Shown one piece after another: positions 1 to 64,000 of a stretch of 64,000 bases of DNA; position 1 is the stretch's first letter; every line of letters starts with the position of its first letter. Position numbers and translations under genes: made by a program. The notes under the pieces are model-generated. The model saw nothing but the letters and a program-made list of their open reading frames with translations. It made no database searches and was not told the origin of the DNA. This DNA comes from Chrysoperla carnea (lineage: Eukaryota > Arthropoda > Insecta > Neuroptera > Chrysopidae): the NCBI RefSeq assembly GCF_905475395.1, contig NC_058338.1:40087935-40151934 (forward strand). Direction: 5' to 3'.

Positions 1-37
1 TTGACGAATAAGTAACAGGTATATATGATGAGCTTAC

Positions 38-109
38 AATACCACCGGTGATTGCTTTATTTATGAAATCTTTTTCACAAGTTGATAAAAATCTTTCTTT
101 TACATTCAT
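38..109 (-). CDS. Possible first exon of exosome subunit Rrp45 (EXOSC9)-like gene, partial
   Basis: The minus strand from the ATG at 109-107 reads MNVKERFLSTCEKDFINKAI and then reaches a good GTAAGC donor at 37-32, leaving 24 codons. The motif of Ser/Asn-x-Cys-Glu-x-x-Phe-Ile-x-x-Ala-Ile just after the start resembles the N-terminus of the RNase PH-like exosome subunit Rrp45, which takes part in 3'-5' RNA processing. In that family the motif is followed by an RLDGR segment, which would lie in the next exon outside the window. The last four codons (TGGI) do not look like the family, so the donor could instead be the GT at 47-46. The gene would be divergent from XPC, with about 2.2 kb between the starts. 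The identification rests on about 16 residues and is tentative. Confidence 0.35.
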
Positions 110-1186
110 TTTATAACCTTAAATAAAAATTTAAAAATATATCTTAATATTTATTTTGATTGTGTTGACATCTATGTATGATTTTATTAACAACATATAA
201 CTTCACGGTTTGTTCATCTTCGAGTACTGTGTTGTATAAAAATAATTGGATTGCATAAAAAATTTTTGGACCTTAGGATCGGAAAAATATGAAAATTTAA
301 CGTCTGTTGCAAATTAAGAAATATTTTGTTTCAAGTTGATTTTTCGACAAACGACGCCAAAGTACGCGCGGTGGGTATGTTTCGTTTAATGTACATATTT
401 TGGAGTCAAGTTGACGTCAATTCTGCATTTTAACAATACTCATCGAATGCAGTTCTTATCTCTTATGCAAGTTTGTGAAAGAATTTAAATTTTACAATGT
501 GTTCAATAATGAATGTTAATAGTTTTTTCTAAATAGTGAAAAACATATGAAATAAAATTTTTCACGTTTATCAGTTAATAAAATTACAGACCCATATTTT
601 TCAATTTGCCACAACCACAGCGGAAAGATATTTTTCCGCTATGAACTCGGCTTGTAAAAATATTTTGGACTATATGCACGGTAAGAGTATACATGCTGTA
701 ATCAAATAATATGTTATTTTTAACTCTAATGTTAATTTTAACGCGAGATATTCTCGTTATAAAATATTGTGTATTCTTGTAATAAAGTCTGTGTTAAAAT
801 AGATATCTCTCTTCAACTACCAATATTCTAAGTATAGTTTTGTCTCTTCAGCAATAAAATTGTTTAACTCTGAGTTATTATATCTTAATAATTCAATCAA
901 CGAGTTAAAAACACAATCTCTCCTATGCTCTCCATATTAGTAATCCAAACTTTAATTTAATTTATTTCGAGTCAATCGACTTTTTTTTATGTTTATTGTA
1001 TTATAATATTCTTAATAACTATAAAAAAATTTAGAACTTTCTGACACTACCCATAGCGAAACAAGCAACTTAAGTAAAAAATTTTCATTTTTTTGTAAAA
1101 GTAATAAAACGCCAGTATCAAAATTGGAACAAACTTTGAAATGTTTGAATATTAAGAACATATATAATATTATTAACCTACTTCAA
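110..1186. other. Intergenic, AT-rich, no gene seen
   Basis: This is the upstream region between the putative Rrp45-like start and the repeat cluster before XPC. It contains no long open frame or recognisable RNA gene. It may hold the promoters of both divergent genes, but no specific element can be supported. Confidence 0.5.
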
Positions 1187-1460
1187 ACAAAAACGGAGGA
1201 GGTTATCAATTCGACTGTATTTTTTTTTTTGGTTATGTTTGTTACCTCAGAACTTTCGACTGGGTGAACCGATTTTGATGATTCCTTATCTATTTGAAAG
1301 CTCGTGCTTCCCGTGTGGTCCTATTTCATTTCAGTCCAGTTCTGACAACGGCATCCATGAGAAAACCATAAAAATCTTAAATTTGCATTAAGTATGCACG
1401 ACAGGAAGACGAATAACTCAATATCACGCCAACCGATTTCGATGATTCTTTTTTTAGTTA
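1187..1460. repeat. Degenerate interspersed repeat fragment
   Basis: A non-coding block more GC-rich than its surroundings carries phrases of the type 'ggtgaaccgattttgatgat' and 'ccaaccgatttcgatgattc'. Such phrases recur in insect transposon-derived repeats, and related 'accgattttgatgaa' wording occurs again near 30213. No protein is readable. It abuts the fold-back element that follows, and the two may belong to one composite insertion. Confidence 0.45.
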
Positions 1461-1501
1461 CAATAGTAAATGAAATTCAGATTCACTAAAAATCACTAAA
1501 T

Positions 1502-1820
1502 AAAAAAACATTTAACAAAAAGAAAACCGACTTCGAAAGAAAAACTTTTCCAAAATAAATTAATATGCACTAAAAAGTAAAAAAATTATTTATAATATGT
1601 AAAATGATTGTTATTCTTGGAGTCGGTGTCATACAAGGAAACAACTCTGACAGAACAGTTTACCTTTACTACATTGGCTTGGCTGACACCGACTTCAAAA
1701 ATAACAATAATTTTAACTACATTATATTATAAATTATTTTTTTACTTTTTAGTGCATATTAATTTGTTTTGGAAAAGTTTTTCTTTTGAAATCGGTTTTC
1801 TTTTTGTTAAATGTTTTTTT
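1502..1820. repeat. Fold-back (inverted-repeat) element
   Basis: The left arm at 1502-1631 and the right arm at 1685-1820 are inverted copies over about 130 bp, separated by a loop of about 53 bp. Both arms share the 'aaccgacttc/gaaatcggtt' segment, the 'ttagtgcatattaatttgtt' segment and the 'gacaccgact' segment next to the loop. An open frame at 1608-1832 is only the arm and loop read through. The structure suggests a fold-back MITE or two opposed copies of a repeat end. Confidence 0.75.
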
Positions 1821-2339
1821 ATAGATATGTAATAATATTTTATGATTAAGATAATATCAGAGAATAGGTAAAGTGTTAATATTCTATGATTAAGAAGCGA
1901 TATTTAAATCCACATCAAAAATTTAAAGATTGCACAATTCTTTGCAATTCTTCATGCAACTAGCAAAAAATTTAAAATTTATTAAAAATTTCCAATCCAA
2001 TCTTTCATAAAACCGTTTTTTTACAAATAACCTAGTTCTATTTAAGATTTTATTTTTGAAACTTGAATGCCTATAATTAAATGATAGTTATTTTTTGTGA
2101 GAATGTCCTTGGAACATAAAAGAAATAAGAAAACTAGTTTTTTTTTGTATTATTTTGGCTATCATGAGAAAAAGGACCAGTTATAGAAACCAAAGAAGTG
2201 ATTAAAGATATAATAGTTTGAGTTGTTATTTATTTAAATAAATTATTAAATTTTAATAAAATCACTTTCTTAAAAAAATTATAAAAACTTGATTTGTTTA
2301 TATTGAACATTTTGGCGCCAAGATATTTATTATCGAATA

Positions 2340-5300
2340 ATGAGACGAGCATCAAAAAGAGTTTCAAAAACAGTCAAATATGAGGAGAAAAATTCATCAG
2401 ATTCATCTGATGATGATGAACCGGTTGTTAAATCCAAGAAAAAAGTTTCACCTAGTGCTCCAAAAATATCAAAAACGAAGACAGTAGAATTTTTAGATGA
2501 TGAACCGGTTATTAATACTAAGAAAAAGCATGTACAATCACCAAGTTCTTCAAAAAATGAAGATGATGGTTCATCATCAGATAGTAGTGTTGGTGGAAAT
2601 TTTAAAACAACCGATAATATTGATTCTATTTCATTTTTTGAAAAATCTAATGTAAGTAACACGAAAAATGATTCATTGGATATTCCAAAAGCACTTAGTG
2701 ATTCCGAAGATTCTGATTTGGAAGATGTCCCTGTCAAAACTAAAGAAGAAGTAAAGAATGATGTTTTTCGAGAAATTGAGGATTATCAAAAAAGACTTGA
2801 TGATGCTAAACAAAAAATGATGAATTTCAATAAAAAATTAACACCAAATGAACAGTTATTAGACGTTAAAGAACTTCTTAAAATGGGTGAAACCGGTGTA
2901 GATGAATCAAGTCAAATATTCGACACAGATGAAGAAGTTGATTCTGAATTTGAAGAAGTAGAGCACGCAGTTGACAAACCCTCAACGTCAACTTCAGTTC
3001 CTGAACAAGGTGTACAAATTACCGTTGAAATACCTAATCAATCAAGGTCTAAAAGTAAAAAAGAAGTTGATATGATGGCAGTTATAAAACGTAAAATTAA
3101 TCGAGTTAAAAAAGAACATCAAGTTTATATTCATCGAGTACATTTACTTTGTTGGATTGCGCATGGAAATTATGTAAATACAATTCTAAATAATGAAAAT
3201 TTATTAGGTCTAGCTTTAAGTTTAATTCCTGGTGAGAAATGTTATCCTGATGGTCGTATTACGCTAGCCTATTTGGAACAGATAACAAAATGGTATTCAA
3301 AAATTTTTAAAATAAAACCTGAACCAGAAAATCGTACCATTCAAGAAATTTTAAAAGATTTACCTTTAGATAGAGCTTTGAAATTAGATATAAGTCGGAA
3401 AGAAGCATCCTCGCGAAAAAATCACGTTTTAATCTTTGTTTGTATGTTAAGGGCACTAGGTATACAGTGTCGTTTAGTACTTTCTTTTCGAGTTGTACCT
3501 CTACGACCACTTCAAAGTGAGTTGTGCTCGCTATCCACTAAAAAACAAGAATTACCAAAAAAAGTAGAAAATAAGGAAATAAAAAAATTAAACAACGCCT
3601 TAAAAGATTTAAATAAAAAGAAAAATTTGAAAACCAAGTCATTGAGCGTAAAAAAATCAATTTTTTTTGAAGATAAATCGAAATCTAGTGAATTACCAAA
3701 AATACCACAGGTAGATGGGGCAAATGACATTACACCCAACATAGCTCAAACGCGTCAAACAAGAGGAATGAGCAAAAATTCAAAACCAATTAAAATTCAA
3801 ATCAATGATGTATCGTCGGGTGATGAGTTTCAAGAAGAGAAAAAAACTGCAAAAGCTCCAAGAAAATCACTTTCTGATTTACTTAAAAAACGCACACCAG
3901 ATAAAAAGAAAGTTGATACAAAAACACGCAGTAAGTCAGCTTCGGAATCTACAAAGAAAACAAATCGCACACTTACACCAAATCAGAGTAAGCTATTAGA
4001 GACATCGTCAACTAATAAACGCGCTAAAACGCGGTCTTTAACACCCGAAGTTTCAAAACCTGAAGAAAAATTGGAAGAACGCAAAGCTAGAAGGAAGTCT
4101 CCAGCTACTAATCTTGAAGCCAAAAAGTCTTTAAATAATGAAAAAACCCCAACGCGAAAAATAAGTAAGGATTCAAAATCACATAGAACAACCGTTACTC
4201 AAAAACAAATGAAAGAACAAACACCACTAACCAATGAAGAGAAGTTATTAAAATCCCAAGGAGTTAAGCCTTCAAAATTATTGACGAATGAAGAAAAGTT
4301 ATTAAAAGCTCAAGGACTTAAACCTCGAAGTAAATCGGCTAGTAACGTTAAAAACACAACAACGTCGAAAAAGCAGACAACAGCTCAAAAACCATTGACT
4401 AATGAAGAGAAGTTATTAAAAGCTCAAGGAATTAAGACACGTAGTAAATCAGCTAGTAATTTAAAAAGTCCATTTTTCGATCATAATACCACTAAGTCTC
4501 CATCAAAACATGTTGCTCCTAAAATCTCAATAAGACCTAGAACAAATAAAATGAAAAAATTATCGGAACCTCTTAGTGATGATGATAGTGAATATCTTTC
4601 AGATGAAGCTATACCAAAGAAGAAAAAGAAATCTAGTAGTGATGATGAATTTGACATTGAAACTAAAAATAAGATTAAGTCGAAGGTAAATCAGTTGAAA
4701 AAAAGTATGGACAGGAGAGTACTATCGACAGACGATGATGAAGATGATAAGGATAAGAAGAAAAAAAGAGTAGGTAATGATATTTGGGTTGAAGTTTTTG
4801 TTGAAGAAGAGGAAAAATGGATTAGTGTCGATGTTGTTAAAGGACAAGTACATTGTGTGCAAGAATTACACGTAAGTTTCTGTTTACTTATAGTAAATAT
4901 GATTACTGGTAAAAACCTTCCTTAGTCATTAAATTAAAAAACAAATACAAAACTGCACTGTTACAAATATTTTACATTAATAAAAGGTATAACATAATTC
5001 AGGCATCGCAATGCCTAAAGCCCCTAGAGCTGGGGCCACCATTAGCTTTTCGGCCTACTACTCAGAGTTGGGTGAGGCTAAGAAGTCTCATTTTTTCAGA
5101 ACAACTATGATTCCTGGTAAAAATCAAAAAGTTTCAATTTTCGTTGATTACAGAATATATTGGAAAAAATTTTTAAAAATGACGAATAAGTCCTGAATCT
5201 TGATTAAATTGCTGTAAAAATTGGTTGAATATATTGAATAAATTTTGAACTGGGATAATTTTTGACTGAATTCAATCAAACAGATCTAAACGGACGCGTC

Positions 5301-8015
5301 CAAAATTATCCTATATATAGAATTGCAATTTTTGTTAATTTTGTGCCTCTAAAATTTTTAGACTCGAGCCACACAGCCTGTAATTTATGTGGTTGCTTGG
5401 AATAATAATGGAACGCTAAAAGATGTTACCAGTCGGTACAGTAAAAATTGGAATACAGTAACAAGGAAATTACGTGATGATCCTACTTGGTGGAATCGAA
5501 CGTTAAAACCTTATCAAGAAAAGAAGAATGCTCGAGAAAAAGAAGAAGATGAAGAATTAGCTCGACAACAATTAGATCAACCATTACCTACTGCTATTTC
5601 TGAGTTAGTAGTTTTAATGTTTTCGATAGTAAGGATACTTACTATAAGTTTAGTTAAAAATTTTTAATGGTAGACATTTGGATGTTAAACAAAAGTGTCC
5701 ACTTAATCTGTACCTCAAAAAAAAAGGTTTTCGAAAAAGCATCTATTTGTAAATCGGTTGTAAAGGCTTCCATTGATCGATTTAATTTTAAAAAAACACG
5801 ATTAAGTATTGTAAAATGATATATTTTTATAATGTATACATGTTTTGTTTTCATTTTCAATACTAGATGCCGGACGTGACCACCTACTTTGATAAATAAT
5901 TGTAAAACCTTAAAAGTAGTTTTACCGATATTTTTGATTTCCAAAGATTTCAACTGATTTTAATCTTCTCAAACGAAGAATAAAGAATTTTCAAAAAAAC
6001 TCCATTGTAAATCATTTGCAGAATTAAGTGGTTACGTCCTAGTATTGAAAATGAAACAAGTACATGTATGCATTGTATATACTGCAGTCTGGTCGCATTT
6101 AAGATGAAGACATCCTCATATTTTCATTATTTGTAGGAATATCTATTTAAAATTTTGCACAATCATACAGGATGATGGATCACATTTTTTAAGATCCTTA
6201 ATCGAAACTGAACTTTAAACTCAGCCTACTAAAAATTGACAAATAGTCCCGACTTAATATTTTACCTAGCGTCAGAGATGGTTAGAGATATCAAACAAAA
6301 ACTATTGGAAAAAGTTGCTTAGAATATTCTGTATTTTCATAACAAAATTCCCATTTTTTAGTTTTTTCATTATTTCGGTCTTTATACCAAAAATTATTAG
6401 AAGTTTATTGAAATATTTGAATTATATATTGAACTTCTTATTATATAATTATCTCTTGTTCATAACTTTTTCAGATATAAAAATCATCCATTGTACGCGT
6501 TAAAACGACATTTATTAAAATTTGAAGCAATATATCCTCCTGATTCACCAACATTAGGCTTTGTACGAAACGAACCTGTTTATGCTCGTGAATGTGTACA
6601 TACATTGCACTCAAGAGAAATATGGGTCAAACAGGCTCGTGTAGTGAAACCATTTGAAAAGCCTTATAAAATTGTGAAAGCACGCCCAAAATATGACCGT
6701 TTAACAGGTACTGTTACAACTGATATACCGTTGGAAATATTTGGTATATGGCAAACGAAAGATTATGAACCACCAGTAGCAGAAAATGGTGTGGTTCCAC
6801 GAAATGCGTATGGAAATGTTGAATTGTTTAAGATGTGCATGTTACCAATTGGAACAGTTCATCTTCAATGTAAGTGATTTTATTTTCTCTCACTTTGTTA
6901 GTGATATTAAAATGTTTACATACCTATTTTATTATTACGATGCATTCTCATTAATTTCAAATTTTGAATGGTCTTCAATACGAATAAATCGTAAAATAAA
7001 AGTAATTTTTACTGATTAATATCTATTAGCATCGTTTCAAAATTTGAATGGATTTTAAATATAATAAATTGTAAACTCAATTTTCGATTAATTCCGATTT
7101 ATTAGGACGGTTTTAGTCCAATAAGATAGAGAAATCGAATAGTCGCGATTAATACATAAATAGTGGCTCTAATAACATATACATACGATTTTCTGTTAAT
7201 ACTAATCATCAAACGATACTTGTCTAAATTTGGTGACATATTTCGCCATTGTTTTTAAGATTCGAAGTTCCAGTGCTTCCCAATTCACTCTCACTGGACC
7301 ATTTAATTACAATTCATGCAATTTTACTATCTGCGCTCAACGTATGACACGAAACATTGCCTAGGTGAAAGAGCAAATAGAGTTACTAAAGCACTGTGAC
7401 TAGATATCGGAAAGATGTTTTTAAAATAAGCTATTAGACTAACGAGTCAAGAAAATCAAAGCTTAGTATTTGTACTTATTGGAATCTCTTATTTTCAAAG
7501 ACGAATTATTGCTATCAGAAATGTAAATGAACTCAATATGCTCATGAATATGTTCCGTGTTTTTTAGTACCAGGATTGAACAAAGTTGCTAAGAAATTAA
7601 AAATCGATTGTGCACCTGCAGTTGTTGGATTTGATTATCATAGTGGAAGTTGTCATCCAACTTTCGATGGATTTGTTGTTTGTGAAGAGTTTAAAGATGT
7701 TTTACTTGAAGCTTGGGAACAAGTAAGATTATTTATAATCGAATGCTAAATGACTATACCGAAATTCAATTTTCAATTTTTTTTTAGGATCAAATAGAAA
7801 CAGAAAAAAGAGCACGTGAAAAAATTGAAAAACGTGTATATGGTAATTGGCGTCGTATAATTAAAGGTCTATTTATTCGAGAACGTTTACAAAAACGATA
7901 TGATTTTGGTGGAGATAAAGAAGATGAACCTCCTGCTGGGACATCAAAGAAAAAAGGTTCTTTAAAAGTGGCAGAACGAAAACGTAGAATTTGTAGTGAT
8001 ACCAGTGATAATTGA
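2340..8015 (+). CDS. Xpc: XPC/Rad4 homolog, nucleotide excision repair damage sensor
   Basis: This protein recognises helix-distorting lesions in global-genome nucleotide excision repair in the nucleus, normally with Rad23 and centrin. Five coding exons are read: 2340-4871, 5362-5603, 6475-6869, 7568-7722 and 7788-8015. All junctions are GT-AG and in frame, giving 1183 aa. Residues 1-240 are acidic and low complexity. About 245-385 form the first half of the transglutaminase-like domain (LLRALG-type segment near 370). About 386-815 are a Lys/Ser-rich insertion. WVEVF near 816 opens the second half. BHD1 (HPLYALKRHLLK), BHD2 (WQTKDYEPPVA, VPRNAYGN) and BHD3 (VGFDYHSG, VCEEFKDVLL) follow. The tail is basic. 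Exon 1 stays open past its donor to a stop at 4923, but the family sequence resumes exactly at 5362. AATAAA signals lie at 8056 and 8089. Domain order and motifs make the call secure. Confidence 0.96.
4221..4465 (+). repeat. Internal triplicated motif in the XPC linker
   Basis: Within XPC exon 1, the 11-residue motif TNEEKLLK(A/S)QG occurs three times, near residues 631, 649 and 687. The second and third copies are followed by RSKSASN. Nucleotide similarity between copies is high, indicating recent tandem duplication inside the Lys/Ser-rich linker that interrupts the transglutaminase-like fold. Confidence 0.9.
5828..6080. repeat. Fold-back element in XPC intron 2
   Basis: The arms at 5828-5883 and 6027-6080 are inverted copies. 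Both contain 'cattttcaatacta' (or its complement) flanked by 'gtatacatg'-like and 'gtgaccac/gtggttac' sequence. Nothing coding lies in between. It looks like a decayed fold-back MITE. Confidence 0.6.
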
Positions 8016-8055
8016 AAAATGTACTAAAGTTTTATCAGTTTTTTTTGATAAACCA

Positions 8056-8094
8056 AATAAATTTTAATATTATGTTGTTTTACAGTAAAATAAA
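8056..8094 (+). terminator. Polyadenylation signals of XPC
   Basis: AATAAA hexamers occur at 8056-8061 and 8089-8094, 41 and 74 bases after the XPC stop codon. Confidence 0.55.
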
Positions 8095-8099
8095 ATACG

Positions 8100-9225
8100 G
8101 GTAAAGTACAATATTCCACCATAAAATTGCACTAGTTAAAATGCATCATTTTTTAAACTCTAATTTATTATAGTATTTTGTATTTTTTTAAAACTAATTT
8201 TCTTATAGGCGCTTCATAATTACATTAGATTGGCATTTGGCTCCAAAGAAAAGTTATTGACCACGACTCATGCATCACACATATCAGATTATTATGATCA
8301 TAGATTTTTTTGTCCCTTGTGAAGGAATCGTCCTTTCAACATAACGAATCTATTTGTTTGCGAAAATATGTTTCCATAAAAATACGTTGGCTTTCTCATA
8401 TGGATAAACTTTTTCAACATCTAATTTACACAACAAGATATTTTTTATTATAGAATGGAAACGATTCACACGACATATTTTTAATCATAACAACTGTTTA
8501 GTAAGGTCGTCCTTCTATCTTCTATTGGTGAGACGCAACTGTTATATTTTGATGAAAATTCAATATTTCAGACGATATTGACGTATTGTTCTAAAAGTAC
8601 CTGAAAAATTCGCTATGAAATCAAGGTAAAGCGATTAATCCATACGTAATCTATCACCTTTGTTTCAGTTTTGTATCCTAATAATTTGATTAATCATTGA
8701 AGTTTACTGAGAGCAAATTTCAGCTTGGTGCAATTTTGTTGTGGAAGTGTATATCAATTTACATGTTGCCAGTATTATTTTCCTTGAATTTTGTTAAATA
8801 TTGTTTTGAATCGTTTATTATACTCTGTATATACGTAATATATCAGGAGTATATTAAAATTTTATTAATAATTTTTTTTTTTGTTATTATTTATATTTTA
8901 CATTTATGTTTTTTGTGTAAAGTTATACTCTAAATACTCTATTATAGCAATATTATTATTTTCTACGTAATATACATTTGTTATTTTCATAATATAATTG
9001 TTCAAAAGAAGCTTCGTTTTTTATTTTCTCCAAGCTAGTAATCATTGAATGCAGAACACATCTAGTGCCAGAGGTAGCAACTGCAAAAATATTAAATAAG
9101 TAAATGATAAAATTGTTTATATACTCATAGTTATTAACGGTGTGTAAAATAATTCTCATTTATTAAGCTAGTATAGCATTATCGAGGTGAGAAATAGTGT
9201 GTCAAATCAGCAATTAATTATGTAC
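8100..9225. other. Intergenic, AT-rich, no gene seen
   Basis: This region lies between the 3' ends of XPC and the convergent USP46 gene. Open frames here (e.g. 8697-8933) are low-complexity Phe/Ile/Leu/Tyr translations of AT-rich DNA with no family resemblance. Confidence 0.5.
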
Positions 9226-9540
9226 CTCGCCAATGTTATGGTTATATTGGCTGTCCACGAAGGACACACTTAGGCTATATAGCCCATTGTGATACTTACT
9301 ATATGTGTTTTACCACTTTTACCGCTGATAATTTCATTTATCAGCTCCTCAATTATTTTCAGAGACTGAGTGCACTTCCTTCATGCATACGCCATGCACT
9401 ACACCAGCCCATCACAACTATTAATTAAATTAATTTTTGTTGTGACGGCGGGAATCGAACTCGCTACCCTAGGCATACCGCGGACGCAATTGGTTACGCC
9501 TTAACCAACTGACCTACTAGGTTTAACTCGTCAATGTTAT
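9226..9540 (-). mobile_element. tRNA-derived SINE, copy 1, with target-site duplication
   Basis: The element runs on the minus strand. Its tRNA-like head at about 9430-9526 has an A-box-like 'ggtcagttggttaaggcg' and a B-box 'gttcgattccc'. The body and tail run down to 9240, ending in 'ggacagccaatataacc'. Flanks at 9226-9239 and 9527-9540 match at 13 of 14 positions (ctcg[c/t]caatgttat), a target-site duplication typical of LINE-driven retrotransposition. A second copy lies at 40841-41130. Confidence 0.88.
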
Positions 9541-9867
9541 ACTACCTTAAAAAAAATAGATATAGGCAAAAATATTATATAAATAATGAAATTATTGTAC
9601 ATAAACTCATAGTATATATGATTATTAAAATTATAAAAATATTTTTCCCACGCGTGATAATTACAATTTAAAAAAAATTCTTATATATATATGCCGTTCA
9701 AATAAAAATCTAAAAGATAATGCGATATTATTTAAATAAAGAATATTAAAAATTTGCCGTTCTTAACTGATATAATGAAAAGATTCTGATATTATAAACA
9801 TTTCCGCTAAGATGCGTTCAGTCCGTTTCTGCATGCAAAGAATAGTCATAACACGTCACTCCAAATG
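9541..9867. other. Intergenic, no gene seen
   Basis: AT-rich spacer between the SINE and the next repeat. No open frame, RNA gene or clear repeat is supported. Confidence 0.45.
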
Positions 9868-10180
9868 GTAAGTAATCAGGTGGTCTAAATTAGAACTACT
9901 GAAAAAGCGGTCCACTTCCTGTTTAATAGTACAAATTTTTATCGCCAGTTGGCTGTTTTTCATGTAAATTTAATGGTTTTTCTAAACTATAAATAAAAAC
10001 GGCAATGACTTCAGCACAACGTTTTAGCAACACCACCGCATGGAGAATTGATAAAATAACATGCAGAATGATAAATGGTTTGTCTAATTATAATCGTAAT
10101 TTTCTATAGAAACCAACTGGAAAATGTAAATTAGCATGATTCCGATTGGCTTACAGTCTCCACGGGTGTAAATAAGTCAC
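9868..10180. repeat. Interspersed repeat family, copy with both modules
   Basis: The first module (9868-9940) is about 85-90% identical by eye to 12668-12740 and contains 'actactgaaaaagcggtcca'. The second module (9975-10180) matches 52243-52452, sharing 'ggtttttctaaact' at one end and 'gattccgattggct' near the other. Neither module encodes a protein. This copy joins the modules, so they probably belong to one non-autonomous element. Confidence 0.75.
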
Positions 10181-11491
10181 TGTCTTTTTTTTATTCAAAA
10201 ATATAACTCTTTTTACATTATATCACATACACTTCAATTGGGCTTCAACTAACTGAATCGAATGTAGTGAACATTTTTTGATTTGGATATTGTTTCATTG
10301 TCCTTGGGGGCATTGAAATTTCTCAAATATTGTTGTAAAACAAATTAATAATAATATAAAATCAGTAATGAAGTATATTACAAACAGAAAAAAAAAATTT
10401 TTGCTGAATATTAAACATCTTCTACATTTTAAGCCACCCATTCTTGAAGTACTCTCAAAATTTCGCCCTCTTAAATTTTATATCGAGCCCATTTTCACGT
10501 AAAATGCATTGTTTGGGAATTATATTAAATAGAATGAAAAAAGTTCGATTTTTCAAGATTTTTGTCAAACAGTACAAAATAATAAATTCGATGTTATAAA
10601 CCATGGATTATTTTCTTCCTTCAATCATGTAATTGACCTGTTAAAAAATATCAACCACCCCACAACTATATTACAACGATATAATTATTTTGTACTGTTT
10701 GTATTGTTTTAAACTTAAGAAAGGCTAAAATACCACTCACGCTAATCAATCATATATTTTCCTATGGTTTTATCATTCAAATTTATATTTTGTATTGTAT
10801 TTTAAAATTCCATTATCATATTGGGAAGATAGTAACATAGTTTTTTATTGACTTAGGATCTTAGTATATCTGCATAATTTCAAATCGTGTTCAACCACTG
10901 GGAAAATTGTTGAAAATTGAATTCCATTACATTCACACATAGATTTATAGACAACTCGGTTAAGTTAATAAAGTTTGTTAAGAAGAAAAGACTAAAAGCA
11001 AAAGGAATTTAAAAAAATAAAAATAAAAGATATATTTAAAAGATATAATTTGAATTATTTACATAAGAACAACATAATAAAGAAATATAAATTGAAATTA
11101 TACAATTAACTTGCATGAAAAATAATATAATTATTTTATGTATAGTACGATATATTTTTTATTGGAGAAAACTTTAGGCATTTGCCACAACCTCTCAGTA
11201 ATTTTCCAATCAATTTCAATATTATTATTATTTTAGAACAGAATTTGAGGCTATAATTATTCTTCTAACTGGAATTATATAATATGTTGTAGTTTAGGAC
11301 GCAACAACTGATACGATGACATATATTCATTCATTTATCAAATTGACATTGTGACCTCGAACCGCAATCGAGCTGTAAAATTTTTGTTGTCATCTCTCAC
11401 CGAATAATATTTTGTTAGAAAATTCTTTTATACAATTTTTGGCATTTAATTTTTTAGTTATCAACAAGATGATTTGTTTTTAAATAAATAT
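10181..11491. other. Intergenic / USP46 3' flank, no gene seen
   Basis: AT-rich sequence downstream of the USP46 stop. It probably includes the USP46 3'UTR. The nearest clear minus-strand AATAAA (plus 'tttatt') noted is near 11157, about 330 bases past the stop. Confidence 0.4.
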
Positions 11492-14400
11492 CTATACATA
11501 ATCCTTTGACTGATAAAATAAAATGTACCCCGTTTCTGATGATTTTTGTATGTCGGACGTTAATCCATAAAAGTCTTCAATCGTGGACGCGTCAATTTTC
11601 TGTAAATATAAATAAGATTAAATATTAGATATGTTTCTTATACAAAGGACATTCCAATAACAAAAGTTTTAATTTCTGGTTTGTTATTAAGTTTTAGTTA
11701 CTGGCTGTTTTTACCATAGAGCGAGCTGTATAGGCATAAGAAACGCAATAAGTGAATCGCAGAGAAAAAGACAAAACCTATAGACATTTAACCACCCCTC
11801 TCTTGTTGGGTTGAGTGGATCAGTGAATGAACGCAATCACAGAGTTAACCAAAAAGCCAAAAATCCGCAGATCCATGCCAGCTCGACCATACTAAAGGCA
11901 AGGCCAACCCATGGACCAGTGAGTGAACACAGTCGCAGGATTAACATCAGTTGTTTTGGTACCGGATTGACTTTATGTGGAGTTGTATTGACCAGAGTTA
12001 TTGAATATCAAGTTATTCCAGACTGTACTCCCCCTTATATGTATTAAGCAAACTATTTAATCTAAATTTCCTAGTTCAACAAAAATAGATTAGTAACTTA
12101 CATCAACCATATCATCATCAAACAGCAACCAAAATCCATGACTTTTAACAATACTTATATAGTGCCCCCTGTTTGGTCCACTTCCACAATGTATGACAAC
12201 CGATACCAAATCGTATAATCGATCTGGATTGACAGCATGATCCGATGTATTAAAAAGTCTTAACTCTAATGGAAATACAACACGATGTGATACTTTAATA
12301 TGCCTATTATATTGTTCCATATATTTAAAACGTTTTAAATGTAATGCTAAAATCATTGGTAATTTTTTAACTCTCATACGTTTCTGTGCTTCTTGATAAC
12401 TACAACAGTTATCACACTTAAATTTATTATCACCACACAGTGTCTCTGTATTACTAAAACATCGTAGACAATGCGTTATACTTGTATTTTGATCAATATC
12501 CACTTGTAAATCAAAAAAATCTTCATCTTTACTACTAACTGTTTCACAACATAAACAACGTGTTTCACTTGTTAAAATACCCTGTAAAATACAGAAATTG
12601 TATGTGTTAATGCAATAATTCAAGAATACCGAAATAATAATCGTATTTTAAAATAAATTGATAAATAGTAAGTAATCAGTTGGTCTAAATTGGAACTACT
12701 GAAAAAGCGGTCCATTTCCTTTATAATAGTACACATTTTTTGTGTCTTTAAAAAATTATAAGTACAAGTAATGCCATCTGTTTAAATTGTAGCTACTGAA
12801 TTCGGGTGTTCTTCTGATTTTAATAAGTACGAATTATTATAGCCAGTTGTCGAGTTGCAACTCTGTAATTCGTATAAGTCTAGTTGTAGGTGAAAATAGT
12901 GCATGTTGATATAAAAAAATTGATCGGTTGGACTTAATACTCTTTTTTGGCTTTTAGCCAATAATTCGGAAAATAAAGTCACATGCTCATTATCAGTTAC
13001 CCGGAGTTTGTTTATAAATAGAGTTTAACAATAGTTACGCGTGTGCAAATAAAAAAATTGAGATATTTGGGTCTTGAAAAATGATTTTTGATACTTATAA
13101 AAAAAATCAATCTGCGCATGCTTCGCAGTCTGTACCGTTTTAATATGGTGGCATCTTAATTTGATATTGTAGCAAAATTGTCACTAGAGAAATGCTGTAA
13201 ACAATAAAGTTTTGTCGGCTAGATTTTTTAACCCTCAACACAAAAAGAGGTTTGCGTTAAGTTTGACCACTATTAGTGTCTTTCTATAACATTATAGCTC
13301 TTAAACGGATGAAACGATTTTATTTTTTGTTTGTTTGTAAGGTATTACTTCATTGAGAGTGTTCTTAGCTATGTTCGTTAAAAAATCGGTCCAGTTTGGA
13401 GAGAGCTACAAGAAAGAATTCGCATTTGTCGAGGGTATATTAAATTTTGTTAATTGCCTCGATGATTCCACAGTTGATGAAGGTAAGTCGGTGATCTTTG
13501 GGTAAAAAATTGTACCTTTTTCTGCCAAAAATAAATGTTTTTCGGTTGTTAGCATTAAAAACACATTTTGACTCGTTCTACTAGGGGAAAGAAATTGTAG
13601 AAAACCATCGATTGACGATTAGTGTAGGTTTTGAACTTGAAGCAATCCTTTTTAGTGGATAATTAAAAAAGTCGATTTTTGCAATTCATTTATTTCAATT
13701 ATTCGTGTGTTAATTTTTAGAATTCCATATTTAATAAATTTTAACTAGTTATTATGAGTGCTCTAATTGTAAAATCACCGGAAAGCATATGGTAAAGGTA
13801 CCCCAAAAGGCTGAGGGTATACGCTAGATATAAACTAGGAATGGAGTTTTCTAAGTTTCCAATCAACAAAACAAATCTCTAGATTTCTTTATGAATATAA
13901 GAAATTTTTTTTCATCTCTTAGTCTTGGCAAAGGATTTTGAAAAGTGTGAAATTTTTTATTTTATTTTGATACCTCTTTTTGGATTTATATTGTCGATTT
14001 TTATTAACATAGTATGGGAATTTAAGCTGTTTTTTGTTAAAATATAAATAAAATTTAATTTTGTAAATTCCTTGAAAATTTTTCATTATTTTAAATAATA
14101 AATGAAAGTTTCAGCTGATCCATACATATATGGGCATTTTTTAGAGTGATTCTCTTAAAATAATTTTTTTTTTTTTTTTTTTTAAATAGAACATGTTACA
14201 AATTAATAGTTTGTTTACACTTGTAATTCAAGTACTGTTTGGATTCTTTCCTTATTGTTGTTAAAATTCTTTATTGTTAAAATGATGAATTGAAGCTAGT
14301 TTTTTTAACTTTAGTATAAGGTTTCCAAACGTCAAACGTAGCACAGGACTGCCGTACGTCCTTAAATGAGCTGGCGGAACAAATGAATGTAAACCTGGTA

Positions 14401-16167
14401 TGGGTACCGGGATGCAAAGATATTCCAGGAAATTGTTAAGCCGACGAGCTCGCCAGAAATGGCATAATGCTGCCGGACACAAGCATCAATAAATATCCGG
14501 GAGTTCCATTTGCGAACTGCAAATTACTCCTGAAAGAGGATATCCTGAAAAAGGCCAATCTTAGATGGAGGGAAGAACGTACCTGTGGTACTACAAGACA
14601 GATATGGTCTAAGTACAATCGCAGGCGTTCCGAAGTTCTCATATCACTTCCAAGGGCCTCTGTTCGCAAAGTTGTTGCGGCTATCACAGGACACTGGCTG
14701 GACGGCAAGCATGCTGAACGCTTGGGCCTGGCAGTGTATCACGACTACTGCAGGAGCTGTCACAGTGGTGACGAGGAGGAGACAATGTCTCATCTTCTCT
14801 GTCACTGCCCAGCTCATGTCATGAGGAGATGGACTTACTTGAGCCAGCCTCTCTTTGACGACCTCTCAAAGCCCTCCTGCTGTTCTTAAACAGCTCCAAA
14901 TGGTTCATGGAGTAGTGGCCGGGGATGGGCCAACCCATTTACGGTATCACAACGGATCCTATGGTCTAAGTATGTCCCACCCCAGGACAGCCACTCTAAC
15001 CTAACCATAAGGTTTCCACGGCAATAAGAAAAGAATCCTAACTGTATTTGAATTACGAATTGGAAATTAGAGAATATAATTTTGAATTTAGCTGTTGTTT
15101 TGTATGTTCTTATTTGATTAGTACTATAAAAGTTGTTTTATTTTACTTACTTGAAAAATTTCATGAACCCATGTTGGCTCACTAGTTGAATTGGCACTAT
15201 CATTACTATTGCCATGTATTTTTATTTTAGATGAATGTTGCTGCCTTTCCGCTGAAAGAGTTAAGTATAATTAATTACTTGAAAAGGATAATTAAGATAA
15301 TATTTTTAAACTTTAATGTTTATTTTCTTTATTTATTGTTAACTGAGAACTGAATAGATAAGTAATTGTTCGGAAATTTACGAGATTGTACTGTTTTCAA
15401 TGATTCTAAAAACTATCTTCACGGTTTTGACTAACCGACAACGGGTTTAACTATAAATTTTGCATACTAATATAGATTAACAATAAATAATTAAAATAAA
15501 TTAAAAAATTTATTCACCTAATATTAATTCATTAATGTGATTTATTAAAAAATTTAAAAATTCATGAGCGTCTTGTTGCATATAGTTATCAAATTCCTCT
15601 GCAAGTAAAAAAAAAAAAGAAATTATTATAAAATACAAGGAAAAATTTATATGAAATAGTACCTTTTTCTTTTCGTAACCGTGCAATAAATTTTTTTGGC
15701 GCAATGGAACCTACTTTTTTCTTTTGTGTAGCTATACTATAAAATAAGTCTGCCAAGCATGTTAATAAAGTCTCTTTAGTTCGCTTATTTTTGGCCTTAT
15801 ATTCCAATACTTTTTCCCTGAATGGTTTACAAAAATATAATGCTTGTAATACTGAATTGCTGTAGCATGTATTCCCAAACTGAAAAATGAAACGATTATC
15901 GTTGTAAACAAACTAGACAAAATATTTAAGGAAATTTTAGGTTTTTTTACTTACATTGACTAAACCAAAATAATGCTCGTTCGGTGGAAATTGATCTGAA
16001 CCTATATCTCTTTCCAATTGTGAAATATTAGCGCCCTTTAATTAAGGAAAATGATTATTTATACATGTTTTTTAGATGAAATGGTTATGTTATAAATAAT
16101 AAACCAAATTATTTAAAACATTTGGTTATGGAACTACTAAAAAATAATTTACTAGATTACTTACCAT
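11492..16167 (-). CDS. Usp12-46: Ubiquitin C-terminal hydrolase USP46/USP12 homolog
   Basis: A cysteine protease of the USP (C19) family that removes ubiquitin; USP46/12 proteins work with WD-repeat partners such as WDR48/UAF1. Coding exons on the minus strand are 16165-16167 (ATG only), 15955-16035, 15663-15879, 15518-15598, 15151-15251, 12102-12581 and 11599-11492, all in frame, 356 aa. The Cys box [12 protein letters not shown] follows GLVN, and QQDAHEFLN follows. Two CxxC pairs of a zinc ribbon (CLCC and CDNC) are visible. The His box [17 protein letters not shown] and the FDDDMV segment end the large exon, and DFYGLTSD with YILFYQS closes the protein. Length and order match the family. 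The start is fixed by the MGxNxS N-terminus typical of the family, formed by joining the ATG to 16035. Intron 2-3 kb long between 12581 and 15151 holds a LINE fragment and other repeats. Confidence 0.96.
12668..12740. repeat. Interspersed repeat, partial copy
   Basis: Direct-orientation partner of 9868-9940, sharing 'gtaagtaatcag', 'ggtctaaatt' and 'actactgaaaaagcggtcca'. It lies in the large USP46 intron and lacks the second module. Confidence 0.75.
13229..13400 (+). repeat. Interspersed repeat family 'PF' (putative MITE), copy A
   Basis: The sequence runs 'aaccctcaac ... agtttgaccac ... aaacggatgaaacgatttt ... agagtgttcttagctatgtt'. The same order of phrases is found at 19130-19283 in the same orientation, and reversed at 43443-43640 and 54666-54872. 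The copies are non-coding. This one lacks the terminal 'gggttccgta' found in the others. Confidence 0.7.
14339..15006 (+). mobile_element. Non-LTR retrotransposon 3' fragment (RNase H and C-terminus), decayed
   Basis: The frame starting at 14349 reads an RNase H C-terminal segment with WVPG, DIPGN and ADELARN, interrupted by one TAA stop right after PGNC. It then continues through ITGHWL, a Cys/His knuckle (CRSC, then HLLCHCP) and LSQPLFDDL before a frame break near 14870. The 3' tail at 14954-15006 ends in 'actctaacctaacc'. Conserved-looking residues identify an R1/I/Jockey-type element in the LINE group; the exact clade is uncertain. It sits inside a USP46 intron in the opposite orientation to the gene. 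It is 5'-truncated and non-functional. Confidence 0.85.
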
Positions 16168-17239
16168 TTTTACGAAAAAATGCATGAAAATATTTTTTTA
16201 TATTATTGCATTTTTTCACATTTTTCTTTAATTACATGATAAACACCAATTTAATTATCACCATTTTGCTTGGGGTGTTTTTCCATATGATTGTCAACCT
16301 GTAAATTTGTTGAGTCTACAGACTTCTATAATTTGACAAGTAATACTCTCCACCATCTATCGATTAATTTATTTAAAACGTAACTAACACCTAGTTATTA
16401 AATTATAATCGCTTTGTTTAAAACTAGATGGCATTAAGATTAGTAACAACTAACGTCGCGTGATTGGCGCTATTTATAAAATAAAATAGGTACATGTTAT
16501 CTATACAGAAGGTTTCAGAAGTCCTTGACCTCCCTTCAGTAAGAAAAATTTGACTTTGACATGCAAGGATATCCAAAAGTCAACTCGATTCTTTTTGCAA
16601 CTTGCTCAATGAGTAGTGCCGGTACTCATTAAAAATAAATTTGAATTATTTACTATTCGAAGCTATCTACAGATTAAAAATCTTCTAGTGGAGAAAGTAT
16701 AGTAATGAGCATTCTATCTTTTATTAGTTTTTTTTTTTATTTACTAGTGGAGAAAAAGGAAACTAAAAAACATTTTTTTTATAAGGAACACTTATGACCC
16801 CATTGCCCTTTGTTGATCGTTTTACGAAATCAAAAGCACTTTTTACTTCATAATCATGTTATAAAAATTTTAATTAGATATCCTTTATCGTACGATAACG
16901 GAACAATTAAGTGATTTTATGAACGACTAAGTATATCAACATTTTGTTAGTATCATTAATATTTTTTAGCGTTGCGATACTCTCAGTTGCCTGCCACTTG
17001 ATTTCTTTTAAATGATCATAAATAAATCTAAAAATTTAAAAATATTTGGACTTTTTTTGATTATAACATAGGTTAAAAGACGAATTGTATAGTAGACTGC
17101 ATTTCGACTAAAATGTACAAAAATGTTGGACCGAAATTAGACCCATTTTAATTCTTAGTTTGTAAAACAATCTATATACAGAGTAAAAAAACTAAATGAA
17201 CTCCTAAATATTTCATTTATGTTGTATATAGGGTATAAA
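16168..17239. other. USP46 upstream region, no gene seen
   Basis: AT-rich spacer between the USP46 start codon and the MITE at 17240. It presumably contains the USP46 5'UTR and promoter, but no element can be assigned. Confidence 0.45.
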
Positions 17240-17556
17240 AATATATACAGAATATGTTTGATTCACATCTGGGCATATAAATATTACGAGTATGACAAGC
17301 AATGCATCTAAGCGAGAGGTATTATATACATGTGTTGAAGCTTCGATATGCGTTGAGATAGTTGTAAGAAGCTTGGAGAGTAGGAATTTCTTAGTTGAAT
17401 AGATGAACTACAACAAATAAGCTACGATACAAGTCACTATTGCAATTTCATACAACATCTATAATACCTCTTACTTAGATGCATTGCTTAACGCATGTAC
17501 TATGTCATACTCGTGTTATTTATATGCCTAGATGTAAATCGAACATTCTGTATATT
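17240..17556. mobile_element. MITE with long terminal inverted repeats, copy 1
   Basis: The left end ('atatatacag ... gattcacatctgggcatataaata ... acgagtatgaca') is the reverse complement of the right end over roughly 60-90 bp with some mismatches. The related copy at 29619-29880 shares the same ends and the internal phrases 'acatgtgttgaag' and 'cgttgag.tagttgtaag'. It has no coding capacity. Confidence 0.82.
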
Positions 17557-17688
17557 ATAAAAATATGTGGATGATCGTAATAATTTTGAAAGTCTCGCAT
17601 TTATAAAAAAACCGGGAATATTTCAAAAATCACTCTTACCAGTGTATATAAATGCGATCCAATTAATTGTAAATTATTTAAAATATTT

Positions 17689-17694
17689 TTTATT
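17689..17694 (-). terminator. Possible polyadenylation signal of the transporter gene
   Basis: AATAAA on the minus strand (plus 'tttatt'), about 62 bases after the transporter stop codon at 17756. Confidence 0.35.
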
Positions 17695-17755
17695 ATTTAA
17701 ATAATAATTACATAAACATGATCCAAACACAAATAAACAAATAATAAACTTGATG

Positions 17756-20700
17756 TCATCTTAAATCTGAAGATCTTCTGAATTTTCTCTTTGTATATAT
17801 CATTTCAATAATCCATACTAAACATACAAAACCAGTAATACTTGCTAATAGTCCAACAATAAATGCATCGTTTTTCAACGATTTTATAGCGAAGACTAGA
17901 ATAAAAAAGATAACTCAACAAATTACCAGAAGATTTATAATATTTTGGCAAATTATAAAAATCCGAACAAAATTTAAGAAATTTAAATTAACATAATTTA
18001 AGAAATTATGAGAAGAGATATTTAGTTAGAAAGTGGGTAATAGGCATCTTCTATATATTAAAAGAAAATGCAGCAACAGCTAGAACGTCTAAAAATAGCT
18101 ATTCGTTGTGTGCGTAGTCATGGTAGGGATAATAAAATCGATGCCAGCGCTTTAAGTGAAAAATTTTGGAGATAAAGGAGGCTGTTATGACTAATTTGCA
18201 ATTCTTTACATGTTAATGATATAGAAACTGTCAAATTAAAATGATTGAAAAACACTAATTAATTAAACTTAATGCATTAAAAATTGTGAAAATAAGAAAT
18301 CAAATTGTACAAATATTATTTTTCAAATGTAAATTATCATAATTATTTATTTAAATTTGTGAAACAAGAATATTAAATTTTAAATGTAAGTTTTCAATGC
18401 AATCCATACAATTATATATGCATCCATACAATTCTATAATTAAAGTAGTGTATCGTTGTCATGGAAACGAAATTCACGCACGAAGCGAATAGTCCGAGAC
18501 AGCGCCGGTCCTAGCCCCAAATCAAGGTAGAGCGAGATCGTTTTTCAGTGCCTTTTTTTTCAAAAAATTAACTGTATTTCAATAATCAATACTTAAAATG
18601 CGAAATTGTTTTTTCGCATTTGACATTTTGGCGCCTGGGGTCAATTGAGCGCCCGCTCCGCTTGCTCTACCCGCATAGGCCGGCGCTGGTCAGAGAACTG
18701 GTGAAAAATTTAAGGTAAGTTATTGAGGCACTATGGAAAATTGTGATTGTAATTGTCCTCCTAAATAAGATAGCCGAGGTCTGACTGAAGGGTAGCGGCA
18801 ACCCTTGATTTTTTTTAAGGGAAACGTAATTTTTTCTGTTTATTTGATTTTCCGGGGAACTGCGATGTGGTTTATGAATTTTTTATAACAAAATATGTAA
18901 TTTTGACCACATAGAGTTGGTTAGGTTCTAGCACGGGTTGATATTTTTGGTTAGTTTCAAGGCTGCATTAGTTTTAGTTTGCAGAAATTCGTTTTCTTCG
19001 AACTAAACGAATTTCTTCGAACTAAAACTTATAACGAAATTCGATTCCTGAATGCCGAATGCTTGGATGTATTTGTAATTATTTTTGTCGGAGTATTCTT
19101 GAGAATAGATTTTTTTAAACAAAGATTTTTTTAACCCCCGAACTAAAAAAAGGGTTATTATAAGTTTGACCGCTATGTGTGTATGTCTGTCTGCCTGTGG
19201 CATCGTAGTGCCTAAATTAACGAAGAGTGTTCTTAGCTATGTTTCAAATGCAAGTTTAGGGTTCCGTACACGAAAAAGTGGGGTGTTTTTAAAATTTTGT
19301 AAATTTCACTTGTTACAATAACATTTTTGCTGGAATATTTTTACAGGGATTTTATATAAAAAAAAAAACACTTTATCTTATTTAAACTTACCGATGGCTG
19401 ATCCAATTACCATGTAAAATACACACATTATAATCATCAATAATCCAAAAGCGGCTGGAAAACGAGATGGAATGCATTGTTCAGCAATTGCCAAAGGTAA
19501 CGCAACATGTATCCAACTTCGAAAGAAACCAATACTACTCAATAATATTTGAACGACTGTTAAATTATTTGTAAATGCTAAAACTAAAATATGAAAAAAT
19601 TTATTATTTGAAATTTGTAACATTTTATAAAGTAATTTATTTTCTAATCACATCCATTTGAGCCATCCTTAAATAGGCAGTTATGAAATTCTATAAAAGT
19701 CCGGGAATAATCAGGGTGGTTTACCCTCGATGAAAGTATTTAAAAACTAGATTAAACATTGTTGAAACTTTTTGGCATTGAAAGATCTATGATGATATTT
19801 TTAAAGAATATTATGTTTGTTCGGCTTGATTTACATTAGTGTAAGGTTCAAACCACCCTACGAGTCTATAATACTCAAATTCATTGTGTTATTCGTCCTC
19901 TAATCTTGCAGTATAAGCCACTCATAATTTGAAATAGTTTCGATAGTTTGAAGGATTAACGGGAGCTCAGTCATCATGACTGAAAATTCGAGAACCCTAT
20001 AAACCCTTTTATACGTCATTAAAAGTCTTAATTTGCAGTAATTATTATTTCGGGGGTCCCCATTAAGTCTTAATATGCAAAAAAATGATCTTTTTCATTT
20101 TGAGAGTTTTTTAGACCCTCGAAGGGAGGGGGGGCGCATAAAAGAAGTTATTAATAAAAATATCTTAAATTTTGGGATACTTGATCTTTTTTACTTTACG
20201 ATTTATTTACTTTACGATCTTTTTTACTTTACGATTCTGATTTACTTTATGATTTAAACACCCTTCACCACAATGGCGCGGGGGTTAAAACTAGAAACTA
20301 GAAGCTTTAAACCATATAACAAAAAAAAAACGGATACACGCAGCATACAACTTTTTCGAAGGAAAAAGGTTCGTTTATTCTATTCTGACTGATGGCTTAT
20401 TCATATTTTACTTACTGTAGCGTATAATTGTAGTCATTAAAATGCCAAACATAACACAATATCGATGTTTAATTTTGAAAAACACGTTGAACAATAGTTG
20501 AAGGATGCGAGAGACAAAATCCCCAATGGTCGATACTGACAATATAAGTGCAATTTGACTAATGTCAAAACTATGATGATATAAGAATAAAGGCACACAG
20601 CAAACGAAAGTTACATCAGCAACGACTGTTGCAGCTAAACCAACTATAACAATGCTTACTCTTATCTCCTTTAATATGCTTATATCCAAAGTTTTAGAAA

Positions 20701-23700
20701 TTTTTCGCCTACAAAACAGTTTGAAAATTATAAAATGTTTTCATATAGTAGATGGTAGCTTTTTTCTTATTGTTATATAATTGCAATAATTACAAAGAAA
20801 ATAAATAAGTCGTATCTTGATAGATACGAAGTGATTAGACTAATTAATGAACGATGTTTTCATGGAATTACTATATAATTCCTGTAATAAACTTTTTTTT
20901 CCTAAAAAAATTTGTAGATACTTTTATATTGTTATAAAATTTTCCATCCCGATCTAACTCTCTCAATATTGTATTGAATCGCGTTAGTGTGAAGTTAGGA
21001 TCAATAAACCAATTTCTCAAGGCTACTTACACCATTTCCACTCTTCTTTTCTAATTTCGAAATAAAATCTTAAAAATCATCTAAAAATTGAAAAATATTA
21101 TTTTCTCAAGAATTCACGGAAGAGTAAAAAAACCTAAGGCGTATAAAAGTTTATACAGTACTTCGAAGTATTAACGGAGCGTATTTGTTTCTGGTTACGC
21201 TCGGATCATATTTGTAGATGCGAGTTGAAAATTATTTTAGAGCATTTTATAATTTAGAATAAGCTAAGATTTAAAATTTAGGTACCATAAACTTAGCTGA
21301 GATTCTCTGTATTGTTGTATTTTAATGTCTAATGTTTTTTGGAAAATTTGGTTCTGGATTCTAGTTTCATCTTTGTTCACATTGAAAATTTTTGTATTTC
21401 TTGGAGTTGGCAAAGGTGTAACTATTGACGATCCAGCATTCACTGTTATATCTTCATTATCTAGAAAAATAAAATCGGAAAGTTAAATTAGAATTAAGCA
21501 TCCTTTACTATAAACAAATTTTTCTTCAGAATAACAATGGTACTTTTGTTTTAAATAGATATACGCCATTTTCTTTTTTAATTATCTTTTTACGACCAAC
21601 GTCTAAACGTAAAAGCTAAGTCTGCAGAGTAAAGTCCTATCTATGCCCGCCTTAGCATACTACAAAATAAGAGGGAACACATTATCCACATTATATTTGA
21701 ACTACAGCGTGCTGACCATCTAGAAAATATTTTTACAATTATTAATAGAGAAATGCAAAAATATGTACCTGTAAATGGCTTTTGGATTGCTTCGTTTTCA
21801 TATCGTAGACGTTTCACTAAGTGCCATTCTACAGGTTGCATTAATATCATAGCGACCATTGTGTGTAAACTCAAAGCTGCTAAAACCATCATGGTACCAA
21901 ATTGTCCATAATATGATTTCATTTGTTGTATTATCATTGGAAACATAAAAGCAATTGCTGATATAATTGCTAAACATAAACTATTTATCATTCCCCGTTT
22001 TTTCGTAAAGTAATATGTAATGTTTGCAAATATAACTGGATTCATTAAGCCAAATCCAATACCTAAAAATATTAAAATTCATGTAATTTGGAAAACCTCG
22101 AAAAAAAATTCTGACACCTCGAATCTTTTCTGGTGTTTACGAACAACTTATAATTTGATTCTATTGTCTTGCAGGACCCAATATAGCTATTTAGCTGCTC
22201 CGGAAAAAATTATATTTGCCGTGCTTTACATTCATACCATATGCAGGGTATTAAATACATAGATTCCAATGGTGCTTTTTCTGTGTTTTATTTTATTTAT
22301 TAGTTATAATGAATTTTTCCATACAATCCCAGTTTTCGGAACATCCCTGGTCTTATTGAGTCCCGATTATCGAGATTACTTTATATAATATTCACCCCCC
22401 CCCCTGGATCGGACACTGCTGTCTTGTTGATATTAGTTACCTCAGAAAACTAATAAGTCAGCCAAAAGTTTTTTATTTTGCTATTAGTTGGTTATCTACC
22501 CAGGCGTATGTACAGATGATTATTCTACTTCTAGTTATTCTACTTGGGTAGATAACCAACTAATAGCAAAATAAATAAGTTTTGGCTTACTTATTCTTAG
22601 TCGGCAGTTTCCTGAGGTAATTAATATCAACAAGATAGCATCAGCAGTACTAAAAAGTCCTAGTTGTTCTTGGGTCAATACCCAAGTCTGGTTTCTGATC
22701 TTCGCTCAAGCCTAAGTGCAAGTAAAATAAGTAGAAAAGTAAAAAGAAATCAGTATACCGCATTTTTATGGTAATTAGATTTTATCCGAAACGACCTATT
22801 TAATAATGATTACGTATACTAGTCAGTTTTTAGATTTATTTAGTTTGCCAAAACCGAGGTTTGAGTCAGTATATGTGCTTACTTACTATTCTGAATTTTC
22901 AGTCTTCTGAATTTATTTACCACTCACAATGAAGGAAATAAAATTAGTTTAGTTGAAAACTTTAATAAATAACAGTACCTACCTTGTAGACATCCATAAG
23001 TAAATCCTAGTTGATAAATATTTCCCACATAAATGTTGAGGAAACTTCCAGAACAATATATAAATGATCCAATAATTCCAACGCCTCGAGGTGGGTAGTC
23101 GGTTAATACTTTATTCGTAATTAAACCTAATTAAATTTGCAAATGTTAATTTGTTACATACAGCAATCATTTGTAATTAGTTAAGAGGCTTGAAAGTTAT
23201 AGGCCAAAATTTGCCTCTGAAATTAATTTATCCATCCATTTTTTTCAGTACGAAAACGAAAGCTGGATGAACATCCAAGCAAAAAATTCGTGTTAGGAGA
23301 TAAAAAAGGTAATGAAAAAATTGGGTGAATTATCAAAATAATTTTGGCCATTGGAAAGGGCTCCTAAAGGTACAACATAAATAAATAATTTTTATTGTCC
23401 TGTAAAATTTAATGCCAGAAAGTGTAGGGTACTTTTTCTAAGTGATATCACTATATGATAAATGATATCACTAAAAGTATATTTTACTTTCTTCATAAAA
23501 ATTCATTCTTTAAAAGGATAAAATTGGAGATGAAAGTTTATATAAAACTCTGTAATTTTGGTGGTGAAAAGAGGATCATTATTTGTATGAAAATGCGTCA
23601 TTTTTGAATTAACTACTTATTATTAACCGATTTTAAAAATTATTTCACCTATAATAAGTAACAATGCAGAGTTTCTGAGATATCGCAATATTTGGATCGA

Positions 23701-25498
23701 TTTTAGTCCGTATCTCAAAAACTATTCGACCAGTCGTCAAATGGCTTTATCGAAATTGGAGATACAAAAACTTTATCGATTTTTTATTGCAATTTTTTTA
23801 AGGGGTACCCCTTTAAAAAAAAACGAGAAATTCGCAAAAAAAAAATTTTGTTTTGAAATTTGATGAAACTCAGCGGATAGGGGCATTTTTGATCCAAAAT
23901 GTATAAAAATCAGGTTAATTTAATGATTGAACCTATAGAAAGTTACAATGTCAGCGAGTATCATGGGCAAAACTTCATTTTCAAAATAGTTAGAGTTCCC
24001 CACCAAAAAATTAAATCCATAAATTTGTGAACAAAAGGATGGATAAATGAGGGCTATAACGTGATAGTCTAAAAGAGAAATTGCCCAGCAAAGCGGGCCG
24101 GTATCTGCTAGTTTTACATAAATTAATAAATAAATAATTTATAAAAAATATTAGTGGTTGTTATTGCTAAATAATAAATAAAAAGTACAGTTGATTTAAT
24201 TTTTAAAATTGTTTTTATTAATTTTATTTGTCAGAAGAAGTAAAATTGAAATGCAAAGAAGTTAAAAACTATAAGAAGTAAATTTTTTCGCATTTACTAC
24301 ATTTATGTTATAGGTATAAAATTAAAGGTTTAAAAAATGGAAAAGTATTCGTAATATATGGAAAATCAGCCGAAGTCAGTTTCTTGCCGAACTCATTGAA
24401 TCTCTTCTTTCAATTTCGAACTATGTTCCGGCGATTATATGCTTGTTTTATTGTATTTATGGTTGCTTTTATATTTTCGTGTGTTTTAATTTATAAAATA
24501 TCTATAATTTCAAGTTTGAATTTGTGTGTTAATCCAAATATGGAATACCATTAAGTTATCTAATAATGAGATGCCTTTATAGGACAAAAGGATCTGATTT
24601 GATTCTGTCGATTTGTCATATAATAAATTGTATTTAATTTTGAAATTATTTTCTTTATGCCAAAAAAACAAAAGTATTCCATATTTTGCTACTTTTCTCG
24701 AAGATAATATGCACTTTTTTAAGTTTGTTTTGAAAATTTAATTATAATATATACCAAAAATAAAAAATATTTTAACATAACTAATTTATTATGGAAGCAA
24801 TATCTTATTTTGATACAATCACAAATTCATAAAATTTATTGATTATTTTGATTACAAATGTATACAGGGTGTCTTAAAATCAGCGAACGAAACAGAAAAA
24901 ATGTACCAATTATCTCAAAACTATAATTCTAAACTGAAAAGTATTTTGGAGCTTTCCAATTAGACGAAGGCTTAAAGAGGTTTTAAATAGGTAACGATTA
25001 TATCAAAGCCTCGTTAATTATCGTTTTTAATTTTAAGAATTTCACGTTTAATATTAGGAAAACAAGCAAATTTGTAGGAAAAAAGTATTTTATAATTTGT
25101 TCACTTTATAAGTTTTATATAAAGACGAAAAATATCCTAATATTAAATATGTTTAATAACTTACCAACAACGGATGAAAATATTCCAAATAAACTGTTAA
25201 TGACCACTATAGCACTAATAGAATCTTGGCTGTCATTTAATATTTCAAGAAATATAATACCAAAATTTTGAGATAAAATTGTGTGACAAGCCTAAAAATT
25301 TTAAAAATTTTACTTTTGAATTGATCTTGTTATTTATTGTTATTTTTTTAAATTTCTATTATTGTTATTTATCAATTTTTTTTAAATTTCTGGTTTTCTT
25401 ACAAGCATTACACACATTCCTATAGCAATCATATATCCCCAACCCCCATCGGGTGGTTCTAAAATGTATTCCATTTCGTTAATTTGTTTTTGTTGCAT
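17756..25498 (-). CDS. Monocarboxylate transporter-like MFS protein (SLC16 family)
   Basis: A predicted plasma-membrane transporter of the SLC16/MCT type; members move monocarboxylates or related solutes, but the substrate cannot be told here. Eight minus-strand exons are read: 25498-25403, 25291-25165, 23126-22983, 22062-21769, 21460-21286, 20708-20416, 19583-19392 and 17895-17756, all in frame, 486 aa. The N-terminus has PPDGGWGYMI, the family's first signature with Tyr for the last Trp. GFGLMNP followed by YYFTKKRG matches the second signature. About 12 hydrophobic segments are spread over the exons. Exon 5 (58 aa) is polar and corresponds to the long central cytoplasmic loop. The C-terminal tail is short and basic. 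The exon-5 donor (GTACCT) is weak but is the phase-compatible choice. Length is in the usual range. Confidence 0.93.
18500..18688. mobile_element. hAT-type MITE with 8-bp target duplication
   Basis: The ends CAGCGCCGGTCCTA at 18500 and TAGGCCGGCGCTG at 18688 form terminal inverted repeats of the CAG...CTG hAT style. The flanks gtccgaga (18492-18499) and gtcagaga (18689-18696) match at 7 of 8 positions, as expected for a hAT 8-bp target-site duplication. At 189 bp it is non-autonomous. It lies in the last intron of the transporter gene and is far more GC-rich than the surroundings. Confidence 0.8.
19130..19283 (+). repeat. Interspersed repeat family 'PF', copy B
   Basis: Sequence 'aacccccgaactaaaaaaag ... 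agtttgaccgctatgtgtgt ... gcatcgtagtgcctaaa ... agtgttcttagctatgtttc ... tagggttccgtac'. It is the same family as 13229, 43443 and 54666. A region of (t/g)ctg repeats encodes no protein. It lies in the transporter's last intron. Confidence 0.78.
20188..20253. repeat. Short tandem repeat, 'tttactttacgat' units
   Basis: Four imperfect copies of a 'tttactttacgat' unit, separated by variable 'ctttt'/'tta' spacers, lie in a transporter intron. Confidence 0.75.
22413..22650. repeat. Fold-back element in transporter intron
   Basis: The left arm (22413-22501) and right arm (22551-22650) are near-perfect inverted copies. They share 'ttgctattagttggttatct' next to the loop and 'cttgttgatatta' with 'ttacctcag' farther out. 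The loop is about 50 bp. High arm identity suggests a fairly young insertion. Confidence 0.85.
23227..24111. mobile_element. Helitron-like or related non-autonomous element, boundaries uncertain
   Basis: The 3' end reads 'cccagcaaagcggg', a short hairpin, then 'ccggtatctgCTAG' followed by T, which resembles insect Helitron ends (hairpin, CTAG, host T). Internally, 'tttatccatccat' at 23227 is inverted at 24033-24048. The phrase 'ggctataacgtgatagtct' near the end recurs as 'ggctatagtgtgctagtct' near 30367. The 5' boundary is not established. It lies in the transporter intron between exons 2 and 3. Confidence 0.45.
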
Positions 25499-27260
25499 AC
25501 TATGTTATGAATTAGAACTATTTCAACGCAATGAAAAATTTTCGGTATTTTTTTGGATGGGTAATACATTTTCATTTTATCAAAAAGTAAATATTTGATT
25601 TTTAAATTTTATTTCTTTTAAATGTCAAAATAATTAATATGCTTATTTTAGCAAATAATAATACAATGGATTTGTTATTTTTGAATTAACTTATGATTAA
25701 CTCATGTGATTTAAGTACGCAAACTTAAAGAAGAATAACTAATCGGATTTGATTAAACAGGAACCAGCGAGTAAATTTTGTTTTAAAGGACCTTCGATCC
25801 AAGTTAAATCTTCTAAGAAATATCGATCTCTGTCCTATGACTATTGATTTTCTCCAAAAATATTATCATAAAAGTACATTTATAGATCTTAATAAATAAG
25901 AAATGTTGTACAAATATTTCAAAACCCTACTTTCTAGTCACAAACATTCCAAAAATTATATTTGCGTTATTAACAAACGATTCGTGAAAATTGCTAGAAT
26001 ATTATTGAATTCCTGGGAATATTCGATTAAAATAAGGGATATTTCTTTAAATCTAATCACATTATTTTCAAGGCTTTACAAGAACACGTAGATAATTGAG
26101 TCCCTGCTACACATATTTGAGTCAATTACGTATAACATATGAGTGACAAAGATGGCTACGTCCTAAACCGGATGTCTAGAGGACATCCTGGTTTGCAATA
26201 GCGGTTTCTGTGTATTTTGTTCGTATTTTTCTATTCGCTTAGATACAAAAACGTAATGTGCGTTATTCTATCGAAGTGTACAGCCTCGCCACCCATATGC
26301 TATGTCGTGTTAATATGGTAAACGCTTTTAAAAAAATATCAAGATTGAGGTATTTTGACTTATTGGTTTCCAAATTAAAATATAATCTTATATTAAACCC
26401 TAATAAACCAGAATTATGTAAAAATTATTTTTTCGTTATACTTTCAAATTTGATCTATGAATATTGCCTGAAAATATTGTTGGATTCCTGGGAATATTGG
26501 ACTTCTTTAAATCGCCAATGTTTCGATCGTAATCACGTTATTTTCAAGATTCAAGAATTTATAAATGATAATTTCCAAGGATTAAAACAAATGCACCTCA
26601 AAAAAATGTCACGATTTTTTAAATAATTTACATCTCAGCACAAAACAGACACCATTTAATGAATCTTAATGAGTGTTCCATATTCATCTTGTACAGTTTA
26701 CGTATTTAATTAGTGATCTAAAATATTCGCTAATCAGTATACTCAAACTCGTTTAGCATCCCGTATAATACAAGATAATTTACTATTACTATCATTAAAT
26801 AAATTTTTTAAGATTTTGGAGGTAGGCGATTGACCTATCTATCCTCAACAGCCTCTAATTTGTCTCAAGCAACTCAAATGTCAGAGTCACACATTTCTTA
26901 GAGGATTAAAAAAATTAATTGCATTCTAAAATATATAGATACCTACAAAAACTTGACGAAAAACAGTATTGCAAACCTCCACCTATAACATCTATAACAA
27001 TGAGACTGTGCAGTTTTGTGTAAAAGTACAACTCTTTTTTATAGTACAACTAATAATCTGGGATGCATAAGAAAATTGGGGAAAAGGAAACATCACCGAT
27101 TTTAATGAAACTTTTTGTAGCGTATTAATAGAATCCGAAGAAACATGCAGCCAACTTAAACTAGTCAGAAATAGGCATTAGGCCCCAGTGGGGGGCATAT
27201 ATAGCCAAAGATATTTTGAAATGCTTAATTTGGCTTAAAATTGCCATCTAGTAGGTATTT
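25499..27260. other. Intergenic with diverged internal duplication
   Basis: Two stretches about 0.5 kb apart (25957-26060 and 26415-26550) share 'aaaaattat.tttcgttat' and 'ttcctgggaatatt', an old duplication. Between them, 26198-26305 matches 56873-56985 ('cggtttctgtgt', 'gtgcgtt', 'aca.cctc.cc', 'gctatgt'). Open frames at 25903-26091 and 26258-26626 fall in this repeat DNA and show no family resemblance. Confidence 0.55.
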
Positions 27261-29618
27261 TTATTTTTGGTCGCTGAATACGAATCCGATGTCAGATTAC
27301 ATGAATTCTGTCACGTATTAACGTATCTCAAAAAACGATCTATTTTGAAAGTTTCTAAAAGTATACAAAAAAAATTTGCTATTTTTGACCTGAAATTCCA
27401 CTTTTTTTTCTACAGTCATGAGACAAATATTGGCCACACATTCAATACTCTTTCTCACTTTCTAAATAGTGGCAAATTTCATGAAAATATTACTTGGCCT
27501 ATTCTCTATGTCTATGGTAGTAGCGTATCGGCGATTACCTTGACATTAGATAATGCATGCATTAACTAAATGCACAAAAAAATTTACAAATTAATTAGTC
27601 AAATTAAAATAAATTGTATTACCACAAATTAAAGGTGTCAAGAGTAACATTAAAATTTAAAATACGTGTATTATTTAATATCTAAACCTTGCCATTAAAA
27701 TTTATGTTAGGGAATTCCTATGCTTAATAATATTACACTGTATGATTCCGGATCTTTCGTCGATTAAAGTCTTATGAAATATTAAATAAGATTTTGTGGA
27801 CTTTATCTCTCTATTACAAAATTTAATCAGTATAATTATTAAAATACTTTTAATAATCCAATAAAAACTTGCAAAACCAAAAATTAGACCTGTACAATTT
27901 TGGAACAAGAAATTTTGTTTTGTAAGAAAGTGAAAAAATAAGCCTCTTGTTTTCATTTTTAGAATTGCCATTTGACAGGAATTTGAATTGACAGCAAACA
28001 CGTGTCAATTTTACTTACATTAGGGACGAAAACAATCGAAAAGAGAAGTACTTTATAATTTAAAAATTTTTAAACAAATCTTAAAATAAATCCTTTGTGA
28101 CAAATTTGCAACTTTTACGTTTATAGTGTACTATTTTTATACTATGTATATATGAAATATATCAAGGTGTACCAAGTTTAGTCCCAAGTTTTTAACGCTT
28201 AAAAATATTAATGCTACAAACAAAATTTTGGTATAGGTGTTTATAAAATCGCATAGTTCGTCCATTTACGGTTGTCTGTTTGTAAACACGATTACTCAAT
28301 AACGACAAATATCCCACATCTAAGTGTCTCTGTATTGGTGAAATAATTTGATAAATATGTTTTTTTTTTCTTTATAAATAACGACAACAAAATATTTTCA
28401 AATCTAAAAATATCAGAGATGGCAAAACTAAAAAATTCTTATTTCTTTCTTTCTACCAAACCTTGGGTTACGAAGAACAATGCTACAGATGAGGCTTCGA
28501 TCACACGATCTGATAATCTTGAAAATTAGTGCCAATCTTTTTTATACAATAGTCAAATGCTTGTATCGGTTTATAAGACGATTTTAGGCGTTGTTACCTG
28601 CCGATCCATTAGCTTTTAATGTTAAATTTTTCCATAGTTCTTCTTAAGTTGATGTGTCAGTAAACACTAATGTCGTAAAGTAATCTAGTTCGTATTTTGT
28701 AATCATCTATTCTGCGTTTCAAAAACATAAACGTGTAATTAATTATTATTTTACTAACTTGACCTCGTTAAAACAATACAAGAATAAAAAAAATCTAATC
28801 ACGTCTACTTAAAATAATTCAATAAATAATTTCATAAATAAAATTTCCCAAAACTAAATAACTTAATAATTAAAGTTACAACATAGTAGTTACGAGTCTG
28901 TCCGTCGATACGAATCAATATTAAAAATTATTGTTATTAAAATGTAGACACTTTTATGGTTATTTATTTAAATAATTTAAAAAAGTGAAAGTGTCAATAT
29001 TAAAAAATATATTATTTTTGAGAATATTTTTTGATGTTAAACTCGTGATAACAACTCGTTTTATTTAGCCATTATTTGAAATTTCTTAGTTTTACCTTAA
29101 AAAATGAATAATTACGTAAATTACTTTTCAATATTCAAGTTTTATCTAATTTTTAAAATACGTCTATCAATAATTTTTCAAAAGATTATTCAAATTATTT
29201 TTGTATTTCAAACATTGCATTATTTTTTGATCCACAAAAAAGGGCCATGTCAATGAAGCTACCGCTGTCAAATTTGCAAAAATTGTGCTTTCAATACACT
29301 CTCAAAAGCGTTAGTGCCCTTAAAAAATAGTATTTAGTTAATTTTTAAGCTTTGATCATTCGTTATACTTCTCTCTCTCCTTTTAATAGATTTAAAAACT
29401 ATCATAAAAAATGAAATCTTATTAATTAATTTTGACTTGTTTACTTAATTCTGATTTGTTGATTTGAGAAATAAATTTAAAAAAATACTTTTCATTTACG
29501 GTCTTTTATTGCGGTAAGAAACAAAAATAATTTTTTCCTTATTTATATAAGAATGTTTATGAAATTGAAATTCTCATTTTTTATTTTGTGGATATTGTAA
29601 TCTGAACACTTTTTATAT
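27261..29618. other. Intergenic, no gene recognised
   Basis: Contains a 100-codon open frame at 27267-27569 with no recognisable domain, preceded by text resembling a transposon remnant. The rest is AT-rich with no supported feature. Confidence 0.45.
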
Positions 29619-29880
29619 ATACCTAGTGTTCAGTTTACATCTTGGCATAGGCCTATCACGAGTATGACAGAATACATGCGTTAAGATAGAGGTGTTATAA
29701 ACATGTGTTGAAGGTTCGATACGCGTTGAGTTAGTTGTAAGACGTTTGGAGTTGTAAGACATACTTTTTCAATTTCATGTAACATCTATAATACCACTTA
29801 CTTAGATGCATTGCTTAAAGCATGTACTTTGTCATACTCGTGGTACGTCTATGCCTAGATGTAAGCTGAACGATTAGTAT
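29619..29880. mobile_element. MITE with terminal inverted repeats, copy 2
   Basis: The left end ('cagtttacatcttggcatag ... cacgagtatgaca') is the inverse of the right end ('tgtcatactcgtgg ... gcctagatgtaagctga'). It is the same family as 17240-17556. It is flanked by a longer direct repeat: 'attgtaatctgaacac.ttttatat.tacctag' at about 29594-29626 recurs at about 29884-29913, as if the insertion duplicated or split a longer host segment. Confidence 0.8.
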
Positions 29881-30129
29881 AAATTGTAATCTGAGCTTTT
29901 ATATTTACCTAGAAACTGGGTTTATCAGAATAGATGATCAATAATCTAGACGACGATAGGATACTTCGAAACAAAAATTTTAGTATGAGGAAATAAGATG
30001 TAGCTCGAAACGCTCCTTTTCGGAGCTACAGACTTAAGAAACTTTGTATACCGCGTCTCTATAATTAAGATTTATTCGACTCTCTTAATTAGACACTCTG
30101 AACTATTCTCTTTAATTAAGATTTATTGT

Positions 30130-30416
30130 ACTTACCTATTATTTGTCTTTTTGCCATTGATATCTTTATATGATAATTCTTCTATGCTTGCGTATGTGGT
30201 TGAACTTCTAAACAGCTAGACCGATTTTGATGAAATTTTGTGTGTGTTCAAGTGGATTCCGATTTACAATTCGGTCATTAAAAAATTAGGGTTCCGCACC
30301 AAAAAAATTAAACCCATGAAATTGTATTCAAAAGGAGAGAAAGTGAGGGCAGGGAAACTGAAGGCTATAGTGTGCTAGTCTGAGCCACATCAACGCTTGA
30401 CCGGGTAGCTATTAAT
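30130..30416. repeat. Interspersed repeat related to the 23.2-24.1 kb element
   Basis: Contains 'agaccgattttgatgaaatt', 'agggttccgcacc' and the tail phrase 'ggctatagtgtgctagtct', followed by 'gaccgggtagct'. The tail resembles the last part of the 23227-24111 element. Non-coding. Confidence 0.5.
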
Positions 30417-30502
30417 ATAATATATATTTATAGCGTGTTCACAAAATAAGTTCGATACGCATAGATAACATGAAAAATGAGACCACCAAATCATGAAGGT
30501 TT

Positions 30503-30529
30503 TTCGCAAATTCGCAAATTCGCAAATTC
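30503..30529. repeat. Microsatellite (ttcgcaaa)x3
   Basis: Three consecutive 8-bp units, read directly. Confidence 0.85.
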
Positions 30530-30671
30530 TAAACCTATCGTTTTTAGGGCAATTATATCTAACCTCTAAAACAGAAAAATCTGATCAGAAGTCCTTAAAA
30601 CATGGAATATTGAGAATTATTCCTAAAAAATATTTGTTCAAACATTCGAAAAATTTTCACATTTACTTTCA

Positions 30672-30743
30672 GCTTATATGGTCGAATTGGTAGGACACTT
30701 CGGATGAATCCAAGAGACCCGGGTTTGATTCCTGGTGTATGTG
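30672..30743 (+). pseudogene. tRNA-like sequence, probably a tRNA pseudogene or SINE head
   Basis: A cloverleaf can be drawn. The acceptor arm pairs 6 of 7 (gcttata with tgtatgt, including wobbles). The D arm is GTC/GAC with A-box 'tggtcgaattggt'. A five-pair anticodon stem has one mismatch. The T arm is CCGGG/CCTGG with loop TTTGATT. The anticodon loop GATGAAT has A at position 33 instead of the invariant T and a variable loop of only 4 nt, so its apparent TGA anticodon does not fit tRNA-Ser. The C-to-T change in the B-box also argues against a functional gene. Confidence 0.45.
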
Positions 30744-30749
30744 CATTTT

Positions 30750-31498
30750 TTCAACTCTCTTTCTATATTTAAATGTTGTTTAAAAATACATTTTACAAGA
30801 GTAATTGAGTAAGATATTATTCAAGTAATTATTATACCAAGTTTATTTGGCTCATAATAATCAACTATGAAAAAATATAATATCAATGATAGTTATAAAC
30901 AATTTATAATTACCTACAATAAACAAATGAAATTAGAATGATTTAATAATTTAGTCATTATAAGTCAACATAATTTTATGAAGAAGCCGTATCCGTAACT
31001 GGGAACGTGATTTACAGAATCATTACTTAATTTTTTTGTTAGGTAATATTGTAAAAAGAGAAAAATTATTTAAATATTAGAAGTTGAAATGATTTACCAT
31101 TATTTAGGTCAAAATTAATTCTTAGTAAATTAATAGAAGTTTACAAATCTTCAATAGTCGGAAATTTTGAAAATGTGTCTTGCTTTTGCATGTTCCTAGA
31201 AGAATACGTTACACAACGGTGAAAGGGTGTAAAACATTTTGTATATTTTTATTTTGTGTGTTTACTCACTCATCGAACGTTTTTTGGAAAGCTTGACTTA
31301 TAGCTTTCTTTCGTACAAAAAGGCTTTCCCGCACTCGAAATCATACTATTTTTAATGGTGGGAGCGCTGTGGAAGGACACACAGAAAGTACATAAACAGA
31401 AAAAAAAAGACAGGACGAATCATTTTAGTAAAAAGACAAAGTAATGATTTAGGAACAAAATGAGATTATGTTTTTACATTTTGAGTTTTTTATCGTAA
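30750..31498. other. Intergenic, no gene seen
   Basis: AT-rich, with low-complexity runs only. No supported coding or RNA feature. Confidence 0.45.
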
Positions 31499-31677
31499 GT
31501 TTGAGGGTCAATAAAGGTTTAAGTTATGTATACAGACGGTGGGGCTCCTTTTTTTCTCTTTGCACCGGAGCCCTTGTCCACCTAGCTACGCCACTGGGTG
31601 ATAACCATTGTAGGTAATGTTAGCCCCACCCTCTTTATATATAACTTAAACTTATATTGACCGATTTACCCTCAAAC
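31499..31677. repeat. Fold-back/MITE with about 50-bp inverted arms
   Basis: The left arm starts 'gtttgagggtcaata' and runs to 'ggtggggct'. The right arm is its inverse, ending 'taccctcaaac'. The loop carries the phrase 'cacctagctacgccactgg'. The arms contain 'gtttaagttat' on both sides. Confidence 0.8.
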
Positions 31678-33203
31678 ATATAGCTAGAGATAAGAAAAGA
31701 ATACACTTGAACTTATTCCTAGTAGGAATAAGTCGTCGTTATGAGGGGTAGAATAGGCTATATATGTTTATAATGAAGAAAAACGGGAATTAACAAACAA
31801 CGATGCACATGGAAATTAAAAATATTTATTATAAAGATGAGAACAGACGTAAAAAAACAAATTTTCAATAAAATTGTCGGTCAAATTCACAATTTCTTGC
31901 GATGATAATGAATCTTGATTGACGAACCCTCTATGGTGTGGTTTACCAAATGATTATGAATATTATTATTTCTCTTTTTTTGTAGCTACCAAGGTTTTTT
32001 TACTCGGCTTGAGGCAACCGGAATTTATTGGTTTTTTTTTCTTAATTTGAGTAATATAAACAATCCTGTTACGATAATTTAAAAAAAATAGGATGCTGTA
32101 CCACGAATACAATGGTGGATTCAGAAGTAGAAATGGTGCAGGAGAATATCACTGATTAATGTTAATTAATCTGCCAAACGTGAAATTTATGTTTCAAGCT
32201 AATTTGATTTTTTAATACATTTTTTCTCAATATTTCTTCGCTCCCATTTTATTATCATCCACTGATTATGAGGGCTGTAAATAATGAAAACATTTTCTAT
32301 TTATTAAGTGGAATTTTTGCTGATATACCTAATAACTGTATTATATGTTTCAGGTCTTTTTTAAGGGTTGAGAAGTGAAGATGCGCTACTCTTATATAAT
32401 TTAAGACTCGAAGTGTTGTCATTGCAATGGGAAATGGAGACTGAAAATAGACATGAAACCGAGTATTATATCTATGTAATAAAAATAAAAACTGCCCTGG
32501 AGCGTGGAAACTACATCATGTCACACACATTTTTTAAGAATAATTTAAAAATTTAAAATGTTAAAGGTTTTAGAAAAGTTTTATCAGACTTCAGTTCATT
32601 TTTTTTCATGTACGGTGATAAATATTAATTTTTTGAGTAAAATATAATTTCTTCATGGTTCTAGGCTTAGTTGGTACACAACCACGGACATTTCCGCCAC
32701 ACTTGATCGATGTTATCTTTATGTTAGACAATCTAAAATTTACTAACACAGTAGTAATTTTATATTTGAATATGAATGTAATTTGTTTGTGTTATCAACT
32801 GAGATCAATAGTAAATAAGAATTAAAATAATTATATTTAAATTGAAATTTTTTTAAAACAAGTGTTAATCATATGCATGGTATGTACCTTCTCATTAACA
32901 TTTATTATCAATTTAGAAAAAATAAAAAAACCACTTTTTTTCAACAGTTTTAATTGCACAATTATCGGACGTGACAAAATCCCGTGTCGTATTTATTAGA
33001 AAAGTAGAATAGCATTTGGCTTTCCGAGTAATTTTTCATAATTGAAAAACCTAATTAAAAATTTTATGGCACAAATACATTGTAGCTGAACTTGGTCTAC
33101 TACCTTCTTAGAAATAAGTACATGAACGTAAAACATATTAAACATATTAAGTTCTATTTTTAATAAAGAAGTTTGACACAATCGACGTTTGAGGCAGTAT
33201 ATG
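31678..33203. other. Intergenic, no gene recognised
   Basis: Contains short open frames (e.g. 32368-32556 and 33181-32996 on the minus strand) without family resemblance or splice support. Confidence 0.45.
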
Positions 33204-33492
33204 CGTTTCTATAGCCATAAAAAGCACAAATATGAATTAACAACAAACTTGGATTGTTAGCCTCGACCAAATCTCGGAAAAGCGATGGTCTGTCAATCCT
33301 TAGTTTGCACATCCATTGTCCAAGCCTTTATCAAGGCTTATAAATCAAGCCTTGGTTGGCCGAGGGTTCGCAAGCGAACTATGCTTGATTTACCAGCATG
33401 ATGGTCAAGGCTGGCAAACTAAGGTTTAGACAAGGTTAATGAACTGAGTTAGTTGTTAATTCATATTTATGTTTATGCTATGATAGCTGCAG
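33204..33492. repeat. Long fold-back element upstream of the serine protease homolog
   Basis: The ends share inverted 'aaatatgaattaacaac'. Inner segments 'cttagtttgc' and 'gcctt...aaggc', with a 'tgatttac/ttataaatcaag' core, are also inverted. Spacing between arms is short. It lies about 320 bp before the start codon of the serine protease homolog and may reach its promoter. Confidence 0.78.
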
Positions 33493-33814
33493 ATATAATG
33501 GATATGTGAGCAAAGTAATAAAACTGTAAAGGCTCCCAAACCAAGAGTTGGCACACTATTTTTGGGATAACCTGGGTTGCTTTAAGGGGATTTTCTGGTC
33601 TAGAAGCCTAAATTGTAGGCATTTTTCAATATAAGATTATAAAAAAATGAAAAACATATTTGTTTGCCATTTTTCATATGATATTTATTGACATTTAAAA
33701 ATATAATTAAAAAAAAAAAAATTAAAAACTCTTCGAATTACAGGTCGGTGAAGTGGTTGCTACAAAACGCAGCATTCTGGTTGACACGATTCCAGCTCCT
33801 TTTTTCTTCAGAAA

Positions 33815-35651
33815 ATGAAAACGTTAATATTCTTATATTTAACAATTAATGTTATGTTATTAACATATGAAGGAAACTGTCAAATTTTAATTTCTTCGCG
33901 GGACAGGCAAGAAGTAAAAAAATCGCAATCACAAGTATCTTTGTCTGAATATCAAGAACAAACATTAGAAGATTTAATTGATTCAGTTTTTGATATAAAT
34001 CAAGAATCACAACAATCTGAAACTATTTATTTGAATAAAACTTCAAATGAACAAAAATCTTCTAATCAAATAGAAAATTGTAAATGTGTACCACGTAATC
34101 ATTGTAAAATTGAACAGTAAGTAAAAAAATCTTTAAAAAAATCAGTTAAAAGCTATCGAATTTTTAATGTGGACAATATTAAAGAAGTCCGCTATCGCGG
34201 CTAGAAATGTAGCGAGGCAAGTCAAAGAGTCAGTAACGGGCAAGTTTGGTTTGCCTAACTTTCGCAAGCCTAGTTTGCGCCGCACTAGATCTATGGTAGG
34301 AAAAACGAACATACACACGCCAAAGAAATTTTCAAATTTGGTAGTGATTCCGAAATCCTGTGGTATTGCTACACGGAGTTGCCGAAGTTCGGCTTGCCAA
34401 ATTTGGGTGTAACTAAGGAAATCTATAGCATTGCTGAAGTTCGGCATACAATTAGAAATGAAAGTGGGGGTTGTCCTACACATCACGAATATACTTTTTA
34501 GATAGCTTTTAACTCTAAGAGCTTTTCTTTTTTTTGTGAAATATTTTACAAAAACCTTATTAAAGTTGTTCAGCCATCTCGTTATATGTGTATCATTCCG
34601 CATTTCAAGATATTTCGAGATTACATTTATATTTTAAGTGCGATCTTTAGGAAACACTGTTTACGAGTAAACTCTTTGATATAATGAATTTTTTTTTAAT
34701 TGCTTCAGAATAAGAACCGGCTCTTGTACTAGTAACGATGTTTTATGCTGTATCGAAACTATTCATACAACAACGCCAAGAGTTTCACCAAGTCCACAGT
34801 TTATTTCTGGTGGGTGTGGGATAAGACAGCCTGAAGGTGTTGGTTTTCGTGTAGCTAGTAAAAAAAATGAAGCATTTTTCGGTGAATTTCCATGGATGGT
34901 TGCTATTTTGTTTGAAACTACTCTTGAGGGCAATCATAAATTTAATATTTATCAATGTGGAGGATCATTAATTCATCCAAAAGTTGTATTGACTGCTGCG
35001 CATTGTGTCAACAATCAAACTAATCATAAATCGTTAAAGATACGCGCTGGAGAATGGGATACTCAAACTGTGAATGAATTATTTTCACATCAAGATCGTA
35101 AAGTTGCTTCTGTCCAAATCCACGAAGAATTTGTTAATGGACGATTATATAATGATATAGCACTATTATTTTTAGAAACGCCTGTGGAAATTTCTGAAAA
35201 CGTTGATGTTGTATGTTTACCCCCAAAAAATGTACAAATTGATTTGTCAAAAAAATGTATTGCTACTGGATGGGGTAAAGATGCATTCGGTCAAGAAGGC
35301 CAGTTTCAAGTGATTTTGAAAAAAATTGAATTACCTTATGTACCACGGAAAGAGTGTATAGAATCGTTACAAAAAACACGTTTGGGTAAAACTTATAAAT
35401 TACACGAGAGTTTTCTATGTGCCGGTGGTGAACCAGGAAAAGATACTTGTAAAGGTGATGGCGGCAGTCCTTTAGTATGCCCAATTCGTAATAAAGCAAA
35501 TCAATATCAACAAGTTGGCATCGTGTCCTGGGGTATTGGATGTGGGGAAATCAATACCCCAGGGGTTTATGTGAACATACCATATCTGAGAGATTGGATC
35601 GATGAAAAAATGCTGGCTAACAATCTTAATCAAAGTACTTACATATCTTAG
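33815..35651 (+). CDS. Clip-domain serine protease homolog (SPH), catalytically dead
   Basis: A secreted, non-catalytic chymotrypsin-fold protein of the masquerade/PPAF-II type; in insects such proteins act in haemolymph cascades as cofactors for prophenoloxidase activation. Two exons are read, 33815-34116 and 34709-35651, in frame, 414 aa. Residues 1-22 are a signal peptide (LIFLYLTINVMLL core). A Gln/Ser-rich stretch follows, then six Cys (CKCVPRNHC ... GSC ... LCC) as a short clip domain. The protease domain has His in LTAAHC and Asp in NDIALL, but the active site reads CKGDGGSPLVCP, with Gly in place of the catalytic Ser. This is the usual SPH signature. The clip domain has only about 10 residues between Cys3 and Cys4, shorter than usual, so a small exon could have been missed, though phases agree without one. 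Confidence 0.93.
34144..34514. mobile_element. MITE in the SPH intron, perfect 14-bp TIRs
   Basis: AGTTAAAAGCTATC at 34144-34157 is the exact reverse complement of 34501-34514, and weaker inverted similarity continues inward. The 371-bp interior is GC-richer than the flanks, with repeated 'aagttcgg' and 'gccgaa'-type segments. It occupies most of the 592-bp intron. Open frames on both strands (34167-34412, 34603-34142) lie inside it and are not genes. A target duplication is not evident. Confidence 0.78.
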
Positions 35652-37999
35652 CAAAAAAGAACAATATACAATTGTTTGATATACTTGTTGTTGTGGAAAG
35701 CCAAAAATTAGTTGTTTCATAATAATTTATAATTAAAAAGTTCCAAAAACTAATCAAAAAGTTTGATGTAGTTTTAACGTTGCTCACAAAACTTTTACGA
35801 AAACTTTGTATCACAAAGAGATAAGATAACATTTTTACATAAATCTATATGTTACTTACCATATACAAAGTAAATAGGTAAAGTATAGAAATTATGAAAA
35901 AATAATTATCGGATTTTCGCCAATTTATTTACGTAAATTTTGAAATTCACAACAACCAAGTTATTTCTTTAGGAATCATATTAAATTATGAACAAGTAAT
36001 ATAAAAAGCTAATTATTTACTAAGTTTGAACAATAAGGACAATAAACGAATTAGACGAAAAATAAAAGCTTTTAAAAAGTAGTGTAATAATTTATTTATT
36101 CTTTTAATAATAGTTCTGTAGACATTTTTTCTGTATTATTTTATAATAAATCATATAAGAATTTTAAACATTACTTTTTAGAATATTTAGAAACATTACA
36201 TAAAAAAAATTCCAAATTGGAAACAGGAAAATATTATTTATTCCAGCATGGAGGAAAATATTTCTTTTATGTTAATTTATTCAATTTGGGAGCTATTTCC
36301 TAGAATTCCTGCCTTTTCACAAACCAAACGTTGAAACTTTTCTAATAAAATTAACTCAAGATTATTAAAATTTCTGATAATTCTGAATAACGATCAGACA
36401 GGCGTTCATGTTAATTAATTTGAAACAACAAGGACTCTCCGCACGATTAGATAGCCTGTGAAACTTTTTCAAACCATTTTCTGTGAAAACCCACAGATTT
36501 GTCGGATCTTTCTGGTCAAAAGCTCTCACAGCTTTAACATACAAACTAACAACACAACACAATATAATACAACAAGTGTGAAAACATTGGATAAGTATGC
36601 ATGACTATGATCAGCAGTGAGTGTTACACACACGGTAGCGGTGTATTTTGGTCAGAATGATCCGAAGAATATTTTGGTCAGAATTTAATTACAGCTACTT
36701 TTAGTTTTTACTGCATAAAATAATTGTAGTATTAGTTTAAAAAAGACATACTCTTGAATTAGTAGTCAACCCAATATGTAAGTACATTACGTTTGGTTTT
36801 ATTAGTATATTTATTATGACATAACATACAAATTGCATTATACTTACTTTAAATTATCTTTGTTTTCTTTAACTTCTGATAACTTTCACAACAAATACAA
36901 ATTGACAATTATAAAAAGATTTATGCATTTTCTTAAAATTCATGGCAACTTGATCGATTGAAAAAGTTTTAGTTTCCTAGGTAACATAGATGTCGGTTTT
37001 TCGTGCCTGTTGCAGTTGTTTTTTTGGTTTTAACTTCCAACCAGCAAACAAATATCGTGCGATAGGTAACATAGTTCCAAAACTCTGTGACTCTTATTAA
37101 CAAAAATCGATCATAATGCGCATAATATAATAAATAGCTGGCTGGCATTTGATCTATGACATGTTATACAATACTTTTCTACTGAAAAATGAGAAAGTTA
37201 TCTAATAATAATAGTAGGTATTATTTTTGTAGGTATTCATATTTATATTCATAATCATAATATATAATGTAATATAATGGATGACATTGAATCGAACCCT
37301 ACTTCTTTTAATAGTTTTAAATAAATAAATAATAGATAAAAAAATACAATCGCTGAAAAAACACATTCACTCTCATCCGCAGTAACAACACCGTGTTTAT
37401 TATTAAATATAATAATAAATTTCATCTTATACTACTTAGTTGTAGCCGTTCGTCACATAAGTGGCTAAAAAATAACTAATTTCATTATTATGAAATAAGA
37501 TATTTATCGTGTTATACAACAATCAAGTGATGTTAACAATTAATTCGGTTATAATGATTATATGTTTAATCGATGAAATGTGATTTTATTAATTTTTATA
37601 TTAGTAAGAATAATTTGGGTTTTTTTTTTTTTTTTAATTCCTAAGTATAAATTAATTTATAAAATAATGGAATAATATTATCTTTAAATTGTGTTTAATC
37701 ACATTGTGAGATTTAATTATACACGTGTGCGGAAAAATTGTGTTTTATATCAGTGGTGTAGTGAATTTTCTTGTTAGAGAAGGATAAAGTTTTCAGTTTA
37801 TTTTAATCCCGTCTAACCACAAGCCAGCATAAAAGTGGTTAAATATTAAAATAAAAAATGTTTAATAAAATAATGAACGAGAAAAGTGCCATTAAGAGAA
37901 TGAATACATCTATTTAACGACTAACATAATATGAAGGAAAACCGTCTATGCTAGAGGCATAAACTATGAGAACACATCATACAAGGAAATTTTTACGAA
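35652..37999. other. SPH 3' flank and intergenic, no gene seen
   Basis: AATAAA at 36041-36046 may be the SPH polyadenylation signal, about 390 bases after the stop. A phrase 'tattttggtcagaat' occurs twice near 36645-36690. The rest is AT-rich with no supported feature. Confidence 0.45.
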
Positions 38000-38005
38000 A
38001 GTGCC

Positions 38006-38085
38006 GTGTACCTATATTGTACTGCGCATTATAATTTCTTTTAAGTATTTCGTAGAAGAAATTATGATGCGCAGTACCTATACAC
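38006..38085. repeat. Strong short hairpin
   Basis: The arms at 38006-38040 and 38056-38085 pair almost perfectly around a 15-nt loop. The inner 21 nt pair fully, allowing one G-U, followed by 'gtgta/tacac' at the base with a small bulge. It could be a tiny MITE or a transcribed hairpin. Further 'aagaatttcttg'-type inverted bits follow to about 38145. Confidence 0.6.
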
Positions 38086-39004
38086 TTCAAGAATTTCTTG
38101 AAAGAATTGCGATTAATCATTTCGTATAAGAAATTCTTATAAAATGACTTCTCAGCCTATAGAAGAAGGGCGGCCTTTGGTATAGTTTAGCACGGAGCAC
38201 TGATTGTGTTAATGACGTGTTATCTATATTTAATATGCAAATAGCGCACTTTTCTCAACACCAATTACTTTTGGTTCCATTAATAAGAACATTTTGGGAA
38301 AATTTATTCTGGCCTCTATTTATTGATTTTTGAACCAAACTGGGTTCAATTTTAGCTTTATACTCTTGAGCTTTGAAAAATGGGAAATAGAAATCATAAA
38401 AAAAATGTTTTTTGGAGTATCTCATTTAAATAGTTCAATTATTTTTAGAAGGGAATGGGAAAATGTAATTATACCGAAAACTCAAGTCAAAATAAATGAA
38501 ATGTACCCTTGATACTCTTTTTGACGGAGAGTTATTGTATTAAGTTTGTCACCACAATTTTTTCCGTTTATTTTTTGAACATACAACATTTTTGTACGAA
38601 ATATTCAAATAACGTTTAATAAGAACATTGATGAAATTCTTTTTACCTTTTTGGATTACGTAATAATGTTGCATCATTCTATATATTCCTCAGGCGTATC
38701 GCCATTTTTTGTGTGGGTTGCATCAAGGATATATATTTATATATTAAATAAAATCTATAAGTAACTTTTATGGTGAAAATTAACCAAATTTTTGGTATAC
38801 CTATATAGGTTATAAAGATACCACCATAAAATCCTTACAAATGAAATTTGTAAAACTGAAAATGTTGGAATTGAAAAAATTTCGATATCTTCCTTGGTTT
38901 TCGAAATATCGAAAGTTGAATTATTAAATAAAATTTTCAATTTTTGATATTTTGAAAATTATTGCAGATATCGAAAAATTTTATCCAAAATTGGAATACA
39001 ACTT

Positions 39005-39440
39005 TAAAATTTTTTTAAGAATCCTCTTAAATATTCATTGGTGGAAAAAAAATTTATAAAGAAAAGTTTTCAGATAAGAATGGTTAAAGTTACTTTATCG
39101 ATTTGAAATTTGAATATGTTGTAGGTTTTCATATTCTACCTGCTCTGTGTACTGATTATTTTTCGAAAATTATGTTAATTTTCCTCATTTTTCATTGTTC
39201 ACATCCACGTACAGTGAAATAAGAAAAAGTACCTGGATGTGAACAATTAAAATTGGGTAAATTAACAGGATTTTTGATAAAATAAACATATTCAAATTTC
39301 AAATCGATAGAGTAAAGGGTATGTATAATCAGAGTGCTTGAAATTCAGTTGTAACTTTAACCATTCTTATCTGGCAAATCGCTTTTCTTTATAAATTATT
39401 TTTCCCACCAATGAATATTAAGAAAATTTTTTAAAATTAT
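39005..39440. repeat. Large fold-back element
   Basis: The left arm (39005-39207) and right arm (39234-39440) are inverted copies with several conserved blocks: 'aatattcattggtgg', 'aaagaaaag', 'aagaatggttaaagtta', 'atcgatttgaaatttgaata' and 'attgttcacatcca'. The loop is about 26 bp. The total is about 435 bp, and it is non-coding. Confidence 0.85.
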
Positions 39441-40840
39441 TATAAAATTTGACGCCAATCAAGGAATGATTTCACGCTAATCAAAAATGTGTAAGTATAG
39501 AACAGTCTTAACGAAGTTAGTTACTCTCTTTATTTGTCGCAGTGCTTGTTTATATAATGATCATAACTTTAAAACGTAATCAAAAAGTGAAATTACTATA
39601 AACGGGAATTAGATGATTAAAATAATTATTGAGAGACAATTTATATGTTCTTAAGCACTGTAGTTACCAATACCTAAGACAATATGACATATTCATGGTT
39701 CTATTCACATTACATTACCATATCTATATTATATAAATTAATTTTATAAAATCACAGTGTTAGTTTGTACCAACGGAATGCAACTATACTTGATATAATG
39801 TTTTAATATTGGTTATGATTAAAATCTGAATATGTGAATTTGAATAATACACATTTCTAACTCTAAAAATAGGCGGGAAGCTACTGTTAACAGCCAGACT
39901 CTGTTAATTTTGGTACAAATACGGTCAGATTATGATGTATTAAATCGTATCCTTGGAATATGTAACGTCTAATCGAATTATTCGAAAAATATTTGCCGTA
40001 CAGGTTGTGAAAACATATAATAACATTACTTTTGGCATACAGGTAGAAGATGGCTTTGTCGATTTAAGTCCAAATGCACCCACTTTTTAATTTTTGAAAG
40101 AAATTAAGGATCGTTTAAAGTTATAAGGATCTTTCGTCCTACATAGGTATACCAATGAATTTGCACTGTTTAATATTTCCATAATATTAATAGGTATAAT
40201 AAGTCGTAATTCGATTCTACGTTCCAAGTTTGAGAATATGATTTAAAAAACTCAAACGTAATTTTTTGCAGTTAAAAAACTCAGCTCAAAGTCTAATTTA
40301 AACTTAATTTCATATTACAACATGGATGTATGAATATACCTAATGTACATTACATGTTATGTAAATTAGCTAACCAAATAATTATTAACAGTCGAAATAT
40401 TGACATCCAATTAAAAATTCCTAGGTCATCGGGCTTTTTCTTATTATTTTATGGTTCAAAGTTGGCTGAAAAAATGATGAATCATATAGGTTATCTTTTT
40501 CAATTGGATATTTCTATCAAAAAATCACAGTGTGATAAAAAAATTATGTAAAATATTTAGACAATCTTGCAGTTTATAATAATGCCATAAAAATATAAGG
40601 TTGCCGATGATATAAGAACAAAATTTTAATTTAATCGAAGTTCCATCATTTGATGAACAGAGACTATAGTTAGAGTATTGATGATTGAAGAGTCATATCT
40701 ATATTATCAAATTTATAAGCATCACTTGCACACAATATATTATATATTTTTGTAGTTGCGTGGTATTGTAAAGCTAAAAATAACTCATTACTTGACTACA
40801 AAGCATGTATTTGGTTTATATGTATGTACCGGTCAAAGTT
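39441..40840. other. Intergenic, no gene seen
   Basis: AT-rich. The short open frame at 40330-40551 has no family resemblance. Confidence 0.45.
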
Positions 40841-41130
40841 TAGGTTAGGTTTGGTTAGGTTATATTGGCTGTCCACGAAGGACACACTTTGGCTATAGAT
40901 CCCATTCTGATACCATATATGTGTTTTACCACCTTTCCGCTGATAATTTCATTTGTCAGCTCCACAATTTTAGAGGCTGAGTTCACTTGCTTCATGCATA
41001 TACCATGCACTACACCAGTCCATCACAAATATTAATGAAATTAATTTTGTTGCGATGGCGGGAATCGTACCCGCTACCCTAAGCATACCGTGGACGGAAT
41101 TGGTTACGCTTTAGCCAACTGAGCTCATTT
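40841..41130 (-). mobile_element. tRNA-derived SINE, copy 2
   Basis: Minus-strand SINE with head at about 41040-41130 (A-box-like 'gagctcagttggctaaagcg', B-box 'gggtacgattccc'), the same body as the copy at 9240-9526, and a longer tail containing repeated 'aacctaacc' at 40841-40860. No clear target duplication was found. It lies 0.8 kb upstream of the DUF4789-like gene. Confidence 0.85.
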
Positions 41131-41821
41131 GTAGCCCGAAAAGTATCCTCTTCGATAGGAGGACAAAATTTCACACTTTATTTCGAAATTAATATTTTCC
41201 TTAAGGATATTTTTGCACTAGGATATTTTTAACGAAAACACTTTGAGTAGGATATTTTAATAGGTATGCGACCAGTTTTTTCCGATTTAAGTCCGCTGTT
41301 CTTCATTAAAAACATCGGATGTTTTGAGGAAGTCTCCTTGTATAGAATGCGTTAAATCGAAATATGTATATTATATTAAAACAAAATAACCTTGTATTTC
41401 TGAATTAGCATTTTGTTTGAAGGTTTTTATTTGAAACGTTTTTATTTAATTTCTATAATATGTTTTCACAGTGAACGACTTTAAAAATTAATTTTATTCA
41501 TTGAAAGTTTAGGAATTGCCTTTATAAGAGATAAGAGTGTCTGTATAAAAAAAATCAGTCAATATAATTTATTTTATTATAGTTAAAAGCAGCGCAAAAA
41601 GGTCATGATCGTGGATCTTGGCAGCAGTAAAAAGATATTTAAATACAATATTAGATAAAATATAAATTACAATTTGTGTTGTTAGTGAATGTTATTGCAA
41701 AATATTTTGTTATTCTTCTCTTATTTAAGTAAATATGTGATTAATCAATTATTTCTACATTGCAGTGCAGTGCGCGCGGTGTTGATTTAATAATTTAAAA
41801 AAATTAAAAAAACAACTAATT

Positions 41822-41908
41822 ATGTTGTGGTTAATTAATTATAATAACAATAGCTGGAAATATAAAATCAATTTTTTCAAATTAAGTGTAAATAATTATT
41901 TATTTTGA
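41822..41908 (+). promoter_or_regulatory. Possible upstream ORF of the DUF4789-like gene
   Basis: A 28-codon ATG-to-TGA frame ends 32 bases before the main start codon at 41941. If the transcript begins upstream of 41822, this uORF could reduce translation of the main frame. The transcription start is not known. Confidence 0.3.
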
Positions 41909-41940
41909 TAAAAATATTTTTAGAATTATTAGACTGGAAA

Positions 41941-44900
41941 ATGATTAGAATTGATTTTCTTAAACGTAAGTATGATTGAATAATTTATTTATATAATTTT
42001 AAAAAGAATTATGCAAATTATATTTTATTGAAAATAAGATAAATATGTGCAATAAAATTTATTCAAATGAAAATATTTGATCTAAATTGTAATTTGAAAA
42101 ATTATATTAAATTAATTTTTAAGATTAATACACATTAATATAATACATAATTAATTATTATGTATATTAAAACAATTAGGTACACATTAAAATTTCTCTT
42201 ATCAGCTTAATGAATAATCTTAACGCTCAGTTAATGATTATAGATAAAACGAAAAATTTGTAGCCGGGGAAAATAATGATACCAAGATTTTATCAAAGTT
42301 AACCATTTTTGTAGCTTTATTCTAATTTTTTGTAATAAGAGCTACCATGAATGACATTTCTTTTAAATGCATGCTTTGCAGAACAACATTAATAAAAAAT
42401 AAATTATATTTAAAAATTAAAATTTATAGCTTCAGAATGAAGTAATGTATAATTAGAATATCTCCTCTTCAAGGTTTTGTTAATTAAAGGAGATGGTCAA
42501 AGATTATTTGAAAACTTTGATAATCTTAAAACTTGCTTGAAAGTTTTTGAATAAATTCTATAAAATTGAGGAAAAACGTGACAAATTTAAAATAAATAAA
42601 GGTTTTTCCAGCTATAAAAAAGATTGGAAAAACTAAAATATATAAAATAAATAGATTTTTAGGAAATTATATTAACAAATTTTAATAGAAGATTTTTCGC
42701 TTTAAATTCCATGTTTATGACAATAAAAATATGATACTATAATAATATAAACATATGACAAATGGGAAAAAATAAGATATACATACATTAGGAAATTTTA
42801 CGCTCGATAACTCCGTACTGACCGACATTTCTAAAAATCAACGATATTTTCATGTAGTATGAGTGAAGTTTAGTATAAAAATAAATATACGATAGAATAT
42901 TTAGATCCCAACCTTCTTTTTTATTCCATGGCTTTGTAACCAATGATTTGAGGAAATTAATATCATTTTGAGTTTTCCTATCTGAAATTCATATTATTTT
43001 AAACAATAAAAATTGAAACACCAATACAAATTTGTGGATTCAGTTGGAAAATTTGTGGATTCAAAAAAAGGTTTATCCAATCAAAATTTCGTTAGGTGAA
43101 GTATAGGTTGGCAAAAGCATTCATTAAAAATAACAATTGGTGATAGGTATAGAGAGAGCAGCAATACTTTGAGAAATACATATGATTTTAAAATCTGTTT
43201 CTATACTCCATTAGTGTTTTTACGCTAATGTGCCAGATTATTCAAATATTGCGGTAGCGGTATTAAATTTTCAACGGAAATACTCCTTTGAATATCTTTG
43301 AATGAACTTCGTATAACTCAAAATGAATCGTATAACTCGAAAATTTCCGAATTTCATATTTTAATAGAAATATAACATGTTCAGATTTTGTAGGTACCTA
43401 TATTACAAGCGATATTCAAAATTTAAAAATTATTCGACAAATTTTTCGGGTACGGAACCCTAAACTCGCACTTGAAACATAGCTAGAAATACTCTCCATT
43501 TAATTACATTTCAAACGCAACAAAACAAATCAAAATCGGTTCATCCGTTCAGGATCTACGATGCCCCAGACAGACAGACAAACACACAGATATATATAGG
43601 TCAAACTTATAACACCCCTTTTTTGGTTCGGGTGTTAAAAATAAAATAAATAGTTTCCACAAACTTTGAACCACCTAATTATTTATATTTATTTTAAATT
43701 GATTACTTTTTTGTAGTAATAATTAGTAGAAAGAATTGATGGGTAGGTATTTAATTCATTTGTGATTTTGTAATGAGGAAATCCTGTCTATTATTAATAA
43801 ATTGTTTTGTTGTTTGCCATAAATTTTATTTTAATTTATACTTTCATGTGTGTAGTATATTAATGGAGTTATTTAAATATAATTTTACTAAAAAATTTAG
43901 CTTAACGAAACATGAAATAGTTTATTTCTATATAAATTCTAGATAAAATTTTTCAATTGATGGTCCAACAACAATGCTAACTCGATTTTAAGATTTGTGA
44001 ATCTAGAATATCATTCCAACCTAACAACTCATTTTAATAAATTCAAACCCAAATCAATATATTTAGAAATCCGCCGTTTGGAATTTTAAGAGTGAATTCA
44101 ATTTTCTTTGTAAATATTTGCTTTATATAATCTCTATATATTATAAATGCGAAAGTAAGCATGTTTGTTTGTTTGTTACGCTTTCAGGCTAAAACTAGCG
44201 TATGGTTTTTAATAAAACTGTACCTACAGCAATATAGCTGATATATCAGAATAACACATGAGATATAATTTAAAAAGATATATTAATAAAAAATTTAAAA
44301 ATGAATTTAATTTGACAATACTCAATGAATAATTACTATTATACATTAAAAAAAATAGAAAACCATACATATATTTTACCTGCGTAAAACAATCCTTACC
44401 ATTATTTCGAGTGTTATAGAAAGGGGATAAGCGAGAGCAATCTTTATCAATCTTTACTTTTAAACCCAGCGAAGCGGGTAGGTATCACTCTAGTTTTCAA
44501 TACAATTAAGCTAATAGATTTTTTATATAATAGATTTATTAAATTAAATGACCGTTTCACTGGTAGAAACAGTTTTGCAGCGAAACTACCTTCTAGTTCT
44601 AGTTGTAACTTTTAGTGTCTAATAGTAGTTCATTGTTTTTTTTTTGTAAGGAAAATCTTTACGAATTTAAATCTTTTATGAAGTAGTAATAATTACTACA
44701 GGCTAATTTGGTGATTCTATCACCAGTGGTGTAATGGCTGCTTTAGGGCGATATACGTCACATTCCCTGTGGTTTTATTTAACAAGTAAGTGAATATCTT
44801 ATACTTATTGAAAATTAAAGAAAAAACTCCAACCCGATTTATAGCGAATAACTTCTGATTTTTACGATCCTTATACCGTATAGTTTTTTACTAACTTTAC

Positions 44901-47900
44901 GGTTACGGCACTGTCTTTCGAAGACGATCTTTCTTTCTAAGGGAATTGAAAAAAATCTTTATGAAATATGAAATATTGTCTCTTTTTTAAAGAGAATTGA
45001 AAATTATCCCTTTTCTTAAAACCATTGATCGGTAACTATATATACGATTGTGTCGGAAATACATTATGATGTATGCAAGTTATGTGAATTTTATACTTTA
45101 AATTTTGTGCTAAAAATTATATAATATTAATTAAGTAATTTAATAGTAGCTGCATAGTTTTATACTTTTTTTTATATAATAATAATAAAATTATCATACA
45201 AAGATCTTTAAAGATGATCCTATAACTTTTATCTTTTGAATCGCATCTCTTTTAAAACATTCATTATAAACGCAGATCTGTTCATTTCACACTACATAAA
45301 TTTTTAAAATTTTAAATACAATTATTATTATTATTTATTATCATTATACTATTACATAAACAATAAAGAGATTGTTGTTATTGTTTGTTCTTTTTCATAT
45401 ATATTTTTTTTTTGGTTTGTTTCTTAGTAAAACGTTACATTATGATGATTTGTTTGTATGTTTATTTTTGCACTATTCATGAAGAAGTTGTTTATTTCCT
45501 ATTTTAGTGAAAGTGATTTTATAATATTTAATAATATAATATGTATCCATGTACCTGCCTATAACAGTGGGTAATATTGTAATTTAATTTATTAATAGAT
45601 AAAAGATATTTTACATATTATCTTAGATTATATATTATATTATAGTAAATACAGTACCAATAATAATTTATTTATAATAAATATTTTCTTGAAATCGATA
45701 AATATTTAAAAACTTTATAACAGGACCGGAACTACAATGGGGCAACCAGGAAAATTATCTAACTCGATCCAAGTAGCAAACAATTTTTTGATCATTACCT
45801 AAAAAACCTCCGACCGAGTAGGTAGATACCGCTCGCGCGCATTTTATAAAAAGGGTGGTTTAGTGAAAGATACTAAAGAGTTAGCCCGTTTCTTGATCAT
45901 CCATTGCCGTTCAGTTATTCGGATGTGTGTACAACACTTCTGATGTTTCCAACTGTCCCAGTCAAGCTACTGCGAAGTTTTCTCTAAATAGAAGTTGATC
46001 AAAAACTACTTGTGAAGCTCAATGGGGCAAAGACTAAGTATTTTAACGGTACGGTCTGTCGAAATTCAAAGAGCGCCCAAAATTTAATTTAATAAAGCAA
46101 TAAACGAAAAAACCTCCTACCGTAAAAGTCCTTATGTTTGTAGAAGATTTCCATACTAATATTACTAATTCTACAAGTTTGTATGATAAAATATGGTTAT
46201 TTTTTCCCGTCATTTATATACTTTATTATTATAACAAGTGATTTTATATAGATTTACTTCATTTTATTTCATCCTGGGACCTCTTCAGTTCAAGTTCCTG
46301 TCCTGATTTATAATAATCTTTAATGTATTTAGGTATGTAATAAATAATCAAGTGGTTCTTAAAATTGAAATCGATATTAAAGGATGTTTATAAAGTCTTA
46401 TTTCTAAAATAAAATACATACGTGAAAAACGTTAAAGCAAGACAGAAATCTTGCAACGAAGCAGGCGGATACAGGATTTCCTTCAGGGTGTTATTTTTCA
46501 TATTTTCCAGAAAATTCGTTCAAATCATAAATTTGTTAAAATTCGAGTTTCAAATTAGTATACAAACAAACTAATAATGAGAAATATCATACTGGAAAAA
46601 CTGGATGTTGAGACAGAAACCGAATTGTGGACCACCTGTAGAGTTAAAATTTAAAAAATTTAAAAAAAATTATACAAAAATTTACATAATATTAACATTA
46701 TTTGGTATATAATTATTTAAATATGGGAGTGATCACTATTATTGTAACCAAATATTAGAGTTTTTCTTTTTTTTGCTTCATCATTGTCATAAATAATGCT
46801 TTAATTATTAGTTTTATTCTCTCTTTCATTTACCCAGTACCTACAGATACTCGAATAATATGATCAGTTTTAAAGTTTTGTATGAACCGTATATTATTAA
46901 GATGAAAATGAAATCGGGACTCACTGAAAAAAAAATTAAAATTATGACAACCTCATTCCGAAGTTTGACGTTTCATATTGAAATAAAGTAAAAATACTTC
47001 CAAACAATTGCTTAATGATTGGAACAAGAACAGCTAAATATTTGTATTTACAATAGAATAGGATATTGAATTTAAAATATGAATTCATTGATACAAAATC
47101 ACTGAAGTAAAATAAACAAAATCATTACTTCTATGAAAAAGATTGATTTTAGTTTAAAGTCATACATTTTATTGATAAAAAATAAAATTGTACTTAGTTG
47201 CTGAAAAACGCTTCTGACACATATTTCTGGAAATCATTTACGACCATTATTTCTATATTTCACCAATTTGAATTTGTTGACTAGACTAAAAATAATATCT
47301 TCATAATAATCATAATAATTTCTTCTAATAATAGGTAATTTATTCATTTGGCACTCAAGAATGTACACTCTTTCCTACACGATTATGCGACGAACTTATT
47401 TCATTTATAGAAAATATAATTATGGCCTTTCGTGATAGCCACACACGTTTTCCTTTATACTTAGCGCACCGCGTTCTGAAAGAATGTTAATGTATGGGAA
47501 TCCATTACAAAATATTTTGAAAGATTATAGTTGTTACATATTATTAAAATTTTCAAATATCATTGATTTGAAAGTTATTAAATGCGTATTTTTTTTTCTC
47601 CAACAATCAAATTTTTCTTGTTTTTAATTATTCAAACGGCTGAGTTTAAAGCACAATTCATCTATTATCGGTTTGAACTTTATATATATAGTACAGACTA
47701 TTGTATATTTTTGAAAATATATTAATTTTCGTGTATATACAAAAAAAGGAAAAACTATGTATCCGTGATCAAAGCAATAAATTCCAGATGCAGTAATAGC
47801 ATAAGATTTATGAATTATAAAAACTGATAACTACCAATGTATACTTAGATATTGATTTTAATTACCTGTTGTATTGTTTGATTTTTTAATTTTTCAGTAA

Positions 47901-50900
47901 ATGGAATTTTATTTTCAATTCTTTTATCATTTATCATAATTTTGGATCCATCTAATGGTGGTATTGCACCACCGCATTGGGTTGATTTAAAACGAAATCC
48001 GTGTGCGAGTCAAGGATGGCAACTTTTATATTGGGCACCAGATCAAGCTTGCTACAAAATATTTCAGGTATAACCACTTTCAAGACTTGAATATATAATA
48101 TTTTATCATCGACGAACTTGAATATACAATTATATCATCGAACCATCGTTGCGTAAAATTTTAAGTTTAGTTTTATTTCTTATTTTTGCACAATTTTCTT
48201 CATCTCTTAAATGTTTGTTTTTGACGAGAATGAACTTGCTAATCTTTAGAGTTTTCCTTTACTAATCTACAGGTGAAACAAGTGAAGAAAAACAATAAAT
48301 AATTTTGAACCAATTTTTTTGACTAAAATGGAAAGATCATATATTAATCCAATTAATTTACGAAACGGATGACAAAATTGGTATCAGAAAATAAAAAATA
48401 CGTTGTTATAGAAAAAACAAGCCCAAGAAACATGGCGTTTTTTTTTATGACTAATCAATGGCTAAGTTAACCGAAAAAATTTGCAAAAGTAAAAAAAAAA
48501 CGGTCTTGTCTTGCGATAAAAAAAAGTTAACGTCCAATGCAAAAAAATTGAATTGGAAAGTTCTAGGTCTCAAAAATCTATCGATTGACGTTTAGTAAGT
48601 CCGATCTGGATGCGTAGGTGCCGAGAAAACTTGAAAAAAATAAGCGAAAATAGTAGTTTTTACTTGTTGTCTATGTTCTTGGCTTGTTTTTTTATCAATC
48701 TTATATTCATCCGCCAGCTGATTTAATTCATTTAAGGCCATTTGTCAGTTCTCTGTTACCTTCGTTAGACGTTCCGCTTCTCATTTCTGCTTGATACATA
48801 CTACAGTAATCTGGATTTTCAAAGTAATGCCTTAAAACTGGATTTTCAGAGTAAACTCAACAACCTATTTTCCTCTCTAACTTAAATTCGCCGGTATGAA
48901 ATATCAAACCTTTTAGGTTAACCAAGTTCTCATCCCATTCCTGGCTGGTGGTTATTTTTACTGAAAACTTGTTAGCGAAATTAGAGGGTAATTGATCAAA
49001 GAATTATAACTTCTATAACACGTGTAAACGATGGATGCGAACTCTGAGGTATATTTAATAGTGATATTTACACATGGTATTTAATATTTTCAGACTGGCT
49101 ATCCATGTCCAGAAACAATGGAATTAACACCATCATTATCGGAAAATGTAGCTGAATGTAAATGCCCACCCGGTACAGCACAATTATTAGATGAACCAAC
49201 AAACCAAGACAATGACAATTCAACCATATCAAAATGTTATAACTTATTTGAAAAAGGACCTTGTAAAAATAATCAGTTTTTTTCACCCGATACAAATAGT
49301 ACTAAATCAAGTACAAGGTTAGTTAAACATAATCATTAATTTTAATTTATGTCTTTTTTTTTAATTAAATTTATATTATGTTTGGTGATATATCATACAT
49401 ATTAGACACATTGTCGATATGATTCATAATTTTTAAAAATTTTACGTTTAGTTATAAAATTTAGTGACAAAACTATTTTACGTTCATTTCCTCATGTTTC
49501 CAACAGTGGCTGACTTTTCATCGTGGAAAATGCTCGGTGGCTACAATTTGTTTTCATCCTTCGCACAATTTATTGACTGATTTTAAGTTGATGAAAAATA
49601 TATTTTTGACTATGTTTTTTCAATTAAAAAAATAATTTTAATTATTAGATTCTATAATTAATTATTTATAATTTTGATGATTAAAAATATCTTTTTATCA
49701 GACCGATCTCATTTACGATCAGTTCATAATAACATAACCCAAAATTATGTTTAAACATAATTCTTTAATTATTAAATGATTTTTTATGTAAGGATGTATG
49801 AGCGCCAGGGAAATTTTGGATAAAAGGCTTTATTTTTTGTATATGAAGTTGGACTTCAATTCTGAAAATTTTAGGGAGGGTTTGTCCGATTATTTAAATA
49901 AATAAATGACTTCAAAAGTAGGCATATTTAATATTGATCTTATGGGAAAACGGTAGATAGATGGATGATATATTTACATAGATTTGTCCAAAACTAGTCG
50001 GTGGAAATTAAAAAACAGGTATTTAAATTAAATTAAAACCTTAATAAATTATTGGAAACAAAAAAAAAAAAAAAAAACGTTGTGCCCGACTAATTAAGGA
50101 TAAATGAGTACGGAAGTGGGTACACAAATTTAAGAAAAATATATATTTAAGAATAAAATTTTTCGATATCAGAGTAATTTTCAATATATTAAAAAATGAA
50201 AATTTTACTAAGTCTTTCGATATTTCGAAAACCAACGCAGATATCGAAAAATGTTATTCTTATTTTTCGTCTACATTCCTGAAGTTATAATAAAATTCAT
50301 CATCCAAGTTGAAAGGTACAAATAATTTCAACCACAAGTCTAAACTTGCCTTGACGTTCGTACTACCTTTAATATGCTTGGATTCTTGTAATTCCCCGAT
50401 CGTTTTCCTTATTTTGATCTAGAACTTGAATTTGATTATCATTAAAATCCCCGCATTCTTTCAAAACAGACATTTAATTTTCTCTAATAGTTATTTGAAA
50501 AGATGTCGTCTCTTAAAAAACATAATTATGAATATAATCGTTGTATACTTGATTTGTTTTTTCATTACTTCATATAATTACACAAGTCAGAGTCTAACCT
50601 TGAACCAGTTTAACATGTATACAAAGAATTATAAATAATAATTGGAATCGTATACATGATGTATATGTATGGTCATAATATTACTAAATAAATATATGCG
50701 TTTGAAGTCACTTTCACTCTTGAAAAAAAATTATAATCAAATATACATCAGATCAGATCGCCATACGAGAGAGTTAATGACCTGTATATTTGCTTGCATA
50801 TCAAGTAAAAGAAGCCGCCTTGCATTTTGTGCTTAGGGGTCAGATCAATAACTTTCTGCTTAAGTAAATGTTTTATATTCATTTATGGAGTAACATGCAG

Positions 50901-53900
50901 TTGCGAGATATTTCTGATTTGGATTATTTAAAATGCAAAAATTCAGAAAACTTCTTTAGTCAGTCGATAGATTAATACGAAAAAAAAAAAAAAAAATTCA
51001 AAAAATTTCCAACTTGAAAGAAATCGAAATAATTTTGAGAAATCTTATTCCTTCGATTAATACCTGGAGAAAATAAAAATAAATTTTAAAAGACGTTTAC
51101 ACTGAGTTGAAATTTTTTTTTTTGATGCGTTTATCTTCGTGAATATTTCTCTGATCAACTTGAAATTTTCAGAGAATATACTAAAATATATGTTTATTTC
51201 GGAAATGAAAAAAATCGATTATGTGGAAATTTGAACTGGATATAACCCCTTATAAACTTATGAAGCCTCTGTCTTAAGTTTAAAATAGTGAAAATAGTGA
51301 TTTCTTATACTTTTCACTATTTCGTTTTTATAGAGCTGGTACGTAATTATTTAACTTGCCACCCCCGATCCACACTGTCGCGAAGTATCCCCATCAAGTA
51401 TACTCATCAAAGTTAGATGAAGTGAAGCACCCATCATCACACTCTCGCCTCACTTGGCAAGTGTCAGAACTTGGCAGAATCATAACATGTTATTACGATA
51501 TTATTACACAGAGCACAGTGGCCTATTTTATGACTAGGCGCAACCACTGGAGGCTTTGAAATTCTTACACACTTTTTTGCCAGTAATAGAAGCCTTCTTC
51601 TCTATCTTATACTCTTTCACCTCCACATGCTCCAACTTCGTCCAAAAATGCTTTTTTTTTGGTTTATTTAATTATGTTTGAACAGTCATTCACGAAAATT
51701 GTCAAACCATACTTATCCCAGGGTTCGACATAGCCGCCATACTTCCGAAAAAATGCTATTTTATATTAATGGCATATTTTTATCGGCATATTTTATCGGC
51801 ATTTAATTGATGGCATATTTTTATCGGAAAGTGTTTTCCAAGAAACAATTTACGAAAAAAAATATATAATTTTTTTTGCATTATAAAAAAAACAAAATGT
51901 GAACTATCATAAAATTTTTGTTTACGTAATTGGAAGTGAAGACAGTAACTTTCTTTCAAAATATTTATATATTCTGTCTATTAATATATTATATCGTCTC
52001 GCAATTAATTGATGAATGTAGGAGGCAGAGACATTGTTATTTTGAAAATTATTACTACTACAATATTCCGTACCTATATTATAATTTTTCTTATATACAG
52101 AGGCAGCTAAAGGCCTTGAGTGGGTGGTTTCTGTTAAAATTCACGTTTCTTTCCCGACTTAACAAATATTCATTTTGTCATTTGATAAAATGATATTTGC
52201 ATTTGATTTAAATTGATCAAGTATATTTTACAACTGAAAATGGTTTTTCTAAACTCTATTCAAACGACAGTGACGACAACACATCGCTTTCGTAACGCCA
52301 CCGCACAGACAAATGATATAATTACAAGAATAATGGTAAACAGTTTATCTATCACTATATTATAACGCCATTTTCCATATAAACAAGCCGAAAAATGTGA
52401 ATTTAGCTTGATTCCGATTGGCTCACAGCCTAAACGGGAGTACATACGTCACTACCAATAACAATTTAATATAACGATTAAAAAAATGGCATTATTAATT
52501 TTAAAAAAAAAATTAATAAAAAAATTACTTAAATATACTTTAAATGAATAATTATTTCATTTATATATGAATTTGTGGAAAAAAAATTAATGTAACTTCT
52601 TTATTTTACTACCCGTGGTATATTTATGATCAATTGGGCGTCTGGCGAAAGCATGGACAATAATTTATGATAATATTCTATTTACTTAAATAATAGCAAC
52701 GATTTTCAGTGCTAGGTCAGATTAAAAACTTGCACCACCTCCACCCCTCCCTTAAAATGAATCAAAATAAATAATAATAAGCTTTATAGCGCGGGAGCTA
52801 TTGGCCTTAAGAACCCCTTAAGGGTTGAAATGGGTATCTTTGGAAGTATATTAGTTTTAAAGGAAGAGTGACTGATATTGCTGGAAAGAAGGAATAATTA
52901 ATTAGAAATGATTTTTTTTTTTAATTTTAGTAAACGAATTGGAGTATGTCGAAATTTAGAAACTTGTCCAAATCCATCACAAATTTGGTGGCCCAGAGAT
53001 GAACGTTGCTATCAAAAACTTACTCGTGGACCATGCCCTGAAGGTCAGTTATTAATTAAAAATTCAGAGGATGAATTACCAACATGTGACTGTCGACATG
53101 ATAATAAAGACTTACAATTATATTATTGGAACCAAGGAAATTCGTGCCATGAGTTATATACACCTGGACCATGTACAACAAAAGGTCATTTATTTTTGCC
53201 GGGTGGAAAATGTGGATGTTCGGTAGACTTGCCGCATTTTCATAGGGAAACCTCACAGTGTTACAAACTAGGTAAGTGTACCATTTGTTTTGAAGATATA
53301 TAGAGTGAGATAGAGAAAAATCCGATTTTAGAAGCGCGATAAAACAAAAACTCATCAATTTTTAATTTTTTTTTCTACATATTAAAATGTATAAAAAATA
53401 ATTTAAGAAAATTAGGTAGATAAATAGAATTTTCAAGTATTATATGTATTTCTTTAAAACTTTAGGAGATATTGGACCATGCTCAGCGGGGCATCAATTT
53501 AAAATTGTTCCTGGAAATAACGAACTTAAAACTGGTCATGTTCGTGCAAAATGTGTTTGCAAAGAAGGCTACGTTTTCTGGAAAAGAGATGGAAAATGTT
53601 ATCGTCTTTATACCCAAGGTCCATGTGATCTAGGACAATTTTTAATCAATTCAACAAGTTGTATGAATGTGCCATGTGATAAAGGATATTTATATTTTCC
53701 TAAAGAAAGTACTTGTTACCGAATTGGTTCCCAAGGTCCATGTAACAATGGATATGTTGTTACGTTTGATTACAGTTCTCGACCATCTATCGATGGTATA
53801 TCATATCAAGGAACATGTGATTGTGCAATGGGTAAAGGATTAAAACAATGTCATGAATTAGCGAAAAAATCACATTGTGATCACGGAAAAGTGTTAATGA

Positions 53901-54172
53901 ACAATATTTGCCATATGTTATACACTCAGGGTCCATGTGATAATGGACAGTGGCTATATCCCAAACGAACACCGAAGTGGCAACTTTGGGAGGAGGAAGA
54001 ATCGGAAAGTGCTAATAATGGAATGTGTCGGTGTAAACCTGGTTATAGTGAAGTGAGAAAAATGGAAAATCAAACTTTAATATCCATAACTTGTGAGCCA
54101 CCTTTAGTAAATTTAGCATCTTATTTAAATTCGAATTTGTTTTTACGAACTTTAAACAAATTAATTTTGTAA
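41941..54172 (+). CDS. Secreted Cys-rich DUF4789-type protein
   Basis: Function unknown; the family is insect-rich and secreted. Exons are 41941-41965, 47898-48067, 49094-49317, 52931-53271 and 53466-54172, all joins in frame, 488 aa. The 25-nt first coding exon (MIRIDFLK plus one base) joins exon 2, which supplies a hydrophobic run (ILFSILLSFIIIL), so together they form a signal peptide ending near residue 28. This supports the distant start. The mature part consists of about nine modules built on CY/CH-x-L/I-x(2-5)-GPC-x(2-4)-G, each followed by a CxC or C-G motif, e.g. CYRLYTQGPCDLGQ and CHMLYTQGPCDNGQ. The eighth module (CHELAKKSHC) has lost the GP. The C-terminus is moderately hydrophobic. 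AATAAA lies at 54188. The first intron is 5.9 kb and carries repeats. Confidence 0.88.
43443..43640 (-). repeat. Interspersed repeat family 'PF', copy C
   Basis: Reverse-orientation copy: 'gggtacggaaccctaaactc', 'cacttgaaacatagcta', 'ggttcatccgtt', 'cagacagacagacaaacaca', 'ggtcaaacttataacacccc', 'tttggttcggg'. It lies in intron 1 of the DUF4789-like gene. Confidence 0.8.
44131..44493 (+). mobile_element. Non-autonomous Helitron-like element
   Basis: It starts with TC (TCTCTATATATTATAAATGC after a host A). It ends with the hairpin-forming 'cccagcgaagcggg' and then 'taggtatcactCTAG' followed by a host T. This is the TC...hairpin...CTAG pattern with insertion between A and T known for insect Helitrons. 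363 bp, no coding capacity. The 3' hairpin and end closely match the end of the element at 24080-24111. Confidence 0.55.
44494..45939. other. DUF4789-like gene intron 1, no further gene seen
   Basis: AT-rich intronic sequence with simple 'taataataataaa' runs and no supported feature. Confidence 0.4.
45940..46108 (+). pseudogene. Decayed hAT transposase C-terminal (dimerisation) fragment
   Basis: Reading across one frameshift, the sequence gives short segments EVFSK, KLIKNYL, SSMGQRLSIL and SVEIQRA, then FNKAINE. These correspond in order to the C-terminal dimerisation region of hAT-family transposases. At least two in-frame stops interrupt it, so it is a dead fossil. It is an isolated fragment in intron 1 of the DUF4789-like gene; ends and TIRs were not found. 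Confidence 0.7.
48068..49093. other. DUF4789-like gene intron 2
   Basis: Between exons 2 and 3. No repeat or RNA feature could be supported. Confidence 0.5.
49318..52242. other. DUF4789-like gene intron 3 (first part)
   Basis: Contains a 'gatatcgaaaaat'-rich stretch (about 50155-50260) related to 38875-38985, a GC-richer block at about 51355-51560 of unknown origin, and a short tandem of 'ggcatatttttatcgg' units at about 51770-51830. No coding feature. Confidence 0.5.
52243..52452. repeat. Interspersed repeat, second-module copy
   Basis: Matches 9975-10180 in the same orientation, with 'ggtttttctaaact', 'ccaccgca', 'aaatgtgaatttagc' and 'ttgattccgattggct'. It lies in intron 3 of the DUF4789-like gene. 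Confidence 0.75.
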
Positions 54173-54187
54173 ATAGTTAATTAAATT

Positions 54188-54193
54188 AATAAA
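54188..54193 (+). terminator. Polyadenylation signal of the DUF4789-like gene
   Basis: AATAAA, 16 bases after the stop codon. Confidence 0.55.
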
Positions 54194-54665
54194 ATGTTTT
54201 TTCACAGGACGAATATATCCTTATTTATAAAAATCTCATAAAGGCTAATAGGCAATTCAATTCAATTAGCAACTCTTTAATTAAATAGAAAAAATGATTT
54301 GATTTTATAATTTGGTAAAACATAAAAGAATCGTTAAAGCAAACTATGGCTTAGTATTGTTCTGAATATAGTTAGTCTTAGCTTTTTAATCGGTGTGCTC
54401 ATTGAGAATTTGAATTTCACTAAATGAATTATGTCACACTCCCGGAATAAAATATGCGTTGGGCATGTCTTTCATTAGAAACATGACCAACCAGTTGAAC
54501 ATCTGTGATTTTAATCACGGGACTAACGCGTAAGAGCCAAAAAATCAGCAGAATCGCGTGCATTCGATTATTAATTTGGAATTGTTTTTGTTTTTCCGTC
54601 AATCTGACCCATGTAGAAGATTATTAAAATACAAGTGAAATTTACAAAATTAAAAAAATTTCCGA

Positions 54666-54872
54666 CAAATTTTTCGGGTACGGAACCCTAAACTCGCACT
54701 TGAAACATAGCTAAGAACATTCTCCGTTTAATTTCTTTCAAACGAAACCAAAAAAAATTAATATCAGTTCATCCGTTTAGGCACTACGATACCACAGACA
54801 AACAGACACACAGACAGACAGACACACATTGCGGTCGAACTTATAACACTCTTTTTTTTAGTTCGGGAATTT
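54666..54872 (-). repeat. Interspersed repeat family 'PF', copy D
   Basis: Reverse-orientation copy with 'gggtacggaaccctaaactc', 'cacttgaaacatagctaaga', 'agttcatccgttt', a run of 'cagacagacagacacaca' and 'tttttttagttcggg'. It closely matches copy C. Confidence 0.8.
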
Positions 54873-56489
54873 AAAATTGGAAAAGGTTTGTTAACTGGAA
54901 AACTAGGAAAATTCATCATTTTTCCGGGTCGAAGCTTTCTCTTCCTAATTTTCAGAAGCATATAAAATTTAGAATAAAACACGCATTTTCAAGGAAATTT
55001 TCAAGAAAAATTGAATAAAGAACTATTGGAAGTGGAAAAATCCGGAAAGCTCGGAAAGTCAATATGTGCTTCCTTGTCAATTTTTTAAGGAGTAGAATTA
55101 TTTTTAAAACGTATGTAAAATAAATACAAATTATATAATAAAATGGAAGTCACTGACTCAGCTTTAATAAGTTTCATGTCTGTATAACTCACAAAAAATG
55201 CAGTGAATTGTTGTTTACAAATCAATACTGAAGTTTTATAATTTAAAAAGTTTATTTACCTAAACAAAACATATTTACAGGTGTGATTCGAGGCAGGAAA
55301 TATGGATTCATTCATAATTATTAAGAGAGAGACTTTGAATTTGTCCTTATATATCAGATATATTTGATGGTTGAAAAATACACATTTTTTAATATGCCCA
55401 AATAGTACCCCCAAATATATCTGATGTATATCAGTGTCGCATTTTTATTGACCGCAAGATACATATACACAGCTTGTATCACACGCTTACGTGACCATTT
55501 CTACCAGTTTGCTCATTCTGGCAAATCGCGTTCGTTCTAAAAACCAGCACTTTCGCTAAAAATTGAGACTAATATACAATAAATCATAGATATTCTTAGG
55601 AAGGTTAGAATATTTAAGAATTTAAACAACGTAGTTATGACTGAAGTAAGATTTTCGTGGGGACTTATCAAGTCGGTTGCACTTCCACTGGAGCAGCCAT
55701 GAAAAAATGAAATTTTGTAGCGTTAAAAAAAAAGATATTATGCTTGATATTATCTTAATTTGAATACATCTCGAGTCAATCAATCACTTTTGTTTATAAT
55801 GATTGTAGTCTGTAGTATGTTTTTCTTAAAAGTTGCTTTCAGAGATTTTTTCCAAACCGAAATCCTGTATTGAATCCACTACATAACCAACTGCACAATC
55901 AAAAAAACACCAACAAATTGTAAGCTACTTGAACAATGAATATAAAACTTTGAATGTCAAGCCAAAAATTTTTTATCATGCGCGTGTTAAGTGCTTCCTG
56001 TTTATTTTATGCAACAGTGACAGTATCGCCCTTGATGAGTGTTGGTAAGTGACTTTGCCTTTGGGCGTCTAATAATTGAGAAAACTGGTAAAAATTGATG
56101 CGCATTGAAATCTGCATAATAAGGAAGCAGCCAGCAATGATATTGATGAGTGTCGAGAGGCATAGTCTTGAATTCACGACGGCACAGACTGCTTAAGCTG
56201 GGCTTTCCAGTCACACGCTGTCACAGAGATGTGAAGGGAAACTAGCAAAACTTGTAGTAAAAGTGTACGATGCGGAAATTTGAGATTCAGCTAAGTTGCG
56301 GATTGTAACGATACAAGATAAAAAACTGTATCAATAAAATAATAAAAAAACAAAAACAATAAAAGATATCGCAAGATCGAAATGATTGTATCATTGAACA
56401 AAGATTGATAGCAGAAAGCATTGATAGCATAGTAGGACAAAAAAGCTGAATCATAAGAACAATCTGGTTTGCGCAACCACCGAAGTTAA
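54873..56489. other. Intergenic, no gene recognised
   Basis: Contains a small inverted repeat near 55356-55430 ('tatcagatatatttg' and its inverse) and a GC-richer block at about 56000-56260 with a 70-codon minus-strand frame (56214-56002) that I cannot assign. That block may belong to the LINE remnant that follows. Confidence 0.45.
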
Positions 56490-56730
56490 CACTGTGCTGT
56501 CGAACAAAAGTCGGGGGATCACAAGGAAACTTCTGCGGGGAGTATAGTGAGAAAGAAGAAACGATAGAGCATCTGCTACGATGATGCTCTATTCTGGAAA
56601 ATAAATGGTCTGAAAGAGGCAGAGGAGATAGTCATAAAAAAAGCTGAGAATGTTTCAAGGTGAAGATTTAAGATAGGTTAATAGGTTTTATAATATAGAA
56701 CTACACATTCAACTTAACCTAATCTCAGGT
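56490..56730 (+). mobile_element. Second non-LTR retrotransposon remnant
   Basis: A short frame reads NFCGEYSEKEETIEHLLR, the C-x(n)-EET-x-EHLL pattern of the Cys/His knuckle after the RNase H domain, then hits a stop. About 100 bp later 'acttaacctaatc' resembles the LINE tail. It is strongly decayed and GC-richer than its flanks. Confidence 0.55.
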
Positions 56731-56872
56731 AATACTTCAGCAAAGATTGAAGAAAATTATTTTGATTGGATTGTATTGATTGGATATAACCGCGTTCGGG
56801 ATATTCGTTTCCGGATATCGAGCTACAAACACCGTGTTTCGGGCGGCTGAAAAATAATTTTTGGCTCGAGTC

Positions 56873-56985
56873 ACGGCTTCTGTGTAATATTTTCGTTTCT
56901 TTCTATTTGTTCAAACGAAAATACGCATGTGCGTTTTCCATTGAAGTTTACAGTCTCACCCTCATAAGCTATGTGGTTTTTAATG
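56873..56985. repeat. Interspersed repeat, partner of 26198-26305
   Basis: Shares 'cggcttctgtgta', 'gtgcgtt', 'gaagtttacagtctcaccct' and 'gctatgtg' in the same order as the block near 26.2 kb. Non-coding. Confidence 0.65.
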
Positions 56986-57118
56986 TGTTTAGATAACAAA
57001 AGCTATTAGACTTTGACTTAAGTACACCAAAATTTGAAATAAATGTAAAAAATTAATTCCATAATAAAAATAAGTACAATTACTGATTGTTGGCGGACCA
57101 ATCAAGGATTGCCTTGGG

Positions 57119-57192
57119 TAATTAATGATGACATAATTTTGGAAATCAGAGAATCATAATTAATGATGACATAATTTTGGTAATCAGAGAAT
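57119..57192. repeat. Tandem duplication, 38-bp period
   Basis: Two nearly identical units containing 'taattaatgatgacataatt' and 'aatcagagaat', at 57119-57154 and 57157-57192. Confidence 0.85.
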
Positions 57193-59550
57193 TACATTTC
57201 ATTGTAGTGTTTAGCATTAGATTAATAGGATTATTTTTTGCACTTCCCCGTTAAAAAATTGACGTTACGCTCTTGTTGTTTTCATATTTAGTATAATAAT
57301 ATTTGACCTTGCTATTATAATAAATTGTGGCTTGTTGCATGCAGATTTAAATTTAAGTATTTATTAGTCTGGAGGCTAAGGAATGACACTTTCCCTTCCA
57401 TAGTGGATAGTGCGTATGTTGTTTACGCTGGATTTGAGTAGAAAATGACAATTCTATTAGTCACTATCACTAAATTTTTCTATTCTCACATCGTAGACTA
57501 TACCGAGACAAACAGAGCAGATATTGTACATGATTCTAATGAGAAGTCAACTCAAAAATTGTCAACATTGCAAGCAGGTTTTATTTACATGTTCTGACAG
57601 ATCACAAAGATAAACATCACTGAGGCAAAATCGATTAGAAAAGTTGATGAACGAATTTCTGCATGTCGATCAAGCCACATTTAGTGATAGAAATTTCTTA
57701 ATAACGTTATCTGAAGTCCAAAAATTTTCCTTTTCCTGAACTGTATCGAGCGCTTCATCTCGTGCGCCTTCAGTTTCAAAAACGGTCCAACGTATAAAAA
57801 AGATTTCCGACAAAATTTGTAAAGAATATTATCCTCTACAATTTTTTATAACAAATGTACATACAATTGAAGGCAAGGAAACGGGGTATTATCACAAAAC
57901 TGATTTTTTTGTCCTTCGACCTTGAATATCTAAAAACGCACACACATGATCATATGTGACTTTTGAGACTACATTTGTACTATCAAAATAAAGGTTTGTA
58001 CAAAATTCCAGCTTATTCCGTTAGATTCCGAGGCGACACCCTAATATGATTGGATTATTAACCTGGTAAGTGATCGTGGACTCATGGGGGTGCATTAGAC
58101 CTCTTTGGAAATCACTCATCTGTTCTAATCTGTAGTGACTGCACTACTACATTTGAAAATTGCTGTAATCAAAAATAGAAAAGTAAACATAAAACCGCCT
58201 CTAATCGTTTGTGAGATAAAAATTAATAACATCCAGACTATGTTATATTAGAATTCAGAATTCTTATCAATATTTTTATAAATTTAAATTTCAATACAAT
58301 CTTAAAATTTCAATATTGCAATAATGCCTATCACGAGATAAACACGTTGGGTGCTACACATGAATTAGTTTCATACAATGTTATTGTACCATATTTCACC
58401 GTAAAGACAACATCATTAATTACAACGTTATTTTTCTGATTACCGTTTTGAAAGAAAAAAGTGTTTTATTAAAATGGAAAATCATTTCAGTTCTATTTGA
58501 TGGTTAAAAATTAACTAAAAATGGTTGAATATCTTGGTAAAAAATGTATGTTTTTTTTTTCTTTTTTTTTTTTTAATTTAATAAAATTTATTGTATTGTT
58601 ATTATTTTTAAAACTTTGTTTAAAAATATCCGTCCCTGAAAGGTGTAAACTGATGGTTGAAGTTAATTAGTTTGAGTGGGTATAGTCTGGTAAAGGATTA
58701 GGAAAATGTGTTGCCAGGAATGAGAAGAGATAGTTACACCAGAGTCCTCCATCTCCCCTCTACACCTTATTTTAATGAAGGGTTTAAATTTAAAATTATA
58801 TATTTTTAATACAGTAAAGGATATGCAGCCTGGAAATTGAGTTCTAACCGTCTGGTGGTTGGTTAAGTTGTAATTGGGTGCAATACAAAACTTTTCTTTC
58901 CTATAAACCAGACTGGACCATTCAGTATTTCCGAGATGTGGAACCTGAATAAACGAAATTTTTTTTGAGTCCTAACCATTTAGATCTATCATTATGTCCT
59001 CCAAAGCTCTTAAAATCAAGCCATAATACTACACTGTATACTGATAAGTTAAATGTACTGACAAATCAGTCAAATGTCAAAAATACTACCATTTACAATT
59101 CTTTTATATTTTTATGAATAAAAATTATTAAACTTGTTCTTTGCGATCTTACAATCCTTAAAAAATACTTAGATAAATTAGATTTTAAAAAACTATGAGT
59201 TTAGGGTTGCCAATTCTAAGTTTCGCGGAATCGAGAGATAAACCAGAAAGTCGGGAGATAGTAGTGATGTTTATCTAATTATATCACCGAATTAAATTAC
59301 TGTTCAATATTTTTGTTTTGCGTGCCCAGTTTTTCCCTAATTAAATATTTAATTATTTATGCTTCAAGTTACTTATAATAAAAGCTGCTAAGAATTGTCG
59401 AATTTTCCTGAATATGAAACAAATGATCAAAAAATATCTTTTTTTACTAAACTCTTGAGAATTTATTTTGAATTCGGAAGTAGGGAGTCGGAAGGGATTA
59501 CACGATTTCGGGAGATCAAATTTGGGAGATTCGGGGGATCAAATTCATTT
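57193..59550. other. Intergenic, no gene recognised
   Basis: AT-rich sequence with no open frame of note and no recognised repeat boundaries. Confidence 0.45.
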
Positions 59551-59890
59551 CTGTTATTTATATGCAATATATAAGCTGTATAACAATTTTCAGCTACTTT
59601 CACCACGGAAATCATAAATGAATCTTATTTATTTATTGGACATAAATAAGAACTGACTAACTAGCCTTGTTCTAATATTTTACTGACTGATAGTCATAAC
59701 TGTTATCTATATGCAATATACAAGCTGTATAATATTTTTATGAGATGCTAAGGCAATCATAACTTAATCTTATTTATTTATTGTACATACATAAAGGCTG
59801 ACTGACCAGTCCTATTCTAACACCTAATTGACTGATAGTCATAACTGTTATTTATATGCAATGCACAATCTGTATAACAGTTTTCAGCTT
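59551..59890. repeat. Short tandem array, about 145-149-bp unit
   Basis: Units begin with 'ctgttat[t/c]tatatgcaat' at 59551, 59700 and 59845; the third is truncated. Full units also share 'aatcttatttatttattg' and 'actgatagtcataa'. It looks like a small satellite-type array. Confidence 0.82.
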
Positions 59891-61541
59891 AAGTAAATTT
59901 ATTTAAGTACCACATAAAACATAACCTGGCCCTTCCATTACTTTTGGAGTCAAATGCAGCCAGAAAATACGTTCCTTCGGCTAATGGGTACAGGAAAATT
60001 ATTTTAGAGAAAGTTGGAATCGTCCGAAGTAGGCAAGTAACTGCTAGTTAATTCTATATTGCATCAAAAAAGTAAAAAGTATTAGAAAGATTAAATAAAT
60101 TTTATTATAATATTATGTACAATAATTAGACATTAGATATCTTATCTTGTCCATTTTAATCCACTTTTACCACAATAGTAAAAGTAATTTACCTATTTAT
60201 TAACACTTTAAAATTATAGTACAAGTAATTTTCTACTGAGTACAGTTACACTAGCGTCTACACCAGTGTAATTTTTGAAGAAAATTGTTAAAATTAATAA
60301 ATGGTTTTTCCTGTTCACTCGTTCAATGTAGGTCAACTTAAGTTGTTGCTATGAATACTCTGTACAATGTGTAGATATAATTTGATTGCACAACTTATAC
60401 CTTTGCTTATCCCGCCCAACCCTATACCTAATATATCTTTCAACTACCTGAAAATTTCTTTGAAACCGCCTTAATTGATATCTTAAAACACATCAATTAT
60501 ACAATACTCCCCAATTTGCGTATAAAATAAATGCGTATTAAGAAAAGGATATTAACTTTATACAAAAATTATATGCAGCTTTATTTACCTGCTTACACAT
60601 GGCCTTGTTGAAATTTTTATTCATATTAACGAAGCCTTATTATTAATAGCGCTGCCTGTTATAATGAGGTTTATAGTGTATATAATATTCTAGGTATGGT
60701 ACGGTACTTGTGAAATCAAATTGCGTAGCCAATACGACTATCGTTTAAACGTTATGCTCCGTAGTAAACGTGAATGAGAATTAACAGAGTAATTTATAAA
60801 TGTTTTGGGAGAGAATCTCAACTGATGTGAGTGTCGTCCTGTGTTCCGACCCGTTTTTCAAGCTTGAGACCACTCTATAATATTATCGTGGTATTTTATT
60901 TAATAAAACAGTCGCTATAGAAATATTTGGATATATTTAGAATTTGCGTTGATTGGATGGATATATTATATTGGATATAAATGGATCAAATTTTTTTTTC
61001 TTAAAATTATCTTATTTAATATAAACAATTTATAATTAAAATTCTTTATGAATGAATTTATAAAACTGAATTGTTTAATTTAAATCTACTTTATTGAAAT
61101 GCTAATATTTACAAGAACGAAACTATAATAAACTCACGTTTTTGTTTACAAGGTTATTTATTAAAAAAAATACGTTATATAATAAAATATTCATTTCTAT
61201 ATCATCATAATAATATTTTTTACAGACGATTGAAGATAATAAAGAAAGAAGTTAACAGAGTTCGAGATTGAATTATGCAATTTATTATTTGCACTGTTAT
61301 TTTAAATACAAATTGGAACTGTGTAAGAATAGTTATTCTGTAATAACACAGTAATATAAATGTACAAGTGATTGAGTATTTATTGAGTATAAAAGTATAT
61401 AGTTTTGTGTACTTAAATAAATAAAAATGTTTTAAATAGTAGGGATTTATTCAATCTTAATTATCATATAAAAAATACGCACAACGACACAATTGTAATT
61501 CCAACAAACACGAGGTCGTTTAGTCAACAATTATCATCAAG
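59891..61541. other. Intergenic / upstream of epoxide hydrolase gene
   Basis: No gene seen. The last few hundred bases presumably contain the promoter and 5'UTR of the epoxide hydrolase-like gene. Confidence 0.4.
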
Positions 61542-62456
61542 ATGCAACAATCAATAGTAAAATTACTTTTATTTTATGGTATGGCTGTATTTTATGGAAT
61601 TTTAGTGGTTTTTAATTTATTTATACGAATGATAAAAAATCCATTAAAAGCTATACAATCGAAAGAACGTAATATTCCACCAAAATGTTTGAGTCATCCG
61701 GAAGTTGGAACACATAGTTATATAACCGTTAATGTAAATTATTTTTTGAGAGATGATTTTTAATTTATTTTTTATGTGTAATACAAATTTATTTTAGAGT
61801 GTGAAAATTCATTATGTGGAAGCTGGGGATCGATCGAAACCAATGATGTTATTTGTTCATGGTTTTCCAGAATTTTGGTATAGTTGGAGGCATCAAATTA
61901 AAGAATTTTCTAAAGATTATTGGTAAATATTATTTTTTTATTTAGATATAATTTTTAAGTCTTAACAATTTTGTTTACAACTATGTAAGAACTTAAGAAC
62001 TATTCCAACCAATAAGAAAATGCAAAATTTAAAGTTGCAAAATTCTTTTGTGTTGAAGTATACCTAATTTCTGTTTTTTCGAAAAAAAAAATTTCAAACA
62101 AATACAATTACATTTTTATGAGAAAGTAAAACTTTGTTGTACCTATATATTACCCTTTTTGAAATAGGATTTCCGGATGCAACTTGGAGGTGATATCAAT
62201 ATTGAATTTAGTTGGTAAAAGTTCAGTTTAGTTTAACGGTGTCTATTTTCATCATGACATCTAAATTCATTTTGGAAATATTCTATTTACTTGTCTTACT
62301 TGTTACTACTTTTTATTAACTTGTTTTCTTATTTATTTCGAAGGTGTGTAGCATTGGATATGAAAGGCTATGGAGACAGCGATAAACCTAAAGGTACTAC
62401 CCCTTACGGATTATTAACTCTTGTCGAAGATTTACGCCAATTTATTGAAAAAATAG
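61542..62456 (+). CDS. Epoxide hydrolase-like alpha/beta hydrolase, 5' part (gene runs past the window)
   Basis: Three exons are read: 61542-61733, 61798-61922 and 62344-62456, in frame, covering about 143 residues. The N-terminus has a membrane anchor (residues about 7-29, YGMAVFYGILVVFNLFI core), as in EPHX4/insect epoxide hydrolases of the endoplasmic reticulum. HYVEAG, then FVHGFPEFWYSWRHQI with the HGxP oxyanion motif, and ALDMKGYGDSDKP match the family closely. The nucleophile motif (HDWGG type) should follow in the next exon, which is not visible up to 64000, so intron 3 is at least 1.5 kb. Exon 3 ends with one base of a split codon. Substrate (epoxy lipids, juvenile hormone-like or others) cannot be told from this part. 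Confidence 0.92.
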
Positions 62457-64000
62457 GTAAATATTAATTGTTGATAATAGCATTTTGTTCGAATTTATTT
62501 CACATATATTTTTTGATGGAACTGCCAGTTTTAAGGTAAATTTTTATTTTTGTATGTGCAATTTCCGATAATGCACAGAAAGATTAAAAATAAATCTTTG
62601 TTCTACTGTCGTTCCAAGAACTAATTTATGTTTATAAGCTGCTGTCAAAAGCAGATTCAAAGCGGAAATTTTATGTTCATATCGAAATAGTTAAAATAAC
62701 TTAATCTGAGTCATCTTGGTAATATGTTTGGGTTTTGGCTTTGCGCTAAGAATTATCATATCTCATTCAATGCGTCTAATACTCTTATCTGATTCAAGAC
62801 GCTCCTCAATTTTTGAGTGCAGTAATTACACAATACATAATAGGTATGATAGATAATTACATTATAATTTATATTATAACTTCCTGACCTTTGACCAACT
62901 ATTCCGTTGTCTTAAGTTCCCAATTTAATGCTTAGAGTCACTGGCAGGCACACTTACGGTATTTTAACAAACTGATTGTAGGCGCAGTCACTATAGAATC
63001 ACAAAAGTTTGTGATTGTTCATATGCGAAAAACTGATTTTTTATCCTTATTTACATTTACAATTATTTTTGTACATTCTATAAACTGCTTATAGCCCAGT
63101 TTCCATCGATTTCGAAAATTTTTCAAGCTCATGGTGAAATTTTGATTCTAATTCCTATACTAATAATGTACCACAATCAAGGATTGCAAAAATTGTAGTT
63201 ACAATTACAAATTGCAAGTCATAATTGTAAATATAGGCGCGTCAAACCTTTTTTATTTATGAACTGCGATTTATTTATTTTTTAGAAAAAACGTGTGAAA
63301 ACGTGATTTTCTTAATAGGTACTCTGTTTAATTTATAAACGGAAAATTACTCAAATAAATATAAACTCTCATTTTTTTCGCATATTATCGGTAAAATAGT
63401 ATCATAAATTTGTTATTTTAAATTTGAGAATTCCGATAGATATTTTACTGGAAACCAAGTATGTTAGGAATTAGGTGAAAATATCGATTTCGATAAAGTA
63501 TTGATTTTTCGATATAAACTTTGAATATTTTTTTAAAATTTGTCCTCAAACTTGTGCAGCATCACTAAACTCATATTTTCATGGGACATTGGGATTTTTT
63601 TTTCATTTTTTGAAAACAAGAAATATGGGCATAAGTTTGGTGAGGCTGTATATACATGTTCAAAGCCATAAAGACAGCGAAATAACAAAATATATTGAAA
63701 TAAAAATGGAAAAAGGTGGCTGGGAAATTGACGCCGATAAAAGACACCTTCTTGAGTTTAGACATTAACTCAACTTTACTGCTTACATAACGATTTTTGA
63801 TAATCTATCTCAATTTTGGTCTGTACATATGTTCAAAGCTATAATATAGCGAAAAAATTCTCAATCCCAATATTTCGACATAAAAAGATAGGAGCACCCA
63901 ACTTTAATACATACGTAATTTCAACCTTCTAGACAAATTTGAAAAGGTTGAACTGCATTTCAAATCCATAAAAACGTTGAAAAAAGCGGTGTTTCCTCTG
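62457..64000. other. Intron 3 of the epoxide hydrolase gene (open at the window end)
   Basis: I searched for a continuation with the catalytic-Asp motif of epoxide hydrolases and found none. AT-rich, no supported repeat. Confidence 0.5.

What the first reader, a model, noticed from the sequence alone, without database searches (positions are those of the whole stretch)
9240..15006. SINE and LINE share a homologous 3' tail: likely mobilisation pair
The LINE tail at 14954-15006 and the SINE tail (minus strand, 40902-40852, also at 9240) align over about 50 bp: GGATC, then TAT.G..., AAGT[A/G]TGTCC, then GGACAGCCA, then TAACCTAACC. Shared 3' tails are known to let a LINE reverse transcriptase mobilise a SINE (established for stringent-type pairs). 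Both a partner candidate and a SINE copy with a 14-bp target duplication are in one window.
Basis: partly seen in the sequence, partly recalled or inferred. Interest (0 to 1): 0.7.

Follow-up and report, generated by a model that had tools for sequence, protein, structure and literature searches.

The report
Lacewing SINE borrows a LINE tail
A short mobile DNA element in what is probably a green lacewing carries the same 3' end as a longer, enzyme-coding element, including a small predicted RNA fold, so the short one was most likely copied by the long one's enzyme; this is a new example of a known kind of genomic parasitism.

Summary
The genome is probably Chrysoperla carnea. Consensus tails from 30 SINE and 30 LINE loci share 59 of 73 aligned bases. 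Without the (TAACC)n end, 48 of 60 are identical (score 53; best of 2000 shuffled pairs 33), while the bodies do not align. Duplications scoring 9 or more flank 17 of 30 SINEs and 13 of 30 LINEs; the window LINE is a 5'-truncated insertion with a perfect 12-bp one. The LINE family codes for endonuclease, reverse transcriptase and RNase H. The tail can form two hairpins: in the first the CUAU loop is shared and two stem pairs differ by double changes; in the second the stem is shared but the loops differ. Exact signatures number 1482 (5-nt loop) and 640 (7-nt loop), controls 0. All 18 sampled 5-nt-loop tails sit on SINE sequence, so no better partner was found, but the search was partial. Mobilisation is inferred; no intact reverse transcriptase of this family was seen in the capped list. 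All four places with exact 100-base TTAGG arrays are tails of these elements. Ordinary in kind: a new SINE/LINE pair.

The parts
9240..9526 (-). SINE copy 1 (tRNA-type promoter region, body, LINE-like tail); only one TAACC unit; 5' end approximate
   Evidence: Sequence; tail found by a covariance model that was not built from this copy, 79.8 bits, E 2e-20
9226..9239 (.). target-site duplication of SINE copy 1, one side (14 bp, 13 of 14 identical)
   Evidence: read
9527..9540 (.). target-site duplication of SINE copy 1, other side
   Evidence: read
9240..9296 (-). shared two-hairpin tail in SINE copy 1
14328..15006 (+). 5'-truncated LINE copy: end of RNase H domain, C-terminus, 3' UTR, TAACCTAACC
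   Evidence: Pfam RNase_H on the family
14316..14327 (.). 12-bp target-site duplication of the LINE, left (ATAAGGTTTCCA)
15007..15018 (.). 12-bp target-site duplication of the LINE, right
14943..15001 (+). shared two-hairpin tail in the LINE
   Evidence: 76.9 bits (this copy was in the model); alignment
40838..41131 (-). SINE copy 2; tail repeat TAACCTAACCAAACCTAACCTAAAC; no clear target duplication
   Evidence: the 5' end is approximate
40858..40914 (-). shared two-hairpin tail in SINE copy 2
   Evidence: 75.3 bits (this copy was in the model)

Best explanation
This is a stringent-type SINE/LINE pair. The LINE (an APE endonuclease - reverse transcriptase - RNase H element) ends in a folded RNA tail: hairpin I (CUAU loop), a short linker, hairpin II (UGUCC/GGACA stem), GCCA and three bases, then (UAACC)n. 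The SINE is transcribed from its own internal A and B boxes and carries a copy of that tail. The LINE enzyme binds the tail of either RNA, nicks a chromosomal target, anneals or slips on the UAACC repeat and reverse-transcribes into the nick, leaving target duplications of about 13 bp. Shown here: tail homology, unrelated bodies, a common end point, two paired changes in hairpin I, target duplications of the same length, and the LINE's coding content. Inferred: that the RNA folds so, that the enzyme binds the tail, which loop it reads, and that SINE RNA was its substrate.
For: Consensus tails 59 of 73 identical with the repeat and 48 of 60 without; bodies score 17, at chance. Exact signatures in the genome: 1482 with a 5-nt loop and 640 with a 7-nt loop, 0 for each reversed control; 1057 with the repeat end required, 0 control. 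Double changes at columns 16-25 and 18-23 of hairpin I between SINE and LINE; 95.3% of cells paired against 90.9% in shuffles, and covariation 0.258 against 0.165, each with 0 of 500 shuffles as high; slid controls pair at most 46.8%. Hairpin II stem is the same while its loop differs, UUCGU or CACCCCA. Duplications scoring 9 or more in 17 of 30 SINEs and 13 of 30 LINEs, against 0 and 1 of 400 swapped pairs; median 13 bp for both. Endonuclease, RT and RNase H domains. A and B boxes and no TTTT in the SINE consensus. Divergence from consensus 3.7% (SINE) and 3.5% (LINE), best hits only.
Against: The loop of hairpin II differs in sequence and length, and for zebrafish L2 LINEs the loop is what the enzyme reads (PMC4176376, passages seen). 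No intact RT copy was seen: among the listed RT matches (capped list), 45 pieces have 54% identity or more, and their longest open frame is 520 aa. The paired changes amount to one split between two families. Two measures were not unusual (pairs changed on both sides, 67 of 500 shuffles as high; further pair types, 485 of 500), and related sequences can beat such shuffles without structure. RNAalifold's own consensus keeps pair 16-25 but leaves out 17-24 and 18-23. Four random substitutions on the stem keep all five pairs in 24% (transitions only) or 1.8% (any) of trials, with two double changes in 2.8% or 0.8%. The target-site consensus is too weak to show a common endonuclease: 8 of 17 SINE and 4 of 13 LINE duplications start with TA. 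Not all LINE families were examined.
Confidence: 0.8

Rival explanations
1. The SINE was driven by a close sister LINE, not sampled here or now lost, that carried the SINE-type UUCGU loop; the LINE in the window is only a cousin.
For: Hairpin II loops and the three bases before the repeat differ consistently between SINE and LINE copies; loops are the recognised part in zebrafish L2 LINEs (PMC4176376, passages). No intact RT of this LINE family was seen (capped list).
Against: 18 of 18 sampled 5-nt-loop tails are on SINE sequence (by eye); 30 of 30 shown rows (25 places) of an open pattern belong to the two known classes; the nearest clearly separate RT family has a tail that does not match.
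Confidence: 0.13
2. The SINE took its 3' end from the LINE long ago, but its spread used another machinery that only needs the UAACC repeat or a general 3' end.
For: Both families keep the pentamer repeat, and copies with a single unit exist (9.2-kb SINE).
Against: About 50 nt upstream of the repeat are kept alike in both families, with the stems still pairing, which is hard to explain if only the repeat mattered; neither of the two other families whose 3' stretch was fetched ends in TAACC.
Confidence: 0.05
3. Chance or convergence: two unrelated elements happen to end in telomere-like repeats.
For: The (TAACC)n end alone is simple sequence.
Against: 48 of 60 identical outside the repeat, score 53 against a maximum of 33 in 2000 shuffles; 2122 exact genomic signatures in the two classes against 0 in controls.
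Confidence: 0.01

Closest known systems
Eel UnaL2 / UnaSINE1 and zebrafish ZfL2 LINEs (L2 clade, stringent type)
   Same: LINE 3' tail with a stem-loop and a short tandem repeat (TGTAA in UnaL2), read by the LINE enzyme, and in the eel shared with a SINE (PMC4176376 passages; PMC3747384 passages)
   Different: Here the LINE has an RNase H domain, two hairpins are proposed, and the repeat is TAACC. No assay exists. The L2 sequences were not compared.
Aedes aegypti Gecko SINE with I-clade LINE tails (MosquI and relatives)
   Same: Insect tRNA-type SINE with the tail of a LINE; the only pair listed under protostomes in the 2013 table (PMC3747384 Table 1, first part of the tables section read)
   Different: Other insect order; the Gecko sequences were not compared here; the clade of the present LINE was not determined.
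Maize and sorghum SINE / L1 pair (ZmSINE2, LINE1-1_ZM)
   Same: Shared hairpin whose loop is kept while the stem changes by compensatory mutations (PMC3747384 passages), as proposed for hairpin I here
   Different: Plant L1 clade, one hairpin described, other tail.
Helicoverpa HaSE1 / HaRTE1.1 and Plutella PxSE5 / PxLINE1 pairs
   Same: Insect SINEs whose tail matches a LINE of the same genome (PMC3272025 and PMC8010984, passages)
   Different: HaRTE1.1 is RTE-like and ends in TGA repeats; no hairpin evidence was in the passages seen.

Membership tests
Stringent-type SINE/LINE pair | Common 3' sequence beyond the simple repeat | tested here: met
   48 of 60 identical, score 53 against shuffle maximum 33
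Stringent-type SINE/LINE pair | Homology confined to the tail and ending at the same point | tested here: met
   Bodies score 17 and 16, shuffle mean 18.9; both end in (TAACC)n
Stringent-type SINE/LINE pair | Conserved stem-loop in the tail | tested here: met
   Two hairpins predicted in both consensuses; double changes at two pairs of hairpin I. RNAalifold's own structure keeps only one of these two pairs.
Stringent-type SINE/LINE pair | Same loop in both partners | tested here: inconclusive
   CUAU loop of hairpin I the same; loop of hairpin II different
Stringent-type SINE/LINE pair | LINE protein mobilises SINE RNA through the tail | not testable with these tools
   Needs an assay
SINE with tRNA-type Pol III promoter | A and B boxes near the 5' end, no internal TTTT | tested here: met
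   A box at 3 and B box at 58 of the consensus, no TTTT (box motifs recalled)
SINE with tRNA-type Pol III promoter | Recognisable tRNA gene at the 5' end | tested here: not met
   ARAGORN 0 of 30 loci; Rfam on 8 of these loci gave only partial matches to tmRNA models, in 7 of 8. A tRNA origin is inferred from the boxes alone.
APE-type LINE with RNase H (I/R1/LOA group, name recalled) | Exo_endo_phos_2, RVT_1 and RNase_H domains | tested here: met
   PF14529 8e-11, PF00078 5.1e-21, PF00075 1.4e-10 on pieces of L081
APE-type LINE with RNase H (I/R1/LOA group, name recalled) | Placement in a clade by RT phylogeny | not tested
   No reference set at hand
Telomere-targeting LINE (SART/TRAS-like) | Insertion into TTAGG repeats | tested here: not met
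   Target duplications found are ordinary, varied sequences

The most novel reading that the evidence does not exclude
The (TAACC)n tail is the C-strand of the ancestral insect telomere repeat, in a species reported to lack TTAGG telomeres. The LINE may descend from an element that primed on TTAGG chromosome ends; after the telomere repeat was lost in this lineage, the LINE and its SINE passenger were left as the carriers of the only exact 100-base TTAGG arrays found in the assembly.
Probability: 0.05. Interest if true: 0.75.

Novelty: new member of a known kind. Interest (0 to 1): 0.42.

Why it matters
The 2013 table of SINE/LINE pairs lists one protostome pair, a few moth pairs have been described too, and none for lacewings turned up in the one search aimed at them. 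The double changes in hairpin I and the free loop in hairpin II make a testable proposal of what the enzyme reads. In practice, over a thousand exact tails end in the insect telomere motif, and every place with an exact 100-base TTAGG array in this assembly is such a tail, so interstitial TTAGG signals here should not be read as old telomeres without a check.

Tried and rejected
Telomere origin of the repeat: of 10 chromosome-end stretches of 2 kb, 2 read N and 8 hold no TTAGG; on the other strand two of the 8 hold scattered CCTAA (5 and 3 units). The starts of C5 and C6 were not fetched. An exact (TTAGG)20 occurs at four interstitial places only (27 overlapping matches); all four are SINE or LINE tails by eye. 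Shorter or degenerate arrays were not surveyed. Chrysoperla carnea is reported to lack TTAGG telomeres (PMC12564400, abstract and passages).

Better LINE partner: the RT family at 44% identity (L102, L103) ends in TCATAC repeats with a score of 19 against the SINE tail, reached by 38 and 31 of 500 shuffles; a 30% family (L104) shows an A-rich end and a score of 16, reached by 239 of 500. Stretches taken where the 3' ends of two diverged relatives (61% and 54%) should lie (L128, L127) showed no tail.

Covariance model outside the two families: no hit in L102, L103, L104, L127, L128 at E up to 1; one weak window hit, 15.6 bits and E 0.037 at 7961-8003, taken as chance.

Outer stem GGU/GCC predicted by RNAalifold: no double change supports it, so not claimed.

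tRNA identity of the SINE head: not settled.

TA at the target site as a common endonuclease mark: looked at and dropped (8 of 17 and 4 of 13).

Literature searches: no report of this pair in the listings; subscription journals and Repbase are not held, so this does not show that it is unpublished.

Full report
The window is G000:C2:40087935-40151934 of a 559-Mb assembly. Four of contigs C1-C6 match the chromosome sizes printed for Chrysoperla carnea inChrCarn1.1 (139.98, 100.74, 77.48 and 76.43 Mb); the other two are close (C3 94.12 against 94.41, C6 38.56 against 38.62) (PMC10116181, one passage and the outline seen; contig lengths). I take the species to be the green lacewing C. carnea; this is inference.

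The observation. A search with the 40.8-kb SINE gave 2403 candidates, of which the 40 best were scored; one with the LINE 3' end gave 4410, again 40 scored. Majority consensuses from the 30 best loci of each share 59 of 73 aligned bases. With the TAACC repeat removed, 48 of 60 are identical, score 53, against a mean of 18.9 and a maximum of 33 in 2000 dinucleotide-preserving shuffles; the bodies without their last 70 bases score 17 and 16, which is chance. In the window itself the LINE tail matches the two SINE tails with scores 54 and 35; a slightly shorter LINE piece scores at most 26 against 1264 other stretches.

Genome-wide, the exact signature CTAAGTGTGTCC-loop-GGACAGCCA occurs 1482 times with a 5-nt loop and 640 times with a 7-nt loop, with no match for the reversed control. 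Listed 5-nt loops are mostly TTCGT and listed 7-nt loops mostly CACCCCA; only the first 100 or so places of each are listed. I fetched the upstream sequence of 18 listed 5-nt-loop tails, chosen to include odd loops, one of them from the list: 18 of 18 show SINE sequence by eye, some truncated or with internal deletions. An open pattern with both hairpins and spacing left free gave 2648 overlapping matches, control 0; 30 of 30 rows (25 places) whose letters were shown fall into the two classes.

Insertion anatomy. The window LINE is a 5'-truncated insertion, 14328-15006, between perfect copies of ATAAGGTTTCCA (14316-14327 and 15007-15018). The 9.2-kb SINE has a 14-bp duplication with one mismatch; the 40.8-kb SINE has none that I could find. 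Across loci, duplications scoring 9 or more (length less 2 for a mismatch) occur in 17 of 30 SINEs and 13 of 30 LINEs, against 0 and 1 of 400 swapped flank pairs. Among these, lengths do not differ (median 13 and 13, P 0.90). The duplication starts with TA in 8 of 17 SINEs and 4 of 13 LINEs, too weak to claim a common endonuclease. Duplications of this kind are what target-primed reverse transcription leaves.

The LINE. The longest copy read, L081, carries pieces of endonuclease (PF14529), reverse transcriptase (PF00078) and RNase H (PF00075) domains, and the same tail at 4007-4065. A shorter copy, L076, is 91.5% identical to it over 1064 bases. A search with its RT (1102 candidates, 150 scored) listed 45 pieces at 54% identity or more, with no open frame longer than 520 aa: as far as seen the family has no intact copy. 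One further overlapping piece is at 50%. The next family, at 44% RT identity, has frames up to 1059 aa but a different end: TCATAC repeats, and a tail score of 19 that 31 to 38 of 500 shuffles reach. Its 3' UTR contains a CTAAGTG string after a possible hairpin, but the covariance model does not find it, so I claim nothing from it.

The fold. The SINE tail folds with hairpins GGGCU-CUAU-AGCCU and UGUCC-UUCGU-GGACA; the LINE tail with GGACC-CUAU-GGUCU and UGUCC-CACCCCA-GGACA. On 59 tails (47 distinct rows), 95.3% of cells are standard pairs (shuffle mean 90.9, 0 of 500 as high). Pair 16-25 is mostly G-C in the SINE and A-U in the LINE, pair 18-23 mostly U-A in the SINE and C-G in the LINE; the covariation score is 0.258 against 0.165 (0 of 500). 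Against this, the number of pairs changed on both sides (3; 67 of 500 shuffles as high) and the number of further pair types (11; 485 of 500) are not unusual, and RNAalifold's own consensus keeps pair 16-25 but leaves out 17-24 and 18-23. These are two double changes on one branch, not many events. Placing four substitutions at random on the stem keeps all five pairs in 24% (transitions only) or 1.8% (any change) of trials, and does so with two double changes in 2.8% or 0.8%. Hairpin I thus looks like a conserved loop on a changed stem, as reported for maize L1/SINE tails (PMC3747384, passages), and fits zebrafish L2 experiments in which stems could be swapped but loops could not (PMC4176376, passages). 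By that same rule the different loop of hairpin II is the main point against an exact pairing; either hairpin II is needed only as a stem, or a sister LINE with UUCGU was the true driver.

The repeat. (TAACC)n is the C-strand of the insect telomere repeat. Eight readable chromosome-end stretches hold no TTAGG; two of them hold scattered CCTAA units. An exact (TTAGG)20 is found at four interstitial places; each abuts a LINE tail (L105, L108) or a SINE tail (L106, L107). Published work found no telomere motif for C. carnea and TTAGG absent by Southern blot (PMC12564400, passages). So in this assembly the exact 100-base TTAGG arrays are retrotransposon tails. The duplications found show insertion into ordinary sequence, not telomeric repeats, which speaks against a SART/TRAS-like element.

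Verdict. The tail homology is certain. Historical mobilisation of the SINE by this LINE family, or by a very close relative, is likely (0.8) but unproved. In kind it is known: a 2013 table lists SINE/LINE pairs, with one under protostomes, Gecko in Aedes (PMC3747384 Table 1), and moth pairs have been described.

Noticed in passing
L075-L078, L080, L086, L090, L091, L097, L101 (5' junctions): 10 of 26 examined LINE copies that reach the linker between RT and RNase H (26 of 31 listed rows) begin within 2 bp of the same base (near CACTTCCAAAATCC), with flanks that do not match the LINE; three of them (also held as L033, L036, L047) have 14-15-bp duplications. This looks like a ~1.07-kb short form with a fixed 5' end, perhaps a second passenger of the same machinery.
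   Followed up: partly
L067, L070, L072, L073 (contig ends): The printed end letters of four chromosome-end stretches carry the same satellite-like sequence (TCAAAATGTATACA(T/A)AGAGGTC..., on one strand or the other), a candidate subtelomeric repeat.
   Followed up: no
L109, L111, L112, L113: SINE variant with GGTATCACAAAGGTTCTCTATAGCC (one base off in L112) in place of GGTATCACAATGGGCTCTATAGCC; hairpin I is still predicted to form in a tail typed after it.
   Followed up: no
window 12093-12647 and 15592-15912 (minus strand): Reading frames that look like exons of a ubiquitin-specific protease flank the LINE, so it may sit in an intron on the opposite strand; named by eye from recall, no family search run.
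   Followed up: no
window 1500-1598 / 1724-1822; 22452-22502 / 22545-22595: Inverted repeats of 99 bp (96%) and 51 bp (94%) with short spacers, possible small DNA transposons.
   Followed up: no
window 10128-10181 and 52400-52453; L106: A dispersed repeat (GATTCCGATTGGCT..ACAG) occurs twice in the window and again directly upstream of a truncated SINE in L106.
   Followed up: no
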